A DNA stretch of 64,000 bases, taken from NCBI RefSeq assembly GCF_023566055.1, contig NZ_JALIQP010000002.1, forward strand, positions 682,001 to 746,000. The letters are read 5' to 3'. The notes beneath the pieces were generated by a model. It was not told where the DNA came from. It worked only from the letters and a program-made list of their open reading frames with translations, and ran no database searches. This stretch comes from Halosolutus amylolyticus. GTDB lineage: Archaea; Halobacteriota; Halobacteria; Halobacteriales; Natrialbaceae. This document shows positions 1 to 64,000 of this stretch, one piece after another. A program made the translations under genes and the position numbers. Every line of letters begins with the position of its first letter. Positions within the stretch are counted from its first letter, which is position 1.

Positions 1-194
1 TCCCGGCCGTACTCGTCGTCGCCGATCTCGCCGCGCCAGAGCGTATTCCGGAAGAACAGCCAGCCCGCCGTACCGGGTTCCGGCGCCTCGCGGGATAGCG
101 TGACCGTCGTCTCATCAGTCGCCGGATCGATGGTGATCGCGTCCCGTGACGACTCGAGACGGAGCGTCACACGGAAGACGTACTGTCCGTTCAT
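1..194 (-). CDS. LWR-salt protein (partial, 3' end outside window)
   Basis: The first 64 residues are visible, reading leftward from an ATG at 194, and the gene runs off the window edge. The stretch FFRNTLWRGEIGD around residues 47-59 carries the Leu-Trp-Arg core that names the small haloarchaeal LWR-salt family, preceded by a beta-rich acidic N-terminus that starts MNGQYVFRVTLRLE. The family is found in haloarchaea; its function is not known to me. The next gene leftward is out of view. A family A repeat lies between this gene and the pterin dehydratase gene. The family call rests on recognising the LWR motif and is fairly safe. Confidence 0.75.
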   Translation of the reverse strand, partial: MNGQYVFRVTLRLESSRDAITIDPATDETTVTLSREAPEPGTAGWLFFRNTLWRGEIGDDEYGR

Positions 195-220
195 CTGACT
201 CGATACGGGCGTCCGATGGT

Positions 221-303
221 CATACGGTCTACTGTACGTCGTTCCGGTACAATCGCGACCACCCTGCGGTTGCACCGGGACATCGGTACAGCAGACCGTA
301 TCA
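221..303 (-). repeat. Family A stop-codon-anchored palindromic repeat, copy 1
   Basis: Read on the minus strand it starts with the stop codon of the pterin dehydratase gene (TGATACGG) and ends CCGTATG 83 bp later. The two halves are imperfect inverted complements (CCGGTGCAACCGC near the left half, GCGATTGTACCGG in the right half), so the transcript can fold into one long hairpin. Possible roles are terminator, 3' end stabiliser or a miniature mobile element. Confidence 0.85.
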
Positions 304-582
304 GGCGTCGCGCTCGGACTCGATCAGGTCGGCCATCTCGACGTCGTCGTCCGTGATCCCGCCGGCCTCGTGGGAGGTCAATCGGATCTCGACCTCCTCG
401 TAGCGGATGACGATCTCGGGATGGTGAAACTGCGCTTCGGCGATCTCGCCGACCATCTGGGCGAAGTTGACGCCGCGAAGGTAGTCGTCGAACTCGTAGG
501 TTCGAACGACCTCGTCACCCTCGCGATCCCACGCGTCGGGCAGCCGGTCGGCGATCTCGTCGTCGGAAAGCAGGTCGGCCAT
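301..582 (-). CDS. 4a-hydroxytetrahydrobiopterin dehydratase (pterin carbinolamine dehydratase)
   Basis: A 93-residue protein of normal length for the PCD/DCoH family, which dehydrates 4a-hydroxytetrahydrobiopterin after aromatic amino acid hydroxylation. The family signature is visible: His-His-Pro at residues 53-55 in EAQFHHPEIVIRY, a third histidine at 71 (LTSHEAGGITDDD) and the aspartates at 78-80. In known enzymes the three histidines form the active site. The ATG at 582 was preferred over a start 21 bases upstream because a TATA-like box (605-613) is centred 27 nt before it. The stop codon lies within a family A repeat. Confidence 0.9.
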   Translation of the reverse strand: MADLLSDDEIADRLPDAWDREGDEVVRTYEFDDYLRGVNFAQMVGEIAEAQFHHPEIVIRYEEVEIRLTSHEAGGITDDDVEMADLIESERDA

Positions 583-604
583 GTGCGGCCGAACGCAAGC
601 CAAT

Positions 605-613
605 CAAATAACG
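605..613 (-). promoter_or_regulatory. TATA-like box of the pterin dehydratase gene
   Basis: CGTTATTTG on the minus strand is centred 27 nt upstream of the ATG at 582, as expected for a leaderless haloarchaeal transcript. It decides the start. Confidence 0.55.
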
Positions 614-679
614 ATTGTGCCTCGTACACATTCGACGCAGGTCCGAGATCGCCGGTCCGTGGCCCGATCGGTCGAGCGG

Positions 680-764
680 CATACGAACTCCTGTCAGTTA
701 GAGCCGCCGCACCCGCGACCCGCCGTGTGAGTGCGCCGGTACCTCGGTACAGGGGACCGTCTCA
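680..764 (-). repeat. Family A stop-codon-anchored palindromic repeat, copy 2 (diverged)
   Basis: On the minus strand the element begins with the hemA stop codon (TGAGACGG) and ends TTCGTATG 85 bp later. It is the most diverged of six copies: the first half keeps CTGTACCGAGGTACCGG and the second GGTGCGGCGG. It occupies most of the space between hemA and the pterin dehydratase promoter. Confidence 0.75.
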
Positions 765-2183
765 GTCGTCGTCGATCGCGCCGAGTCCGGCGTCGGAGCG
801 CTCGGTGACGAACGGTTCCACGACGGACGCGGGAGCCAGGGGGCCGTCGTCGCCGAAATCGGGATCGAACAGTTGCAGGGCCGTGTTGATCGTGCTCCAG
901 TCGTCCTCGGCCGCGGCCTCCCGGAGGCTCTTCGTCGGCGGCGCGAGCAACTGGCTGACCAGCGAGTCGGCCATCGCCTCGACGATCTCGCGTTGCTCCT
1001 CGGAGAGGTCGTCGCCGAGTCGCGAGAGGGCCGTCTCGAGTTCGCGTTGCTTGAGCCGTTCGGCGGACTCGTACATCGCGGCGATGACCTCGTCCGCGCG
1101 GGCCCGTTTGTACTGGTCACAGAGCAACTCGAACTCGTGGTCGATCATCGACTCGACCTCGCGCGCCGCGTCGGACCGCTGGGACCGTGTTTCCTCGGTG
1201 ATCGACTCGAGATCGTCCAGGTCGTAGACCGCCACGGAGTCGAGTGATCCCGTCGCGGGCGCGACGTCCCTGGGCTGGCCGAGATCGACGATTACCCGCT
1301 CCGAATCGGGGTCGGCAGCGTCGGCCGCCGCGTCGTTTGCCCGCCTCTCGATCGGAGCGCCGGACTCGGCCGCCTCGCGTACGGCGTCCAGGTCGTCCTC
1401 GTCGGTCGCGAGGTGGCGAGGTTCGAGGACGGGATCGTCGCTCCCGGTCGCGGTTACGACGACGTCCGCCTCGGTCGCGACGCTCCCGAGTGCCTCGAGC
1501 GGGGCGACGCTGGTCTCGGCGTCGAGTTCCGCCGCGAGGTGGTCGGCGTGGGAGACGGTCCGGTTGGCGACGACGATCTCGTCCGCGCCGGCGTCCGCGA
1601 GACTGCGGGCGGCGAGCCGTCCCATCTCGCCGGCGCCGACGACCAGCGCGGTCGCGCCCTCGAGTCGGACCTCGGTCGCGGCGAGTTTCGTGGCCGCCGA
1701 GCCGAGCGAGACGACGCCCTCGTTGATGGCGGTCTCCGTGCGTGCGCGCTCGCCGACGTGGATCGCCTTGGTGACGGCTGCCTCGAGCATCGACCCGATT
1801 CCGCCCTCGGCGCGGGCGTCCTCGTAGGCCGTCCGGACCTGGCCGATGATCTGGTCCTCGCCCAGGACGACCGATTCGAGTCCGGCCGCGACGCGAAGCA
1901 GGTGTCGTAGACTCTCGTCGTGATCCGTCACCACGATCGCGTCGTCGTCGATCGACGCGAAGAACTCCTCGAGGGCGGCCCGTCCGACGGCCGCGTCCGC
2001 CCCGACGACGTAGGCCTCGACGCGGTTGCACGTCGAGAGCACGAACGCCTCGTCGATCTCCGGGATCGCGAGCAGTCCGGAGACGCCAGCACGCTGGCTG
2101 TCGGGGGTCGCGGCAGCGAGATCGTCGACGCTGCCGCTCTGGTGGGTCACGCGAGCGGCCGTGACGACCCCGGCCGATCTCAC
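762..2183 (-). CDS. hemA: Glutamyl-tRNA reductase
   Basis: HemA reduces glutamyl-tRNA to glutamate-1-semialdehyde with NADPH, the first committed step of tetrapyrrole synthesis in the C5 pathway. The catalytic cysteine lies in LSTCNRVEAYVV (Cys52), the GEDQIIGQVRTAYE motif follows at about 108, and a Rossmann glycine motif (VVGAGEMGRLAARSL) opens the NADPH domain. At 473 residues it is longer than most bacterial enzymes because of an acidic insert (about residues 275-320) before the C-terminal helical dimerisation domain. The GTG start overlaps the stop of the upstream precorrin-2 dehydrogenase gene by 4 bases (GTGA), so the two are probably translationally coupled. The gene ends on a family A repeat. 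Confidence 0.95.
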   Translation of the reverse strand: MRSAGVVTAARVTHQSGSVDDLAAATPDSQRAGVSGLLAIPEIDEAFVLSTCNRVEAYVVGADAAVGRAALEEFFASIDDDAIVVTDHDESLRHLLRVAAGLESVVLGEDQIIGQVRTAYEDARAEGGIGSMLEAAVTKAIHVGERARTETAINEGVVSLGSAATKLAATEVRLEGATALVVGAGEMGRLAARSLADAGADEIVVANRTVSHADHLAAELDAETSVAPLEALGSVATEADVVVTATGSDDPVLEPRHLATDEDDLDAVREAAESGAPIERRANDAAADAADPDSERVIVDLGQPRDVAPATGSLDSVAVYDLDDLESITEETRSQRSDAAREVESMIDHEFELLCDQYKRARADEVIAAMYESAERLKQRELETALSRLGDDLSEEQREIVEAMADSLVSQLLAPPTKSLREAAAEDDWSTINTALQLFDPDFGDDGPLAPASVVEPFVTERSDAGLGAIDDD

Positions 2184-2836
2184 GGCCGATCACCGTCCGT
2201 CGTCGACTCCTCACCGAGCACGTCCTCGATCACTTGCGGACAATTGGAAGTACCGGTACGTAAAGCTGTCCAAATATCCGGCGACGTGACGACGTCGGTC
2301 ACGATTTCGCGCCTGCGCGTCGGCGCCACGTCCCGCGCTTTGAGTTCCGATCGGAGCGCCGAGCAGACCGTGGCCATCTCGCCGGCACCCGAAAGGGTTT
2401 CTTCGAGTTCCCCCCGGAGGTACTTGCTCAGTGCGGGGGCCCGACCGCCGGTGGCGACCGCGACGACGACCGGATCCTCGCGGATCGTCGCCGGGACGAC
2501 GACGCTTCCAGGGTCGCGGCCACCGGACTCGTCCGCCCGGTTGACCAGGATCCCTCGCTCCCGGGCCGCGTCGGCGATCGCCGCGTTGACCGCTTCGTCG
2601 TCCGTCGCCGCGACGACAAGCGCCGGGTCAACCCGATCGATCCAGTTCGCGACGTCTGCGGGGTCCGGTGCGGCCCGGACCCGTTCGGAATCGCCGAAGT
2701 CCCGATCGGCGAAGGCGGGACTGACGACCACCACCTCGGCTTCGCGGGCGAACCGGCGGGCCTTGCGTGCACCGACCGGTCCGCCGCCGAAGACGAGGAC
2801 CCTCGCGCCGGTGAAGTCGTGCAGTAGCGGAATCAT
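2180..2836 (-). CDS. Precorrin-2 dehydrogenase / sirohydrochlorin-forming protein
   Basis: A 218-residue protein with the NAD-binding motif VLVFGGGPVGARKARRF near the N-terminus and a second stretch (VVAVATGGRAPALSKYLR) typical of the CysG N-terminal/Met8/SirC family. It oxidises precorrin-2 to sirohydrochlorin; some members also chelate iron. There is no SUMT methyltransferase domain, so this is the stand-alone form. The ATG at 2836 (MIPLLHDFTG) places the Rossmann motif at the usual distance. It lies between the siroheme-decarboxylase-type gene and hemA, so the product fits synthesis of siroheme and heme by the archaeal route. A nine-codon ORF overlaps its start. Confidence 0.9.
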   Translation of the reverse strand: MIPLLHDFTGARVLVFGGGPVGARKARRFAREAEVVVVSPAFADRDFGDSERVRAAPDPADVANWIDRVDPALVVAATDDEAVNAAIADAARERGILVNRADESGGRDPGSVVVPATIREDPVVVAVATGGRAPALSKYLRGELEETLSGAGEMATVCSALRSELKARDVAPTRRREIVTDVVTSPDIWTALRTGTSNCPQVIEDVLGEESTTDGDRP

Positions 2837-2862
2837 TTCGTGTTCTGGAGTCGCGGGAACAT
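2833..2862 (-). other. Mini upstream ORF overlapping the precorrin-2 dehydrogenase start
   Basis: ATG at 2862 opens a nine-residue reading frame (MFPRLQNTK) whose TGA overlaps the downstream ATG as ATGA. The bases CACGAAATG occur at both starts (2860-2868 and 2834-2842), so the mini-ORF looks like a short duplication of the start region. It may couple translation; whether it is translated is not known. Confidence 0.4.
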
Positions 2863-2879
2863 TTCGTGAACTGGTGTCC

Positions 2880-3965
2880 TTATCGGGGGTCGGCAGTCGT
2901 GTTCGCTTCGGCACGCTCGTCCAGCCGAATGCCGGTCTTCTTCAGGATCTGCGTCGAGAACAGCGAGTCCCAGTCGTCGTCGGTCACGTCCCAGTAGTCG
3001 GCCATCGTCTCGCGAACCCGTTCGATCCGGCGGTCGCTCTCGGCCTCGCTGCGGCCGTGGGTCATCGCGAAGAAGTTGTACGGCCAGACGCCCTCGTGGC
3101 GCGGTCGCTCGTAACAGTGGGTCACGAACGGGAGCGAGGCGACCGCCGGTCCGACCTCGCTCACGACGTCGTCCGGGACGTTCCAGACCGTCATCCCGTT
3201 CTCCGTGTAGCCCAGCGCGTAGTGGTTCGGGACGACGCCGATCCGCCGGATCTTCCCCTCGCGATCGAACCGGTTGATCGTCTCGCGAGTCCACGCGGGA
3301 TCGCGATCGATCGCGTCGGCGACGTCGGCGTAGGGCGTCTCGGAGAGCGGGAGGCCGTCCTGGATCTCGAGGACGAGGTCGCGTTCGGCCGGCGACAGCG
3401 TCGCCGCGTCGCTCGGGGAGACGTCGGGGCCCAGATCGCGACAGTCGATTCCCGCAGGGTCCCCGTCCGAGCCGTCGAAGGGACCGTCGACGTAGAACTT
3501 GGCCTCCACGCGGAACTCCCGCTGTTTCGGCAGGTTGTACGTCTCCTGGCCGGTCTCGGCCTCGATCGCGTCGAGCACCTCCCGGACCCGATCCTCGTCC
3601 GCGACCGAGACGACGAACCAGACGTTCAGGTGGGGGTGCTCGCGCTCGTAGTTGTGCGCGACCTCGCGGTAGGCGTTGACCTGCTCGACGACCTCGTCGA
3701 ACCGGTCCTCGGGGGCGTGCATCGCGACGAGCGTCGCCGCCCCGCCGATCTCCTGGGCGTTCACGAGCGGGCCGAACCGCGAGAGAACGCCTCGCTCGTC
3801 GAGGTCGCGGATCGTCTCGAGTAGCGACGTCGCGTCGATGTCGACCCCGCGATCGCGCATGGCGGCCGCGGCGGCGTCGAAGGGACGATCGACGACTGGG
3901 AACCCGCCCTGGAAGGCGTTGACGACAGCCCGTTCGCGATCCGTGAGGTCGACGGCCGTGCTCAT
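2880..3965 (-). CDS. Siroheme decarboxylase-type protein, AhbA/AhbB-like two-domain fusion
   Basis: A 361-residue protein built from two tandem Lrp/AsnC-like units, each a winged helix followed by a ferredoxin-like domain. The first unit has DLDERGVLSRFGPLVN and HNYEREHPHLNVWFVVS (about residues 100-120); the second has RFDREGKIRRIGVVPNHYAL and CYERPRHEGVWPYNFFAMTH (about 270-310). The Tyr-Glu-Arg...Trp/Phe patterns are those of siroheme decarboxylase subunits AhbA and AhbB, which remove acetate groups from siroheme to give didecarboxysiroheme. Databases often label such proteins Lrp/AsnC regulators. Its place directly before precorrin-2 dehydrogenase and hemA favours the enzyme reading. A TATA-like box at 3988-3996 is 27 nt before the start. 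Confidence 0.8.
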   Translation of the reverse strand: MSTAVDLTDRERAVVNAFQGGFPVVDRPFDAAAAAMRDRGVDIDATSLLETIRDLDERGVLSRFGPLVNAQEIGGAATLVAMHAPEDRFDEVVEQVNAYREVAHNYEREHPHLNVWFVVSVADEDRVREVLDAIEAETGQETYNLPKQREFRVEAKFYVDGPFDGSDGDPAGIDCRDLGPDVSPSDAATLSPAERDLVLEIQDGLPLSETPYADVADAIDRDPAWTRETINRFDREGKIRRIGVVPNHYALGYTENGMTVWNVPDDVVSEVGPAVASLPFVTHCYERPRHEGVWPYNFFAMTHGRSEAESDRRIERVRETMADYWDVTDDDWDSLFSTQILKKTGIRLDERAEANTTADPR

Positions 3966-3987
3966 ACGAGATGGTCAGGAGTCGCGG

Positions 3988-3996
3988 TGCATAAGC
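3988..3996 (-). promoter_or_regulatory. TATA-like box of the heme/siroheme operon
   Basis: GCTTATGCA on the minus strand is centred about 27 nt upstream of the ATG at 3965. The next two genes downstream are spaced by 43 nt and a 4-base overlap, so this promoter probably serves all three. Confidence 0.5.
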
Positions 3997-4118
3997 GAAC
4001 CGGGATCTCCCCCCGATCGGGATCCTCGTGACAGGACGGTCCGGACGGACAATCAGGATCTGCCTGCGAGCGGCAGGGGAACGTGACGCCCGGAAAATCG
4101 GCCGCCGCGATCGATCGG

Positions 4119-4523
4119 TTACTCCCCTTCGACGCCGGTGACCTCGAAGCCGAGGTCCCGGACGTCCTCGAGGATCGCCTCGTGGTCGGCGCTCGCCTCG
4201 TAGTAGATGACGATGTCGAAACTGCCCTCGCGCAGGAGTTGCTGGCACTCCCAGACGAATTCCTCGTCGTCGAGGGTCAGACCCTGGTGCTGGTTCGACG
4301 AGAAGTCGGTGTCGTCGTTCCCCGAGTAGACGAAGCAGTCTTTCGGGTCGTGGCCCGCGTGTTCGGCGATGACGTCGCCGACGTCGATCGTCGCCTGCAT
4401 CATCTGGACGTCCGCCTGACCGTCGTAGTCGGTGTGGACGATCGCGCCGTTGAGTTCGATGTCGCCGGGTTCCAGCAGCGCCTTCGTTCGCTGGTAGAGG
4501 TCGTCGTCGATTGCGTCTGGCAT
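4119..4523 (-). CDS. DUF5778 family protein
   Basis: A 134-residue acidic soluble protein recognised as the haloarchaeal DUF5778 family from its conserved blocks: ALLEPGDIELNGAIVHTDYD near the N-terminus, VYSGNDDTDFSSNQHQGLTL in the middle and IVIYYEASADHEAILEDVRD near the C-terminus. No catalytic motif or membrane segment is visible, and the function is unknown. It stands alone between the heme operon and the divergently transcribed cis-prenyltransferase gene. A weak TATA-like CTATCC lies about 26 nt before the start. Confidence 0.85.
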   Translation of the reverse strand: MPDAIDDDLYQRTKALLEPGDIELNGAIVHTDYDGQADVQMMQATIDVGDVIAEHAGHDPKDCFVYSGNDDTDFSSNQHQGLTLDDEEFVWECQQLLREGSFDIVIYYEASADHEAILEDVRDLGFEVTGVEGE

Positions 4524-4709
4524 TGGTCGGGTCGACGGGACCCGGACGGATAGCCGTCACGATTCCAGAGCGGCCGGAGACACGTCATTTGACGGGTCTT
4601 CGTGGCTCCGTTCGGCGGCTGGGGGGTTCCGCTCGCGGTGTGGTCCTCGTTATCACTGTCGTGGAGTGACACACAAGACACATAGTCATTGACGTCGTCA
4701 AATGGACCG

Positions 4710-5642
4710 ATGAAGCGGTGGCTCCGCCAGCGCGTCGACGCTGCCTACGAGCAATTGCTCACCAGAGAGATCTCCGGCGCGCCGACCCACGTCGCAGTGA
4801 TCCAGGACGGCAATCGACGGTACGCCCGCCGGAAGGGCGAGGACGAGACGGCGGGCCACCGCGCCGGTGCCCGGACGACCGAACAGGTCCTCGAGTGGTG
4901 CCAGGATATCGGCGTCGAGGAACTGACCCTCTACGCCTTCTCGACGGAGAACTTCGAGCGCCCGCCCGAGGAGCGGGAGGCCCTGTTCGATCTACTCGAG
5001 GAGAAACTCCGGGAGTTCGCCGACGCCGATCGCGTCCACGAGAACGAGGTCCGCATCCGCGCGCTCGGCGCCGTCGACCAGTTGCCCGAGCGGGTCCGGG
5101 ACGCCGTCGACTACGCCGAACGGCGTACCCGCGGCTACGACGAGTTCGTGCTCAACATCGCACTCGCCTACGGCGGTCGCTCGCAGTTACTCGAGGCGGC
5201 CCGGGGCGTCGCCGCCGACGTCGAAGCGGGGTCGATCGATCCCGACGAGATCGACGTGGAGACGATCGAACGGCGACTGTACGACGACCCGGTCCGGGAC
5301 GTCGACCTGATCATCCGGACCGGCGGCGACGAGCGCACCTCGAACTTCCTGCCGTGGCACGCCAACGGCAACGAGGCCGCCGTCTTCTTCTGCACGCCCT
5401 ACTGGCCGGAGTTCTCGAAGACCGACTTCCTCCGGGGGATCCGCACCTACGAATCCCGGGAAGAGTCCTGGCGGCGGACCCGCGCCAGGCGGGCGCTCGC
5501 CCTCCTGGGGGCCGTCGGCGACGCCGAACTCCCCGAGGCGCGCTCGATCGTCACCCGGTTCCGGGACTCGCTCCCCACCGCCGAACGGCCCGACGAGGAC
5601 GACCTCGAGACGATCGAGTCGGGGACGGCGGCCGCGGACTGA
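4710..5642 (+). CDS. uppS: Cis-prenyltransferase (undecaprenyl/polyprenyl diphosphate synthase), catalytic subunit
   Basis: The enzyme adds isopentenyl units in cis to an allylic diphosphate and makes the long polyprenyl diphosphate used for dolichol phosphate sugar carriers. The 310-residue protein has every family landmark: HVAVIQDGNRRYARR with catalytic Asp33, YAFSTENFERPPEE, and the C-terminal substrate block DLIIRTGGDERTSNFLPWHA followed by AAVFFCTPYWPEF. About 45 residues extend beyond the usual end. The ATG at 4710 was chosen over a TTG 21 bases upstream: it places the DGNRR motif at the normal distance and a TATA-like ACATAGTCA is about 28 nt before it. A small membrane protein gene follows on the same strand, then a convergent non-catalytic homologue. 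Confidence 0.93.
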   Translation: MKRWLRQRVDAAYEQLLTREISGAPTHVAVIQDGNRRYARRKGEDETAGHRAGARTTEQVLEWCQDIGVEELTLYAFSTENFERPPEEREALFDLLEEKLREFADADRVHENEVRIRALGAVDQLPERVRDAVDYAERRTRGYDEFVLNIALAYGGRSQLLEAARGVAADVEAGSIDPDEIDVETIERRLYDDPVRDVDLIIRTGGDERTSNFLPWHANGNEAAVFFCTPYWPEFSKTDFLRGIRTYESREESWRRTRARRALALLGAVGDAELPEARSIVTRFRDSLPTAERPDEDDLETIESGTAAAD

Positions 5643-5699
5643 CCGATCGAGCACCGGTTCGATCGAAACCTCCAACTCGGACGGCCACGAACCTCGAGT

Positions 5700-5930
5700 A
5701 TGGACCGCCGTCTGTTCGCCTCCGGGGCCGGCACGATCGCGCTCGGCCTCGCCGTCTTTCTCGTGCTCGCAGTGAGCGGTGCCCTTCGACATCCCGCCGC
5801 GGCGGCCGAGCAGACGACCCGGGTCGAGTTCGTCGCGATCGGAGGCGGACTCGTGCTCTTGCTCGTCGGGGTGTTCGCCGCGTTTCTCGCCGTCGTCCGC
5901 CCGACGATCGAGTCCGAGACCGCGCCCTGA
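5700..5930 (+). CDS. Small two-helix membrane protein
   Basis: A 76-residue protein with two predicted membrane helices (about residues 7-29 and 45-66) separated by a short loop, MDRRL at the start and an acidic tail. It begins 57 nt after the cis-prenyltransferase stop on the same strand, so it is probably in the same transcript. I do not recognise a named family, and nothing in it suggests an enzymatic role. Length, membrane pattern and codon usage support a real gene. Confidence 0.65.
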   Translation: MDRRLFASGAGTIALGLAVFLVLAVSGALRHPAAAAEQTTRVEFVAIGGGLVLLLVGVFAAFLAVVRPTIESETAP

Positions 5931-5988
5931 TCGGAGCGATTTGGGACGACCCGCGACCGAAGCGATCTACCGGCCGAACCGCCGTGAT

Positions 5989-6594
5989 CTACCGGCCGAA
6001 CCGCCGCGATCGGTTACAGAACTCCCGGACGGCGCGCAGGAAGTCCCGCTTGCGGAAGTCCCGCCAGTTGACGTCGGTGAAGTACAGTTCCGAGTAGACG
6101 GACTGCCAGATCATGAAATCGGAGAGCCGTTCCGCACCGGTCTTGATCACCAGGTCGGGTTCGGAGGGGAAGACCAGGTGTTCCTCGACGCGTTCGTCGT
6201 CGATCCGATCGGGGTCGAGCTCGCCCGCGTCGACGCTCTCGGCGAGGTTCCGGACGGCGCTCGTAAACTCGTGTTTGCCGCCGAGTCCGATGCCGATCTG
6301 GATCGGGGCGTCGGCGGGCGTCCGGTCCTCGGGACCGCGAACGGCGACGTCCCGCGGCGCGTCGATCGTCTCGAGTTCGCGCCGCAGGGTGGGGACCGCC
6401 GCGGAGTCGAGCACGCTCACGTAGACGGTGACGCGGGAGGCGTACTCGAACGCCCACTCGAAGAAGGCCGTCAGGGTATCGTACGCGCCCTCCTCGAGGA
6501 GGTCCCGTTCGGTGATGATCAGCGCGACGTGCTCGGGAAGGGATCCCTCGTGGCGACGGATCCGGTACGCGAGATATCGTTCGTACAGGCCCAC
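5989..6594 (-). CDS. Non-catalytic cis-prenyltransferase homologue resembling NgBR/Nus1
   Basis: A 201-residue member of the UPP synthase fold family. Where the catalytic partner has VIQDGNRRYARR, this protein has LIITERDLLEEGAYDTL, so the diphosphate-binding Asp and following arginines are missing. The late substrate block survives as EPDLVIKTGAERLSDFMIW, with VYSELYFTDVNWRDFRKRDF after it. The protein ends NRSRRFGR, an Arg-X-Gly motif one residue from the C-terminus, as in the eukaryotic accessory subunits NgBR and Nus1, where it is needed for activity of the heteromeric enzyme. The inference is that it pairs with the neighbouring catalytic subunit. It is convergent with that gene across the small membrane protein. 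Confidence 0.8.
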   Translation of the reverse strand: MGLYERYLAYRIRRHEGSLPEHVALIITERDLLEEGAYDTLTAFFEWAFEYASRVTVYVSVLDSAAVPTLRRELETIDAPRDVAVRGPEDRTPADAPIQIGIGLGGKHEFTSAVRNLAESVDAGELDPDRIDDERVEEHLVFPSEPDLVIKTGAERLSDFMIWQSVYSELYFTDVNWRDFRKRDFLRAVREFCNRSRRFGR

Positions 6595-6875
6595 AGTCGG
6601 TGTTTTCCGTCGAGTGACATACGGGTTGTGGGTTCGGGCGACACGGATCGTCGGTTCGTACGAACCACTCGACGGTTCGACCGGCGCTGGAGCGATCGAT
6701 ACGGCGCGATCGCTGACCGCGGACGGCGAGGCCCGGGTCGTCGGTTGTCGGCGAACCGATCAATCGGAACGGTGACCGATCGAGGACACGTGTCAGAGCC
6801 GCTGAAGGCCTCGAAAACCCACTCGGAGCGACTTCACGAAGGTTCAAGTAACCGCCACAGAAAGGATCGGATATC

Positions 6876-8213
6876 GTGACAGCACCCGTTCGGCGGGCAG
6901 GCGTCTTCGCGATCCTCTGTACGCTCGCGCTCGCCGTCCCGATCGTCGGTCCGCAGGCCGCAGCCCCGATCGCTGCGGTCGTCCTGCTGGGGGCGTTCGT
7001 CGTCACAGACGGACCGCTCTTCGACCTGCTCGCCTACCCGGGCGACTACGAGGACAACCGTCTCTACGGGCTGATCACGTTCGTTCTCGCAGGGATCGCG
7101 CTGGGCCTCATCGCGACCACGTTCTCGCTGTCGATCACCGTCTTCGTCGGGACCGTCCTCCTGATCGGGTACGGGAACCTCGGCGAACAGCTCGCGAGAA
7201 CCCGGACGGACGACGACGTCGTCCACGTGACCGCGTTCTCCCTGTTCGCGACGGCTGCCGCCGTGGTCGGGGGTGCCATCTCGATGAGCTTCGAGTACGG
7301 ACCGGCCGTCGCCGAGTCGCAGCTCCCGACGCTGCTCTTTCTCGCGGCCAGCGGCGCGTTGCTCGCCGCCCTGTTGCGTGACGTGCTCTTCCTCTACGAC
7401 GATCCGGTGGTCATGCTCTCGGTCGGCCTCCTCCTGTGGCTGCTCGCGGAACTCGAGTCCGGGCTTGGTACCGGCGAGATCCTCGTCGCACTGGCAGTCA
7501 CCGTCGCCCTCGGCTACGCCTCCTACGCGCTCGAGACGGCCTCGATCGCGGGGATGCTCACCGGAATCCTGCTCGGCCTGCTGACGATCGTCCTCGGGAA
7601 CTACGGCTGGTTCGTCGTCCTCATCTCCTTCTTCGCGATCGGCGGCCTCTCGACGAAGTTCCGCTACGAGAAAAAAGAGCGCCTCGGCGTCGCCGAGGAC
7701 AACGACGGGGCTCGTGGAAGCGGCAACGTGCTCGGGAACGCGGCCGTCGCGCTCGGAGCCGTGCTCGGCTACGCCGCCAGTTCCGCGGCGTTGCTCCCCA
7801 GCAACCCCGATCCGACCCTGTTCCTCTTCGCGTTCGCCGGGTCGGTCGCCACCGCGATGAGCGACACGCTCTCGAGCGAGATCGGCAGCGTCTTCGAGGC
7901 GCCACGCCTGATCACCACGTTCGAACCCGTCGAACCCGGGACCGACGGCGGGGTCACGTGGCAAGGGGAACTCGCCGGAATCGTCGGAGCGACCGTCGTC
8001 GCCGGCATCTCCTACGCGCTCTTCCCGGAAGTCGGCCTCGCCGGGGCCGCGATCATCGTGGCGGCCGGGTTCGTCGGGATGACCGTCGACAGCCTCCTCG
8101 GGGCCACGCTCGAGGGCACCGTCCTCGGCAACCAGGGCGTGAACTTCCTCGCGACGCTGTCGGGGGCGCTGATCTGTGCCCTGCTCGTGCTTTCCTTCGC
8201 CGTGCTCGGGTGA
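6876..8213 (+). CDS. DUF92 family polytopic membrane protein (possible prenol/polyprenol phosphate kinase)
   Basis: A 445-residue protein of the DUF92/TMEM19 family with about twelve hydrophobic segments. The family blocks lie in the second half: FRYEKKERLGVAEDNDGARG, SVATAMSDTLSSEIG, PGTDGGVTWQGELAG, DSLLGATLEGTVLGNQGVNF. The first 200 residues form an additional membrane domain. DUF92 includes plant VTE6, a phytyl-phosphate kinase; the substrate of archaeal members is unknown to me. Its position beside two cis-prenyltransferase-type genes makes an isoprenoid phosphate substrate attractive, but this is inference. The GTG start at 6876 has a TATA-like TTCAAGTAA about 30 nt upstream. Confidence 0.85.
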   Translation: MTAPVRRAGVFAILCTLALAVPIVGPQAAAPIAAVVLLGAFVVTDGPLFDLLAYPGDYEDNRLYGLITFVLAGIALGLIATTFSLSITVFVGTVLLIGYGNLGEQLARTRTDDDVVHVTAFSLFATAAAVVGGAISMSFEYGPAVAESQLPTLLFLAASGALLAALLRDVLFLYDDPVVMLSVGLLLWLLAELESGLGTGEILVALAVTVALGYASYALETASIAGMLTGILLGLLTIVLGNYGWFVVLISFFAIGGLSTKFRYEKKERLGVAEDNDGARGSGNVLGNAAVALGAVLGYAASSAALLPSNPDPTLFLFAFAGSVATAMSDTLSSEIGSVFEAPRLITTFEPVEPGTDGGVTWQGELAGIVGATVVAGISYALFPEVGLAGAAIIVAAGFVGMTVDSLLGATLEGTVLGNQGVNFLATLSGALICALLVLSFAVLG

Positions 8214-8287
8214 GTCCGGCCGACCGCATTTTCCGAACCGGAAAACACTCGCCGGAACTTACCTCGGTTCGACGTCACGGTCCGGGT

Positions 8288-9229
8288 ATGACGACGCGAC
8301 GTTCGTTCGTTGGCGCGATGGCGGGATTCGCTGGCGGAGCGCTCGGACTGGTCGATCGGGTACGCGCGACCGGCACCCGCCGTCGGGACCGCTCGCGGGG
8401 ACGCCGGACAGTTCGATCGGGGACGACCATCGCCGGCACCGCGACCCGGTCAGCGGTGCGTGCGGCCCGCGTACCGGACGGGCTCGGACCGCACGTGAAC
8501 GCGATCGAAGAGCGAGTCCCCGCCGTCGGGCTCGACCAGTGCGACGGGATCACCGGGACGGCGACCGTCAGCGCCGGCCGACTCCTCGCCGCGACGGCCG
8601 TCGCGACGGGCTCGATCGAGACCGACGCCGTCCGCCGGGAGTACCGAACCCGGCGCGGCGTCACCGGGGAGACCCGGAACGGGACCGAACGGTTCGTCAC
8701 CGACGACGGGCTCGCGATCGCGCCGATCGACGGGTCGCTCGTTGTCAGCTACGCGGCCGACGGAGCCGAGGCCGCGCTCGCACGGCTCGACGCGACGCTC
8801 GATACCCGCGCCGGCCGGCCGGCGTCGATCGCCCGGCAGGGCGGGACGGCGCTCGAATCGGTTCTGGGCGGAGACGCGGTCGTCACCGCCGATCTCGGAG
8901 ACGGCACTCGGCGGCGACTGCGGAACCGGCTCGACGGGGCGGTCGGACCGCTCCCGACCGTCGTCGGGGCCGCGGACGAACTCGGGATGGCAGTGGAGAT
9001 CCAGTCGACCGGCCGGACGAACGTGACCTACGGCATCGTCGCCGATCCGGCCCGGCTGTCGATCGACACCGTCCGATCGGTGATTCGAGAGGCCGAGACG
9101 GGGCCAGAAACCGTACGCGACGTTCGGCTCCGTCACTCCGATCGCATCATCCTCGTCGACGCCGCGGTTGCGCTCGACGACGCCGTCGCGGCCCACGCCG
9201 AGGCGATCGGTCTCGACCGTCAGGGCTGA
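8288..9229 (+). CDS. Tat-signal protein of unknown function
   Basis: A 313-residue protein that starts MTTRRSFVGAMAGFAGG, a twin-arginine export signal with a glycine/alanine-rich hydrophobic core. The mature part is rich in Arg, Thr and Val and looks like a soluble beta/alpha protein without recognisable catalytic motif. I do not recognise a family. It lies 74 nt downstream of the DUF92 gene on the same strand with its own TATA-like sequence near 8257. The arginine-rich linker after the signal (about residues 30-45) is unusual for a haloarchaeal protein. Confidence 0.75.
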   Translation: MTTRRSFVGAMAGFAGGALGLVDRVRATGTRRRDRSRGRRTVRSGTTIAGTATRSAVRAARVPDGLGPHVNAIEERVPAVGLDQCDGITGTATVSAGRLLAATAVATGSIETDAVRREYRTRRGVTGETRNGTERFVTDDGLAIAPIDGSLVVSYAADGAEAALARLDATLDTRAGRPASIARQGGTALESVLGGDAVVTADLGDGTRRRLRNRLDGAVGPLPTVVGAADELGMAVEIQSTGRTNVTYGIVADPARLSIDTVRSVIREAETGPETVRDVRLRHSDRIILVDAAVALDDAVAAHAEAIGLDRQG

Positions 9230-9308
9230 TTCCACGGCGATCGCGCACCGATCCACCGACGATCGGCCCGTAGGCGCCGACGCCAGCGAGCAGTCGAGTT
9301 CGGCTCGA

Positions 9309-9486
9309 TCAGTCGTCCGAAAGCGACCCGACGGTCGAACGGGCATCCGACCAGCGGGCGTCGTCGTCCTCGGGCCGGTCGCGACCGGCCTGGGCGGTCA
9401 CTGCGAACACCACGAGTACCCAGCTCCCGAGCAAGAAGAGGGCGAACGCTGGCGGAGGGGACGTCGCACGTCGAACTCGTGGTCAC
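9309..9486 (-). pseudogene. Frameshifted single-helix membrane microprotein
   Basis: From a GTG at 9486 the first codons read MTTSSTCDVP, then the frame continues into arginine-rich nonsense. Shifting frame by one base at a CCCC run gives PPPAFALFLLGSWVLVVFAV, a clean membrane helix, followed by an acidic tail ending GSLSDD at a stop at 9309. With one C removed the product would be 58 residues: short polar N-terminus, proline stretch, one helix, charged tail. The segment is therefore either a recently broken small gene or carries a base error in the sequence. It lies just downstream of dnaG on the same strand. Confidence 0.45.
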
Positions 9487-9553
9487 CTGCCTATCAACGT
9501 CTCGCCTGAGGGTGCCACTGCGAGTCGATCACAGGGGCCACGGGTCGAGAGCC

Positions 9554-11005
9554 TCAGGTCGATTCCGTCTCCGGAGCCGTCTCCGCGACGTCGTCGATCG
9601 CGTGAATCCGGACGTCTGTGGGCCGCTTCGTGAACTGTCCGAGCGATCGGGCGACGATCCGGTCGACGCCCCGATCGGCGGCGAGATCGAGCAGTCGCTG
9701 GCCGAGAATCTCGTCGAGCAGCACGGTCGTCGGGACCGTCTCGAGGTCCTCGAGGGTCCCGTAGGCCTCGCTCGCCGGGGCGTCCTCGATCACCTCGGCG
9801 TCGGCGTCGAGGAACCGGACCGTGTCGGTGCCGGCGCGGATGACCGCCGTCGCGTGGTCGTAGATCGTCTCCGGCGCGTCTGCGTCGGCGGCGGGCTCCG
9901 GTTCGTCCTGGGCGCCGGACCGATCGGTCGTCGTCTCCGCGTCGGCGTCCGCATCCGGCTCCGCGGTTGGCGCCGTCCCCCGGTCGTCGCCCGCGTCGGG
10001 AACGGGTGTCACCGGCCCCGGTTCGGGTGATGCCGTCGCCGCCCCGCCCGCGTCCGCCGTCGATACCTGAGCCGGCTCCTCCGTGCCGGCCTGTTCGGAC
10101 CCACCGTCGTCGATCGAGGACGCGCTCGCGGGTTCGTCCGGCGGCGGTGCGGGCGCGGCGCTGCCGTCGGTTGCGGCGACCGCCTCGCGGGGTTCGTTCA
10201 TCCCGGAGACGGAGTCGTAGGGGACCTTGTTCCGGAGGGCGGCGAACAGCTGGTGGTGATCGAGTTCTTCGACCGACTCGCCCGAGGGCGCGAACGCGAC
10301 GTAGTCGACGTCGCCCACCTGCGCGAGTTCCTCGAGGATGAGGTCGCCGCCCCGGTCGCCGTCGAGGAAGGCCGTGACCGTGCGGTGACGGGTCAGTTCG
10401 GCCACCGCGTCGGGGACGTTCGTCCCCTCGACGGCGATGGCGTTCTTGATGCCGTACTTGAGCATGGTGAGCACGTCCGATCGACCCTCGACCACGATGA
10501 TGGCGTCGCTGTCGGTCACGCGCGGGCCGGCGGGCAGCCCCTCGTACTCGGTGATGTCCTCGACGCGGACGTGCTGGCGGACCTCCGCGAGGATCTCCTC
10601 GGACGACATCACGGTGTCGTCGAACCCCGTCCGGAGGAGTTCCTTCGCGCGATCGACGACTTCCTTCCGTTTCGCCGCCCTGACGTCCTCGATCTCGGTC
10701 ACTTCGACGTCGGCCCGGCAGGGCCCGACGCGGGTGATCGTCTCGAGCGAGGCGGCCAGCGTCGCGGTCTCGACCTTGTCGAGGCTGGTCGCGATCGTGA
10801 GGTGGCCGTGTGATTGTCCGCCGGCACTCGAGATGTCGACGTCGATGCGTCCGACTTTCTGTGACTGGCGCAGATCGCGGAGATCGAGTTCGTCGCCGAG
10901 CAGGCCTTCGGTCTGCCCGAAGATCGCACCGACGACGTCGCTCCGCTCGACGACCCCGTCAGCCGTCACGTCCGCGTGAATGAGGTATTTCGAAGTATCT
11001 TCCAT
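9554..11005 (-). CDS. dnaG: Archaeal DnaG primase-like protein
   Basis: A 483-residue archaeal DnaG. The TOPRIM domain is in the middle: DAIIVVEGRSDVLTMLKYG (about 165-185) supplies the catalytic Glu, and VTAFLDGDRGGDLILEELAQ the Asp-x-Asp metal site. The N-terminal DTSKYLIHADVTADGVVER block is typical of archaeal DnaG. An acidic linker rich in Ala, Pro, Asp and Glu (about 270-390) separates it from a C-terminal domain with RIVARSLGQFTKRPTDVRIH. Archaeal DnaG makes RNA primers in some systems and is also a core component of the exosome, so its role here may be RNA decay as well as replication. Confidence 0.93.
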   Translation of the reverse strand: MEDTSKYLIHADVTADGVVERSDVVGAIFGQTEGLLGDELDLRDLRQSQKVGRIDVDISSAGGQSHGHLTIATSLDKVETATLAASLETITRVGPCRADVEVTEIEDVRAAKRKEVVDRAKELLRTGFDDTVMSSEEILAEVRQHVRVEDITEYEGLPAGPRVTDSDAIIVVEGRSDVLTMLKYGIKNAIAVEGTNVPDAVAELTRHRTVTAFLDGDRGGDLILEELAQVGDVDYVAFAPSGESVEELDHHQLFAALRNKVPYDSVSGMNEPREAVAATDGSAAPAPPPDEPASASSIDDGGSEQAGTEEPAQVSTADAGGAATASPEPGPVTPVPDAGDDRGTAPTAEPDADADAETTTDRSGAQDEPEPAADADAPETIYDHATAVIRAGTDTVRFLDADAEVIEDAPASEAYGTLEDLETVPTTVLLDEILGQRLLDLAADRGVDRIVARSLGQFTKRPTDVRIHAIDDVAETAPETEST

Positions 11006-11113
11006 GGGAGATCCGCCCCCGCGAGGGGACGATACGTGCGTCCGGAAACCGGTTTACATAGAATGTGGCTCGTGACGGGCAAATAGCTGTTGACCTGTGG
11101 CACGATCGGGCCG

Positions 11114-12031
11114 TCAGTACGCCGGCCGGTACCAGTACCAGTAGGCCGTGACGGCGAGCAACACGACGAGTCCCCCGAGGAAGAAGAGCAGTCCCGGGGG
11201 CATCGTCCCGAAGACCGTCTCGACGCCCTCCACACCGCCGTCGACGATGTTCTCGAAGAACCCGTTCGGATCGGTGGCGTTTTCCGACCCGTTCGGATCG
11301 ACGTCGAACTCGGGGTCGGCGGACCCCCCGTCGTCGGCGTCCGCCGCACCCGAATCACCGGCATCCGCCCCGTTCGCTTCCTCCGCGTCCTCCGTCTCGC
11401 CGCCGGAGTGGTCTTCGACCTCCTCCGCACTGAAATCGTCACCGCCGTCCTCGCCGTCACTGCCGTCACCGCTGTCGGCGGATTCGTCTACGGTGTCCCC
11501 GTCGTCCTCGGTCGCGCTCATCGGCTCGCCGTCCTCCTCGTCGCCGCCAGCAGGCTCGGCCCCGCCGTCGGCGGGAGCAGCGTCGACGCCGCCGAACTGT
11601 CGCGTGAGCGCGTACTGGACGAGCAGACTGCCGCCCGCGAGCGCACCGATGCCGCCGATCAGTCGCGAGATAGCGGTCTTCAGCTGCGAGGCCGTCGACT
11701 CGTCGCTCGTGACGATCAACGGCCCGTCCGTAGTCGCGTAGACGCTCATCTCGTTGCCCCGAGAGGAGTACCAGGTGTCGACGACCTCGACGAGGCCGGC
11801 GTCCTCGAGTTTCTCGAGGTGGTAGCGCACGTTCTGGATCGAGGAGTCGATCGCGTCGGCGACGTCGCTGGGCGTCCCGGGTTCGTCGTCGAGTCGCGCG
11901 TAGATCTCGCGCGCCGTGGTCGAGGAGAGTGCCCCGAAGACGGCGTCGGCGTCCTCGCCCTCGAGGTCGACGACGCGCGGTTGCCCATCTCGCGTCGAGG
12001 GCTCGGACCGGAAGGGAAACAGACGGGCCAT
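11114..12031 (-). CDS. Membrane-anchored winged-helix (ArsR-type) regulator
   Basis: A 305-residue protein. The N-terminus is a winged-helix domain (SSTTAREIYARLDDEPGTPS, IDSSIQNVRYHLEKLEDAGL; about residues 35-90) of the ArsR type found in many haloarchaeal regulators. A hydrophobic segment (about 130-150) follows, then a 110-residue Asp/Glu/Ser-rich stretch and a C-terminal membrane helix ending YWYWYRPAY. The acidic linker probably lies outside the cell between two helices, so the DNA-binding head would be tethered to the membrane. The ATG at 12031 was preferred over the GTG at 12061 because the TATA-like box at 12061-12070 overlaps that GTG. Targets are unknown. Confidence 0.8.
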   Translation of the reverse strand: MARLFPFRSEPSTRDGQPRVVDLEGEDADAVFGALSSTTAREIYARLDDEPGTPSDVADAIDSSIQNVRYHLEKLEDAGLVEVVDTWYSSRGNEMSVYATTDGPLIVTSDESTASQLKTAISRLIGGIGALAGGSLLVQYALTRQFGGVDAAPADGGAEPAGGDEEDGEPMSATEDDGDTVDESADSGDGSDGEDGGDDFSAEEVEDHSGGETEDAEEANGADAGDSGAADADDGGSADPEFDVDPNGSENATDPNGFFENIVDGGVEGVETVFGTMPPGLLFFLGGLVVLLAVTAYWYWYRPAY

Positions 12032-12060
12032 ACTCGTTGTCTTCCATTCGTTATCCGACA

Positions 12061-12070
12061 CTTATACTCC
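12061..12070 (-). promoter_or_regulatory. TATA-like box deciding the start of the membrane-anchored regulator
   Basis: GGAGTATAAG on the minus strand places the transcription start near 12039, downstream of the alternative GTG at 12061, so translation from the ATG at 12031 is favoured. Confidence 0.6.
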
Positions 12071-12211
12071 TTTTCCTCGGTGAAAGCGCTCTTTTAGCTT
12101 GGCGAATCGCCAGCCTGCGACGGGGATGGCGTCGACGCCGTCGGATCCGGTGAGGCGTGGCACCGATCGTCAAAGGGAAAGGATTACCGACGCGAGACCC
12201 GACGAGCGAGT

Positions 12212-12511
12212 ATGCGCCGTCTGGAACTGTGGAGCTGGATCGCGATCGGGATCGTCCTCAGCGCGCTGGCGATTCCGTGGTTCCTGTGGGGGTCGGCGAC
12301 GGTCGTCGCCGGCCTCCCGCTGTGGCTCTGGTGGCACGTCGGCTGGATGCTGCTGGCGTCGATCGTCTTCTGGGTCTTCGCCCGGCGGGCGTGGGGGATC
12401 GGGGTCGAACCCGGACGCGACGGATCGGCAGGGAAGTCGTCCGGAACCGCCGGGGAACCGACCGGCACCGGTCGAAATCGAGACGCGAGCGTCGGAGGTG
12501 AGCGGCGGTGA
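12212..12511 (+). CDS. DUF3311 small membrane subunit of a solute symporter
   Basis: A 99-residue protein with two predicted membrane helices (about 7-27 and 36-57; ALAIPWFLWGSATVVAGLPL, WWHVGWMLLASIVFWVFA) matching the DUF3311 family, and a polar Gly/Arg-rich tail. DUF3311 proteins are commonly encoded immediately before sodium:solute symporters, in the way YhdT accompanies PanF. Here the stop overlaps the GTG start of the symporter by 4 bases, so coupled translation and a joint complex are likely. The substrate is unknown. Confidence 0.85.
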   Translation: MRRLELWSWIAIGIVLSALAIPWFLWGSATVVAGLPLWLWWHVGWMLLASIVFWVFARRAWGIGVEPGRDGSAGKSSGTAGEPTGTGRNRDASVGGERR

Positions 12512-14055
12512 GCCTGCGACTCCAGCTCGGGATCATCGTCGGCTACCTCCTGCTGGCGCTGTCGATCGGGGTGGTCGCCTACCGCCTGACCGATCGGACC
12601 GCCGAGGACTTCTACCTCGCGAGCCGGACGCTGGGGACGGTCGTCCTCCTGTTTACGACCTTCGCGACGCTGCTGTCGGCCTTTACCTTCTTCGCCGGGC
12701 CGAACATCGCCTACCACCAGGGGCCGGAGTGGATCCTCGTGATGGGGCTGATGGACGGGATCATCTTCGCGATTCTCTGGTACGCGATCGGCTACAAGCA
12801 GTGGCTGCTGGGTCAGCAGTACGGGTTCGTGACGCTGGGCGAGATGCTCGGCGATCGCTTCGGCTCCCGACGGCTCCGCGGCCTGGTCGCCGGCGTGAGC
12901 CTCCTGTGGCTGTTCCCGTACGTGATGCTCCAGCAGGTCGGGGCCGGCACGGCGTTGCAGGCCCTGACGGAGGGTGCCGTCCCCTACGCGGTCGGCGCGG
13001 GGCTGATCACGGCGTTCATGATCCTCTACGTCGTCGTCGCCGGGATGCGCGGCATCGCCTGGACCGACACCCTCCAGGGAGCATTCATGCTCGTCACGAC
13101 GTGGATCGCGACGATCTGGGTGCTCGCGGTCGTGGGCGGCCCCGGCGTCGCGACCGGCGCACTCGAATCCGAGGCGGCCGGCCACCTCGCACTGGGTGGG
13201 GACTTCTACACACCACAGTGGATGCTCTCGACGGCGATCGTGATCGGCTTCGGCGTCGCGATGTTCCCCCAGGTGAACCAGCGCTTCTTCGCCGCTGGAT
13301 CGAAGACCGTGCTCAAGCGATCGTTCGCGCTCTGGCCGATCCTCTGTGTCCTGCTGTTCGTCCCGGCGTTCATGCTCGGCGCGTGGGCCCGCGGCTTAGA
13401 CGTCGCGGTACCCGAGGGCGGGAACGTCCTTCCCGCGGTGCTCGCCGAGTTCACGCCCGTCTGGTTCGCCGCGCTGGTGATCGCCGGCGCGATGGCCGCG
13501 ATGATGTCCTCCTCGGACTCGATGCTCCTCTCGGGGTCGTCGTACTTCACCCGGGACCTCTACCGGCCGTTCGTCGATCGGTCCCTCTCGGATCGGCGCG
13601 AGGACCTCCTCGCCCGCGTCGGGGTCGTCGTCTTCGCAACCGCCGCCTTCGCCGCGAGTCTCGTCACCCCCGCGACGCTGTTCGAGCTCGGCGACGCCGC
13701 CTTCAGCGGGTTCGCACAGCTCGCACTGCCCGTCGGAGTCGCGCTCTACTGGCGACGGACGACGCGAGCGGGCATTACGGCTGGAATCGTGGGTAGCCAG
13801 GCGTTCTACCTCTCGACGCTCTTCGTCGACTCGCTCGTCGGGGCGATCGAGTTCCTCACACCGCTTCTCGGCGGCCTCGCACCGGCGCTCGTGACGGTCG
13901 TCACGACGGTGTTCCAGGGAACGTACGCCGGCTGGACCGCCGGCATCGTCGGCATGGCGATCGGGCTCGTCGTCACCGTCGGCGTCTCGTTCGTCACCAG
14001 GCCCGCTGCCGACGAACGGCGGGCGATCTACTTCGACGGGTTCGGCGCGGACTGA
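12508..14055 (+). CDS. Sodium:solute symporter family (SSS) permease
   Basis: A 515-residue transporter with about thirteen membrane helices. Family features include YRLTDRTAEDFYLASRTLG near the N-terminus, the unwound first core helix region TFFAGPNIAYHQGPEW, and FPQVNQRFFAAGSKTVLKRS in the middle; AAMMSSSDSMLLSGSSYFTR contributes the serine-rich sodium site. SSS proteins use the sodium gradient to import organic acids, amino acids, sugars or vitamins; the nearest relatives by eye are monocarboxylate/pantothenate-type carriers, but the substrate cannot be read from sequence. It is coupled to the DUF3311 gene and ends exactly on a family A repeat. Confidence 0.88.
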   Translation: MSLRLQLGIIVGYLLLALSIGVVAYRLTDRTAEDFYLASRTLGTVVLLFTTFATLLSAFTFFAGPNIAYHQGPEWILVMGLMDGIIFAILWYAIGYKQWLLGQQYGFVTLGEMLGDRFGSRRLRGLVAGVSLLWLFPYVMLQQVGAGTALQALTEGAVPYAVGAGLITAFMILYVVVAGMRGIAWTDTLQGAFMLVTTWIATIWVLAVVGGPGVATGALESEAAGHLALGGDFYTPQWMLSTAIVIGFGVAMFPQVNQRFFAAGSKTVLKRSFALWPILCVLLFVPAFMLGAWARGLDVAVPEGGNVLPAVLAEFTPVWFAALVIAGAMAAMMSSSDSMLLSGSSYFTRDLYRPFVDRSLSDRREDLLARVGVVVFATAAFAASLVTPATLFELGDAAFSGFAQLALPVGVALYWRRTTRAGITAGIVGSQAFYLSTLFVDSLVGAIEFLTPLLGGLAPALVTVVTTVFQGTYAGWTAGIVGMAIGLVVTVGVSFVTRPAADERRAIYFDGFGAD

Positions 14056-14136
14056 TACGGACTACTGGACGTCGGTTCCGGTGCACCCGCGATCATCCCG
14101 CGGTTGCACCGGCACATTGGTACAGCAGACCGTACG
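14053..14136 (+). repeat. Family A stop-codon-anchored palindromic repeat, copy 3
   Basis: The symporter stop codon opens the element (TGATACGGACTACTG) and the complement of that end closes it (GTACAGCAGACCGTACG). The inner arms CCGGTGCACCCGC and GCGGTTGCACCGG can pair. No gene starts for 85 bp beyond it. Confidence 0.85.
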
Positions 14137-14221
14137 AGAGACGCGGGTTCCGTCCCGAGAAACCGCCGGCCGGAACCGGCACGCGGAAAGCGGAAAGGGG
14201 TCGAGCGCGTACGGGACCGCA

Positions 14222-14845
14222 ATGACGATCGCGCTGCCTGCGTCACTGGCCGGGACGTGGCGACCCGCCGGCACCCGGACGGGGACGACGTCCGTCCTGG
14301 TCGCCTCGATCACCGCCGAGACGACGCTGTACGAACCCGTCGGGACGGCCTCGACGCTGGCCGAACTCGGCGCGAGCGACGTGCCGCTTCGATCGCTGTT
14401 CGCGGTCGACCTGGAATTTTCGCCACCGCTCCCGTCGCTCGGCGTCTCGCCGCGAGCGGTGTTCTCGATGGCAGCCCCGAAGGCTCGCGGCCAGTTCGTC
14501 GACACCATCGAGGACGAGGGGCTGATCGTCGACGGGACCCGGGAGACTCACGCGTTCGAGGCCGCAAACGGCACCGAAGGCAGGTGGTTCGTCCTCGACG
14601 TGTCCTACCCGATCGCATCCGGGGTGGCCGCGGACGGTCCCGATCGGCTCCCGGCCGAGACCCACGTCGCCGTCTGGCCCACCGAGACGACGTACGGCAT
14701 GGCCGGGGGAACGACCCCGCTCGAGATGCCGGCCGACGTCGCCGCGTCGATCGACGGCGAGATCTCGATCGACCCGGAGCGCGACCGCGAGCGGATCGCG
14801 GAACTGGTCCGATCGATCGATCCGGGTGCGACCGACGAGCAGTGA
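14222..14845 (+). CDS. Conserved haloarchaeal protein of unknown function
   Basis: A 207-residue soluble acidic protein starting MTIALPASLAGTWRPAGTRT. It has no membrane helix, signal or catalytic motif that I recognise. Notable stretches are RSLFAVDLEFSPPLPSLGVS in the first half and YPIASGVAADGPDRLPAETH in the second. The ATG at 14222 was preferred to a start at 14081, which would read through the family A repeat region. A Bat-type regulator gene follows 90 nt downstream on the same strand but has its own promoter. Confidence 0.7.
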   Translation: MTIALPASLAGTWRPAGTRTGTTSVLVASITAETTLYEPVGTASTLAELGASDVPLRSLFAVDLEFSPPLPSLGVSPRAVFSMAAPKARGQFVDTIEDEGLIVDGTRETHAFEAANGTEGRWFVLDVSYPIASGVAADGPDRLPAETHVAVWPTETTYGMAGGTTPLEMPADVAASIDGEISIDPERDRERIAELVRSIDPGATDEQ

Positions 14846-14903
14846 CCTCCCGTCCGTCCCGCGTCGCCGGGCGATCGTCGTCCCTTCGGCCTCACCCCCG
14901 GTA

Positions 14904-14912
14904 CCCTTATCC
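14904..14912 (+). promoter_or_regulatory. TATA-like box of the Bat-type regulator
   Basis: CCCTTATCC is centred 28 nt upstream of the ATG at 14936, consistent with a leaderless transcript. Confidence 0.5.
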
Positions 14913-14935
14913 ATGGCGACCCGTTGTGAACGGTA

Positions 14936-17473
14936 ATGACAGCGCACAGACGATGGTCGACCACCGGCTGTCAGGGGGGCCGGCCGTCGGCACGGGAGTC
15001 GCTGTGGGCTCCCAGCGAGGCGTCCTACGAACTCGACTCCCGGTACCAGTTCGTCGCCGTCGACGAGGCGTTCGCCACGATCACCGGGTACGAGGACGAT
15101 CGCCTCCTGGGGGAACACGCGTCCCTCGTCTATCCCGATGCTGCGGTCGATCGCGTCGAGACCCTGGCCCGAACGCTCGTGGAGACGAGCCGCGAGGACA
15201 CGGCCGGGAGGTCGGCAGAGGCCGACGGTGACGGAACCGCGACGGACGACCACGAAAACGTGGAGAACGCCGACGAAACCTCGAAGAACGACCACGGCGG
15301 GCCCACGGATCTGCGTTCGGCCGGTCCCCGGGTCACGCTCGATCTCACGCTCCGGACCGCCGCCGGGGACGAGATCGTGTGTACGCACCAGTTGCAGGTC
15401 ACCACTCCGTCCGACGGAACCGAGCGGGTCGTCGCGACCGTTCGGACCGACCCCGACGGTACCGACCGTCCTGAGACGTGCCGTCACTCGAGCACCGGCG
15501 AGCAGGAACCGGGACAGGAAGGGGAGTCGTCGACCGGCGACGCCACGGGAGTCGACGGAGACCGACCGGCGGCGCTCTCGACAGCGATCGAGCGCATCCG
15601 GGACGGAGTCTACGCGCTCGATGCGGACCTGCAGTACACGTTCGTCAACGAGGGGGCTCGCGACCTGCTCGGACTCGACGGTGCATCGGACGCGGACGAC
15701 GATCCCGCACTGTTCCGGACCGCCCACGAACGCGCGATGGAGCACCAGCGCCCGTTCACGGTCGAGGCGTATCATCCGCCGATCGACGGCTGGATCGAGG
15801 CACGACTCTACCCCGACGAGAGCGGGGTCACCGTTCACGTGTCCGATCGAACGCCGTGGCGAGCCCGCGAGGAGGGGCTCGAATCGGGGTACCAGCGGTT
15901 TCGGTCCGTCTTCGAGGACGCACACGACGCGATCCTCGTCGGCGACGAATCCGGGATCGTCGCCGCCAACCCGGCCGCATGTGACCTGTTCGACACCAGC
16001 CGATCGGAACTCCGAGGCCGATCGCTGATCGAGTTCGTCCACGACGATCACGACGTCGAAACGGCGTGGGAGCAGTTCCTCGACGACGGTCGGTTTCGCG
16101 GCTCGTTCTCGGTCGTTCGGTCCGACGGCGACGAACGCGTCGTCGAGTGCAACGCCGTCGCCGACGTCCGTCCCGGGATACACCTCTCGATCCTCCGGGA
16201 CGTCACGGAGACCCGCAAGCGAGAGCGGCAACTCGAGCGACAGCGCGAGCGGTTGACCGCACTCGATCACGTGTACACCGTCGTCCGGGAACTCAACGAC
16301 GCGATCGTCACCGGCTCCACCCGGGCCGATCTCGAGCGGATCGTCTGCGACTCGCTCGCGGACTCGCCGTCCTACGAGTTCGCCTTCGTCGCCGGCGTCG
16401 ACCCGTCCGACGGAGCGGTCTCCAAGAGGGCCGAGGCGGGCGTCGACGGCTATCTCGAGTCGATCCCGATCTCGACCGATCCCGACGAACCCGCCGGCCA
16501 GGGCCCGCTCGGGCAGGCGGCCCGGACGCAGGAGACCCAGGTGTCGAACGACGTGTTCACCGACCCGGAGTTCGAACCCTGGCGGGACGACGCCCGAGAA
16601 CGCGGCTACCGGGCCGCGGCCGCAGTACCGATCACGCACGACGGCGCGCTGTACGGCGTCCTGGGCGTGACCAGCGCCCGCAGTCAGGCGTTCACCGACG
16701 AGGAGCGGACCGTCGTCGGCCAACTCGGCGAGATCCTCGGACACGCGATCGCCGCCCACGAGCGCAAGCGGGTCCTGCTCGGCGAGACGGTGATCGAACT
16801 CGAACTCGTCATCGACGACGCGGTCGAGTTCTTCGACGGCCCGTCGATGGCCGATCGGTCGGTCCAGTTCGATCGCGTCGTCAGCATCGGGGACGACCAG
16901 TACCTCGAGTACGGGACCACCGCAGTCGAGACGTTCCCGGAGTTCGAACGACTGGTCGAATCAGTTCCCCACTGGGATCGCGTTACCCCCCTCGACGAGT
17001 CGGGCGGGACGGTCCGGTTCGAACTCGAGATCACGTCGCCGCCGATGTTCTCGGTCATCGACGCCCACGGGGGGTACGTCGAGTCAGCGGCGCTCCACGA
17101 CGGGACCTATACCACCACGCTTCACTTCCCCCAGGACACCGACGTCAGGGCAGTCACGGACGCGATCGAGGAGGTCTATCCGGGCGTCCGAACCATCGCC
17201 CGACGACAGGTCACCCCCGCGGACGCGTCGATCGGCCAACTGCAGTCACACCTGGCCCACGAGTTGACCGATCGCCAGCGGAGCGCCCTCGAGACGGCCT
17301 ACTACGCGGGGTACTTCGAGTGGCCCCGCGACAGTTCGGGCGAAGAGATCGCGGCCACGCTGGACGTCTCCCCCGCGACGTTCCACGAACACCTCCGATC
17401 GGCACAGGAGAAACTGGTCGCGGCGATCCTCGAGGGCCCGGACGCGGCGCGTCCGGGGTCGACGGACGACTGA
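14936..17473 (+). CDS. Bat-type PAS/GAF sensor regulator with HTH_10 domain
   Basis: An 845-residue cytoplasmic sensor-regulator of the bacterio-opsin activator type. In order: a PAS domain (about 30-170, FVAVDEAFATITGYEDDRLL) with an acidic insert, a second PAS-like region (about 215-305), a third PAS (YQRFRSVFEDAHDAILVGDE, about 320-430), a coiled segment, a GAF domain (about 450-610, RAAAAVPITHDGALYGVLGV), the bacterio-opsin-activator middle domain (about 615-760) and a C-terminal HTH_10 (LTDRQRSALETAYYAGYFEW with EIAATLDVSPATFHEHLRSA). Such proteins sense redox, light or small ligands and activate nearby genes; the signal and targets here are unknown. It ends on a family A repeat. Confidence 0.9.
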   Translation: MTAHRRWSTTGCQGGRPSARESLWAPSEASYELDSRYQFVAVDEAFATITGYEDDRLLGEHASLVYPDAAVDRVETLARTLVETSREDTAGRSAEADGDGTATDDHENVENADETSKNDHGGPTDLRSAGPRVTLDLTLRTAAGDEIVCTHQLQVTTPSDGTERVVATVRTDPDGTDRPETCRHSSTGEQEPGQEGESSTGDATGVDGDRPAALSTAIERIRDGVYALDADLQYTFVNEGARDLLGLDGASDADDDPALFRTAHERAMEHQRPFTVEAYHPPIDGWIEARLYPDESGVTVHVSDRTPWRAREEGLESGYQRFRSVFEDAHDAILVGDESGIVAANPAACDLFDTSRSELRGRSLIEFVHDDHDVETAWEQFLDDGRFRGSFSVVRSDGDERVVECNAVADVRPGIHLSILRDVTETRKRERQLERQRERLTALDHVYTVVRELNDAIVTGSTRADLERIVCDSLADSPSYEFAFVAGVDPSDGAVSKRAEAGVDGYLESIPISTDPDEPAGQGPLGQAARTQETQVSNDVFTDPEFEPWRDDARERGYRAAAAVPITHDGALYGVLGVTSARSQAFTDEERTVVGQLGEILGHAIAAHERKRVLLGETVIELELVIDDAVEFFDGPSMADRSVQFDRVVSIGDDQYLEYGTTAVETFPEFERLVESVPHWDRVTPLDESGGTVRFELEITSPPMFSVIDAHGGYVESAALHDGTYTTTLHFPQDTDVRAVTDAIEEVYPGVRTIARRQVTPADASIGQLQSHLAHELTDRQRSALETAYYAGYFEWPRDSSGEEIAATLDVSPATFHEHLRSAQEKLVAAILEGPDAARPGSTDD

Positions 17474-17555
17474 TACGGATTGCTGTACCGATGTACCGGC
17501 GCAACCGCGATCCGGACGGCGGTTGCGCCGGAAATGACGTACAGTAAACCGTATG
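17471..17555 (+). repeat. Family A stop-codon-anchored palindromic repeat, copy 4
   Basis: The element begins with the regulator's stop codon (TGATACGGATTGCTGTACCG) and ends AGTAAACCGTATG. Inner arms CCGGCGCAACCGC and GCGGTTGCGCCGG are perfect 13-base complements, the best preserved stem among the six copies. Confidence 0.88.
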
Positions 17556-18102
17556 AGCAGTGCGACCGACGACGCCGGTCCCGCGAAGATGAGCGTGCCC
17601 GTAGCGCTCGAAACCGGGCGGACGTCAACCTGACGGACCCAAACGGTGCAATAGTTTGAACTACAGCGAAATGGGGTCGATTGTAGTGCTAATTGTAAAC
17701 CAAAATCGGGAACATTCCAGATATTGTTCCAACAATAAGGTTTAATGCCGGACAGTCAGTCAATACTGGTGTGAGGTGATCACGACTGAATACACCGACG
17801 AAACGAAACCACCGTAGTCAACCCCTGTGGCTGTGACCTGTGGCCACACCACCCGGTGTGTGCTCATGCTCACTTCCTGCCGGTCGGATCGTCGCCTCCC
17901 ACCGACGACCCGACGTGACCGGCCCGCGTTCCAGTCGCGAACCGGGACGGTCGACACTCTCACTCAGAGTTCCGTTCCTGCTGAAATCGCTTCGTCAGAG
18001 CTAGTCGATCGTGGTGCACTCGCTACTCGCCGGGACCGATCGACGAACTGCCGGTCGAAGGCTCGTGAACCGGCGGCGACGCCGGCGAACCGCCGGGAGT
18101 AG
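17556..18102. other. Gene-free stretch with AT-rich regulatory-looking core
   Basis: No convincing gene was found. Bases 17640-17770 are markedly AT-rich for this genome and hold two overlapping inverted repeats (listed separately), a possible TATA (GTTTAATG), and two tiny ORFs: one from the ATG at about 17744 (MPDSQSILV) and a second from a nearby GTG (ITTEYTDETKPP after the start). A 26-codon ORF begins at the right edge of repeat copy 4. The rest, to 18102, looks like ordinary non-coding GC-rich sequence. Confidence 0.4.
17709..17737. promoter_or_regulatory. Overlapping inverted repeats, candidate operator
   Basis: GGAACA and TGTTCC (17709-17714 and 17725-17730) flank a 10-base spacer, and TATTGTT-CC-AACAATA (17722-17737) is a perfect 7-base inverted repeat sharing the TGTTCC arm. 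Both are dyads of the type bound by dimeric regulators. The next annotated gene is about 400 bp away, so the regulated transcript is unclear. Confidence 0.45.
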
Positions 18103-18111
18103 CACTAAACG
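18103..18111 (+). promoter_or_regulatory. TATA-like box of the phosphoesterase gene
   Basis: CACTAAACG is centred 29 nt upstream of the ATG at 18136. Confidence 0.5.
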
Positions 18112-18135
18112 TACTGCTCTCGAACGGATGACACG

Positions 18136-19470
18136 ATGGCCGACGATGCCGACGATACGGTCTACTACGTGATCAGCGACCTCCACATCGGCGGCGACGA
18201 ACAACTGGCCACGGTGGACTTTCTCGACGAGTTGGTCGCCTTTCTCGAACGTCTGGAGACGATCGAGGAGGACGCGGAGTTGCTGATCAACGGCGACGCG
18301 TTCGGGCTGTGGGAGTTCACCGAGGTCGACGGCCCCGCGAAATTCGACGTCCTGACCGAGCGGTATCCCGACCTGTTCGACCAGTTGCGCGCGACCGGCG
18401 AGGCGATTCCGATCACGCTGTTGCCGGGCAACCACGACAACGAACTCGCCGCGTACGACGAGTACGTCGACCGACTCGCCGAGTACAACGTCGACCTCGT
18501 CCAGTCCGAGTCGCTCACCCGACGGGTCGGCGATCGGACGATCCACTTCGAACACGGGCATCAGCAGGACCCCAACAACCGCTTCGAGGACCTCGGCAAT
18601 CCCTACGAGACTCCGATCGGCTACCACTACAACACCCAGGTGACGAGTCGGGCGGGCCGGCTGTCCGATCGGGGCCGGTTCAACTGGTTGAAGGACGTCC
18701 AGGCGGTGACGCCGACCGAACGCGTGCCCCGCTGGCTCCTCTCGAAATACTTCTACCGCGAAATGAACCCCCTCCTGCGGTACGCCATCATCCCGTTCCT
18801 GTTACTGTTCAACGTCAGCGTCGTCCTCGCAGTGCTGGCGGGACTGGACGTCGCCGGCATCTGGACGATGCCGGTAGCGACGACGGACGCGGTGCTCGGC
18901 CAACTGGGCCTGGTCGGGGAAGCCGTCCACTTCCTCCTCGTCGTCAACGTCGCGATCGCCGGCGTACTCCTCCTCGCGGCCGTCCCGGTCTACTTCGTCC
19001 TCCGTGACCTCGGCGAAACCGTCGACCGATTCGGGGTGTTCGAGACGGACCTCACGGTCGATCCCGAGGAACCGTACGCGGCCGCCGCCCGGGAGGTGTT
19101 CGCCGATCGGCCGGAGACGGCGGTGTTCTGCTACGGGCACACCCACCGCCCGGGTGTCACCGAGGTCGACGGCAGGCTGCTCGTCAACAGCGGGACGTGG
19201 CTGAAACGGCTCCACCGCCGGGACGTCGTCGCCGGCGTCCTCCCGCCGGTGTTCTACCCGTCCTATCAGCTGTGTGTCGTCCGCATCAGCGACGTCCCCG
19301 ACGGCGTGGCAGTCGAGTACGAGGAGATCGAGAAGCCGTCCCCGACCGCGAACGAGATCACGCTCACCGAGCGCCTCCTCACGCTGGGCCGGAAACCGAC
19401 TCCCGAACTGCCCGATCGATCGATCGTCACCGACGCGGGGCCCGAACCGGCTCCGGAAGCGAGTAACTAG
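18136..19470 (+). CDS. Calcineurin-like metallophosphoesterase interrupted by a membrane hairpin
   Basis: A 444-residue member of the metallophosphoesterase superfamily. All five metal/catalytic motifs are present: Asp-Leu-His at 15-17, Gly-Asp at 53-54, GNHD at 98-101, the histidines of FEHGHQ at 140-142 and GHTH at 334-337. Between the fourth and fifth motifs are two predicted membrane helices (about 216-239 and 265-289), so the halves of the catalytic domain must fold together across a membrane hairpin and the active site probably faces the cytoplasm. Substrates of the family range from phospholipid head groups to nucleotides and phosphoproteins; this one is unknown. The gene stands alone. 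Confidence 0.85.
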   Translation: MADDADDTVYYVISDLHIGGDEQLATVDFLDELVAFLERLETIEEDAELLINGDAFGLWEFTEVDGPAKFDVLTERYPDLFDQLRATGEAIPITLLPGNHDNELAAYDEYVDRLAEYNVDLVQSESLTRRVGDRTIHFEHGHQQDPNNRFEDLGNPYETPIGYHYNTQVTSRAGRLSDRGRFNWLKDVQAVTPTERVPRWLLSKYFYREMNPLLRYAIIPFLLLFNVSVVLAVLAGLDVAGIWTMPVATTDAVLGQLGLVGEAVHFLLVVNVAIAGVLLLAAVPVYFVLRDLGETVDRFGVFETDLTVDPEEPYAAAAREVFADRPETAVFCYGHTHRPGVTEVDGRLLVNSGTWLKRLHRRDVVAGVLPPVFYPSYQLCVVRISDVPDGVAVEYEEIEKPSPTANEITLTERLLTLGRKPTPELPDRSIVTDAGPEPAPEASN

Positions 19471-19697
19471 GCGGCCGGACTCGAGGCGAACCCCCTCGCG
19501 ATCGGCCGGGCTACTATAGTGTTCCGAATCTGCCGACAGGGACAGGTACCGGAACGAACAGCGGATCGTCTGGAACCGCCGTTCCGCACGAGACGTCTCG
19601 ATCAGTACGTGTCCACCGCGATGCGTATTGACCGAGTCGCATTTCCCGCCGACACGAGTTGTGGCGGGTGTCGAGAGTTCTCGCCAGTCCGTGCCGG

Positions 19698-20639
19698 TTA
19701 TTCGCACCGATCCAGTGCCGCTTCACCCTCCTGTGCGTACTGATCGGCGCGATCCCAGTTGCGGTTTGCGGCAGCTGTCGCCGACTCGGCGAAGTACCCG
19801 CTCGCTTCGTAGAACGCCTCGGCAGAGCAGTGAAACTCGATAACGTCCGACTTGAACTGCTGGGGTGTATCGGGATCCGCTTCGAGCAGTGCCAGCGTTT
19901 CCTCGCTTTCCTCGAAATGACCTTCAGCCGTCCTGAACCGCGTTTCCGCCGTTTCGTACGCCTCATTATCGTACTGTTCGAACGCGTCGAAAACGACGAC
20001 GGCACCGTCCATGAACTGCTGGAACCCGTCCACGAATCGCTCCATTGCGTCGAGTTCGTCGCCCAGGATCTGGAGGTCGTCGTCGAGTTGCTCGTATTCG
20101 AGTCTCGAATCGTCCTCGATCAACTCGGGATCGATCTCCGAGTGTGCCGATTCAACCGCCTCCAGCTGGTCCCGTATCTGTTCGAGCAGGTCCTGACACT
20201 CGTCGAGTTCGTCGTTCGCCGCCTCGAACCGCTCAGCAGTAACGTAGGCGTCGACCGTATCGAAGCAGTTTCCAAACTCGACGAAAAGCGCACCGTACTC
20301 GGCGGCTTCGCGCTGGTACGCTGCAATAGAACGGGCGTTCTCGACGTACTCCTGGTCTTCGTCAGAAAGCGTCGTCTCCGCGTCGTCGAGTTTCTCTTCG
20401 GCGAGATCAGCACGTCGTTTGATATCGTCGGCGTCGAACGAGTCGGGAATCTCGTCGCTCTCCCCGAACTCGTCCAGCAACTCCTTGTTCTCCTCGAGAA
20501 GCGATTGCGCCTCCTCGTAGGGCTCCCTCGCGTCCGCGTTCTCGTCGTTCTCACCGCTCTCGTCGCTCCCCAGACAGCCTGCGATCGATAGACACGCCAG
20601 GCTCGACGTGCCGATCAAGATCGATCGTCGGGTTTCCAT
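19698..20639 (-). CDS. Lipoprotein with helical coiled-coil domain
   Basis: A 313-residue protein starting METRRSILIGTSSLACLSIA, a twin-arginine-type signal leading to a lipobox (Leu-Ser-Ile-Ala-Gly-Cys, Cys at residue 22). The mature protein begins with a short acidic linker (GSDESGENDENADAREPYEE) and is then almost wholly helical with heptad-like Glu/Leu spacing, so a coiled coil or helical bundle on the outer membrane face is expected. I recognise no named family. The ATG at 20639 was chosen because it puts the arginine pair at the normal distance from the lipobox; an upstream ATG at 20666 would add nine residues. Its function is unknown. Confidence 0.75.
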   Translation of the reverse strand: METRRSILIGTSSLACLSIAGCLGSDESGENDENADAREPYEEAQSLLEENKELLDEFGESDEIPDSFDADDIKRRADLAEEKLDDAETTLSDEDQEYVENARSIAAYQREAAEYGALFVEFGNCFDTVDAYVTAERFEAANDELDECQDLLEQIRDQLEAVESAHSEIDPELIEDDSRLEYEQLDDDLQILGDELDAMERFVDGFQQFMDGAVVVFDAFEQYDNEAYETAETRFRTAEGHFEESEETLALLEADPDTPQQFKSDVIEFHCSAEAFYEASGYFAESATAAANRNWDRADQYAQEGEAALDRCE

Positions 20640-20807
20640 ACCGAGCCGACTCCACTCGATAGCCATGAGTCTTCTCAAATATCGTGTAAATTCACTATCG
20701 GACTACAAGTAGTGATGGGACTATTCAGATACTGACTGTCACTGCCACCAGTATCAGTAGCGTTCCCCAGTTGCGAGTCTCGCGATCGATCGGGACCGAG
20801 TCTGGAG

Positions 20808-20817
20808 GTTTTTACTA
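20808..20817 (+). promoter_or_regulatory. TATA-like box of the HFX_2341-family gene
   Basis: GTTTTTACTA is centred 28 nt upstream of the ATG at 20840 and supports that start over one at 20771. Confidence 0.5.
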
Positions 20818-20839
20818 CTGCCGCCCCGCTGTACCACGT

Positions 20840-21754
20840 ATGCAAACGCACATCGTTCCGGTCGGCTTCGATTACGACCGGCTGATCGCGCCGCTGGTGC
20901 GCGATCAGATCGACGTCGACAGCGTCATCCTCCTGGAGGGGGCGGTAGGCAGCGAGGCCAACGTCGAGTACTCCCGGCACCTCTCGCAGAAACTCGAGAC
21001 GGACTTCCAGAACTTGCTCGGCGCGCAAACCGAGCGGTTCGTCCTCGAGGACGTCTACGACTACGACGAGGCGTTCGAGCAGGCCTACAACCTGATCACC
21101 GCCGAACTCGATCGAGGCAACGAGGTCTGGGTCAACGTCGCCGCGATGCCCCGGACCGTGAGCTTCGCGTTCGCGACGGCCGCCAACTCGCTGATGGTCG
21201 AACGCGAGGACGAACGCGAACAGATCCACACCTACTACACCGCCCCGGAGAAGTACCTGGAGACCGAACTCGCCGAGGAACTGCGCGAGCAGATCGCCCT
21301 GCTCGAGGACCTCCAGGACGATGACGTCGGAGACGATCGGATCGCGGACCGACTCGAGAGCGCCCGGAGCCTGCTCTCGGAGTTCGACGAGCGCGGGACG
21401 ACGATCGGCGCGAAGGAGATCGACGGCAGTCACATCGTCGAACTGCCGGTCACCTCCTTCTCGAACGTCAAGCCGTTCGAGGAACTCGTCCTGTTCAAAC
21501 TCGGCGAGGACGGCGAGTTCGCCTCCGTCTCCGAACTCGCCGAGTCGCTGGCCCGCGAACTCAACGAGGAGTACACCGACAGCTTCCGCTCGAAGGTCAT
21601 CTACAACGTCGATCGACTCGGGCCCGGCGGCAAGGGGTACATCGAGCGCGAGGAACACGGCAAGTCCTACCAGACGCGGCTCTCGCGGATCGGCGAACTC
21701 TGGGTGCGGGCACACTCCGACGCCGACAGACAGGATCGCCTCCTCGACTCGTGA
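20840..21754 (+). CDS. HFX_2341/DUF6293 family regulator (CARF-like domain plus winged helix)
   Basis: A 304-residue protein starting MQTHIVPVGFDYDRLIAPLV. The first 150 residues have the alternating beta/alpha pattern of Rossmann-like CARF domains, including VWVNVAAMPRTVSFAFATAA, which resembles the ligand loop region of Csa3/CARF proteins. The C-terminal third is a winged helix (LAESLARELNEEYTDSFRSK, VIYNVDRLGPGGKGYIEREE). It matches the haloarchaeal HFX_2341 family (DUF6293). CARF domains bind cyclic oligoadenylates in CRISPR defence, but no CRISPR genes are seen here, so the ligand and the targets are unknown. Confidence 0.85.
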   Translation: MQTHIVPVGFDYDRLIAPLVRDQIDVDSVILLEGAVGSEANVEYSRHLSQKLETDFQNLLGAQTERFVLEDVYDYDEAFEQAYNLITAELDRGNEVWVNVAAMPRTVSFAFATAANSLMVEREDEREQIHTYYTAPEKYLETELAEELREQIALLEDLQDDDVGDDRIADRLESARSLLSEFDERGTTIGAKEIDGSHIVELPVTSFSNVKPFEELVLFKLGEDGEFASVSELAESLARELNEEYTDSFRSKVIYNVDRLGPGGKGYIEREEHGKSYQTRLSRIGELWVRAHSDADRQDRLLDS

Positions 21755-21757
21755 ACC

Positions 21758-21780
21758 GCCTCGGGGTCAAGCCCCGTGGC
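21758..21780. terminator. Hairpin between convergent genes, similar to an IS200/IS605 end
   Basis: The bases GCC-T-CGGGG-TCAAG-CCCCG-T-GGC form an 8-bp stem with one T-T mismatch and a 5-base loop, followed by ATTCCCACAGGC. It fills most of the 47 bp between two convergent stop codons and could terminate both transcripts. The CGGGGTCAAGCCCCG core resembles the right-end hairpin I associate with haloarchaeal TnpB-type elements; that resemblance is from memory. Confidence 0.5.
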
Positions 21781-21801
21781 ATTCCCACAGGCCGCTCGTA
21801 A

Positions 21802-22530
21802 TCACAACCTGTCGTCCCAGACGAGCCACTCGCGATCGTCTCGGACGAGGAGGACGTACCCGTCATCTTCGTTGACCTGCTCGTCGTCCTCGGAGACGGT
21901 AATAGAGACGTATACGATGCTGTAGTCCTCGAGACCGTGCTCGGCCAACAACTCGTCGTACTGCTCCTCCGCTCGTGTTACCTCCTCGTCGAGTGCGTCG
22001 CCCTCGAGGTCCTGACTCTCGCGGACGACCGCCCGTAAACGACGTTCGTCAGCCTGGTGAACCGAGATCGTTACGTCCCCCCACTGCTCTTCGAACTCCT
22101 CCTCGGTCGTGTTCTCGGGATACAGGTACGAATCCGGATGGATAGTGTTCCGGTAGCGTTCGAGGTTCGCGGCCGAGAGCGAACCGAATAGGGTCTGGAC
22201 GGTGCGTTCCGGTGCGCTCTCGTCGTCGCGCACGAAGAAGTACCAGCCGCTGGCGGCGGCCGCGACCCCGCCGATCATCAGGTACCGCCGATCGATCCCG
22301 CCGTCCGAATCGGACTGGGTACCCGCGTCCGAGGATGCAGGCACTCGGGACGAGTCCGACGATCGAGACGGGTGATCGTGCCGGTCGTCGGTTCCCTCCG
22401 CTCGATCGTCGTCCCGTCGAGGACCGTCGTTCGGCGTCGTAGCGTCCGACCCTTTTCCGACCGATTCGCCGCACACGCTGCAGTACGACCCGCCGTCGAC
22501 CGCCTCCCCGCAGTTCGGGCAGTTAGCCAT
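21802..22530 (-). CDS. Zinc-ribbon protein with one membrane helix and extracytoplasmic domain
   Basis: A 242-residue protein. The first residues form a zinc ribbon (CPNCGEAVDGGSYCSVCGES, two CxxC pairs at about 4-7 and 17-20). A 70-residue Asp/Ser/Arg-rich linker leads to a single hydrophobic helix (RRYLMIGGVAAAASGWYFFV, about 101-120). The C-terminal 120 residues (QTLFGSLSAANLERYRNTIH onward) look like a small NTF2-like alpha+beta domain. This architecture is common in haloarchaea without an assigned function. It converges on the HFX_2341 gene across the hairpin. Confidence 0.78.
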   Translation of the reverse strand: MANCPNCGEAVDGGSYCSVCGESVGKGSDATTPNDGPRRDDDRAEGTDDRHDHPSRSSDSSRVPASSDAGTQSDSDGGIDRRYLMIGGVAAAASGWYFFVRDDESAPERTVQTLFGSLSAANLERYRNTIHPDSYLYPENTTEEEFEEQWGDVTISVHQADERRLRAVVRESQDLEGDALDEEVTRAEEQYDELLAEHGLEDYSIVYVSITVSEDDEQVNEDDGYVLLVRDDREWLVWDDRL

Positions 22531-22773
22531 ACTCGGGAGCAGTGACCCCCCTCGGTTAACTTTTCTGGCAGAATTATATGTTCAGTATTCGAACGTGATG
22601 ATTCGGATCGAGAAGCGAGTGGAACGAATCGACACTCCTGACCCGTCCCTGGGCCGCCCGCGTCGCGATCGGCGCGGCGGGACCGTGACGATCGCCCCCG
22701 ATTCGATGCACCGACCTCGCAGTTCGGACGCCCGGGAACCCAGTCGGGACGACATCCGGTTCTCGCGTGTGAC

Positions 22774-23550
22774 TCAGCGCTCGCGCCGGCCGAGCGCAGC
22801 CAGCGGATCGTACCCGTTCTCCAGCAGTAGTTTCGCGAACCGGGCCCACAGCCGTGCGATCCCGTTCATCAGGTGCAAGATACCGAACAGGAGGACGACT
22901 CCAACGAGGGCGACGACGAGTGCCTGCGGCAGCGTCGTGATCCGCCAGTGGCCGACCGTGATGACCGTCTCGAAGCCGACCAGCAGGTAGTTCCACCCCA
23001 CGTACAGGGTCGGATGGAGCTCCGGCGCGCGATCGGACGTGAGGCCGACGTACAGGCCCGGCGCGTCGTAGTAGAGGGGAACGAACAGCATGCTCACGGC
23101 CGTCGTCAGCCCGGTCATCGCGAGCGAGACCGAGCCGACGCCGAGTGCGAACTTGGCCGGCAGGTAGAACAGCGCGGTCCACGTCTTGCGACCGGTCAGG
23201 AGCGATCGGAGCCGATCCCGCCGTCGGTCCCCGTCGAGTTCGGTCCGGGGATCGATCTCGACGCCGAGCAATCGCGTCGTCAGCCAGCGTTCGAACCCGG
23301 CCACGACGAGTCCCATCGCGACCGTGATCGCGAACACGAGCGCACCGGCGAGCACGATCAACAGCCCGAGGCCGAGCGAGACCCCGACCGTGACGAACAC
23401 GAGGTACGCGATCCCGAGCGGAAACGAAAGCAACAGGTAGGCGAGGTTCAGGTACGTCTGTCGCCGGAACGGAACCGCGACGAACCACCGGATTCGACCC
23501 CCGATCCGGCCGAATCGGTCGTCGGCCATCGTCGTCGCCGATCGTGACAT
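22774..23550 (-). CDS. Putative sensor-domain (PF13796-like) membrane protein
   Basis: A 258-residue protein with about five predicted membrane helices. The opening FRRQTYLNLAYLLLSFPLGI and the later FALGVGSVSLAMTGLTTAVS match the putative sensor domain found ahead of histidine kinases in actinobacteria and haloarchaea; here no kinase follows. The loop between the second and third helices is charged and cytoplasmic, and GWNYLLVGFETVITVG is probably in an extracellular loop. The ATG at 23550 lies about 29 nt after the TATA-like box at 23576-23585. Function is unknown. Confidence 0.72.
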   Translation of the reverse strand: MSRSATTMADDRFGRIGGRIRWFVAVPFRRQTYLNLAYLLLSFPLGIAYLVFVTVGVSLGLGLLIVLAGALVFAITVAMGLVVAGFERWLTTRLLGVEIDPRTELDGDRRRDRLRSLLTGRKTWTALFYLPAKFALGVGSVSLAMTGLTTAVSMLFVPLYYDAPGLYVGLTSDRAPELHPTLYVGWNYLLVGFETVITVGHWRITTLPQALVVALVGVVLLFGILHLMNGIARLWARFAKLLLENGYDPLAALGRRER

Positions 23551-23575
23551 CTCACGCACAAGTCCCTCTCCGTGC

Positions 23576-23585
23576 GAAATAAACG
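23576..23585 (-). promoter_or_regulatory. TATA-like box of the sensor-domain protein
   Basis: CGTTTATTTC on the minus strand is centred about 30 nt upstream of the ATG at 23550 and indicates a nearly leaderless message. Confidence 0.55.
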
Positions 23586-23664
23586 TTCGCCTCTCGTCGA
23601 CGCGGTCGCCGATCGGTCGAGGGGCCGGCGCGGACCGCCACCCCGCCGATCGGTTCGAGTCGGC

Positions 23665-24552
23665 TCATTCGAGTGGCGTGAGCGTAATGCGACCGGTACT
23701 CGTCTCGACCCGGAGCGTCGGACCGCCGTCGCCGAGCGTCGCCGTCACGCGGTCGTCCCGGACGGTTGCCTCGTCCATCTCGAGTTCGTCGACGTCGATC
23801 CGACCCGTGTTCGTGCGGACCTCCAGTTCGGCATCGAGTTCAGGGCTCACGGCGGCGGTGATCCGCCCGGTCGAGGCCGAAATCAGCGTGTCGCCATCGA
23901 TCGACGGGACGTCGGCCTCGATCCGGCCGGTCGTCGCGGTTACGTCGCCGATGGTGCCGACGTCCCGGATCGTAATGCGGCCGGTGTTCGTGTCGGCAGT
24001 GACCGCTCCGTTCACCCCGGCCACGTCGACCCGCCCCGTGCTCGTGCGGGCGGCGAGCGTCCCGTCCAGGTTCCGGACGTCGACCCGCCCGGTGTCCGTC
24101 GCCGCAGTCACGTCGCCCGCGACGTCGCGGACGTCGATCCGGCCGACGCTCGTCTCGATCCGATCGAGCGCGAGGGTACGTGGAACCGCGGCGTCGATGG
24201 CCATCGAGGGCCGACTGGAGAACAGGCCGGCGCTGCCGTCCCACGTCGAGCGAACCTCGAGGCGGTCGTCGACGCGTTCGCTCTCGAGCGTCAGGTCGTC
24301 GAGGTCGGCCCGGATCGAACTCGACTGCTTCACGATGTCGAGGTGGACGTCGTCCCGGTCCTCGCCGGAAACGGTGACGTCGCCCGCCTCGCTCTCGATC
24401 GTCAGCGTCTCCGCACCCTCGAGGGCGATCGTCTCGCTGTCTTCGACACGGCGGCCGACGAACGGCGTCGACGCGCTACAGCCGGCCAGTGCGAGCAGCC
24501 CTGCGGCGGCACCGCCGCCGAGCAAGCGTCGCCTGGTGATGTCCGTGGTCAT
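23665..24552 (-). CDS. DUF4097 beta-strand repeat lipoprotein
   Basis: A 295-residue protein with a Tat signal and lipobox (TDITRRRLLGGGAAAGLLAL then Ala-Gly-Cys). The mature part is a stack of short beta repeats in which TSTGRVDV, TNTGRITI, TTGRIEAD, STGRITAA and similar Thr-Gly-Arg-Ile units recur about every 20 residues (about residues 135-295), the pattern of DUF4097, a right-handed beta-solenoid-like adhesin family. It is lipid-anchored on the outer membrane face. Its role is unknown. The RND exporter gene lies upstream on the same strand, 79 nt away, so the two may be co-transcribed. Confidence 0.85.
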   Translation of the reverse strand: MTTDITRRRLLGGGAAAGLLALAGCSASTPFVGRRVEDSETIALEGAETLTIESEAGDVTVSGEDRDDVHLDIVKQSSSIRADLDDLTLESERVDDRLEVRSTWDGSAGLFSSRPSMAIDAAVPRTLALDRIETSVGRIDVRDVAGDVTAATDTGRVDVRNLDGTLAARTSTGRVDVAGVNGAVTADTNTGRITIRDVGTIGDVTATTGRIEADVPSIDGDTLISASTGRITAAVSPELDAELEVRTNTGRIDVDELEMDEATVRDDRVTATLGDGGPTLRVETSTGRITLTPLE

Positions 24553-24631
24553 ACACGATCCAACGCAGTCGGGTCCCGTTAAGAGGGGTGGTCGGCTGGC
24601 GATCGGCCATCCGACCCCGGGTATTTTTATG

Positions 24632-27340
24632 TTAGGTGGCGCTCCACGCGAGCAGTCGCTCCCGCAGAACGAGCAGACACGGCAGGACCGTCAGGCAGGA
24701 CACGAACGCGAAGACGATGCTCAACCCCGTTACGAGCCCGAACCGCTGGAGGGGAGGAGCCAGCGCGAGCGCGAGCACGCCGAAGCCCGCCGCCGTCGTG
24801 AGCGCGCTGCCGAACAGCGCCCCGCCGGTTCCGGTGACGGTCGCGGCGAGCGCGCGCTCGAGCGCCTCCGATCGCGAGGCCGCGGTGCGACCGGCCTCGC
24901 GCCGCTCGTCGATGAACCGTTCGCCCACGTGAATGCTGTAGTCGACGCCGAGCCCGATCGCGAGGCTGGTGATGACCGCCGTCTCGCTGTTGAACGGGAG
25001 ATCGAGCAGCGCCATCGCCCCCAGCAGCCACGCGAGCGCGGCCACGACCGGAGCGAGCGTCACCGCTCCAAGCGAGAGCGATCGGTACCGTACCCAGTAG
25101 AGGACGGTGAGGAACGCGAAAATGACCACCAGCGTGACGGCGAACGCCTGTACGAGGGTCTCCAGCAGGGCGTCCTGGATGACTGCCGTCGTGACCGGGC
25201 CCCCGGTCGCGACGGCGGTAATCGACCCGCCGGACTCGGCCTCGATCGCGGACGCCACCGACCGGGTGTCGTCGGCCGCGTCCTGTGCCGCCGCGTCGCC
25301 GCGGACGCTCACGAGGAGGCGCGCGGACTCGTACTCGCGGTCGTCGCCGTCGCCGGATCGATAGAGGACCGACGACGCGGCGTTCTCGTCGGCCTCGTAG
25401 AGCACGTCGTAGAGGCCCGCGAGGTCCTCGTCCGGCAATCCGTCGCCGTCCGTATCGCGCTCGGCGAGTGCGGCGGCGACGGACTCGTTCTCGGCTGCGA
25501 GCGCCCGGAGCACCGTCACGGGGCTCTCGATCGCCGCTCGCCCGTCCGATCGAACGACGAGCGTTCCGTCGCCGTCGACGTTCGCGGTCGCGTCCTCTAT
25601 CGTCGCGAGGGTCGCCGGATCGGTCACGTCCCCGCGTATCAGGATCTCGGTGCGGCTGCCCTCGCCGCGTTCCCGGAAGTTGTCCCCGAGATACGCGGCG
25701 TCGTCGCTGATCGTGTACGTGCCCGGCGCGAGCGGCCCGGGGAGGGACTTGGCCCACTCCGGGGCGTCCTCCGGGAGGAAGTCGGCCTGGTTGAACTCCG
25801 TGTCGATCCCCGTGGCACCGTACGCGCCGCCGACGGCCAGCACGAGTGCGAGTAGAACGATCGCGATCGGAGCCCGCTGGACGACCGCGACGCCCCCGGA
25901 GAGGACCCGGTTGGCGACTCCCGCGCCCGCACCGAACGGCTGCCTGGCGCGATCGAGTCCGAACCGGCCCTCGAGCATGTCGTCCACCTCGACTTTCAGT
26001 GCCGGGACGAGGACGGCGAACGCGACGAACGTCGCGAGGATCCCTCCCGCGGAGAGGATCGCGAAGTCCCGGATCGCCGGCAGGGGGCTGACGACGTTCG
26101 AGAGGAACCCGATCCCGGTCGAGAACGTCGCGGCCGCCAGCGCGAGGACGACGCCGCCGACGCTGGCCCGCATTCCGGCCCGAACGCCCGGACTGGAGCC
26201 GTCGGCGGCGGCCGTGTCGTCTCGATCGAGCAGTCCTGCCCGCGCTTCGCGCGAGCGCATAATCACGTGGAGCGAGTAGTCGATGCTCAGCCCGATCAGC
26301 AGGAACGGGACGGCGATCAGCAGCTGGCTCGATGGAATCTCGAGCCAGCCCATGATGCCCGCGAGCCAGGCCATCACCACCGCGATGCCGACGAGGCTGA
26401 GCAGGACGTCGACCACGTCGCGATAGGCGACCCCGAGCGCGAACAGGACGAGTACCAGCGCGACTGGCGTGATGATGGCGAAACTGTCGCCGACGGCGTT
26501 CGCGGAGGCCTCGTCGGTGATGCCCTGCCCGAAGACGAACGCGTCGTCGAACCGGTCCTCGACGAGTCGATCGATCGCGACCTGCGCATCGTAGGCGGCC
26601 TCGGGATCCTCGTCGGGGCCGCTGTCGTCGACCTGGAAGACGAACGTGATGCGAGCGTCGGCGGTAGTCGATCCGCGCTCGTAGTCCTGCGGCAGGAACT
26701 CGTACGGATCCCCGGTCCCGCCGGACCCGCCGGCCGGACCCTGCTCTCCCTCGGGATCGAGCACGTCGGCGAGGAGGGCCTCGACCTCCGCGTCCGATCG
26801 GGATTCGAGAGCGGTGATCTGCTCGTCGAGCGTGGGCGCACTGGTGTCGGGCTGGCCGGTCGTATCCGGCGGACCGGTCGCCGATGCCTGCCGGTCTTCG
26901 AAGACCGCGGCCGTCGCGACGACGTTTTCGATACCGACGACCCCCTGTTCGTCGAGCGTCGCGTTCAGCGCGTCGTCCTCGCGGATCTCCTGCTGGAGCC
27001 GGAGCCCCTCGAGCAGCGACTCGCGGGTCAGGACGTCACCATCCTCGTCGCGAACGACGATCTGGGCGACGATCCGCTCGTCGGTGCCGTACGTGGCGTC
27101 GATCTCCTCCTGTGCCCGCGTCTCCTCGGAGTCGACGTCGAACTGTCCGATCCCCCCGCCCTCGCTCTCGCCGATCGCCGCCCCCGCGCCGACGACGGCG
27201 GTTAGCAGGAGAACGAGCACGACGACGAGTCGGCTGTGCGAGACGATCGCGTCCGCGTACCTGCCCGCGATCCGTCCGCTCATCCGTCGATCCGGCCCCC
27301 GTTCGTGGTCATCGGTGACTACTGGGACCGGGCCATTCAT
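24632..27340 (-). CDS. RND superfamily (MMPL/HpnN-type) exporter
   Basis: A 902-residue membrane transporter with the RND plan: one N-terminal helix (LVVVLVLLLTAVVGAGAAIG), a large extracytoplasmic domain (about 55-265), six helices (about 275-440), a second external domain (about 510-710), and five more helices to the end. The sequences LLIGLSIDYSLHVIMRSREA and AIGLGVDYSIHVGERFIDER are the paired GxxxDYS motifs of the fourth-helix region of MMPL proteins. Such exporters move lipids or hydrophobic compounds using an ion gradient. The ATG at 27340 is about 29 nt downstream of a TATA-like box within the dyad at 27368-27386. Confidence 0.9.
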   Translation of the reverse strand: MNGPVPVVTDDHERGPDRRMSGRIAGRYADAIVSHSRLVVVLVLLLTAVVGAGAAIGESEGGGIGQFDVDSEETRAQEEIDATYGTDERIVAQIVVRDEDGDVLTRESLLEGLRLQQEIREDDALNATLDEQGVVGIENVVATAAVFEDRQASATGPPDTTGQPDTSAPTLDEQITALESRSDAEVEALLADVLDPEGEQGPAGGSGGTGDPYEFLPQDYERGSTTADARITFVFQVDDSGPDEDPEAAYDAQVAIDRLVEDRFDDAFVFGQGITDEASANAVGDSFAIITPVALVLVLFALGVAYRDVVDVLLSLVGIAVVMAWLAGIMGWLEIPSSQLLIAVPFLLIGLSIDYSLHVIMRSREARAGLLDRDDTAAADGSSPGVRAGMRASVGGVVLALAAATFSTGIGFLSNVVSPLPAIRDFAILSAGGILATFVAFAVLVPALKVEVDDMLEGRFGLDRARQPFGAGAGVANRVLSGGVAVVQRAPIAIVLLALVLAVGGAYGATGIDTEFNQADFLPEDAPEWAKSLPGPLAPGTYTISDDAAYLGDNFRERGEGSRTEILIRGDVTDPATLATIEDATANVDGDGTLVVRSDGRAAIESPVTVLRALAAENESVAAALAERDTDGDGLPDEDLAGLYDVLYEADENAASSVLYRSGDGDDREYESARLLVSVRGDAAAQDAADDTRSVASAIEAESGGSITAVATGGPVTTAVIQDALLETLVQAFAVTLVVIFAFLTVLYWVRYRSLSLGAVTLAPVVAALAWLLGAMALLDLPFNSETAVITSLAIGLGVDYSIHVGERFIDERREAGRTAASRSEALERALAATVTGTGGALFGSALTTAAGFGVLALALAPPLQRFGLVTGLSIVFAFVSCLTVLPCLLVLRERLLAWSAT

Positions 27341-27367
27341 AGTGGTTCGGATGGAAGTCGGTGTCGT

Positions 27368-27386
27368 ATAATCGGATACCGATTAT
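27368..27386. promoter_or_regulatory. Perfect dyad in the divergent promoter region, candidate operator
   Basis: ATAATCGG and CCGATTAT form a perfect 8-base inverted repeat with a 3-base spacer. It overlaps the TATA box of the RND gene (27366-27373) and the ATG of the divergent gene at 27385, so a bound dimer could control both. Confidence 0.5.
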
Positions 27387-28062
27387 GAACACGGAAATCG
27401 ATCGCGAACGGGGCGTCCTCAGCCCGGCCGATCGGGCGTACCTGCTGGGCGAGCGGGAGATGGACCACGAGCAGTCGAAGCGAAACGCCGAGGCGCGGAT
27501 CCGGCGGCGGATTCACGCGGGCGTGCTCGACTTCGACCTGCTGTTGCACACCCTTTCCGAGAAGGATCGCCGCCAGATCTTCGAGGCGACGACGACGGAC
27601 GACGCCTTCCTCGACGGCCTCCGCGCGATGCTCGCCTTCGTCTACCTCGGCACGGAGCGGTACGGCGTCGACTTCGAGGCGGTCCTCGAACCCGCGATCA
27701 GGAGTTCCGAGGAGTTCCTCGCCGCGACCGATCGGGACGAGAGCGTCTCCGTCGACGTCACGTTCGACGTCGAGACGACGGTCGAATCCTCGCTCTCGGG
27801 GATCGCCGCGCGACTGGACGCCGGCGAGCCGGTGACCCCGCGAGAACTCTTCTCGGTGATCATGCAGGGCGACTACGATCCGCGAGGACGCGATCGGATC
27901 GAACTCGTCAGGGCCGACGACCACCGCGCCGAGGCGGGCTTTCTCGATCGGCTGGCGGCGTACCTCGACGGGGAGGTAACCCACGTGAGCGACAGTCGGG
28001 CCGTGATTCACCTGCAGAGTGACGCGCCGGCGGAGGAGTCGGCGGGAGCCGATGGAGAGTAG
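27385..28062 (+). CDS. Conserved haloarchaeal protein, divergent from the RND exporter
   Basis: A 225-residue soluble, acidic protein starting MNTEIDRERGVLSPADRAYL. The first 90 residues are helical and charged (GEREMDHEQSKRNAEARIRR, VLDFDLLLHTLSEKDRRQIF), a pattern I associate with conserved haloarchaeal proteins of unknown function. The remainder lacks known motifs. The start codon is overlapped by a perfect dyad that also covers the promoter of the divergent RND gene, so this protein may regulate that gene or be controlled with it. A DNA-binding motif is not obvious. Confidence 0.75.
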   Translation: MNTEIDRERGVLSPADRAYLLGEREMDHEQSKRNAEARIRRRIHAGVLDFDLLLHTLSEKDRRQIFEATTTDDAFLDGLRAMLAFVYLGTERYGVDFEAVLEPAIRSSEEFLAATDRDESVSVDVTFDVETTVESSLSGIAARLDAGEPVTPRELFSVIMQGDYDPRGRDRIELVRADDHRAEAGFLDRLAAYLDGEVTHVSDSRAVIHLQSDAPAEESAGADGE

Positions 28063-28087
28063 TCAGCGTCGGCGTCGACGCCGATTC

Positions 28088-28170
28088 GTACGGACTACTG
28101 ACCGTCAGTTCCAGTACAACCGCAGGACGGTCGCGGTTGCACCGGGAACTCGGTACAGCAATCCGTATCA
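28088..28170 (-). repeat. Family A stop-codon-anchored palindromic repeat, copy 5
   Basis: On the minus strand it starts with the stop codon of the small membrane protein gene (TGATACGGATTGCTGTACCG) and ends GGTCAGTAGTCCGTAC. It lies between convergent genes, 25 bp from the end of the plus-strand gene, and its inner arms CCGGTGCAACCGC and GCGGTTGTACTGG pair with two mismatches. Confidence 0.85.
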
Positions 28171-28377
28171 GTCGTCGTGTTCCGGATGGTGGTCGGCGAA
28201 CAGCGGCCAGAACGGCACCAGGAGCGCGGCACCGACCGCGAGAAACGCGACGACCGACAGGTTCGTGGGGAGGCCGACCCACCAGAGGGCGATCGTGATC
28301 GCGAGCGTGAGGGCCACGTACGCGTAGAACGCGGCCTGGACCCCGAGATACCCGTGGATACCGTCGGCGGGGTGCAT
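28168..28377 (-). CDS. Small two-helix membrane protein
   Basis: A 69-residue protein starting MHPADGIHGYLGVQAAFYAY with two predicted membrane helices (about 13-33 and 38-60, separated by WWVGLPTNLS) and an acidic/His tail (ADHHPEHDD). The ATG at 28377 was preferred because upstream codons in this frame are arginine-rich and unlike a haloarchaeal protein. I recognise no family. Its stop codon is the first base triplet of a family A repeat. Confidence 0.65.
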   Translation of the reverse strand: MHPADGIHGYLGVQAAFYAYVALTLAITIALWWVGLPTNLSVVAFLAVGAALLVPFWPLFADHHPEHDD

Positions 28378-28667
28378 CGATCGGGCGTTCTCGTCACAGA
28401 ACGATAGTCGTTCACGTTCGGCTGACACGCACCGAGACCGTCGCTGGCGATCGAACGGGAGCCACTGGAATCGAGCGTCGTGACGAAACAACTAACACCG
28501 TCTCGACCAAATACGACACCATGACCCGCGTCGTCGCGGCCACGATTGCCGCCGGCAGGTCGCACGATACGGTTTTCGTAGGGGCCCCATAGCCCCGCAT
28601 TTCCCACCCCGTTTCGACGGATGTATTGTCGCCGACCAGAATTCACCGATCAAGGCCAGTAGTAGCT
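28378..28667. other. Non-coding stretch upstream of valS
   Basis: No gene, tRNA cloverleaf or clear repeat was found. The segment holds a possible TATA (GATGTATTGTC near 28625) for the valS leader and short GC-rich dyads (GGGGCCCC near 28578). The valS leader ORF starts at its right edge. Confidence 0.4.
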
Positions 28668-28736
28668 ATGAATACCGATCGCCTTCGGACGATACCGACG
28701 CACCGACGACGCCCGCACCGGGCGGTGAGAGCATGA
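28668..28736 (+). other. 22-codon leader ORF overlapping the valS start
   Basis: An ATG at 28668 opens a basic 22-residue ORF (MNTDRLRTIPTHRRRPHRAV then Arg-Ala) whose TGA overlaps the valS ATG as ATGA. A perfect hairpin, CGCCCG-CAC-CGGGCG (28710-28724), covers its last codons and reaches the GGTGAG ribosome-binding-like sequence before valS. Translation of the leader would open this hairpin, so coupling or attenuation of valS is possible. It contains no valine run apart from one codon. Confidence 0.45.
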
Positions 28737-31399
28737 GTATGGACGCACCCGAACAGGACAGCGACGAACCGTCCCTCGAAGGGGGGTACGACCCCGAAGC
28801 CGTCGAATCGCGCTGGCAGTCCCGCTGGGTCGACGAGGAGGTCTACGCCTACGAGGGCGACGCCGAACGCGACCCCAACACCGTCTACGCGATCGACACG
28901 CCGCCGCCGACGGTGTCGGGGAGCCTGCACATGGGCCACCTCTACGGCCACACGCTCCAGGACTTCGCCGCGAGATTCCAACGAATGGCCGACGGTGACG
29001 TCCTGTTCCCGTTCGGCTACGACGACAACGGGATCGCCTCGGAACGGCTGACCGAGAAGGAACTGGACATCCGCCACCAGGACTACGAGCGCCGCGAGTT
29101 CCAGAACCGCTGTCGCGAGGTCTGCCAGGAGTACGAGGCCGACTTCACGCGCAAGATGCAGGGACTCGGGTGTTCGATCGACTGGTCGAATACGTACAAG
29201 ACGATCGAACCCCGCGTCCAGCGTATCTCCCAGCTTTCGTTCCTCGACCTCTACGAGAAGGGGCGCGAATACCGCAAGAAGGCGCCCGCGATCTGGTGTC
29301 CCGAGTGCGAGACGGCCATCTCGCAGGTCGAGATGGAGGACGACGAGCGGGGGTCGCACTTCAACGACATCGCCTTCGAGGTCGCCAGCGAGGGCGCGCC
29401 GCGCGACGAGTTCGTCATCTCGACGACCCGTCCCGAACTTCTCCCCGCGTGTGTCTCCGTCTTCGTCCACCCCGACGACGACGAGAACCAGGACCTCGTC
29501 GGCGAGACGGCCCGCGTCCCCATCTTCGGCCAGGAGGTGCCGATCATCGCGGACGATCGCGTCGACATGGAGAAAGGCAGCGGGGTCGTCATGTGCTGTA
29601 CCTTCGGCGACCAGAACGACATCGAGTGGTACCAGGCCCACGACCTGCCGCTGCGGGTCGCGATCGACGAGTCCGCGACGATGACCGACCTCGCCGGCGA
29701 CTACGAGGGGCTCTCGACCGAGGAGGCCCGCGAAGAGATCGTCGAGGACTTAGACGACGAAGGAGCCCTGCGCGATCGGTGGGAGATCTCCCACACGGTG
29801 CAGGTCCACGAGCGCTGCGAGACGCCCGTCGAGTTCCGCGTCTCCAAGCAGTGGTACGTCGAGATCTTAGACCACAAGGAGGAGTACCTCGAGGCCGGCC
29901 GGGAGATGGACTGGTACCCCGAGAAGATGTTTACCAGGTACAAACACTGGATCGAGGGCCTCGAGTGGGACTGGCTCATCTCGCGCCAGCGCGACTCGGG
30001 GATCCCGTTCCCGGTCTGGTACTGCGCCGACTGCGATCACGAGGTCATGGCCGATCGCGAGGACCTGCCGGTCGATCCCCTGAGCGACGAGCCGCCGGTG
30101 AACGAGTGTCCCCAGTGCGGGGCCGACGACTTCGTTCCGGAGGACGACGTCTTCGACACCTGGGCCACCTCCTCGCTGACCCCACTGATCAACGCCGGCT
30201 GGGACTGGGACGCGGACGCAGAGGAGTTCACGATGGAACATCCGGAACTGTACCCGTTCGATCTGCGCCCGCAGGGCCACGACATCATCTCGTTCTGGCT
30301 GTTCCACACGATCGTCAAGTGCTACGAGCACACCGGCGAGGTGCCGTTCGACGCGACGATGATCAACGGCCACGTCCTCGACGAGAACCGCGAGAAGATG
30401 TCCAAGTCGAAGGGCAACGTCGTCGAACCCGACGAAGTCCTCGCGGAGTACCCCGTCGACGCGGTCCGGTTCTGGGCCGCCAGCGCCGCGGTCGGCGACG
30501 ACTTCCCGTACCAGGAGAAGGACCTGACCGCCGGCGAGAAGCTGCTGCGGAAGCTCTGGAACGCCTCCAAGCTGGTCGACACCCTCGCGCCCCGCGATCC
30601 CGACGAGCCCGCGGAACTCGAGGCGATCGATCGCTGGCTGCTGGCGGAGCTCGACGACGCGACCGAGGAGCTCACCGGCATGCTCGAGGGGTACGAGTTC
30701 GCGAAGGCCCGCGACCGCCTGCGGACGTTCTTCTGGAACACCTTCTGTGACGACTACCTCGAGATCGCCAAGACGCGGGAAGACAATCCGTCGACGCAGT
30801 ACGCGCTCCGGACCGCCCACCGCACGTTCCTCGAGCTGTGGGCGCCGTTCCTTCCCCACGTCACGGAGGAGATCTGGCAGGCCATCTACAGCGACGGCGA
30901 GGACGACCTGACCGAGACCAGCATCCACGTTCGCGACTGGCCCAGCCCGCAGGGCCACGAGGCCGACCTCGAGGCCGGCGAGACCGCCATGGAAGTCATC
31001 TCCGCGCTCCGGCGCTACAAGAGCGAGAATCAGCTGCCGCTGAACGCCGATCTCGAGTCCGTCGCGGTCTACGGGCCGATCGACGGATTCGTGGACGCGA
31101 TCCAGAACGTGATGCACGTCCAGGAGCTGACGCTGCTCGAGGAGGAACCCGAAATCTCGACCGAGGTCGCGGCGATCGACCTCGACTACTCGACGCTCGG
31201 GCCGAAGTTCGGCTCGAAGGTCGGCGAAATCGACGCCGGCATCGAGAGCGGCGAGTACGAGATCGATCAGGATGCCGGCGTGTTGCGGGTCGCCGGCGAG
31301 GAACTCGAGGCGGACCTCTTCGAGGTCGAACTCGAGCGGGCGTACTCGGGCGACGGCGAGATGCTCGAGACCGAGTCGGCCGTCGTGATCCTCGAGTAG
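28733..31399 (+). CDS. valS: Valine--tRNA ligase
   Basis: An 888-residue class I aminoacyl-tRNA synthetase that charges tRNA-Val. The HIGH motif is HMGHLYGH (about residue 66), the KMSKS motif is KMSKSKGN (about 553), the editing CP1 domain lies between (IPIFG... as ARVPIFGQEVPIIADDR), and the zinc-type motif CPECETA is at about 191 with CADCDHE and CPQCGAD further on. The C-terminal anticodon domain is complete but the bacterial coiled-coil arm is absent, as usual for archaea. An alternative ATG lies two codons downstream. It is preceded by a leader ORF and hairpin. Confidence 0.96.
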   Translation: MSMDAPEQDSDEPSLEGGYDPEAVESRWQSRWVDEEVYAYEGDAERDPNTVYAIDTPPPTVSGSLHMGHLYGHTLQDFAARFQRMADGDVLFPFGYDDNGIASERLTEKELDIRHQDYERREFQNRCREVCQEYEADFTRKMQGLGCSIDWSNTYKTIEPRVQRISQLSFLDLYEKGREYRKKAPAIWCPECETAISQVEMEDDERGSHFNDIAFEVASEGAPRDEFVISTTRPELLPACVSVFVHPDDDENQDLVGETARVPIFGQEVPIIADDRVDMEKGSGVVMCCTFGDQNDIEWYQAHDLPLRVAIDESATMTDLAGDYEGLSTEEAREEIVEDLDDEGALRDRWEISHTVQVHERCETPVEFRVSKQWYVEILDHKEEYLEAGREMDWYPEKMFTRYKHWIEGLEWDWLISRQRDSGIPFPVWYCADCDHEVMADREDLPVDPLSDEPPVNECPQCGADDFVPEDDVFDTWATSSLTPLINAGWDWDADAEEFTMEHPELYPFDLRPQGHDIISFWLFHTIVKCYEHTGEVPFDATMINGHVLDENREKMSKSKGNVVEPDEVLAEYPVDAVRFWAASAAVGDDFPYQEKDLTAGEKLLRKLWNASKLVDTLAPRDPDEPAELEAIDRWLLAELDDATEELTGMLEGYEFAKARDRLRTFFWNTFCDDYLEIAKTREDNPSTQYALRTAHRTFLELWAPFLPHVTEEIWQAIYSDGEDDLTETSIHVRDWPSPQGHEADLEAGETAMEVISALRRYKSENQLPLNADLESVAVYGPIDGFVDAIQNVMHVQELTLLEEEPEISTEVAAIDLDYSTLGPKFGSKVGEIDAGIESGEYEIDQDAGVLRVAGEELEADLFEVELERAYSGDGEMLETESAVVILE

Positions 31400-31442
31400 C
31401 GCTGCTCTCTCGTCGGCACCGGCCGACGGGTGACGACCACTT

Positions 31443-32441
31443 CTAGAGACGGGAGCGGAGCCGGTCGACCGCCAGATCCTCCTCCCGCCACGTCGCCGTC
31501 GCGGTCACCTGGTTCCCGTCGACGTCGATCGATCGGTCCGAACCGGTCGCGCCGAGTGACCTCTCGAGCGCCGCCTCGTCCGGGTCGTCGACGACCGCCG
31601 CGAAGTCGCCGGAGGACGTGTCCTCGTCTTCGATGGTGAGCGACGAGACGATACTCTCGGCGTCCTCGAGTCCCTCGTACGAGAAGTCGACGAGTTCGTC
31701 GTCCGACTGGGAACCGTATTGACCGACGGCGACGTCGCCGTCGCCGGCGGTACCGACGGCCCACTCGAACGCGTCGGCGTCGTCCGTCGCCCGTGTGACG
31801 TCGCCCGCCGCGGCACCGATGGTCGTCTCCAGTATCCCCAGCGGGTCGTCCTCGCCGTCGACGACGACGAGCGCGTCGCTGTCGACGGCGATCGCCGCAT
31901 CGTCGCCGTCCGTGACCGGTGTATAGACGTCGAATCCGTCGATCTCGGTCGTCCGCTCGAGTTGGACGAGAAACTCCGCCTCCGGTTCGGCGGTGAGTTG
32001 CGCGTCTATCTCCCCGGGGTTCATGCGCCCGGTCACGACGAACGCGTCGATCGTCCGAAGCAGTCCCTCGACGGTCGAATCGAACGCGTCGTCCAGCAAC
32101 CTGCCGAGTCTGAACTGACCGAGCGTGAGTCCGCCGACGAAGTACACGGCGAGCGCCCCTTCCGACGCGGGCGCGATCATCGGATCCGCTTCGTACGCCG
32201 CCGGGACCTCTTCGTCCGGATCGGCTTCCTCGAGTTCGTCCCGGACGTAGTCGTCGAGGGCCGCCCACTCGACGTAGGCGAACTCGAGCGCGCCGTCCTC
32301 GATCGTGAGCCACCGGCTATACGCGGGGAGATCGTCGGTCGCCTCCTGTGCGGTGACCGCGAGAGAGGGCGCAGTTCCGACAGTGGCCATCGTCGCCGCT
32401 GCACCTGCGAGTTCGAGTACGTCCCGCCGATTCGGTGCCAT
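31443..32441 (-). CDS. Secreted or membrane-associated protein of unknown function
   Basis: A 332-residue protein. MAPNRRDVLELAGAAATMAT resembles a Tat-type signal (Asn-Arg-Arg-Asp-Val-Leu) with a short hydrophobic core. The mature part is highly acidic and alternates short strands and helices; DDEEVPAAYEADPMIAPASE and RTIDAFVVTGRMNPGEIDAQ are prominent. I recognise no named family. A TATA-like box at 32465-32474 is about 28 nt upstream of the ATG at 32441, so it is transcribed separately from the ABC operon that ends 90 nt upstream on the same strand. Confidence 0.72.
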   Translation of the reverse strand: MAPNRRDVLELAGAAATMATVGTAPSLAVTAQEATDDLPAYSRWLTIEDGALEFAYVEWAALDDYVRDELEEADPDEEVPAAYEADPMIAPASEGALAVYFVGGLTLGQFRLGRLLDDAFDSTVEGLLRTIDAFVVTGRMNPGEIDAQLTAEPEAEFLVQLERTTEIDGFDVYTPVTDGDDAAIAVDSDALVVVDGEDDPLGILETTIGAAAGDVTRATDDADAFEWAVGTAGDGDVAVGQYGSQSDDELVDFSYEGLEDAESIVSSLTIEDEDTSSGDFAAVVDDPDEAALERSLGATGSDRSIDVDGNQVTATATWREEDLAVDRLRSRL

Positions 32442-32464
32442 CACGGCCCGTACACCCCACGTCC

Positions 32465-32474
32465 GCATATAGCC
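32465..32474 (-). promoter_or_regulatory. TATA-like box of the secreted protein gene
   Basis: GGCTATATGC on the minus strand is centred 28 nt before the ATG at 32441 and supports that start over one 27 bases upstream. Confidence 0.5.
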
Positions 32475-32530
32475 CGTGTCATCGTTCGTCCGCACGCAAC
32501 TGTAACAGGCAGAAACGCGTCCCGTCGCAG

Positions 32531-33313
32531 TCAGATGTCTCGACGCGTGAAGATCAGCACGGCGAGGCCGACCAGGGCGAGAAACGCGACCGTGAGGATC
32601 CCCGCGTCGAGGAACGCGTACTCCTCGCGGACGAGGATCGCCGTCTCGTCGTAGTACCGACTCGGCGTGAGGGCGCCGATCCACTCGAAGGCCGGATCCA
32701 GCCGCGACACGGCCTCGACGAGCCACAGGGCGAACACCACGCTCAGCGCCGTCGTCCTGGCGGTGCGCGCTCGATCGACGAGTACCGACGCAACGAGTCC
32801 GATGCCGGCACAGACCAGCAGGTAGGGGACGCCGAGCAGGTGCACCATCGCGAGCGCGACCGGATCGAACGACTCGCCGATCGCCAGCGCGCCGACGTAG
32901 ACGATGACCGGAACGCCGACGTTCAGGGCGACGAGGGGGACCCACAGGGCGGCTACCTTCTGGAGGACGACCGACTCGCGCGAGACCGGGTTGGAGAGCG
33001 TGAGATCCATCCGCCGCTCCTGCACGTCGCCCGCGATCATGCCGGCCCCGATGTATGCGAAGTAGACGGCGACGAGGAGAGACCAGAAGAAGGAGTAGAT
33101 CTCGGAGGCGATGAACCCCTCGATCGTGTCCAGCGCCTCGATCCCGAACAGGTCGAAGAGAAACGCCGGGAACGCGTCCTCGAACACCTCCATCTCCTCC
33201 TGGATGCCGGGGAACATCGAGAAGTAGAGGGCCGACAGGAGGGCGAACACGACGACCAGGACGATCGAGCCCCGGACCCGCTTCCTGGATTCGAGTCGGA
33301 GAATGGCCGTCAC
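32531..33313 (-). CDS. ABC-2 type permease, second of a tandem pair
   Basis: A 260-residue membrane protein with six predicted helices of the ABC-2 exporter permease type. It contains the family stretch GMIAGDVQERRMDLTLSNPV followed by SRESVVLQKVAALWVPLVAL. It is collinear without gaps with the upstream permease and roughly two thirds of residues are identical by eye, including the ending LIFTRRDI, so the two arose by tandem duplication and may form a heterodimer with the ATPase. It begins 51 nt after the end of the first permease gene in the same operon. The substrate is unknown. Confidence 0.85.
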   Translation of the reverse strand: MTAILRLESRKRVRGSIVLVVVFALLSALYFSMFPGIQEEMEVFEDAFPAFLFDLFGIEALDTIEGFIASEIYSFFWSLLVAVYFAYIGAGMIAGDVQERRMDLTLSNPVSRESVVLQKVAALWVPLVALNVGVPVIVYVGALAIGESFDPVALAMVHLLGVPYLLVCAGIGLVASVLVDRARTARTTALSVVFALWLVEAVSRLDPAFEWIGALTPSRYYDETAILVREEYAFLDAGILTVAFLALVGLAVLIFTRRDI

Positions 33314-33364
33314 GGCGTCACCTCCAGTGGGTCGCCCGCGCCAACGTGTGCGTCGTGACGCACG

Positions 33365-34147
33365 TCAGATGTCCCTCCGTGTGAAGACGAGGAGCGCCAG
33401 CCCCAGCAACACGAGAAAGACCGCGAGGAGGATCCCGGCGTCGAGGAACGCGTACTCCTCGTGGACGAGGATCGCCGTCGGATCGTAGTACCGACTCGGC
33501 GTGAGGTCGCCGACCCACTCGAAATCGGGGTTCATGGTCGAGAGGCCGTCGACCAGCCAGAGGACGAACACCAGCCCCAGTGCGGTGGCCTGGGCGGTTT
33601 CGACGCGATCGACGAGGACGGAGAGGACGATACCGATGCCGGCACAGACCAGCAGGTAGGGGACGCCGAGCAGGTGCACCATCGCGAGCGCGACGGGGTC
33701 TAACGACTCGCCGAGGACGGTCACGCCGACGAGGAGTACGGCCAGCAGGCCGACGGTCACCGCGACCAGGGGAACCCACAGGGCGGCCACCTTCTGGAGG
33801 ACGACCGACTCGCGAGAGACCGGAGTGGAGAGGACGAGATCCATCTTCCGATCGCGGACGTCCCCCGCGATCATGCCGGCGCTGACGTACGCGACGTAGA
33901 TCCCGGTGATGAGTATCCAGACGAACGAGAAGACGTAGCCGCCGACGAACCCCTCGATCGTGTGCAGTTCTTCGATCCCCAGGAGTTCGAGGAGGTACGC
34001 CGGGTACACTTCCTCGATCAACGCCGCTTCCTCCCGGACGCTCGGGAACACGACGAGAAAGAACGCCGAGAGCATCGCGAGGAGTCCGGACAGGGTGAGC
34101 GAACCCCGGAGCAGTTTGGCGGACTCGACGCGCAGAATCGCCGTCAT
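33365..34147 (-). CDS. ABC-2 type permease, first of a tandem pair
   Basis: A 260-residue six-helix ABC-2 permease. GMIAGDVRDRKMDLVLSTPV and SRESVVLQKVAALWVPLVAV lie in the loop and third-helix region that contacts the ATPase. Its start overlaps the ATPase stop by 4 bases (ATGA), so the two are translationally coupled. It is the closer of two duplicated permeases. Similar haloarchaeal operons are annotated as multidrug, bacteriocin or copper (NosY-like) exporters, but the substrate here cannot be read from sequence. Confidence 0.87.
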   Translation of the reverse strand: MTAILRVESAKLLRGSLTLSGLLAMLSAFFLVVFPSVREEAALIEEVYPAYLLELLGIEELHTIEGFVGGYVFSFVWILITGIYVAYVSAGMIAGDVRDRKMDLVLSTPVSRESVVLQKVAALWVPLVAVTVGLLAVLLVGVTVLGESLDPVALAMVHLLGVPYLLVCAGIGIVLSVLVDRVETAQATALGLVFVLWLVDGLSTMNPDFEWVGDLTPSRYYDPTAILVHEEYAFLDAGILLAVFLVLLGLALLVFTRRDI

Positions 34148-35085
34148 TCTGCCCCCGAGGTGGCGTCGTCCCCGTAGTAGTGCTTGAAGATATCGTCGAG
34201 TTGCGGATCGCCGATGTCGACGTCGTCGATGTCGAACTGGACGATGTGTTCCAGTAACGCGGCTGGATCGCCGGTGTAGGTGAATCGAACCGTCCTGTCG
34301 ACGATCTCGAGGTCGATCATCTCCGCCGTTGCGAACCGCTCCCTGGCGATCGGCTCCGATAGCTGGACCCGCACGTCCTTGCCGCCCTGTTCGAGCAAAA
34401 CGTCGATGTCCTCCAGGGCGACCAGTTCCCCCGCGCGGATGATCCCGACGCGGTCACAGACGCGCTGGACTTCGCTGAGGACGTGCGACGAGAAGAAGAT
34501 CGTCTTTCCGGCGTCGCGTTCCGACTCGAGGAACGCGTGCATCCGGTCCTGCTTGAGCGGGTCCAGGCCGGCGGTCGGTTCGTCCAGGATGGCGAGGTCC
34601 GGATCGTGCATGAACGCCTGGACGATGCCGAGCATCCGCCGGTTCCCAGAGGAGTACGTCTCGATCCGCTTCTCGAGCGGCGGATCGAACAGGTCCAGGA
34701 GTTCGTCCCGTCGGTCGTCCCCCCGCATCCGCGCGAAGTAGTCGAGCGCCTGGCGACCGGTCAGTCGCTCCTCGAATCCGAGTTCGTCCGGCAGATACCC
34801 GACGTTGGCTTTCACCGCGGTGAGCGCCCGTCGATCGCGAACGTCCGCACCGAGCACTTCCGCAGTGCCCGACGTCGGCCTGATGAGTCCGAGCAACAGC
34901 CGAATCGTCGTCGTCTTGCCCGCCCCGTTCGGGCCGAGGTAGCCGAATATTTCGCCGGGTTCGACGCTGAATCTGATGTCGTCGTTGGCGGTGACGTCGC
35001 CGTAGTGCTTGGTGAGACCGTCCAGCCTGATCGTCGCCGCGTCGAGGTCGGCTTCGGGTTCGATCGCTTCGGTCCGGGTGCGCAC
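34144..35085 (-). CDS. ABC transporter ATP-binding protein
   Basis: A 313-residue ATPase that drives the two adjacent permeases. Walker A is GYLGPNGAGKTTTIRLLLGL (about 48-67), the signature is the variant TYSSGNRRMLGIVQAFMHDP (Ser-Ser-Gly-Asn in place of Leu-Ser-Gly-Gly), Walker B with D-loop is LAILDEPTAGLDPLKQDR, and the switch histidine lies in FFSSHVLSEVQRVCDR. The C-terminal 90 residues form the accessory domain usual in NatA/CcmA-type exporters. It is the first gene of the operon. A TATA-like ATTTTATG lies about 80 nt upstream on the minus strand, which suggests a short untranslated leader. Confidence 0.9.
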   Translation of the reverse strand: MRTRTEAIEPEADLDAATIRLDGLTKHYGDVTANDDIRFSVEPGEIFGYLGPNGAGKTTTIRLLLGLIRPTSGTAEVLGADVRDRRALTAVKANVGYLPDELGFEERLTGRQALDYFARMRGDDRRDELLDLFDPPLEKRIETYSSGNRRMLGIVQAFMHDPDLAILDEPTAGLDPLKQDRMHAFLESERDAGKTIFFSSHVLSEVQRVCDRVGIIRAGELVALEDIDVLLEQGGKDVRVQLSEPIARERFATAEMIDLEIVDRTVRFTYTGDPAALLEHIVQFDIDDVDIGDPQLDDIFKHYYGDDATSGAE

Positions 35086-35535
35086 GAGTCATCACCTCCG
35101 GGAGAAGCGCGCGTGTGGGAACGCGAGGGCTAACACACCCTACTCGACAGTTCGATCGGACATAAAATACTGGTCACGGTAACCGATACTATCCGGACGA
35201 GACGACTGTTCGAGTCGTCGGCAACGCCGACGTCCCGCTGTCCGTCTCGGCCCGTTGCAGTCCGGAATCTCGCAGTCCGCATCCGGCAGTGGCGAGTCGA
35301 CCGGCGACTGCTGTCTCGTGAAGCGTCCGCCCGCATCCGCGCGAAGTAATAGTCGATTACTGCAACTGTTTTGTTGTAGTCCAGTTGAGACCAGATACGT
35401 CCGAGAGACAGACACAGTATCCTATATTTAACGGAAGATTGATGTCTGAGATGGATAATCCACCAGTGTGCTCTGCTGAAGTCGCCGTGAGACGACGGGA
35501 CGCCCCGAGCCGTGTAAGCCGAGTACAGAGCACCC
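35086..35535. other. 450-bp intergenic region with a possible ABC ATPase remnant
   Basis: Bases 35324-35348 match 24 of 25 bases inside the neighbouring ATPase gene (the Tyr-Phe-Ala-Arg-Met-Arg codons), then a 3-base insertion and five more matching bases follow, so a decayed ATPase copy may lie here. The region also has a dyad AGTAAT-AGTCG-ATTACT (35346-35362), a TATA-like box for the ABC operon (ATTTTATG near 35164, minus strand) and one on the plus strand (CCTATATTTAACG near 35424), about 110 nt ahead of the next gene. Confidence 0.4.
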
Positions 35536-35898
35536 ATGACGACAGAAATCACCCGCGTAACCCCCTCGAACGGTGCCGCAACGCTCCCCGTGAACACGGT
35601 GTTCGAGTTACTGCTCGACGAACAGCGCCGGGCCGCGCTGTACTACCTGTCCCAGAACGTGGGGGCAGTGTCGATCGACGACGTGACCGCACAACTCGCC
35701 CACCGGGAGGGCGATCCGACACGCGAGCGACGCGACGCGATCGCGACCGCGTTCTACCACACGCACCTGCCGAGACTGATCGATACGGGCGTCGTCCGGT
35801 ACGATCGAGAGGGTGGAACGATCGAGCGACGCGCGGCCGCGGCGGCTCTCGATCCGTACCTCGAACTCGCACACCGTGACGTGTGCCGGCCCAGTTGA
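35536..35898 (+). CDS. DUF7344-like winged-helix regulator
   Basis: A 120-residue protein of the small haloarchaeal winged-helix type: VNTVFELLLDEQRRAALYYL, a second helix block with HLPRLIDTGVVRYDREGGTI, and an ending typical of DUF7344-domain proteins in which the recognition helix is followed by a beta wing. Such proteins are presumed transcription regulators, often in large paralogous sets. Targets are unknown. It is monocistronic with a TATA-like box about 110 nt upstream, implying a leader of roughly 85 nt. Confidence 0.75.
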   Translation: MTTEITRVTPSNGAATLPVNTVFELLLDEQRRAALYYLSQNVGAVSIDDVTAQLAHREGDPTRERRDAIATAFYHTHLPRLIDTGVVRYDREGGTIERRAAAAALDPYLELAHRDVCRPS

Positions 35899-36001
35899 CT
35901 CCATCCGGATCTTCCCACGACGCTCGTTCGATCGGGCGGGCGCCGACGGCCAGTGCAGACGAGAGCCACTGATCGCGATCCGGGAGCCGCGGTATCCACG
36001 T

Positions 36002-36703
36002 TCAACCGCTCTCGTCCTGCAGTCTGGCCGCCTCACACTTTTTGACCCGGGTGGCGAGCGCGAGAAAGAGCGCCAGGAGCGTAAACGTCACCTCGCCCGC
36101 GGCCGCGGCACCCAGCGCGTCGGCGCCGAGAAACGTCGGCGTGTCCCGCGGAACCGGGAGAATCGTGTGGTGTGGCTCGCCGACGATCGGGACGAAGTAG
36201 TCGACGAGCAGGTTGCTCGTGTACCAGGCGAGCGCGACGGCGACCCCCCAGACGGGGAAGTCCGAGATCCGGTGGAGCACGTAGGCCTGGACGACCATCG
36301 CGAGGTGGCTCCAGAAGAGGAACTGGTACATCAGCGGGTGGGTCTGTGCGGCGTAGATATCCGAGAAGACCAGCAGCGTGTAGGGCGTCCACAGCCCGAG
36401 GATGACGTTTCCGAAGAAGGCGAGTGCCGTGAGCCACGGCTGTTCGTGGCCGAGTTTCCACGCTGCGATCGCCAGCGCGACGAGCAGAGTCGCCATCGGG
36501 CTGTCGGGGACCCACGGCCACATCACGGGCGCCGTCGTCGCGAACTGGCCCGAGTAGTACCAGAAGCCGAAGGCCGTCCCCGCCAGGTTGATCGCGACGA
36601 TCAGCCACGCGAACCGGAGCCCCAGATCCTCGATCGTCTTCGGTAGGGGGGCGAGATAGCTCGGCAACGGGTCGCGATCGGGGATCCCGGTCGACGTGGA
36701 CAT
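36002..36703 (-). CDS. DUF1405 family membrane protein
   Basis: A 233-residue protein with about six membrane helices, matching DUF1405: it opens with helix LRFAWLIVAINLAGTAFGFW followed by YYSGQFATTAPVMWPWVPDSP, and later has WTPYTLLVFSDIYAAQTHPL and MYQFLFWSHLAMVVQAYVLH. DUF1405 proteins occur in bacilli and haloarchaea; the function is unknown. The ATG at 36703 (MSTSTGIPDRDPLPSYLAPL) gives the usual length; upstream in-frame codons are not haloarchaeal in character. It is divergent from pdxS with a family B repeat between them. Confidence 0.85.
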   Translation of the reverse strand: MSTSTGIPDRDPLPSYLAPLPKTIEDLGLRFAWLIVAINLAGTAFGFWYYSGQFATTAPVMWPWVPDSPMATLLVALAIAAWKLGHEQPWLTALAFFGNVILGLWTPYTLLVFSDIYAAQTHPLMYQFLFWSHLAMVVQAYVLHRISDFPVWGVAVALAWYTSNLLVDYFVPIVGEPHHTILPVPRDTPTFLGADALGAAAAGEVTFTLLALFLALATRVKKCEAARLQDESG

Positions 36704-36838
36704 CGTACTCGTCCAGCGCGACGAACGGCAGGTGCAAAACGATAGCGATTCCCGGGAGCCGTCGCACGGTTCGCGGTGACGGGCTGGTAATCGAGACCGG
36801 ACGGATCCCCCGACGGGCCAGGATCGATAGCGGCCTCC

Positions 36839-36922
36839 TATAGTAGCCACTGAAAGTCAACGCACACCTGATCGCAGGGCGGCTTTGTGATCAGTGTGTA
36901 CATCGTTTCAGTGGCTACTATA
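36839..36922. repeat. Family B 84-bp element with terminal inverted repeats, copy 1
   Basis: TATAGTAGCCACTGAAA at the left is the perfect complement of TTTCAGTGGCTACTATA at the right, and the inner bases ACACCTGATCGCA and TGTGATCAGTGTGT are also complementary. No ORF is present, so it is a non-autonomous element of MITE type. It lies upstream of pdxS, whose probable TATA (GCGTAAGTGC near 36942) is just outside it. Confidence 0.85.
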
Positions 36923-36969
36923 TGTCCCCAAAGGACACGCGTAAGTGCGGTGGCTCCTAACGCCTCGCC

Positions 36970-37878
36970 ATGGCGGAAGACACCGATCTGGAGGAATTGC
37001 GACGCGGGACCGATCTCGTCAAGCGCGGGTTCGCCCGAATGCAGAAAGGCGGCGTCATCATGGACGTCGTCGACAAAGAACAGGCCCGCATCGCGGAGGA
37101 CGCGGGCGCCGTCGCGGTCATGGCTCTGGAGGCCGTCCCGGCGGACATCCGCAAGCGCGGCGGCGTCGCCCGGATGGCCGACCCCGCCGACGTCGAGGAA
37201 ATCGTCGAGGAGGTCTCGATCCCGGTGATGGGCAAGGCCCGCATCGGTCACACGAAGGAAGCCCAGATCTTAGAGGCCGTCGGCGTCGACATGATCGACG
37301 AGTCGGAGGTTCTCACCCCCGCCGACGACGCCTACCACATCGACAAGCGGGAGTTCACGGCCCCGTTCGTCTGCGGCGCTCGCGACCTCGGCGAAGCCCT
37401 CCGCCGGATCAACGAGGGCGCGGCGATGATCCGCACCAAGGGCGAGGCGGGAACGGGCGACGTCAACCAGGCCGTCCACCACCAGCGGACGATCAAGGGA
37501 GCGATCCGCGAACTGGCGGGCATGAGCCACGAGGAACGGGAGGCCTACGCCCGCGAGATCGAGGCCCCCGCGGAACTGGTCCACGAGACCGCCGAGATGG
37601 GACGGCTTCCCGTCGTCAACTTCGCCGCCGGCGGCATCGCGACGCCCGCCGACGCCGCGCTCATGATGCACCACGAGTGCGACGGCATCTTCGTCGGCAG
37701 CGGCATCTTCGGCGCGGAGAACCCGCCGGAGATGGCCGAGGCGATCGTCGAGGCCACCACCAACTGGGACGACCCCGAGACGCTCGCCGAGATCTCGAAG
37801 AACCTCGGCAAGGGGATGAAAGGCGACGCGAATGCCGACCTCCCCGACGAGGAGAAACTGCAGGGTCGCGGCGTCTGA
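36970..37878 (+). CDS. pdxS: Pyridoxal 5'-phosphate synthase, lyase subunit
   Basis: PdxS joins ribose 5-phosphate, glyceraldehyde 3-phosphate and ammonia to make PLP, with ammonia delivered by PdxT. The 302-residue TIM barrel contains [20 protein letters not shown] near the N-terminus, [20 protein letters not shown], the catalytic-lysine region [20 protein letters not shown], and the phosphate loop [20 protein letters not shown] with [12 protein letters not shown]-type end ([16 protein letters not shown]). Length and motifs are normal. No pdxT is visible in the window. A TATA-like sequence is about 28 nt upstream of the ATG. Confidence 0.96.
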
Positions 37879-38018
37879 TCGATCGGTCGATCGATCCGAA
37901 ATCGTCCGCGATGGCTGTTGCCGCGGACCGGATGGCTGTTGTTGCGAACCGTAACGTGCTGCGTTCCCGATAGATCGGCAAGCACTGCCGTTTTCTCGCT
38001 ATCCAGCCTCCGGACCGT

Positions 38019-38792
38019 ATGGAACCAGCATCGACCAGCCTCGAGCACCTCCTCGATCGACTCGTAACCGGAACCGAGCGGTTGCTCCGGACGATCGCAA
38101 CCGACGCATCCGACGAGACGGTGGCGTCGACGGCGACGGAACTGTGGGAGGTCGTCGACGAAGTCGAGGACCTCCTCGGAACGATCGACTTCGAGCGGCT
38201 GCCCGACGCCGTCGAGGCGTCGGTGCTCCCGGAACTCCTGAATCTCGACGAACTCCCGGACGCGATCCGGGAGAAAGATCCGGATGTGATGCTGGACCTC
38301 AGCACGATCCGGCAGGTCGTCACGCTGCGGGAACTCTGGAACACCGTCGATCTCGTCGAGTTCGGGAAGGAGGCACGACAGCTCAGGACCGAACTCGAGG
38401 ACGTCGTCGATCTCGGCGCCCTCGAGACCGGCGGCGACTCCGAGGCGGCGACCGAGATCGAGACGTTCGTCGAGGAGGAGAAAGGCAACGCGACGAACGC
38501 GGCGATCCAGCAGGAGGCAAAAAAGGCGGCGAAGAAGGCTCGAAAGGGCGTCATCGACGGACACTCGACGTTCGAGGACCTGTACGGGTCGTCCCAACGC
38601 GGCACCGGCTACGCCGGCCGGAAACCGGTCTCGAAGAACCCGACGGCGGTCTCGTCCGTTCCGTACGGCCCGCTCCCGGCCAGCGTCTCGACGAGAGTGT
38701 CGACCGTGCCGGCGAACGTTCGACACGCCAGAGTCGACGCACTCCCGCGGATATACGGCCGTCGCTGGCGGACCGGTGCTCCCCGCCGGTAG
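38019..38792 (+). CDS. Conserved haloarchaeal protein of unknown function
   Basis: A 257-residue soluble protein. The first 150 residues are helical and acidic (LEHLLDRLVTGTERLLRTIA, LRELWNTVDLVEFGKEARQL); a lysine-rich helix (AIQQEAKKAAKKARKGVIDG) precedes a basic C-terminal tail with SKNPTAVSSVPYGPLPASVS and RVDALPRIYGRRW. The change from acidic to basic is unusual for a haloarchaeal protein and could indicate nucleic acid or membrane binding; that is inference. It lies 140 nt after pdxS on the same strand, with its own TATA-like sequence. Confidence 0.75.
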   Translation: MEPASTSLEHLLDRLVTGTERLLRTIATDASDETVASTATELWEVVDEVEDLLGTIDFERLPDAVEASVLPELLNLDELPDAIREKDPDVMLDLSTIRQVVTLRELWNTVDLVEFGKEARQLRTELEDVVDLGALETGGDSEAATEIETFVEEEKGNATNAAIQQEAKKAAKKARKGVIDGHSTFEDLYGSSQRGTGYAGRKPVSKNPTAVSSVPYGPLPASVSTRVSTVPANVRHARVDALPRIYGRRWRTGAPRR

Positions 38793-38872
38793 TGCTGGTG
38801 GGCCGGAGCACTGGATCGCAGCCGACGGAACGCCGACTTCGATACCGGCGGCGACGGCGACGCAACCGCGGC

Positions 38873-40390
38873 TCAGTCGTCGATCGAGAGTTCGTACGCG
38901 GTCGCGTCGAGATACCGGAGGTGCGGCCCGGGACCGGGGGTCGTGTCGACGCCGGCGATCCGATCGTCGTACCGGACCACGCCGGGTCGGATATTGTCGA
39001 TCTCGACCCGCTGGGCGACGATACTCCCGTCGATCGTCGGATTCCCCTGGACGGAGACGGTCGAATCCGGTGCGTAGACGAGCGCCGCGATCGTCGGGTT
39101 GCCGTTCGCAGTCGTCACGGATCCGTCGGCGGAGAACAGCAGGCGCGTCCGGGACGGGTCGGACTCGTTCCCGATCACGGCATTGCCGCGCGCCGAGAGA
39201 TCGCCGTCGACGTAGATCGTCAGGTCGTTCTCGCCCTCGACGCGCAGATCCTCCTGGTAGTTCGGATCACCGATCGAGTCGCGAACGACGATCTCGACGG
39301 CTCCCGCGGACGTATCGATCGTGTGGCCGTCGTCTATCGTATCGACGCAGTAGCGGCCGGGTTCGGTCACCTCCTCGGGGAGAGACTCGAATCCCTCGTC
39401 GGCACAGCGGTCGACCATCGCGTCGACGGCGTCGTCGACCGACGGGGCGTCGTACCCCGTGTCGTGCACCGTCCCGTCGACTCGATCGTCGTCGACGGCG
39501 GCAGTTCGCACGTCGCCCTCGATCGGCGGTGCGTCTCGATGGACGTCGATCTCGTGGGCGACGACGGCGCTCTCGATCGAGCGGATCGTCGTCGGCTCGG
39601 TCAGTTCGATCCGCAGGCGACCTGGCTGTCCCTCCGAACACCGTTCGACGACGCTCCCCGGGACCGCCGCCTCGAGGTCCCGCTCCCAGCCCTCGCAGTA
39701 CGCGCTCTCGATCTCGATCCGGACGTCGGCCGAGGCGTGGAACCGGTCGCCGTCGCGGTCGGGACGGTCGATCGTCGTCGGGGAACTCGATCGAGTCACC
39801 GCAACGTCGGAGGACCGGCCATGGACGCCGTCCCCGGTCACGTGAACGACGGGAACCGAGAGCGTTCCATCCCGGTACTCGACGCCGGGCGAGGAGAGCG
39901 AGACGACGTCGTCGCCCTCGCGCCGCCACAGTCCGCCGCCCTGGGCGGCGATCTCGGTCTCGCCGTCGACGTACGCGATCGTGCCGAGCGAGGCGTCGTA
40001 CAGCACCTCCTCGGAGTCGGTGACGTGCGTGATTCGCACCCGGCCGTCGTCGGGTCTCGTCTCGACCGACCCGTGATCGAACGGCCCGAGCGTGACGGTC
40101 GTCGATCGCTGGCCGGTTATCGCGGCCGTCTTCGCGGCGTGGGTGAACTCGAGCATCGATCCCTCGGCGCGTTCGGTTTCGGCCGTCGTTTCCCGAGCGT
40201 CGAGTGCGGTCGACCCGAGCATGACGATCCCGACGCTCGCGACCGCGACGAGTCCCACGAGGAGAACCAGCCCGAGAACGTGGGCCTGGCCCCGACTCCC
40301 GGTTCCGGACCTCGATCCGGTCGAACTGCGTCCCTCGCTTCCGTCGGTTCGACGATCTCCAGATCGACCGTCGGGAAACACCCGCCCCAT
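38873..40390 (-). CDS. DUF7289/DUF7305-type pilin-like surface protein
   Basis: A 505-residue protein with a polar, Arg/Ser-rich N-terminus followed by RGQAHVLGLVLLVGLVAVAS, the single hydrophobic helix typical of haloarchaeal pilin-like DUF7289 proteins. The external part has a beta-rich middle domain and a C-terminal DUF7305-like region in which VDGDLSARGNAVIGN, VTTANGNPTIAALVYAPD and VSVQGNPTIDGSIVAQ repeat the pattern of small solenoid turns. Two cysteine pairs are present, unusual for a haloarchaeal surface protein. It is probably anchored in the membrane and exposed outside, perhaps as a pilus or adhesin component. Confidence 0.75.
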   Translation of the reverse strand: MGRVFPDGRSGDRRTDGSEGRSSTGSRSGTGSRGQAHVLGLVLLVGLVAVASVGIVMLGSTALDARETTAETERAEGSMLEFTHAAKTAAITGQRSTTVTLGPFDHGSVETRPDDGRVRITHVTDSEEVLYDASLGTIAYVDGETEIAAQGGGLWRREGDDVVSLSSPGVEYRDGTLSVPVVHVTGDGVHGRSSDVAVTRSSSPTTIDRPDRDGDRFHASADVRIEIESAYCEGWERDLEAAVPGSVVERCSEGQPGRLRIELTEPTTIRSIESAVVAHEIDVHRDAPPIEGDVRTAAVDDDRVDGTVHDTGYDAPSVDDAVDAMVDRCADEGFESLPEEVTEPGRYCVDTIDDGHTIDTSAGAVEIVVRDSIGDPNYQEDLRVEGENDLTIYVDGDLSARGNAVIGNESDPSRTRLLFSADGSVTTANGNPTIAALVYAPDSTVSVQGNPTIDGSIVAQRVEIDNIRPGVVRYDDRIAGVDTTPGPGPHLRYLDATAYELSIDD

Positions 40391-40568
40391 TTCGTTCGGG
40401 GTTCGTGACTGTCAGTAATCGTTATAGAACGGGTTACGAGCGGTACGGACCGCGTACCCCCGTGCTAGGAAGAGTCTACCGCACAGCGTGGCCGGGCCTC
40501 GAGTCGGATCGATTTCGCGATCGAGGAGACGGGTCCGCCCGCCGCGAAGACGCGGTCTGGATCGATCG

Positions 40569-41126
40569 TCACTCGCGGCCCGGACTCGCGTTCGAGTCGC
40601 GACCGTCCGAGCCCACGGTTCGGACGATCGCCCGCGTAACCAGGTCGGCGATCGGATCCAGGCTCCGGCGGAGTCGGCGAGCGATCAGCACGATGGGGAC
40701 GAGGCTGGCGACCAGGAACCCGGCGTGATAGACCCAGGCAGCGACGAGATCGGCGATCACGGGCTCGAATGCGGGCTGGAAACCGCGGTACGCGACGAGG
40801 ACGGCGACGAACGCGGTGAGGTACTTCGCACTCGCGCCCGCGTCCGCGACGACGCGATCGGGTCCGTCGAGACAGTCCCGGACGAGGCGATCGATCGACG
40901 GGGCTGCCGCGAGGAGACCGGCGGCGACGAGGTAGGTCGCTCCGGCGAGCAGGACGGCGTCGACGGCTACCGGGAGCACGGACAGGAATCGATCGAGGCC
41001 CGGAAGGAGCGCCGTCAGGCCGAGCAGGAGCAATCCGGCGACGACGATCAACGCGATCCTGACGACGGGATAGACGTGTTCTTCCTCGACAGTCGACACC
41101 AGTGACAGCGAATCGTCGGTCGTCAT
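40569..41126 (-). CDS. Four-helix membrane protein of unknown function
   Basis: A 185-residue protein starting MTTDDSLSLVSTVEEEHVYP with about four hydrophobic segments (ARVALIVVAGLLLLGL-type first helix, VLPVAVDAVLLAGATYLVAA, YLTAFVAVLVAYRGF, VYHAGFLVASLVPIVLIA) and an arginine-rich C-terminus. No known family was recognised. The ATG at 41126 gives an acidic N-terminus; an upstream start at 41147 adds seven residues. It is downstream of the ThrB and small membrane protein genes on the same strand but 91 nt separate them. Confidence 0.68.
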   Translation of the reverse strand: MTTDDSLSLVSTVEEEHVYPVVRIALIVVAGLLLLGLTALLPGLDRFLSVLPVAVDAVLLAGATYLVAAGLLAAAPSIDRLVRDCLDGPDRVVADAGASAKYLTAFVAVLVAYRGFQPAFEPVIADLVAAWVYHAGFLVASLVPIVLIARRLRRSLDPIADLVTRAIVRTVGSDGRDSNASPGRE

Positions 41127-41217
41127 AGGCACCCGGCGGTATTCCATCCCCCATTATAAGCTTCGTGTCGGTTGAACCGTTCGCGGTCGCGAACGATCAC
41201 GAACGGTGGAAAACGGT

Positions 41218-41550
41218 TCACCACTGCCGCCGGGCGACGACCAGCCCGAGAACGATCAGGTACGCGATCAGCGTCCCGATCCCCGCCGAAAGCACGCGAG
41301 ACGGGGCGAAGAGAGCACCGCCGATCGCCAGCAGGAGTGCACCGACGAGCGACGCGGTCTGGACCGATCGCCGTTCCCACACGCGGCGAACGGCGTCGGT
41401 GCGGCGGAACGCGACCAGTTCGAACGCGACGGTGCCGGCAGCACCGAGAAGCAGAAACCGGATCGAGTAGTCGGCGTCGGCGACGACGAAAGCGCCGAGG
41501 AACGCGGCGAGTGCGAGCACGGCGAGCCCGGCGTCCGTCCGGATCCCCAT
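41218..41550 (-). CDS. Small membrane protein co-transcribed with thrB
   Basis: A 110-residue protein with four predicted helices (ALAAFLGAFVVADADYSIRF, LLGAAGTVAFELVAF, ASLVGALLLAIGGALF, GIGTLIAYLIVLGLVVARRQ). Its ATG shares one base with the thrB stop (TGATG), so translation is coupled to thrB. I recognise no family and no link to threonine synthesis. Confidence 0.72.
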   Translation of the reverse strand: MGIRTDAGLAVLALAAFLGAFVVADADYSIRFLLLGAAGTVAFELVAFRRTDAVRRVWERRSVQTASLVGALLLAIGGALFAPSRVLSAGIGTLIAYLIVLGLVVARRQW

Positions 41551-42431
41551 CAGTCGCGATACAGTCGCGCCCCGTCGCTGACGGCCGTCTGGTACGCCCG
41601 ACTCTCGATACCGGCGTCGTCGAAGGCGTCGATCATCGTCCCGGCGACGGCCTGCCGATCGTCCGCGTGACAGACTGCGAGCACGCCCGGCCCGGCCCCG
41701 CTGACGGTGACGCCGGTCGCGCCGGCCTCGAGTGCCGCCTCGGAGACGGCGTCGAAGCCGTCGATCAGTGCGGCGCGTTCGGGGGTGACGATTTCGCTAC
41801 CCATCCCGCGGCCGACGAGTTCGGGGTCGTCGCGGGCCATCCCGACGGTCAGAGTGGCGGCGTTCCCGACGGTCTCGACGACGTCGGTCATCGACGCAGT
41901 TTCGGGAACGATTCCGCGCGCGTCGCGCGTCGAGACGGTGATTTCGGGGAGACAGACGACGACGGGGATCGACGCGTCGACCTGCGTGACGCCGTCGTCG
42001 GTGACGATCGTGAACCCACCCAACAACGACGGGGCGACGTTGTCCGCGTGGGCGACCCCCGAGACGAGGGCTTCGCCTTCGGCGGCGACGGGGACGAGTT
42101 CCTCCCGGGAGAGACCTCGATCGTAGAGCGCGTTCAGCGCGACGGCGGCCCCGGCCGCGCTCGCGGCCGACGACCCCAGTCCCGAGGAGGGGCGGACGCC
42201 CTTGTCGATCTCGATGTGGGCCGGCGCGTCGAGGGCGTCCGCGACGGCACCGACGGTGTTCTGGTCCGGGTCCTCGGGGATGTACTGGCTCCCGGCACCC
42301 GTGACCGTAATCTCCGTCTCGGGCGCGCGTTCGACGCGAATGACGTCCGCGGGCGTCCCGAGCGCGACGCCGAAGACGTCGAAGCCACTCCCGAGGTTCG
42401 CGCTCGTCGCCGGTGCCCGCACGGATAGCAT
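41550..42431 (-). CDS. thrB: Homoserine kinase
   Basis: ThrB phosphorylates homoserine with ATP on the way to threonine. This 293-residue GHMP kinase begins MLSVRAPATSANLGSGFDVF, the family N-terminal motif, and has the ATP loop GVRPSSGLGSSAASAAGAAV (about 80-100), HADNVAPSLLGGFTIV in the middle and the C-terminal motif TGVTVSGAGPGVLAVCHADD. Length and motifs are complete. The ATG at 42431 was chosen because the motif MLSVRAPATSANLGSG must be at the N-terminus; longer frames upstream are antisense to the divergent gene. The next gene overlaps by one base. Confidence 0.95.
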   Translation of the reverse strand: MLSVRAPATSANLGSGFDVFGVALGTPADVIRVERAPETEITVTGAGSQYIPEDPDQNTVGAVADALDAPAHIEIDKGVRPSSGLGSSAASAAGAAVALNALYDRGLSREELVPVAAEGEALVSGVAHADNVAPSLLGGFTIVTDDGVTQVDASIPVVVCLPEITVSTRDARGIVPETASMTDVVETVGNAATLTVGMARDDPELVGRGMGSEIVTPERAALIDGFDAVSEAALEAGATGVTVSGAGPGVLAVCHADDRQAVAGTMIDAFDDAGIESRAYQTAVSDGARLYRD

Positions 42432-42510
42432 GCCGATTTCTTCCGAGACGGCAGGCAAAAAGGTAGCGGACGACGCCCGCCCGACATCCGCAACTGCAAA
42501 GAGCGACCAC

Positions 42511-42561
42511 CGCCGTCGTCGAGGCATGATCGCCGTCGTCGAGGCATGATCGCCGTCGTCG
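42511..42561 (+). repeat. 20-bp tandem repeat carrying the start codon
   Basis: The unit CGCCGTCGTCGAGGCATGAT occurs twice in full (42511-42530, 42531-42550) and partly a third time (42551-42561). It duplicates the start codon of the downstream flavin oxidoreductase. Confidence 0.85.
42526..42549 (+). other. Seven-codon mini ORF overlapping the oxidoreductase start
   Basis: The first repeat unit contains an ATG that reads MIAVVEA and stops at TGA 42547-42549, overlapping the true ATG at 42546 as ATGA. The first five residues equal those of the downstream protein, so the mini ORF is a by-product of the tandem duplication. It could reduce or couple translation. Confidence 0.55.
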
Positions 42562-43892
42562 GTGGCACCTGCTCCGGACTCGCGGCCGCCGCCCGTCTCG
42601 CCGAGCGTGGCCACGACGTTCGCGTGGTCGACGCGAGCGACGAGATCGGCGGCCTCGCGCGGACGGCGGTGACGAACGGCGACCCGATCGAGACCGTCCC
42701 CGTCTCGCTGTCCCGCCCGGAGGACGACCGGGCCTGCGACCTGCTCGCCGACCTGGGGCTGGACGCCGGCCTCGAGTGGCACCCGACCCGGTCCGGGCGG
42801 TACGTCGACGGGACCGTCCACCCGATCGACGCGCCGTGGGAGTTTCTCGCCCTGCCGGACCTCTCGTTCGGCGACACCGCGCGGCTGGCGGCACTGACGA
42901 GCGGCGTCGACGGAAGCGGCCTCCCGCGATCGCTCCCGGAACGCGGCGCGTACGACGACCACGCCGCGTTCGCCGGCGTCCCGGCCCGGGAGTTTCTCCA
43001 CACGCACGCGTCGAGTCGCGTCTACGATCGGTTCGTCGAACCCGTCCTCGCGGCGCGGTTCGGGTCCCACGCGCCCGACGTCAGCGCCGCGTGGGTTCTC
43101 GATCACCTCCGGGCCGACCGGGAGACGACCCGCTTCGGCCGGCCGATTCGTGGCTACCTCGCGGGCAGTGCCGCCCGACTCGTCGACGCGCTCGTCGAGA
43201 CGATCGGTCCCGAGAGAATCCACACGAACGCACGCGTTACCGAGGTCGCCGTCGGTGACGCGGTCGAGTCGATCACCGTCGATCGGGCCGGCGAGTCGGG
43301 GACGGAGACGTGGGCCGTCGACGCGGTCGTGATCGCCACGGGGCCGGCCCCACTGGCTGAACTCACGGGACACGGCTGTTCGCTCCCGATGCAAACGCGG
43401 ACCTGCGTCCGCGTCGCGACGACGACCGCGCTGACCGACCTGTACCGGGTGACGATGGACGCGGACGCGCCGTTCGACGAACTCGTCGCGCACACAGCGC
43501 TGGTCCCCGCCGACCGGTACGACGGCCACCACCAGTACTATCTCCTCGACGGCGGCACTGCGGCCGCCCGCGACCGGTCGACGGGAGCGATCGAGCGCCG
43601 GTGGATCGAGGCGCTGGCGGAGCGGTTCGCGGCGTTCGACCCGAACGACCTCCGGACGGTCGAGACGGCCCGGTTCCGCCAGCCGGTCTACGAGGCGAGC
43701 TATCGAACGTCGCTCGTCCCCATCGATCTCGCCGACGACGTGGCTGATGGCGTCTACTACGCCGGAATCGCGAGCGCGCCCCACTATCCGGAGCGACGGC
43801 TGGGCGGGGCGATCGACGCCGGAGTGGCGTGTGCCGATCGACTCGACGGGCGCGATCGCGATCGGCGAGCCAGACGGCAGATGCGTCTCTGA
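42546..43892 (+). CDS. FAD-dependent oxidoreductase related to protoporphyrinogen/UDP-galactopyranose-type enzymes
   Basis: A 448-residue flavoprotein. The N-terminal FAD motif is VVGGTCSGLAAAARLAERGH with the downstream ARGGR-like stretch VVDASDEIGGLARTAV. A second hydrophobic strand VDAVVIATGPAPLAELTG is followed by a C-terminal FAD motif YYAGIASAPHYPERRLGGAI. The middle region (EFLHTHASSRVYDRFVEPVL) resembles NAD(P)-binding amine-oxidase or protoporphyrinogen-oxidase-like proteins. A cysteine replaces the usual second glycine region (Gly-Thr-Cys-Ser-Gly). Substrate is unknown. It is divergent from thrB and has a duplicated start region. Confidence 0.8.
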   Translation: MIAVVGGTCSGLAAAARLAERGHDVRVVDASDEIGGLARTAVTNGDPIETVPVSLSRPEDDRACDLLADLGLDAGLEWHPTRSGRYVDGTVHPIDAPWEFLALPDLSFGDTARLAALTSGVDGSGLPRSLPERGAYDDHAAFAGVPAREFLHTHASSRVYDRFVEPVLAARFGSHAPDVSAAWVLDHLRADRETTRFGRPIRGYLAGSAARLVDALVETIGPERIHTNARVTEVAVGDAVESITVDRAGESGTETWAVDAVVIATGPAPLAELTGHGCSLPMQTRTCVRVATTTALTDLYRVTMDADAPFDELVAHTALVPADRYDGHHQYYLLDGGTAAARDRSTGAIERRWIEALAERFAAFDPNDLRTVETARFRQPVYEASYRTSLVPIDLADDVADGVYYAGIASAPHYPERRLGGAIDAGVACADRLDGRDRDRRARRQMRL

Positions 43893-44129
43893 CGGCGGAG
43901 TCACCCACCGCGAGAACGGCCGCTGGCAGGTACAGCGTCGGATATCCGTACTCGTCGTCCGTGAGGCGTTCACCGGCCGCAAACACGTCACCGGAGGTGC
44001 CGGCTTCGGCGTCGTCGGCGACGCCCTCCTCGTCCTCGTTCGTGGACCCCGGTTCGTCCGTCGCCGCCTCCGATTCGTCGGACGCGCCACTGGTTTCACT
44101 CGCGGATTCGGCTGAGCCACCCCTGCCGT

Positions 44130-45407
44130 TCAGTCGTCGACGTCGGGCCGTTTCTCCGGCGCGCGTCCGGTCACGAGATACCGATCGAGTCCGACGACCA
44201 ACCCGAGCGAGAGGAGGCCGCCGGCGACCGCGAACCCGGCGATCAACAGGAAAAACGCCGACAGCGGGAAGCCGCCGAGGACGAAGCCGCCGATCGCGAT
44301 GCTCGCCGAGCCGAGACCGAACTCGCCGAGATACGTGTAGCCGTAGGAGAGGCCGCGACTGTCCGGTGGCGTGTAGACCGCGACGGCGTTCTGGTAGAAC
44401 GGCTGGATCGCGAAGAGGAAGAACCCGAAGACGCCACAGAGGACGACGATCGCCCCCAGTCCGAGTCCCGTAACCGGGACGAACGCGACGGCGAGGACCG
44501 CGAGAACGCCGAAGATCGCCGCCATTCCGCGGGCGGGTGCGACGCGGTTCGTCAACTTGCCGCCGGCGTACTGGCCGGCCATCCCGACGACCAGCAGGCC
44601 GACGTAAATGTAGTCGGCGGGTTCGATCCCCTCGAGACTCGCCGGCAGGTCGAGCGCGTCCATCGCCGGGAGGCCGTGGAGGATCTCGGGCAGATAGGTG
44701 AGCATCCCCCGGTAGTACAGCCCTTCGAAGGCGACGACGACGAAGACGATCGCGAAGGCGCTCGCGAACAGCGCGCGGGAGTCGCCGACCAGGTCGGACA
44801 GGGAGAGCGCCTCGTCGGGGCCGGCGTCGGCGTCGTCGTCGACCGCTGCGGCGGGATCGAACTCCGCGGTGAGTCCGTAGAGGACGGCGACGAGGCCGGG
44901 GAGCGCGAGCAGGGCGGCGACGAGTTGCCACTCGAGGACGATGAGCAGGGTCGCGGCGGCGAACGGGCCGAGCGCGATGCCGGCGTTGCCGGCGATGCCG
45001 TGCCAGGCGAAGACGGTCCCGCGGTCCTCGACGCCGGTGCTGATCAGCGCGAGGCCCGCCGGATGGTAGATGCTGGCGGCGATCCCCCACAGGAGGAGTC
45101 CGGCGGCGATCGCGTAGATCGACGTCCCGATCGAGAGCACCAGAAAGGCGAGGCTCATTCCGGCGAGACAGGCGAGGATGAGCCGTTTCGTCCCGAACCG
45201 ATCGGCGAGGATGCCCCCGGGAAGCGCCCCGAGGCCGAACGGCGCGTAACCCAGCGCGACGACGAGGCCGAACAGCGCGACGCCGACGTCGAACTCGGCG
45301 AGCCAGACGACGAGGAAGATCGGAATCGACGTCTCGAACCAGTGAACCAGCGCGTGACCGGCCATCGTAAAGCCGGCGATCGATCGATCGTTCGGGTTCA
45401 GTGCCAT
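44130..45407 (-). CDS. Major facilitator superfamily transporter
   Basis: A 425-residue carrier with twelve predicted membrane helices in two halves of six. The MFS loop 2-3 motif is GGILADRFGTKRLI (about 65-78) and its echo in the second half is AGGKLTNRVAPARGM. An acidic central loop (EFDPAAAVDDDADAGPDEAL) separates the halves. It resembles sugar- or drug-type efflux permeases; the substrate is unknown. The start at 45407 (MALNPNDRSIAGFTMAGHAL) lies downstream of a TATA-like box at 45438-45447, implying a leader of about ten bases. Confidence 0.88.
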   Translation of the reverse strand: MALNPNDRSIAGFTMAGHALVHWFETSIPIFLVVWLAEFDVGVALFGLVVALGYAPFGLGALPGGILADRFGTKRLILACLAGMSLAFLVLSIGTSIYAIAAGLLLWGIAASIYHPAGLALISTGVEDRGTVFAWHGIAGNAGIALGPFAAATLLIVLEWQLVAALLALPGLVAVLYGLTAEFDPAAAVDDDADAGPDEALSLSDLVGDSRALFASAFAIVFVVVAFEGLYYRGMLTYLPEILHGLPAMDALDLPASLEGIEPADYIYVGLLVVGMAGQYAGGKLTNRVAPARGMAAIFGVLAVLAVAFVPVTGLGLGAIVVLCGVFGFFLFAIQPFYQNAVAVYTPPDSRGLSYGYTYLGEFGLGSASIAIGGFVLGGFPLSAFFLLIAGFAVAGGLLSLGLVVGLDRYLVTGRAPEKRPDVDD

Positions 45408-45437
45408 GCTCGGTGGATGGTGAGACCGCGAGGGGCC

Positions 45438-45447
45438 GCATACTTAG
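45438..45447 (-). promoter_or_regulatory. TATA-like box of the MFS transporter
   Basis: CTAAGTATGC on the minus strand lies about 36 nt before the ATG at 45407. Confidence 0.45.
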
Positions 45448-45551
45448 CCCTCTCGAAACGACCGCGTTCCGGAGCGGGGTGACGCGTTCGCAGTGACGGT
45501 TCGAACCGATCGAGTGCTGGCGAGCGAATCGATCCGCAACCCGGAGCCGCG

Positions 45552-45635
45552 CGGACGGACTGCTGTGTGTCAGTTCCAGCGCAACCGCGACCCATCTGCG
45601 GTTGCACCGGGACGTCGGTACAGCAATCCGTATCA
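45552..45635 (-). repeat. Family A stop-codon-anchored palindromic repeat, copy 6
   Basis: On the minus strand it begins with the DUF6149 stop codon (TGATACGGATTGCTGTACCG) and ends CACAGCAGTCCGTCCG. Inner arms CCGGTGCAACCGC and GCGGTTGCGCTGG pair with two mismatches. Confidence 0.85.
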
Positions 45636-46238
45636 GTCGTCTTCGGTCGCGTCGTTGGGTTCACCGTCCACGCCGACGGCCCGCGTGACGTCGACGTCGT
45701 CGGGTTCCTCCTGCCCGCCGACGACGAGATCGCCGTCCGCGGTCTCGACGTAAACGTCGTCCGCGAACCCGCCCTCGGCGTACGGATGTTCGGGTTCCTC
45801 GAGTTTCTCCGGGGTCGAGGGGGCGTCGGGGAGTCCCTCCGGCGGCGCGAACTGGCCGAGCGGGTCGTCGATCGTGATCCCCCACGTCTCGAAGAAGTCC
45901 CGGTAGCGATCGTAGTGATCGTCGAGTTCGTCGGCGGGGAACTCCATCATCTCGGTCCAGCCGTGGTTGTAGAAGTCGAAGTTGGCCTGGACGTGGGTGA
46001 TCTCCCGGGCCTCGGCTTCGGAGTAGCCGTCCTGGAGCGCCCGGAGGTAGGTGTCCATCGTCGCGTCGAAGAAGGCGTCGAGGCGATCGGTGCGCTCGTC
46101 GGCGTGATCGGGGTCGGCCTTCTTCGTGAACACCGACGTGTGAAGGCGGACCAGCCCCGACCTGGTGACCGATCGAACGCCCGGGATCTCGAGGGCCTTC
46201 CGCGAGGCGAAGTGACGCGCGTTCTGGCGAATCTTCAT
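45633..46238 (-). CDS. DUF6149 family protein
   Basis: A 201-residue soluble protein of the haloarchaeal DUF6149 family, recognised from MKIRQNARHFASRKALEIPG at the start and ITHVQANFDFYNHGWTEMME in the middle. The second half is acidic and low in complexity. The ATG at 46238 was preferred over codons further upstream because it restores the conserved N-terminus. The function is unknown. Its stop codon is the first triplet of a family A repeat. Confidence 0.85.
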   Translation of the reverse strand: MKIRQNARHFASRKALEIPGVRSVTRSGLVRLHTSVFTKKADPDHADERTDRLDAFFDATMDTYLRALQDGYSEAEAREITHVQANFDFYNHGWTEMMEFPADELDDHYDRYRDFFETWGITIDDPLGQFAPPEGLPDAPSTPEKLEEPEHPYAEGGFADDVYVETADGDLVVGGQEEPDDVDVTRAVGVDGEPNDATEDD

Positions 46239-46379
46239 GGACGCGTCTAGGGAGTCGTCCCTCAAGAACGGTTCGGAGGGGGCGAACGACGCTGCATCCA
46301 GGCCGATCGGGGACTCACGGAGCCACGGGATCGATCGCGGCCGATCGAACGAGCGGTCGGAACACCCGTCATATATCGG

Positions 46380-46395
46380 GATCGAAGTTTCGATC
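46380..46395. promoter_or_regulatory. Dyad after a TATA-like sequence, candidate operator
   Basis: GATCGAA-GT-TTCGATC is a perfect 7-base inverted repeat directly downstream of CATATATCGG (46370-46379). It lies 110-125 bp before the flavoprotein gene at 46505 and about 140 bp before the divergent DUF6149 start. Confidence 0.4.
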
Positions 46396-46473
46396 GTGAG
46401 CGTGAATGCGCTCGCCGGCGGACGATCGTTGTCGCAGTTCAGGGAGACTGGCAAAATGAACGAGATAGCAACC

Positions 46474-46483
46474 CACTTTAACC
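46474..46483 (+). promoter_or_regulatory. TATA-like box of the flavoprotein at 46505
   Basis: CACTTTAACC is centred 26-27 nt upstream of the ATG. Confidence 0.5.
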
Positions 46484-46504
46484 CGCATTACGAACGGACA
46501 CGGT

Positions 46505-47743
46505 ATGACCCAGTACGTGATCATCGGTGACGGGATCTCGGGCAGTTCGGCCGCCGAGACCCTCCGGGAAGAAGACCCGGAGTCGTCGATTACCGTCATC
46601 ACCGATGAGGGGGAAGCTCTGTACAACCGGATTCTCATCAAGGAGCACGCGAAAGGAAAGCTCCCGGAGGCCCCCATCTCGATCCACGACGAGGAGTGGT
46701 ACGAGGAACGCGACATCGACCTCTCGCTCAACACCCACGTGACGAGCGTCGACACGGAGTCGAAGACCGTGCAGACGCACGAGGGTGCGGAGATCCCCTA
46801 CGACAAACTGCTGATCGCGACCGGCGGGACGCCGACCCAGCTCCCGGTCGACAACAGCGACGCCGAGGGGATCCACCACTTCTGGACGTTCCAGGACGCG
46901 CGGAAGATCCGCGAGAGTGCCGAGGCGGCCGACGAGGCGGTCATCGTCGGCGCCGGCCTGCTCGGGATCGACTTCGCCGCCGTCTGTGGCTCCCAGGACG
47001 TCGAGGGCAAGTATCTCATGCGCGGCGATCGCTGGTGGCGGTACGCGCTCTCGGGAGAGGGCGCCGAGATCATGCACGAGGGCATGCGCGAGAAGGGCGT
47101 CGAACCCGTCTTCGACAGCGGCGTCGACCACTTCGAGACCGACGACGACGGCCACGTCACCGCCGCCGTCGACCCGAACGGCGATCGCTACGAGTGTGAC
47201 TTCGCCGGCGTCGCGATCGGGCTGACGTTCAACACGGAGTACCTCCGCGGAGCCGGTATCGAACAGGACAACGGGATTCTCGTCGACGAGTACATGCAGA
47301 CCAGCGTCGACGACGTCTACGCCGCCGGTGACATCACCCGCTTCTACGACGTCCTGCTCGGCGAACAGGCCCAGAACGGGTCGTGGGGCTCCGCGAAAGA
47401 ACAGGGCCGGGTCGCCGCCGTCAACATGGCCGCGGACGACGAGGCCGAGGAGTTCGAGTGGGTTTCCTCGTACTCGATCACGCACTTCGACTTCCCGTTC
47501 CTCTCCTTTGGCCACCCGACGCTGGGCGACGAGTACGCCGAGCGCAAGTACAGCGACACCGAGTGGCGTCGCATCGCGTTCAAGGACGGCAAGGTCGTCG
47601 GTGGCGTTCTCATCGGCGACCTCGCTCCCCAGAGCAAACTCAAGCAACTGATGCGCGAACAGCGTGTCGTCGCCGACCAGAAGGAGGTCCTGCTCTCCGA
47701 AACCGTCGACCTGGACGAACTCGCCCCGCCTCAGGAACAGTAA
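46505..47743 (+). CDS. NAD(P)/FAD-dependent oxidoreductase (pyridine nucleotide-disulfide type)
   Basis: A 412-residue two-dinucleotide-binding flavoprotein. The FAD motif is YVIIGDGISGSSAAETLRE at the N-terminus; the ATG motif is DKLLIATGGTPTQLPV (about 100); the NAD(P) motif is AVIVGAGLLGIDFAAVCGS (about 145-163); the second FAD motif is VDDVYAAGDITRFYDVLLGE (about 265). It resembles ferredoxin/rubredoxin reductases and the NADH domain of nitrite reductase. No redox-active CxxC is present. The electron acceptor is unknown. The ATG at 46505 is about 27 nt after its TATA-like box. Confidence 0.88.
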   Translation: MTQYVIIGDGISGSSAAETLREEDPESSITVITDEGEALYNRILIKEHAKGKLPEAPISIHDEEWYEERDIDLSLNTHVTSVDTESKTVQTHEGAEIPYDKLLIATGGTPTQLPVDNSDAEGIHHFWTFQDARKIRESAEAADEAVIVGAGLLGIDFAAVCGSQDVEGKYLMRGDRWWRYALSGEGAEIMHEGMREKGVEPVFDSGVDHFETDDDGHVTAAVDPNGDRYECDFAGVAIGLTFNTEYLRGAGIEQDNGILVDEYMQTSVDDVYAAGDITRFYDVLLGEQAQNGSWGSAKEQGRVAAVNMAADDEAEEFEWVSSYSITHFDFPFLSFGHPTLGDEYAERKYSDTEWRRIAFKDGKVVGGVLIGDLAPQSKLKQLMREQRVVADQKEVLLSETVDLDELAPPQEQ

Positions 47744-48012
47744 CGCTCGCCGCCCGTTCTCGACGAAACCGTTCGTCTCGGTTGCGAATTTCGGATCCGA
47801 CGAGACGCTCGACACGACTAGGGATGACCTCAGCCCGCCGGACCCCGTTTTCGGAGCGCAAGTACGTATCAGCGGAGCGTTCACTCGTCGAACGTGGGGA
47901 CGAACGGTACCTGAGAGCCGTCCGAAGTCGATTTACGGCGCCCTCAGAGTGTGCTCTATCGATCCCCGGAATTTCTACGAGAGTATCGTGACGCTTCACT
48001 GAAACACAATTC
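47744..48012. other. Non-coding gap before the chemotaxis transducer
   Basis: About 270 bp with no credible gene, repeat or RNA. Only short arginine-rich shadow frames are present. The right end becomes AT-rich at the transducer promoter. Confidence 0.5.
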
Positions 48013-48022
48013 TCTTAATTGC
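48013..48022 (+). promoter_or_regulatory. TATA-like box of the chemotaxis transducer
   Basis: TCTTAATTGC is centred 29 nt upstream of the ATG at 48046 and favours that start over one at 48019, which would overlap the box. Confidence 0.6.
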
Positions 48023-48045
48023 TTACTGTATTGTTGGGTCTGGAT

Positions 48046-50460
48046 ATGGACGCGAGCATTTTAGAGTCTCCATCACGGGCGATCCGAAGTCGCTTCTCAC
48101 GGAAGCTGGCTATACTGTTCCTGTTCGTGCTGGTGCTCATCGCGAGTATCGGGGGAGTCATCTACATCCAGACCGGAGCGGCGCTCCAGGAGAGCACCGA
48201 GGAGAACATGAAGCAGTCGACGACCCTGCAGGCCAACACTCTCGGAGAGTGGATCGATCAGACGCGAGATAAGACGAGATACCTCTCAGAATCCGGTCCT
48301 GTCGGCGGTGGCGACAATTCGGAAATCGAGACGTATCTCCGGGACGAACAGCAGGAATCGTCGGCCCCCGTCGCCGCGATTCACTACTACGATACGGCCG
48401 AAAGCGAGGTACTCGCCAGTACGAGCGACGAGGCCACCGGCGCCGAGTACCGGAACGCGGACGTCGAGTGGGCGGTCGACGGTCTCTCGTTCGAGAGCGA
48501 GCGAGACACGATCGTCACGCACCCCTACGAAGACCCGACGACGGAAACGCAGTCGATCGCGTTCGTCAGCCAGGTACCGGACGACCCCGATCGGGCGATC
48601 GTCCTGGTCGTCGACCTGGAATCCCAGACCCAGCAACTCGAACGGCCGTCCACGGCAGACGGATCGTTCACCCACATCGTCGATTCCCGGGGGACGGTCG
48701 TGATGAGCCATCACACCCACGACATCAATACCCAGAATATGGGTTCCGACGACGAATTCGGCGTGGACTCGATGGCCGTCGAGCGCGGACTCGAGGGGGA
48801 GACGGGCTACATGGAAATGGAGGTCGGCCACGGACACACGGGGGAGATGACGATGGGGTACGCATCGGTTCCCGGGATGGACTGGGTGATCATGACCCAC
48901 GTCCCTGCCGAATCGTCATACGCCCTGCAGAACGAAATCGAACGGTCCGTGATCGCGCTGGTCGTCCTTTCGGTGCTCGGGCTCGGTGCTGTCGGCGTCG
49001 TCATCGGACGAAATACGACCCGGCCGCTCGAACGGCTGGCCGAACGGGCGTCGGAGCTCGAATCGGGGAACCTCGATGCGGAACTGGAGACGAACCGAAC
49101 GGACGAAATCGGCCAACTGTACGACGCGTTCGACAGCATGCGAACCGCCCTTCGCGAACGCATTCAGGAGGCCGAAGATGCCCGCGCCCGGACCGATCGT
49201 CTCAACGACCATCTGGAGGAGAAAGCCGACGAGTACGCCGAGGTAATGCAAACCTGCGGGGACGGAGATCTCACGCAGCGAATGGCTCCCGAGAGCGAGA
49301 GCGAGGCGATGAGCGATATCGCGGCCGAATTCAATCAGATGATCTCCGAGATCGAAGGGACAGTCGATCGCGTCTCACGGTTCGCAAACGAGGTCGCCGC
49401 CTCGAGCGAGGAGGTCACCGCGAGCACGGAAGAAGTTCACTCGGCGAGCGAACAGGTGACGGAATCGATCCAGGAGATTTCCGACGGCGCGGAGCGGCAG
49501 AGCGAAAACCTCCAGACCGTCAACAGGGAGATGAACGATCTGTCGACGACGACCGAACAGATCGCCGCCTCGTCGAACAACTTGGCCGACCTCGCGGGGA
49601 AGACCGCGGAAACCGGCAGAGAGGGGCGGGAAGTCGCGAGCGAAGTCATCGAGGAGATGAACGAGGTCGAGGCCGACGCCGACCGAACGATCGACGCGAT
49701 CGAATCGCTCGAGGAAGAGATCGCTCAGATCGACGAACTGGTCGAGTACATCACGAAAGTGACGAAACAGACGAACATGCTGGCCCTGAACGCGAACATC
49801 GAGGCTACGCGATCGGTCGAGTCGGGGGAGGGATTCTCGGCCGTCGCAGAGGAAGTCAAGGACCTCGCCGAGGATACGAAGGAGGCGACGAACGACATCG
49901 AAGCGCGAATCGAGGAACTCAAATCGGAGACCGACCGCACCGCCAGCGAAGTTCGACAGACGCGCGAACGAATCGCCCACCACAGACATGCCGTCGAGGA
50001 TACTGTGGCGGTCCTCGAAGATATCGCGGCGTACGCGAACGAGACGAGCGACGGCGTGCAGGAAATCTCTGCGGCCACCCAACAGCAGGCGGCGTCGACC
50101 CAGGAAGTGGTCTCGATGGTCGACCAGGCGGCGACGATCGCCAGGGAAACCACCGACGAGGCCGAAACCGTCGCGGCCGCCGGCGAAGAACAGACCACCG
50201 CGCTCACCGAGGTGACTCGGTCTATCGATACCCTCTCCGAACAGGCGTCGGAGCTGTCCGCGAAACTCGACGAGTTCGAGACCGAAGCCGAGTTCGAGAC
50301 CGAAGCCGAGCCCGAGACCGCGATCGGCGGCGACGAAGCGTCGGTCAGCGACGACGGTGACGACGTGTTTTCGTTCGTCGATCGGGTCGATTCGGCGAAC
50401 GGGTCCGACGAACGTGACGCGTCGCCACCGGACGCGGAATCGAACGGCAGGGATCAGTAG
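48046..50460 (+). CDS. Methyl-accepting chemotaxis transducer with His/Met-rich sensor
   Basis: An 804-residue haloarchaeal transducer that passes signals to CheA/CheW. In order: TM1 (about 20-42), an external Cache-like sensor (about 43-295), TM2 (about 301-322, VIALVVLSVLGLGAVGVVIG), HAMP domains (about 323-450), and a cytoplasmic coiled coil with the signalling tip ITKVTKQTNMLALNANIEAT (about 570-590) followed by EGFSAVAEEVKDLAEDTKEA. The sensor carries a histidine/methionine-rich loop, MSHHTHDINTQNMGSDDEF and GHGHTGEMTMGYASVPGMDW (about 220-285), which could bind copper or another soft metal. The next gene, convergent to it, is a multicopper oxidase. Ligand identity is inference. Confidence 0.9.
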   Translation: MDASILESPSRAIRSRFSRKLAILFLFVLVLIASIGGVIYIQTGAALQESTEENMKQSTTLQANTLGEWIDQTRDKTRYLSESGPVGGGDNSEIETYLRDEQQESSAPVAAIHYYDTAESEVLASTSDEATGAEYRNADVEWAVDGLSFESERDTIVTHPYEDPTTETQSIAFVSQVPDDPDRAIVLVVDLESQTQQLERPSTADGSFTHIVDSRGTVVMSHHTHDINTQNMGSDDEFGVDSMAVERGLEGETGYMEMEVGHGHTGEMTMGYASVPGMDWVIMTHVPAESSYALQNEIERSVIALVVLSVLGLGAVGVVIGRNTTRPLERLAERASELESGNLDAELETNRTDEIGQLYDAFDSMRTALRERIQEAEDARARTDRLNDHLEEKADEYAEVMQTCGDGDLTQRMAPESESEAMSDIAAEFNQMISEIEGTVDRVSRFANEVAASSEEVTASTEEVHSASEQVTESIQEISDGAERQSENLQTVNREMNDLSTTTEQIAASSNNLADLAGKTAETGREGREVASEVIEEMNEVEADADRTIDAIESLEEEIAQIDELVEYITKVTKQTNMLALNANIEATRSVESGEGFSAVAEEVKDLAEDTKEATNDIEARIEELKSETDRTASEVRQTRERIAHHRHAVEDTVAVLEDIAAYANETSDGVQEISAATQQQAASTQEVVSMVDQAATIARETTDEAETVAAAGEEQTTALTEVTRSIDTLSEQASELSAKLDEFETEAEFETEAEPETAIGGDEASVSDDGDDVFSFVDRVDSANGSDERDASPPDAESNGRDQ

Positions 50461-50686
50461 CTCCGCGAAGCCGTTCTCGACTCCAGCACACCGCGACGGA
50501 ACTGACCGACCGCCTCCACCGTAATCAGCCGGCATCGAGTTTCACTCTCGACTGCGGGCGATCGATGTCGGCGTTCGAGTCGATTGACTTCGACGCCGTC
50601 GTCGACGGCACTTCAGAAAAGGAAACCGAATTCGCACCGACAGCGACGTCGACCCGGTCAGCAGGGGGTGCCCGGAGTCACAGTCC

Positions 50687-52570
50687 TCATTCGTGGCCTC
50701 GGCCACGTCCGTGACCTCGACCCGGGTGATCGCCGCCGTTTCGGGACCGATCGTCGCCGGCAGTTCCGCTGACGACTTCGAAAGGACGCATCATGTCGTG
50801 CTCCTCGTGCTCGAGGACGTGACAGTGGAACGGGAACCGGCCGGTGTAGCCCTCGAACGTGACGGCGATCCTGACTGTCTCGTCCGAATTGACTTTGACG
50901 ACGTCGATGCCCCCGCGCTCGTTCGGGTGCGGCGGTCGCGACCCCCCGTCGGTGTCGTGCCACTCGCGATCGATGACCTCGAACTCGACGAGGTGCAGGT
51001 GGATCGGGTGGGTGTGGTCGTCCTCGTTTTTGAGCTCCCAGATCTCGGTCGAGCCGAGCTGTGGCTTGATCTCCACGGGATCGCCCCAGCGATTGCCGTT
51101 GAGCGTGTGGAGCATGGGCTCGTCCATGTCCATCCCGCCGTCCATGTTCATGCCGCCCATGTCGCCGTCGTCCATGCCGGGCATCACCATCTCCATGGTG
51201 ATCTCGCGAGTCTCCCGGGCCGTATCCGGATTCGGACCGGAACGGTTCGGGAGCGAGAGTTCGGTCGGGTCAGCGCTGGTGTCCGGTTCGCTCACCTCGT
51301 CGGCGACGCGGAACTGCATGATCTCGTGGATCATGGGGTGATCCGTGTCGCCGTGGTGACCGCCATCGTCGTGACCACCATCGTCGTGGCCGCCGTCGTC
51401 GTGATCCGTGGGACCCTCGTACGGGAACGCGGCGTCGTTGGTCACGGTGAACGTCTCGCCGGCGTACTCGGAGAAGTCGACGATGACTTCGGCGCGCTCG
51501 AACGGAGCGAGCACCAGCGACTCCATGTCGCCGTGGTGGCCGATCTCGACGATTTCCTCGAGGAAGCCGTGGCCAGCCGAGATCTGGTGGAGCGCCGGCA
51601 CGTCTTCGTGGTGATCGTCTTCTTCGCCACCGTGGCCGTCGTGGCCGCCCTCGCTCAGCGAGAGGTCGTACGTCCGTGCGTTGGAGACGTTGACGATGTG
51701 GAAGCGATACGTGCGCGGTTTGACCGTCATGTACGGCCATGCGGCGCCGTTGACCGTCGCGACGTCCCCGGCGACGTTCGCCATGAACATGTCCGGGTAG
51801 AAGAGTTCGCCGTCCTCGGTGAACGATCGGTCCGCCAGCACGAGCGGGACGTCGTACTCGCCGTCCGGCAAGTTCAACTTCTCTTCCTGCTTGCTCTTGA
51901 TCCGGTAGGGACCGACCAGCCCGGCGTAGTTGTTGAGCCGGGAGATACCACGGGCATGGTCGTGGTACATCGAGGTCAGCCTGTCCTGACGGTTCGGTAG
52001 TTCCTGGACTGGACCGGCGTATCGCGGCCCAGTGACTTCGTCGGGGGAACTCCACATTTCGGCCTGGCCGTCGTTCGCCGAGTCGACCTTGAGTCCGTGG
52101 AAGTGCGTAACTCTCCTGACCTCCGGCACGGAGCCGTCGTAGCCGACGTAGTTCTCCGACGTGGTTCCGTCGATCCGCTCGTCGACGTTGAACAGGTGTT
52201 CGCTGGGCAGCCCGCTGTTGTCGAACTCGATCGCGAGGCGCTGTCCCTTCCGTGCCGAAAGGATCGGTCCGGGGAACTGCCCGTCGTAGCCCCAGATCGT
52301 CGTGTCGGGAAGGTCCGGATGGAAGCTGTGGGTCGTTTCTTCGACCGGGATCTCGTGGTAGTCCGCGCCGCGTCGCTTTCCGTCGGCCGTTCGCTCCTCC
52401 GGAATCGAGAGTTCGTGTGCGTACTTCTCGAGTTCCGGCGAGGAGTGTTCCTCGTACGAGGGCCCCATATCGTCGTGACCCTCGTCCGCGGTTGCACTCG
52501 ACGAGGCGACACCGGCGAGCCCGATCGCGGCACCGGCTCGCAGTAAGCGGCGTCTCGATACGTCGAACAT
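50687..52570 (-). CDS. Multicopper oxidase with His- and Met-rich insertions
   Basis: A 627-residue exported oxidase of the CotA/CueO/laccase type. The Tat signal is FDVSRRRLLRAGAAIGLAG. Copper ligands are complete: HFHG (156-159), HDH (203-205), HTHPIHLH (about 515-522) and HCHVLEHEEHDMM (about 575-590), giving one T1 and one trinuclear site. Three unusual stretches are a His/Asp loop HDGHGGEEDDHHEDVP, a repeat of Asp-Asp-Gly-Gly-His units near residue 390-405, and a Met-rich loop MVMPGMDDGDMGGMNMDGG (about 455-473) like the copper-binding loop of CueO. It acts at the outer cell face and may oxidise Cu(I), Fe(II), Mn(II) or phenols. The ATG at 52570 gives the normal Tat spacing. Confidence 0.92.
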   Translation of the reverse strand: MFDVSRRRLLRAGAAIGLAGVASSSATADEGHDDMGPSYEEHSSPELEKYAHELSIPEERTADGKRRGADYHEIPVEETTHSFHPDLPDTTIWGYDGQFPGPILSARKGQRLAIEFDNSGLPSEHLFNVDERIDGTTSENYVGYDGSVPEVRRVTHFHGLKVDSANDGQAEMWSSPDEVTGPRYAGPVQELPNRQDRLTSMYHDHARGISRLNNYAGLVGPYRIKSKQEEKLNLPDGEYDVPLVLADRSFTEDGELFYPDMFMANVAGDVATVNGAAWPYMTVKPRTYRFHIVNVSNARTYDLSLSEGGHDGHGGEEDDHHEDVPALHQISAGHGFLEEIVEIGHHGDMESLVLAPFERAEVIVDFSEYAGETFTVTNDAAFPYEGPTDHDDGGHDDGGHDDGGHHGDTDHPMIHEIMQFRVADEVSEPDTSADPTELSLPNRSGPNPDTARETREITMEMVMPGMDDGDMGGMNMDGGMDMDEPMLHTLNGNRWGDPVEIKPQLGSTEIWELKNEDDHTHPIHLHLVEFEVIDREWHDTDGGSRPPHPNERGGIDVVKVNSDETVRIAVTFEGYTGRFPFHCHVLEHEEHDMMRPFEVVSGTAGDDRSRNGGDHPGRGHGRGRGHE

Positions 52571-52673
52571 CAGCGGCACCCTCCGCAGTCTTCCGTCCGT
52601 GTTAGCAACGCGTCTCTACCGTCGCCAGTTCCCGTCGGATGCCGTGGGGGTGACATGGCTGTAACGTTCAGTG

Positions 52674-52687
52674 TTAATTATAATTAA
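52674..52687. promoter_or_regulatory. Perfect 14-bp palindrome upstream of the multicopper oxidase
   Basis: TTAATTATAATTAA reads the same on both strands and lies 104-117 bp before the oxidase ATG. It could be an operator or simply a TATA-containing AT block. Confidence 0.45.
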
Positions 52688-52791
52688 GGCTTGTGGGCGA
52701 AATTTTGACCGCTTATTCCGTATTATATCGCCGCCCCTCGTCCTAAGACGCCATTGTACGCATTTCAACTACGTTCGAGACTTATTACATA

Positions 52792-52803
52792 TTGGATATC
52801 CAA
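52792..52803. promoter_or_regulatory. Perfect 12-bp palindrome in the same region
   Basis: TTGGATATCCAA is a perfect palindrome flanked by ACATA and CGTGTG. It lies 134-145 bp before the small gene at 52937. Confidence 0.4.
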
Positions 52804-52936
52804 CGTGTGTCGTTCAGCGAGGCAAAGAGACACATCGATTGGAATCGACCAGTCGATCGGAACAGTCACCGGGTTTCGGCGGACCGTCGTGCGGCGGAAC
52901 GCTTATGCCAAAGTGTGTTATTTGGTACCTATAGAC

Positions 52937-53164
52937 ATGGCCTCCAGTGAGCTCTCCGGACGCGGTCGGACGCTGCAACTCCGACCGGTAGCGACAGTCG
53001 ACGCGAACGCGACCGTTCGACACGTGGATCAGTTCGACGAGGAAACGCTGTCCGCCCTCTGGAGCGCGATCGAGACCGATCGGTCGCTGCCCGCTGCCGG
53101 GACCGGTCTGGAGCCGGGCGACGTCGTCGTCTTTACCGACTACTACCGCGTCGATCGCGTCTAG
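52937..53164 (+). CDS. Small conserved haloarchaeal protein
   Basis: A 75-residue acidic protein starting MASSELSGRGRTLQLRPVAT and ending GDVVVFTDYYRVDRV. The middle (VRHVDQFDEETLSALWSAIE) is helical and the end is beta, suggesting a compact alpha/beta fold; haloarchaeal relatives of this size are common but I cannot name the family. The ATG at 52937 has a TATA-like GCTTATGCC about 30 nt upstream. It may be co-transcribed with the DUF7124 gene that follows 70 nt later. Confidence 0.62.
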   Translation: MASSELSGRGRTLQLRPVATVDANATVRHVDQFDEETLSALWSAIETDRSLPAAGTGLEPGDVVVFTDYYRVDRV

Positions 53165-53234
53165 CGGGCCCGGCGACCCGTTCGAGGTGGGCGGTATCGA
53201 AGCCGTTTTCCCGGGTGCCCGCCTTCGATGACGT

Positions 53235-53645
53235 ATGAACGGCGACAGCGACATGACGCTGGCGTTCGAGCTCGAGGCGCTGAAAGAGCTCGCATCGCCG
53301 GAGACCGTCTTCGAAGACGCCAGAAGCTGGACCGAGTACATCGGCGTCGTCTCGGAGAAGCCGACCTACGTCGTCACGAACTTCACGCGCAAGAACCGCA
53401 TCCGCCAGGACTTTTTCTCCGGCCCCCGCGGGAAACAGGAGAGTCTCGAGGGCGTCAAAGGACAGTTCGACACTGATCGACACGTCTTCGTCGGCGTGGA
53501 CGAGGAGGACGAACGGCTAGCCGAGACGGTCGACTGGGAGTACCTCGCGATCGAGGACGCCGCCGAGGCGGCCGACTGGGTGCTGGCCGCGAACGTCGAG
53601 ACCGAGGAGGCGGACACCGAACCGGTCCGGGACGACTGGCCCTGA
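53235..53645 (+). CDS. DUF7124 family protein
   Basis: A 136-residue soluble protein recognised as haloarchaeal DUF7124 from LAFELEALKELASPETVFED, YVVTNFTRKNRIRQDFFSGP and GQFDTDRHVFVGVDEEDERL. The C-terminus is acidic. The function is not known. An internal ATG six codons in (MTLAFELEAL) could be the true start. It lies between two other small haloarchaeal genes on the same strand. Confidence 0.8.
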   Translation: MNGDSDMTLAFELEALKELASPETVFEDARSWTEYIGVVSEKPTYVVTNFTRKNRIRQDFFSGPRGKQESLEGVKGQFDTDRHVFVGVDEEDERLAETVDWEYLAIEDAAEAADWVLAANVETEEADTEPVRDDWP

Positions 53646-53704
53646 GCGACGGCGCCGTCTTCTCGACTCGTCTAGCGGTCACGCCGCCATCGCCCGAGTC
53701 GTCG

Positions 53705-53713
53705 CCCTTATGG
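53705..53713 (+). promoter_or_regulatory. TATA-like box of the DUF5815 gene
   Basis: CCCTTATGG is centred 28 nt before the ATG at 53737, so this gene probably has its own promoter. Confidence 0.5.
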
Positions 53714-53736
53714 CCGCGCCGGCCGAACCGTGACCG

Positions 53737-54270
53737 ATGGCAGAACCCCGCGTCCCGGGTCCCCGCGACGAGCATCTCGAACTTCCCTGTGGGGAGACCC
53801 TCGACCCGCACACGATCGACCTCGGTATGCGCGAGTACACCTGCGGCTGTGGCGACACCCACGCCGTCGTCACCGACGTCCATCCCCCCTCTCGCTTTTT
53901 CCCCGAGTCGCTCGTCGCCGTGCTCCGCGAGACCATCGACACCGACGACGAGTTCGACCAGTTCGGGACTCCGCACCTGATGGGCGTCGTCATGGAGGAG
54001 TTCCCCGAGAAGGTCGCCGTCCACGACGCCGCGGAGGACGGGGCCGTCGGCTACACGATGCTGTGGGTCACGGACTTCGACTCGCGACGGCTCCACGAGA
54101 TCGTCGTCGAACTCGTCGTCGAACTCATGGAGCACGCGATCAGCCACGCCGAAGACGACGACGCCGTCACCGAGTTCGAGTCACAGATGCTCGAGTTCGA
54201 CGTGAGCGAGTTCGTCGATCAGTACCGTCGCCAGCGCGAATTCGAGAGCGAACACGATCGGGCGCTCTAG
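53737..54270 (+). CDS. DUF5815 family protein
   Basis: A 177-residue protein of the haloarchaeal DUF5815 family: MAEPRVPGPRDEHLELPCGE, a possible metal-binding cluster YTCGCGDTHAVVTDVHPPSR (two Cys and two His) and the conserved helix block WVTDFDSRRLHEIVVELVVE with LMEHAISHAEDDDAVTEF. A further cysteine near residue 18 may complete a metal site. The function is unknown. A decayed kinase fragment follows on the opposite strand. Confidence 0.85.
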   Translation: MAEPRVPGPRDEHLELPCGETLDPHTIDLGMREYTCGCGDTHAVVTDVHPPSRFFPESLVAVLRETIDTDDEFDQFGTPHLMGVVMEEFPEKVAVHDAAEDGAVGYTMLWVTDFDSRRLHEIVVELVVELMEHAISHAEDDDAVTEFESQMLEFDVSEFVDQYRRQREFESEHDRAL

Positions 54271-54286
54271 AGCACGAGAGGGCCGC

Positions 54287-54420
54287 TCAGCCGGCGACTG
54301 GATCCCCATCGTCGGGAATCGTCACGTCGAACCGGACGCGCCCGCGTCGCTCTCGCCGACCTCAATCGACCAGCCGTGGGTCTCGACGACGTCAGAGACG
54401 ATCGTTCTTGCCTCGTCACC
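54287..54420 (-). pseudogene. Remnant of a histidine kinase ATPase domain
   Basis: On the minus strand the codons read ARTIVSDVVETHGWSIEVGE, then SDAGAS, the end of a HATPase_c domain as in haloarchaeal kinases (TIVxDVVEAHGW). After this the frame must shift by one base to continue FDVTIPDDGDPVAG to a stop at 54287. The glycine-rich box expected before it is degenerate (GDEAR), and no kinase body is present upstream. It is a decayed 3' fragment. Confidence 0.6.
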
Positions 54421-54683
54421 GTTCCGCGAGGTCCTCGTGAATCGCCGTCCGGGGCCGGTCGGCGCAGAGGACGGATCGTGACGAAGACGTACGGCGAGCG
54501 CCAGCGCAAGCTATCTCGTCAGTTTCGAACGGAGACGGCGAACGACGCACCGCGTTTGGCCCGCTGTGATACGACAGCCGTGATCCCGGGCCAGGGTGTC
54601 CGATCGCGTCGACCGGCGTCGCCGGGGGCTGACGAGAACCCGGCGTGCTGGAACCGCCGGAGAGCACGTCACGACCCAGGTTC
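54421..54683. other. Gene-free segment between the kinase remnant and carB
   Basis: About 260 bp with only short shadow frames. Parts may be further decayed kinase sequence but no recognisable residues remain. Confidence 0.4.
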
Positions 54684-54710
54684 GAATTTCGAAATGGTGT
54701 TTCGAGATTC
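54684..54710. promoter_or_regulatory. Imperfect dyad upstream of carB
   Basis: GAATTTCGAAA-TGGTG-TTTCGAGATTC has 10 of 11 arm bases paired. It lies about 20 bp before a TATA-like GCTTATTACG (near 54730), so it could be an operator or activator site for carB. Confidence 0.4.
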
Positions 54711-54764
54711 GTACTGTATCGTGGGGCTTATTACGATGTGCGAACTTCGGACTGACAGGAACCA

Positions 54765-58046
<3,282 letters not shown>

Positions 58047-58232
58047 TCGTCGTCACGGCCCGACGGCATCGCGTTCGCGTCGCATACAACAGCGAATCGG
58101 CCATCTGCGGCGAGCCAGATGCCGCGACCGACGGGGGCGCGGACGGCGAACACGTCGGCGGATTCGATCGAACGATCGCGTCGGAAACCGACGTCGGTGG
58201 ATCGATTTCGGGCGTCGAACCCGAGTCCGACA

Positions 58233-58241
58233 CCCTAAAGC
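58233..58241 (+). promoter_or_regulatory. TATA-like box of the FolC-FolP gene
   Basis: CCCTAAAGC is centred 27 nt upstream of the ATG at 58264. Confidence 0.5.
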
Positions 58242-58263
58242 GGGCAGACTCTGTGGTTCGAGT

Positions 58264-60759
58264 ATGGAGTACTACGAGGCGGCGGACTTTCTGTTCGGTC
58301 TGCGGCGCTTCCGTCCGAAGCCGGGGACGGAGTCGACCGCGCAGTTGCTCGCCCACCTCGATGACCCCCACGAGTCGATCGACTGCGTCCAGGTCGCCGG
58401 CTCGAACGGGAAAGGGAGCACGGCGCGGATGGTCGAGCGAACGCTGCGCGAGGCGGGACTCTCGGTCGGGCTCTACACGTCGCCACACCTCGAGGACCTG
58501 CGCGAACGGATCCGGGTCGACGGCCGCAAGATCCCCCGATCGGCCGTCTCCGAGTACGTCGCGGACGTCCGGGAGTACGTCACCGATCGCGGTGCCGACG
58601 GCGAATCGCCGACATTCTTCGAGACGATGACCGCGATGGCGCTGTGGCAGTTCGGCCAGCAGGACGTCGACGTCGCCGTCCTCGAGGTCGGCATCGGCGG
58701 GAAGTACGACGCGACCAGCGTCGTCGATCCGGTCGCCAGCGCGGTCACGAGCGTCACCCTGGAGCACACGGGGATCATCGGCGATACGGAGGAGGCAATC
58801 GCCCGCGACAAGGCCCACGTCGCCCCGGACGGCGCGCCGCTGGTGACGGGCGTGACGGGCGACCCGCTCGACGCGATCCGCGAGGTCGCCGGCGAGGTCG
58901 TCACGGTCGACACCGACTCGGCCGCAGACGTTCGCGTCGCCTACGGCGGACTGGCGAACCACACCGAGGCCGCCGTCTCGATCGACGCCGAGGGGTGGGA
59001 CCTCGAGACCCGGATCCCGCTCCCGGGGAGCCACCAGGCCGAGAACGCCGGGATCGCCGCCGTCCTCGCCCGGCAGGTCGCCGACGTTACGAACGAGGAC
59101 GTAGAACGGGGCCTACGAAGCGCCCACTGGCCGGGCCGGTTCGAGGTGATCGATACCGAGCCGCTGGTGATCCTCGACGGGGCTCACAACCCCGGGGCCT
59201 GCGAGCAACTGGCCGAGACGCTCGGGAGCTACGACTACGACGACCTCTCGATCGTCTTCGGCGCGATGCACGACAAGGACCACGGCGAGATGGCCGCCGC
59301 GTTGCCGACGCCCGATCGGGTCGTCACGACGGAACCCCCGCTCGATCGAGCCGAAGACCGGGACGTGCTCGCCGCGGTGTTCGAGCGGGCCGGCGTCGAG
59401 ACCGTGGAGACGGAGCCGGCCGTCCAGGACGCCCTCGCCGCGGCGCTCGCGGAGAGCGACCCGGACGACTGCGTGCTGGTCTCCGGTTCGCTGTTCGCCG
59501 TCGCCGAGGCCAGGACGCGGTGGACTGGAACCGAGATCCCGAAGCGGATCCGGGACGTAGACGACGCGACGGACGCGCTCGAGGGAGCGAACGTCGACGC
59601 GGCCGGCGTCGCCCGGACCCGCGGGGAGGCCGTCCACCGCGTCGTCAAGACGAGTTTGCAGTCACGGCAGGCGAGGCGCCTCAAGGAGGACCTGCTGCGC
59701 CTCGGTGGCGAGTGTGCGATCGCCGGCCTGGATCGGGACGACGAACACGTCGACGCCGTCCTGATGGGCACGCTCGACCAGTTCGATCGGCTCACCGGAT
59801 CGCTCGCGGACGAACCGCACGGACTCGCCGAGATCGGCCGCGAGTTGCGCGAGACGCTGGCACTCGACGCCGATGAGGCCGCCACGGAAACGGACGGCGA
59901 TCGTCCCACCGGCGGGACCAGTGGGGACGACGCCGGGTCCCGATACCCGTGGCACGATCGGACGGCCGTGATGGGCATCCTGAACGTCACGCCGGACAGC
60001 TTCCACGACGGCGGGGAGTACGACGCGATCGAGGACGCGGTCGCCCGCGCCGAGACGATGGTCGACGCCGGCGCGACCGTGATCGACGTCGGCGGGGAGT
60101 CGACCCGCCCCGGCGCGGATCCCGTCCCGGTCGCCGACGAAATCGATCGGGTCGTCCCGGTGATCGAGCGGATTTCCGATCTCGACGCGACGATTTCGAT
60201 CGACACGCGCAAGGCCGCCGTCGCCGGGGCGGCGCTCGAGGCCGGCGCGGACGTCGTCAACGACGTCTCGGGGCTCGAGGATCCCGAGATGCGGTTCGTC
60301 GTCGCCGACCACGACGCGGGGCTCGTGCTGATGCACAGCATCGACGCGCCGGTCGTTCCGGATCGCGACGTCGCCTACGACGACGTCGCCGAGGACGTGA
60401 TCGACCAGCTTTCCGAACGGATCCTCCTCGCGGAGAAGGCGGGGATCGATCGCGAGGACATCGTCGTCGATCCCGGCATCGGCTTCGGCAAGTCGGCCCG
60501 CGAGAGCTTCGAACTGCTGGGCCGGATCGACGAGTTCGCGGCGCTCGGCTGTCCCGTCCTCGTCGGCCACTCCCACAAGTCGATGTTCGGGCACGTCGGT
60601 CGCGACGCCGGCGAGCGATCCGAGGCGACGGTCGCGGCGAGCGCGATCGCGGCCGATCGGGGTGCCGACGTGATCCGGGTCCACGACGTCCCGGAGAACG
60701 TCGCGGCGGTGCGAACGGCGCTCGCCGCCCGCGATCCGGAGCGGTTCGAGTGGACGTAG
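58264..60759 (+). CDS. Bifunctional folylpolyglutamate synthase / dihydropteroate synthase
   Basis: An 831-residue fusion covering two folate steps. Residues 1-430 are a FolC Mur-ligase: ATP loop VQVAGSNGKGSTARMVERTL, GKYDATSVVDPVASAVTSVT, and LVILDGAHNPGACEQLAETL. Residues about 560-831 are FolP: AVMGILNVTPDSFHDGGEYD, DVGGESTRPGADPVPV, ISIDTRKAAVAGAALEAGAD, and LVGHSHKSMFGHVGRDAGER. Between them is a helical linker domain (about 440-545, AVHRVVKTSLQSRQARRLKE). FolC adds glutamate to folates; FolP joins pterin diphosphate to p-aminobenzoate. Haloarchaeal FolCP fusions are known. The gene has its own promoter. Confidence 0.93.
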   Translation: MEYYEAADFLFGLRRFRPKPGTESTAQLLAHLDDPHESIDCVQVAGSNGKGSTARMVERTLREAGLSVGLYTSPHLEDLRERIRVDGRKIPRSAVSEYVADVREYVTDRGADGESPTFFETMTAMALWQFGQQDVDVAVLEVGIGGKYDATSVVDPVASAVTSVTLEHTGIIGDTEEAIARDKAHVAPDGAPLVTGVTGDPLDAIREVAGEVVTVDTDSAADVRVAYGGLANHTEAAVSIDAEGWDLETRIPLPGSHQAENAGIAAVLARQVADVTNEDVERGLRSAHWPGRFEVIDTEPLVILDGAHNPGACEQLAETLGSYDYDDLSIVFGAMHDKDHGEMAAALPTPDRVVTTEPPLDRAEDRDVLAAVFERAGVETVETEPAVQDALAAALAESDPDDCVLVSGSLFAVAEARTRWTGTEIPKRIRDVDDATDALEGANVDAAGVARTRGEAVHRVVKTSLQSRQARRLKEDLLRLGGECAIAGLDRDDEHVDAVLMGTLDQFDRLTGSLADEPHGLAEIGRELRETLALDADEAATETDGDRPTGGTSGDDAGSRYPWHDRTAVMGILNVTPDSFHDGGEYDAIEDAVARAETMVDAGATVIDVGGESTRPGADPVPVADEIDRVVPVIERISDLDATISIDTRKAAVAGAALEAGADVVNDVSGLEDPEMRFVVADHDAGLVLMHSIDAPVVPDRDVAYDDVAEDVIDQLSERILLAEKAGIDREDIVVDPGIGFGKSARESFELLGRIDEFAALGCPVLVGHSHKSMFGHVGRDAGERSEATVAASAIAADRGADVIRVHDVPENVAAVRTALAARDPERFEWT

Positions 60760-60825
60760 GTCCGCTGTCTTCTGCACCTGCCGGTCCAAGCTTCAACCGT
60801 CCGGGACGAGTACGGGTCCGTCACG

Positions 60826-61596
60826 ATGACCGCAGATCACGACCGGCAGTCCGACGTCGGGATGGAACAACTCGCGGACCGCGAGGAACTGGACTCGCCG
60901 CTGAACTCGGCGATCGCCGCCGCCACCGGCGGGAGTCGAACCGAGGCGCTCGCGCTGGCCGGCGGGGGTCTGGTACTGCTCTCGGGGATCAGGTCGCTGG
61001 CACGCGGGCAGCGACGGGGACTCCTGAAGGGGGTCGTCGGTGCCGGATTGATCGGGATCGGCCTCCGGCAGCGCCGATCGGACGATCGATCGACGTTCGA
61101 GCCGAGTACCGACGAGATCGACGGCGGGACCGAGGGGAAGGAGATCTCGGATGCGGCCCACGCAGCCGCCGAGCGCCCCGACTCCGGGCGAGAGTCCCAG
61201 ATCGACGCGAGCGGGGAGATAGACGACTCGGCGCAGCTCGGCGACGAGGGCGACACAGGCTCGAGAATCGAGTTCACGGACGACGGGGACGAATCGGAGT
61301 CGCACCCGAAACCCGGACTCGACGGGGACGACGAGGACCCCCGGCGCGACACCGACGACGACAGCGTGACGATCGACGTCTCCGACTCGGCCATGGCCGA
61401 GGAGATGTCCGAGGCGACGGGGCCGGATCCCGAACAGGCCCAGCCGACGCAGACGGACGCGATCGAACCCGAGGAGACACCCGAGGAAGACGCGTCCGAG
61501 ATGAAAGTCGACCCCGACGACGGCGACGACGAATCCGGGACTTCCACCGGTGACGAGAACGGGGCGGACGGCGATACCGACGAAACGGAGAAGTAA
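60826..61596 (+). CDS. Glycine-zipper membrane protein with acidic tail
   Basis: A 256-residue protein. Residues about 40-85 are hydrophobic and glycine-rich (ALALAGGGLVLLSGIRSLAR, GLLKGVVGAGLIGIGL) and likely form two short membrane helices with glycine-zipper packing. The remaining 160 residues are a disordered tail of Asp, Glu, Ser and Thr, with EEMSEATGPDPEQAQPTQTD among many acidic repeats. I recognise this architecture from haloarchaeal hypothetical proteins but no named family. It is downstream of the folate gene by 66 nt; linkage to folate is unlikely. Confidence 0.72.
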   Translation: MTADHDRQSDVGMEQLADREELDSPLNSAIAAATGGSRTEALALAGGGLVLLSGIRSLARGQRRGLLKGVVGAGLIGIGLRQRRSDDRSTFEPSTDEIDGGTEGKEISDAAHAAAERPDSGRESQIDASGEIDDSAQLGDEGDTGSRIEFTDDGDESESHPKPGLDGDDEDPRRDTDDDSVTIDVSDSAMAEEMSEATGPDPEQAQPTQTDAIEPEETPEEDASEMKVDPDDGDDESGTSTGDENGADGDTDETEK

Positions 61597-61811
61597 CACG
61601 CGACGACGAGCAGGACGCCGTTGCGGGCGCATCGAGTCAGGGTCCGACGACCGCTGTAAGTGGTTGACCCGGAGATCGGTTTGGTCAACCTGCGAGCGGC
61701 CGGACGCGTCCGCCGGAGCGAGACAGTGCCAGCGGAGCGGCCGTTCGAACGCGAGCGATCGCCACACGCCGTTCGTGGGAGTCGCTGTGCTGACCGCAGC
61801 TCCCTCCTAGA

Positions 61812-61820
61812 TTTATATGG
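61812..61820 (+). promoter_or_regulatory. TATA-like box of the creatininase-family gene
   Basis: TTTATATGG is centred 27 nt upstream of the ATG at 61842 and rules out the earlier ATG at 61824. Confidence 0.6.
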
Positions 61821-61841
61821 TGTATGGTGGCAGTCCACAAT

Positions 61842-62675
61842 ATGCCACGCTCGAACCGACTCGACGAAATGCGTCATCCAGAAGTCAAAGCGTATCTCGA
61901 GGATACGGAGGTACCAACGGCGTTGATTCCGGTCGGGACGACGGAACAGCACGGCGAACATCTCGCGATGGGGACCGACGCGTTCATCCCGACCGAAATC
62001 TGTGAGCGAATCGCCGAGGACGTCGACGCACTCGTCGGCCCACCGATATCGTACGGGGCGTCGGATATGCACGCCGGCTACGATGGCATCACCTATCTCA
62101 CCTACCGGACGCTGGCGACGGTGGTGCGCGATATCGCCTATTCGCTCGCCGAAAGCGGGTTCACCGACATCGTCTTCGTTTCGGGTCACCTCACGAACGA
62201 CTGGGCGGCGAAAGTCGGTGCCAACCAGGCGACCCACGACCTGCCCGAAGAGAACTACGTGTACGCGTTCCCCTACTGGGACGCGCTGAGCGCGGACGAC
62301 ATGGAGGACTACCTCTCCTTCGACGCCGGGTGGCACGCGAATATCGGCGAGACGGCCGCAGTGATGGCTATCGACGAGGACCTCGTCGACCTCGAGAGTA
62401 CCTCCACCGACGACCCCGACCTGCCCGAGGACATCGAGAACCCTGCGGCGCTGCTGGATCACCTCCTCATCGGCAAAGGTGCGTACTACCGAGTCAGCGA
62501 AACCGGAACGTGGGGCGATCCGAGCGACGCGACTGCCGACCTCGGCGAGGAGTACTTCGAGACGATCACGCACGCCGTTGCGGAACTCATCAATACGTTC
62601 CAGGAGGTTCGAGACGACATCTACAAGCGAGAGCGCCCGGATCGTGTACAGGAGCAGTGGGATAGTAGCGACTGA
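61842..62675 (+). CDS. Creatininase-family amidohydrolase
   Basis: A 277-residue metal-dependent amidohydrolase. Metal ligands typical of the family are seen: Glu and His in IPVGTTEQHGEHLAMGTDAF (about 30-50), His in SDMHAGYDGITYLTYRTLAT, FVSGHLTNDW (about 115-124) and DAGWHANIGETAAVMAIDED with Glu (about 165-180). Creatininase-family members hydrolyse creatinine, formamidopyrimidine nucleotides (ArfB-type) or other cyclic or formyl amides. The C-terminus is DSSD and the stop codon lies inside the family B repeat. The acetamidase/formamidase gene is next on the same strand, so both may serve an amide degradation path; that is inference. Confidence 0.85.
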   Translation: MPRSNRLDEMRHPEVKAYLEDTEVPTALIPVGTTEQHGEHLAMGTDAFIPTEICERIAEDVDALVGPPISYGASDMHAGYDGITYLTYRTLATVVRDIAYSLAESGFTDIVFVSGHLTNDWAAKVGANQATHDLPEENYVYAFPYWDALSADDMEDYLSFDAGWHANIGETAAVMAIDEDLVDLESTSTDDPDLPEDIENPAALLDHLLIGKGAYYRVSETGTWGDPSDATADLGEEYFETITHAVAELINTFQEVRDDIYKRERPDRVQEQWDSSD

Positions 62676-62744
62676 AAGTCAATGCACACCTGATCGCAGG
62701 ACGGCTGTGCGATCAGTGTGTAAATCGTTTCAGTTTCTACTATA
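62661..62744. repeat. Family B 84-bp element with terminal inverted repeats, copy 2
   Basis: Same length as copy 1 and about 88 percent identical by eye. It begins in the last codons of the creatininase-family gene (ATAGTAGCGACTGAAA includes the Asp-stop codons) and ends TTTCAGTTTCTACTATA. Its arms differ from copy 1 at a few positions (GCGAC versus GCCAC; TTTC versus GGCT), so the terminal repeats are no longer perfect. Confidence 0.85.
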
Positions 62745-62933
62745 GCCCGCTGGTGATCGCCTCGAACCAGGAACGTCGATAGCCCTCTCGAATCGTCCTA
62801 TCAGCATCGGGACGTGTATTTGGTCCTGAACCGATCGTACTTTCCTTTTACGATAGCCCAGATATGTATATTGAAAAGCATTATTGCCGCATTCATGGCC
62901 GTATCGAATGGGCTTGCCGGCCCGGAGTAACGT

Positions 62934-64000
62934 ATGCCCGAAGTACAATTCGAGGTGGACGTCGACGAGCCACCCGACGAACAGCCAGGGGACAACCCAT
63001 TCAACCGCTGGCATCCGGAGATCGAGACCGTCATCACGGTCGAACCAGGCGAGACGGTTCGACTCGAGTGTCTCGACTGGACTGGGGGACAGATACAGGA
63101 CAACGATAACGCGAACGAGGTCCGGGACGTGGACCTCAACCAGGTCCACTACCTGAGCGGCCCTGTGGAGGTACAGGGAGCCGAACCGGGAGACCTGTTG
63201 AAGACGACGCTTCTCGATATCGGACCGCTGAACGATCGATGGGAGTTCGGCTTCACCGGGATCTTTTCCCAGCAGAACGGCGGCGGATTCCTCACCGACC
63301 ACTTCCCCGACGCTGCGAAGGCGATCTGGAATCTCGACGGAACCTACGTTTCCTCGAGACACATTCCGGACGTCTACTACGAGGGGATGATCCACCCCGG
63401 CTTGATCGGCACCGCTCCCTCCCACGAACTGCTCGAGGAATGGAACGAGCGCGAGCAGGAACTGATCGAGAAACACGCCGAGGATCCCGAATCGATCCAG
63501 AATCACCCGACCGGCGAGTCGGAACCGCCCGTCGCGTCGCCGCCGACCACCGACGGAGCCCTTCCCGGCGAGGCGACCGGCGACACCGCCGACAGCATCG
63601 CCGAAGAAGGGGCCAGAACGGTTCCCCCGCGGGAACACGGCGGCAACTGCGACATCAAGGACCTCTCGCTGGGTTCGACGATCTACTTCCCGGTCTTCGT
63701 CGACGGCGCGAAGTTCGGGATCGGTGACCTCCACGCCTCCCAGGGTGACGGGGAGATCACCTTCTGTGGCGCCATCGAGATGGCTGGCTACGTAGACGTG
63801 AAGTTCGAACTCGTCAAGGACGGGATGAACAAGTACGGCATCGACCACCCCATATTCGAACCGGGGCATCGCGGCCCGAACTTCACCGATTACGTCGTCT
63901 TCGAGGGCTACTCCGTCACGGAGGACGGCGAACAGCGGTATATGGATCCTCACGTCGCGTATCGGCGTGCCGCACTCGAAGCGATCGAGTATTTGACCAA
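62934..64000 (+). CDS. Acetamidase/formamidase family protein (partial, 3' end outside window)
   Basis: The first 355 residues of an acetamidase/formamidase. Recognisable features are HPEIETVITVEPGETVRLEC, the block TGGQIQDNDNANEVRDVDLN, HYLSGPVEVQGAEPGDLLKT with the conserved GP and EGAEPGD-type motif, HGGNCDIKDLSLGSTIYFPV with the metal-site histidine and asparagine, and FGIGDLHASQGDGEITFCGA. The family hydrolyses formamide or acetamide to ammonia and the acid. An alternative start is not obvious; the ATG at 62934 follows a TATA-like ATATGTATATTG about 60-70 nt upstream. It lies 258 nt after the creatininase-family gene. Confidence 0.9.
   Translation, partial: MPEVQFEVDVDEPPDEQPGDNPFNRWHPEIETVITVEPGETVRLECLDWTGGQIQDNDNANEVRDVDLNQVHYLSGPVEVQGAEPGDLLKTTLLDIGPLNDRWEFGFTGIFSQQNGGGFLTDHFPDAAKAIWNLDGTYVSSRHIPDVYYEGMIHPGLIGTAPSHELLEEWNEREQELIEKHAEDPESIQNHPTGESEPPVASPPTTDGALPGEATGDTADSIAEEGARTVPPREHGGNCDIKDLSLGSTIYFPVFVDGAKFGIGDLHASQGDGEITFCGAIEMAGYVDVKFELVKDGMNKYGIDHPIFEPGHRGPNFTDYVVFEGYSVTEDGEQRYMDPHVAYRRAALEAIEYLT

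Follow-up and report, generated by a model that had tools for sequence, protein, structure and literature searches.

A 64,000-nucleotide stretch of Halosolutus amylolyticus DNA (contig NZ_JALIQP010000002.1; the whole stretch is referred to as the window hereafter) carries two neighboring genes of the cis-prenyltransferase family PF01255, only one of which encodes the catalytic motif DGNRR. Are these two proteins with separate tasks, or are they two parts of one enzyme? Two-part arrangements are known from humans, yeast, and plants. In human DHDDS/NgBR, the tail of NgBR crosses the dimer interface and the backbone of its L291 and G292 binds phosphate at the isopentenyl-diphosphate site, R37, E81, N82, and R85 of DHDDS contact NgBR, mostly its tail, and it has been argued that, in a homodimer, the active-site network could not coexist with the C-terminal helix-turn-helix of DHDDS (PMC7573591). 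The plant enzymes CPT4 and CPT5 lack the tail motif RxG and depend on the RxG-bearing LEW1 (PMC13247534).

For Archaea, a phylogeny published in 2016 treated the enzymes as one gene family and noted distant euryarchaeal paralogues (PMC5088576). In Methanosarcina mazei, MM_0618 and MM_1083 were experimentally shown to be a heteromeric cis-prenyltransferase with C45–50 products, according to the citation of Emi et al. (2019, BBRC 520:291) in PMC8131916 (ref. 13). Thus, the archaeal heteromeric cis-prenyltransferase is an already known kind of enzyme. A haloarchaeal or phylum-wide description of such a heteromer was not found in the literature searched, which left out most subscription papers.

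Motifs of the two proteins

The two open reading frames reported by the first-pass annotation are present, and both match PF01255 (Table 1). They are convergent, with 346 bp between the stop codons, and they are the only two PF01255 genes in the genome; neither alone has the full motif set.

Table 1. Positions in the window of the two PF01255 genes, their key motifs, and the adjoining DUF92 gene
Feature	Coordinates	Strand	Evidence
Putative catalytic subunit, DHDDS-like cis-prenyltransferase, 310 aa	4710..5642	+	PF01255, motifs, AlphaFold2 model
DGNRR codons (residues 33–37), catalytic motif of the catalytic subunit	4806..4820	+	each residue 52/52
Putative non-catalytic NgBR/Nus1-like accessory subunit, 201 aa, without DGNRR, end NRSRRFGR	5989..6594	−	PF01255, tail conservation, fold
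Codons for the RRFGR end of the protein, the RxG tail that would complete the catalytic subunit's active site	5992..6006	−	RxG in 115/115 homologues
DUF92/TIGR00297 membrane protein, encoded divergently to the accessory gene; may be a functional partner (inferred role)	6876..8213	+	PF01940, 1.7e-59

The plus-strand protein, referred to as the catalytic protein hereafter, matches positions 1–216 of the 219 in PF01255 (1.7e-69), and its DGNRR, FSTENFER, and IIRTGGDERTSN motifs are all intact. The frame opens at TTG 4689, and the conserved start fits ATG 4710. Twelve residues (D33, G34, N35, R36, R37, S78, E80, N81, R84, R203, R209, and S211) are invariant in 52 aligned catalytic sequences from the whole phylum; among them, R36, E80, N81, and R84 are the equivalents of human DHDDS R37, E81, N82, and R85 (52/52). 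The three PF01255 positions that the protein misses are exactly the RxG motif: its C-terminus continues with IRTYESREESWRRTR and carries no RxG, a point that the first-pass annotation had missed. In the AlphaFold2 model (pLDDT 88.8), this C-terminal part is predicted to form a hairpin of a long helix (237–268) and a second helix (271–287). The top Foldseek match of the model is DHDDS (6z1n_A) over nearly the full length, with a large rmsd that reflects a different placement of the extension. In several further families of the phylum, the catalytic protein is shorter and this extension is missing; thus, it is the loss of RxG, and not the hairpin, that is general.

The minus-strand protein, referred to as the accessory protein, presents the complementary picture. 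It matches positions 115–219 of PF01255 (4.6e-26), i.e., the second half including RxG. As the first-pass annotation had stated, its translation has EPDLVIKTG but no DGNRR, and its last residues are RRFGR. The tail NRSRRFGR aligns residue for residue with NRERRFG of E. coli UppS, and R195, R197, R198, and G200 in it are invariant in 33 representatives. An N-terminal membrane domain was not found in its 201 residues, which start with the charged helix MGLYERYLAYRIRRHEG. Its model (pLDDT 83.7) has the fold of the same family, and a Foldseek search against the PDB returned this fold with NgBR and UppS not distinguished. The last four residues of the tail were modeled with low confidence, which is expected for the protein without a partner but uninformative.

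Since the family fold and some of the isopentenyl-diphosphate site (the ERLSDF region) are still present in the accessory protein, it might be regarded as an independent prenyltransferase with a changed reaction. We give this idea almost no credence: DGNRR, the GH element, and FSxEN are missing in all of the 33 representatives, and the N-terminal half, where the catalytic site of the family is located, is the least conserved part of the protein. An accessory role in a pair is the reading followed below.

Separation of the motifs in the phylum

The same division of motifs was found throughout the gathered loci of the phylum. The first-pass annotation had staked its reading on the conservation of the RxG ending in orthologues, and a C-terminal R-[FYH]-G is indeed present in 115 of 115 accessory proteins, none of which carries DGNR (0/115). 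These homologues range from about 35% to more than 85% identity, and the presence of the ending in every one of them excludes chance. Even in the three most diverged accessory proteins (families f18 and f24), in which the EPDLVIKTG stretch has decayed, the ends ERERRFGR, ERDRRFGA, and ERSRRFGR are still kept. Conversely, DGNRR is found in 135 of 136 catalytic proteins, the remaining one being truncated by the end of its contig, and none of the 136 carries RxG in register. One candidate exception, an RSG in the catalytic protein of locus L137, was rejected on inspection, as it lies one residue out of register.

Bacterial homodimeric UppS has the same fold and the same motifs, its NRERRFG being the counterpart of NRSRRFG, but it unites in one chain both motif sets that are split over two genes here. 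All of the 10 bacterial single-gene controls carry the DGN motif, and 9 of them also carry RxG in the same chain. Neither protein of the window shows DGNRR and RxG together, the combination that marks a homodimeric UppS. Because the RRFG tail is ancestral to the entire family (NRERRFGG in E. coli UppS, and RxG in 9 of the 10 controls), RxG alone is no pointer to NgBR, and we rejected its presence as evidence of NgBR kinship. The first-pass annotation had proposed a two-subunit synthase, pointing to the end RLGK of human NUS1. Human NUS1 does end in this way (ACEQRLGK), and the two-subunit proposal remains the best reading; what does not stand is the use of the tail as an NgBR-specific sign, since homodimeric bacterial enzymes carry it too. 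Judged from the sequences, it is rather the phylum-wide loss of the tail from the catalytic partner that points toward an NgBR-like pairing.

Co-occurrence and ancestry of the pair

A survey of co-occurrence, which the first-pass annotation had suggested, showed that the two types accompany each other. Both were found in 60 of the 61 genomes of the family, the exception being only 53% complete, and one of these genomes has a second catalytic gene. At least two PF01255 members were found in 105 of the 106 genomes of the class. In the phylum sample (Halobacteriota), whose genomes are not phylogenetically independent, 114 of 120 genomes have PF01255 genes, and 113 of these 114 have at least two members, the exception (G229) being 89% complete. 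Families f18 and f24 appeared as candidates for catalytic-only lineages, which was rejected when weakly matching accessory genes, with RRFG preserved, turned up in a Pfam search of their genomes. The nearly complete genome G117 has an accessory gene without a catalytic one, possibly owing to an assembly gap. The pair is also kept where the two genes are far apart, namely by 2.3 Mb in G021, 2.0 Mb in G173, and 1.8 Mb in G152 (contig coordinates). Where both genes were found in one locus, they were convergent in 101 of 101 cases. In the tree, each subunit forms one clade within the phylum (support 98/94 for the catalytic and 100/100 for the accessory clade), which dates the split to before the sampled lineages radiated.

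These data bear on another reading, in which the catalytic protein is self-sufficient as a homodimer and its short homologue does something else, as a regulator or a pseudoenzyme. M. mazei MM_0014 lacks RxG, yet it is active as a homodimer (PMC8131916), so the loss of RxG by itself is no proof of dependence on a partner; human DHDDS homodimers also have poor but measurable activity (PMC7573591). However, across the phylum RxG has disappeared from the catalytic protein but not from its partner, genomes with the catalytic gene nearly always have the accessory gene as well, and the MM_0014-like proteins are encoded by a third, separate gene where they are present. We thus regard a self-sufficient homodimer as improbable.

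Several additional family members were seen in passing. In Methanohalobium evestigatum (G164; loci L131 and L210) and family f10, a short third paralogue of 219 aa with DGNRRWA and the end DITLGG resembles the MM_0014 type, and of the two catalytic-type genes in M. evestigatum, one is plasmid-borne (NC_014254.1). At a haloarchaeal locus (L206; G062:C1:478925-479599), an open frame of 622 residues that ends in SLRRNEGR includes a diverged cis-prenyltransferase domain, the third of its genome. Five genomes of family f16 (G151, G160, G169, G178, and G185) have no PF01255 gene at all, although they have kept trans-prenyltransferases.

Proposed enzyme

As judged from the sequences, the two genes of the window most probably (at a probability of about 0.9) encode the two subunits of a heteromeric cis-prenyltransferase whose active site is complemented in trans, as in human DHDDS/NgBR. 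In the proposed mechanism, the plus-strand protein would supply the catalytic Asp, the diphosphate-binding residues, and the tunnel, and the minus-strand protein, incapable of catalysis, would pair with it via the ancestral dimer face. The C-terminal RRFG of the latter would be inserted across the interface and would help to bind isopentenyl diphosphate and Mg2+. The heteromer would then add isopentenyl diphosphate units to an allylic diphosphate (probably GGPP), yielding a polyprenyl diphosphate, presumably the precursor of the dolichyl-phosphate sugar carrier. For H. amylolyticus, we infer the formation of the complex, its substrate and product, and its physiological role. C60 dolichyl phosphate was reported from Haloferax volcanii (PMC10821996), and a dolichol-type chain in the present organism would carry sugars for archaeal surface glycoproteins.

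Among the closest known systems, the M. mazei pair is, by the cited description of it, archaeal and of the same phylum, and consists of two PF01255 paralogues that form one enzyme for glycosyl carrier lipids. In the related M. evestigatum (G164, L193), both the catalytic and the accessory types are present. One difference is that the haloarchaeal genes are mostly convergent neighbors, whereas the sampled Methanosarcinaceae genes are dispersed. The pair shares with human DHDDS/NgBR (PDB 6w2l, 6z1n) a catalytic subunit that lacks RxG and has a C-terminal helical hairpin (here predicted), a non-catalytic subunit that ends in RxG, and the conservation of the contacting residues. The haloarchaeal accessory protein differs from NgBR in having no N-terminal membrane domain and at most 26% identity to NUS1. 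In the plant pairs CPT4/CPT5 with LEW1, and in tomato CPT with CPT-BP, RxG is likewise supplied by the partner and absent from the catalytic subunit (PMC13247534), but these are eukaryotic and ER-bound.

If the proposal is right, a two-subunit enzyme that was biochemically shown in one methanogen would extend to essentially all sampled Halobacteriota, including genetically tractable haloarchaea. The family models label both genes as uppS-like, which hides that they are probably one enzyme. The haloarchaeal pair would be a natural version of DHDDS/NgBR without the membrane domain, which would be useful because, in humans, a glycosylation disorder arises from a mutation in the RxG tail. It would also be a setting in which to test why the tail is transferred to a second subunit in the PF01255 family.

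Relation to the eukaryotic subunits

When the profile of the catalytic proteins was compared with the PDB, human DHDDS was the best match (1.5e-72), above every bacterial enzyme (4.7e-70), and the accessory profile matched human NUS1 over its full length (7.5e-11). In the tree, DHDDS is placed beside the archaeal catalytic clade (support 92/89), and a placement of DHDDS with the bacteria was not rejected (AU p 0.10). NUS1, with an end branch of 6.0, is too diverged to place. That the split enzyme of Halobacteriota and eukaryotic DHDDS/NgBR descend from one two-subunit archaeal enzyme is a speculative and rather unlikely proposition; if it were true, the two-part build of the eukaryotic dolichol synthase would have been kept from an archaeal ancestor and not invented.

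Gene neighborhood

Between the two subunit genes, a 76-codon open reading frame with hydrophobic stretches (5700–5930, plus strand) was noted; it is present in only 9 of 80 related loci. These 80 haloarchaeal loci, chosen by similarity to the accessory protein, were also used for the flanking genes. The DUF92 gene lies head-to-head with the accessory gene in 76 of them and in 7 further loci from five non-haloarchaeal families. This adjacency persists at locus L119, despite a distance of 1.8 Mb to the catalytic gene, and in family f17, whose catalytic gene is remote. DUF92/TIGR00297 is the family of the plant phytyl-phosphate kinase VTE6 and of TMEM19. The DUF92 protein is a candidate for an unassigned step at the level of polyprenyl or dolichyl phosphate; according to PMC5088576, it is not known how archaeal dolichyl phosphate synthesis is completed.

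The adjacency of the two genes, with and without a nearby catalytic gene, could mean that the DUF92 membrane protein is the main partner of the accessory protein, e.g., for coupling chain synthesis to a later phosphate step, and that binding to the catalytic subunit is secondary. We find this very improbable, for a shared promoter region can account for the adjacency, and the most constrained part of the accessory protein, its tail, together with the motifs complementary to those of the catalytic protein, is explained by a cis-prenyltransferase pair.

On the other side of the pair, a fused siroheme decarboxylase AhbA/AhbB and a DUF5778 gene (2880–4523 in the window, minus strand) adjoin the catalytic gene. 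Within 4 kb, AhbAB was found in 34 and DUF5778 in 67 of the 80 loci, and DnaG was found on the other side in 67 of the 80. The recurrence of these three genes across the loci indicates that the neighborhood as a whole is old.
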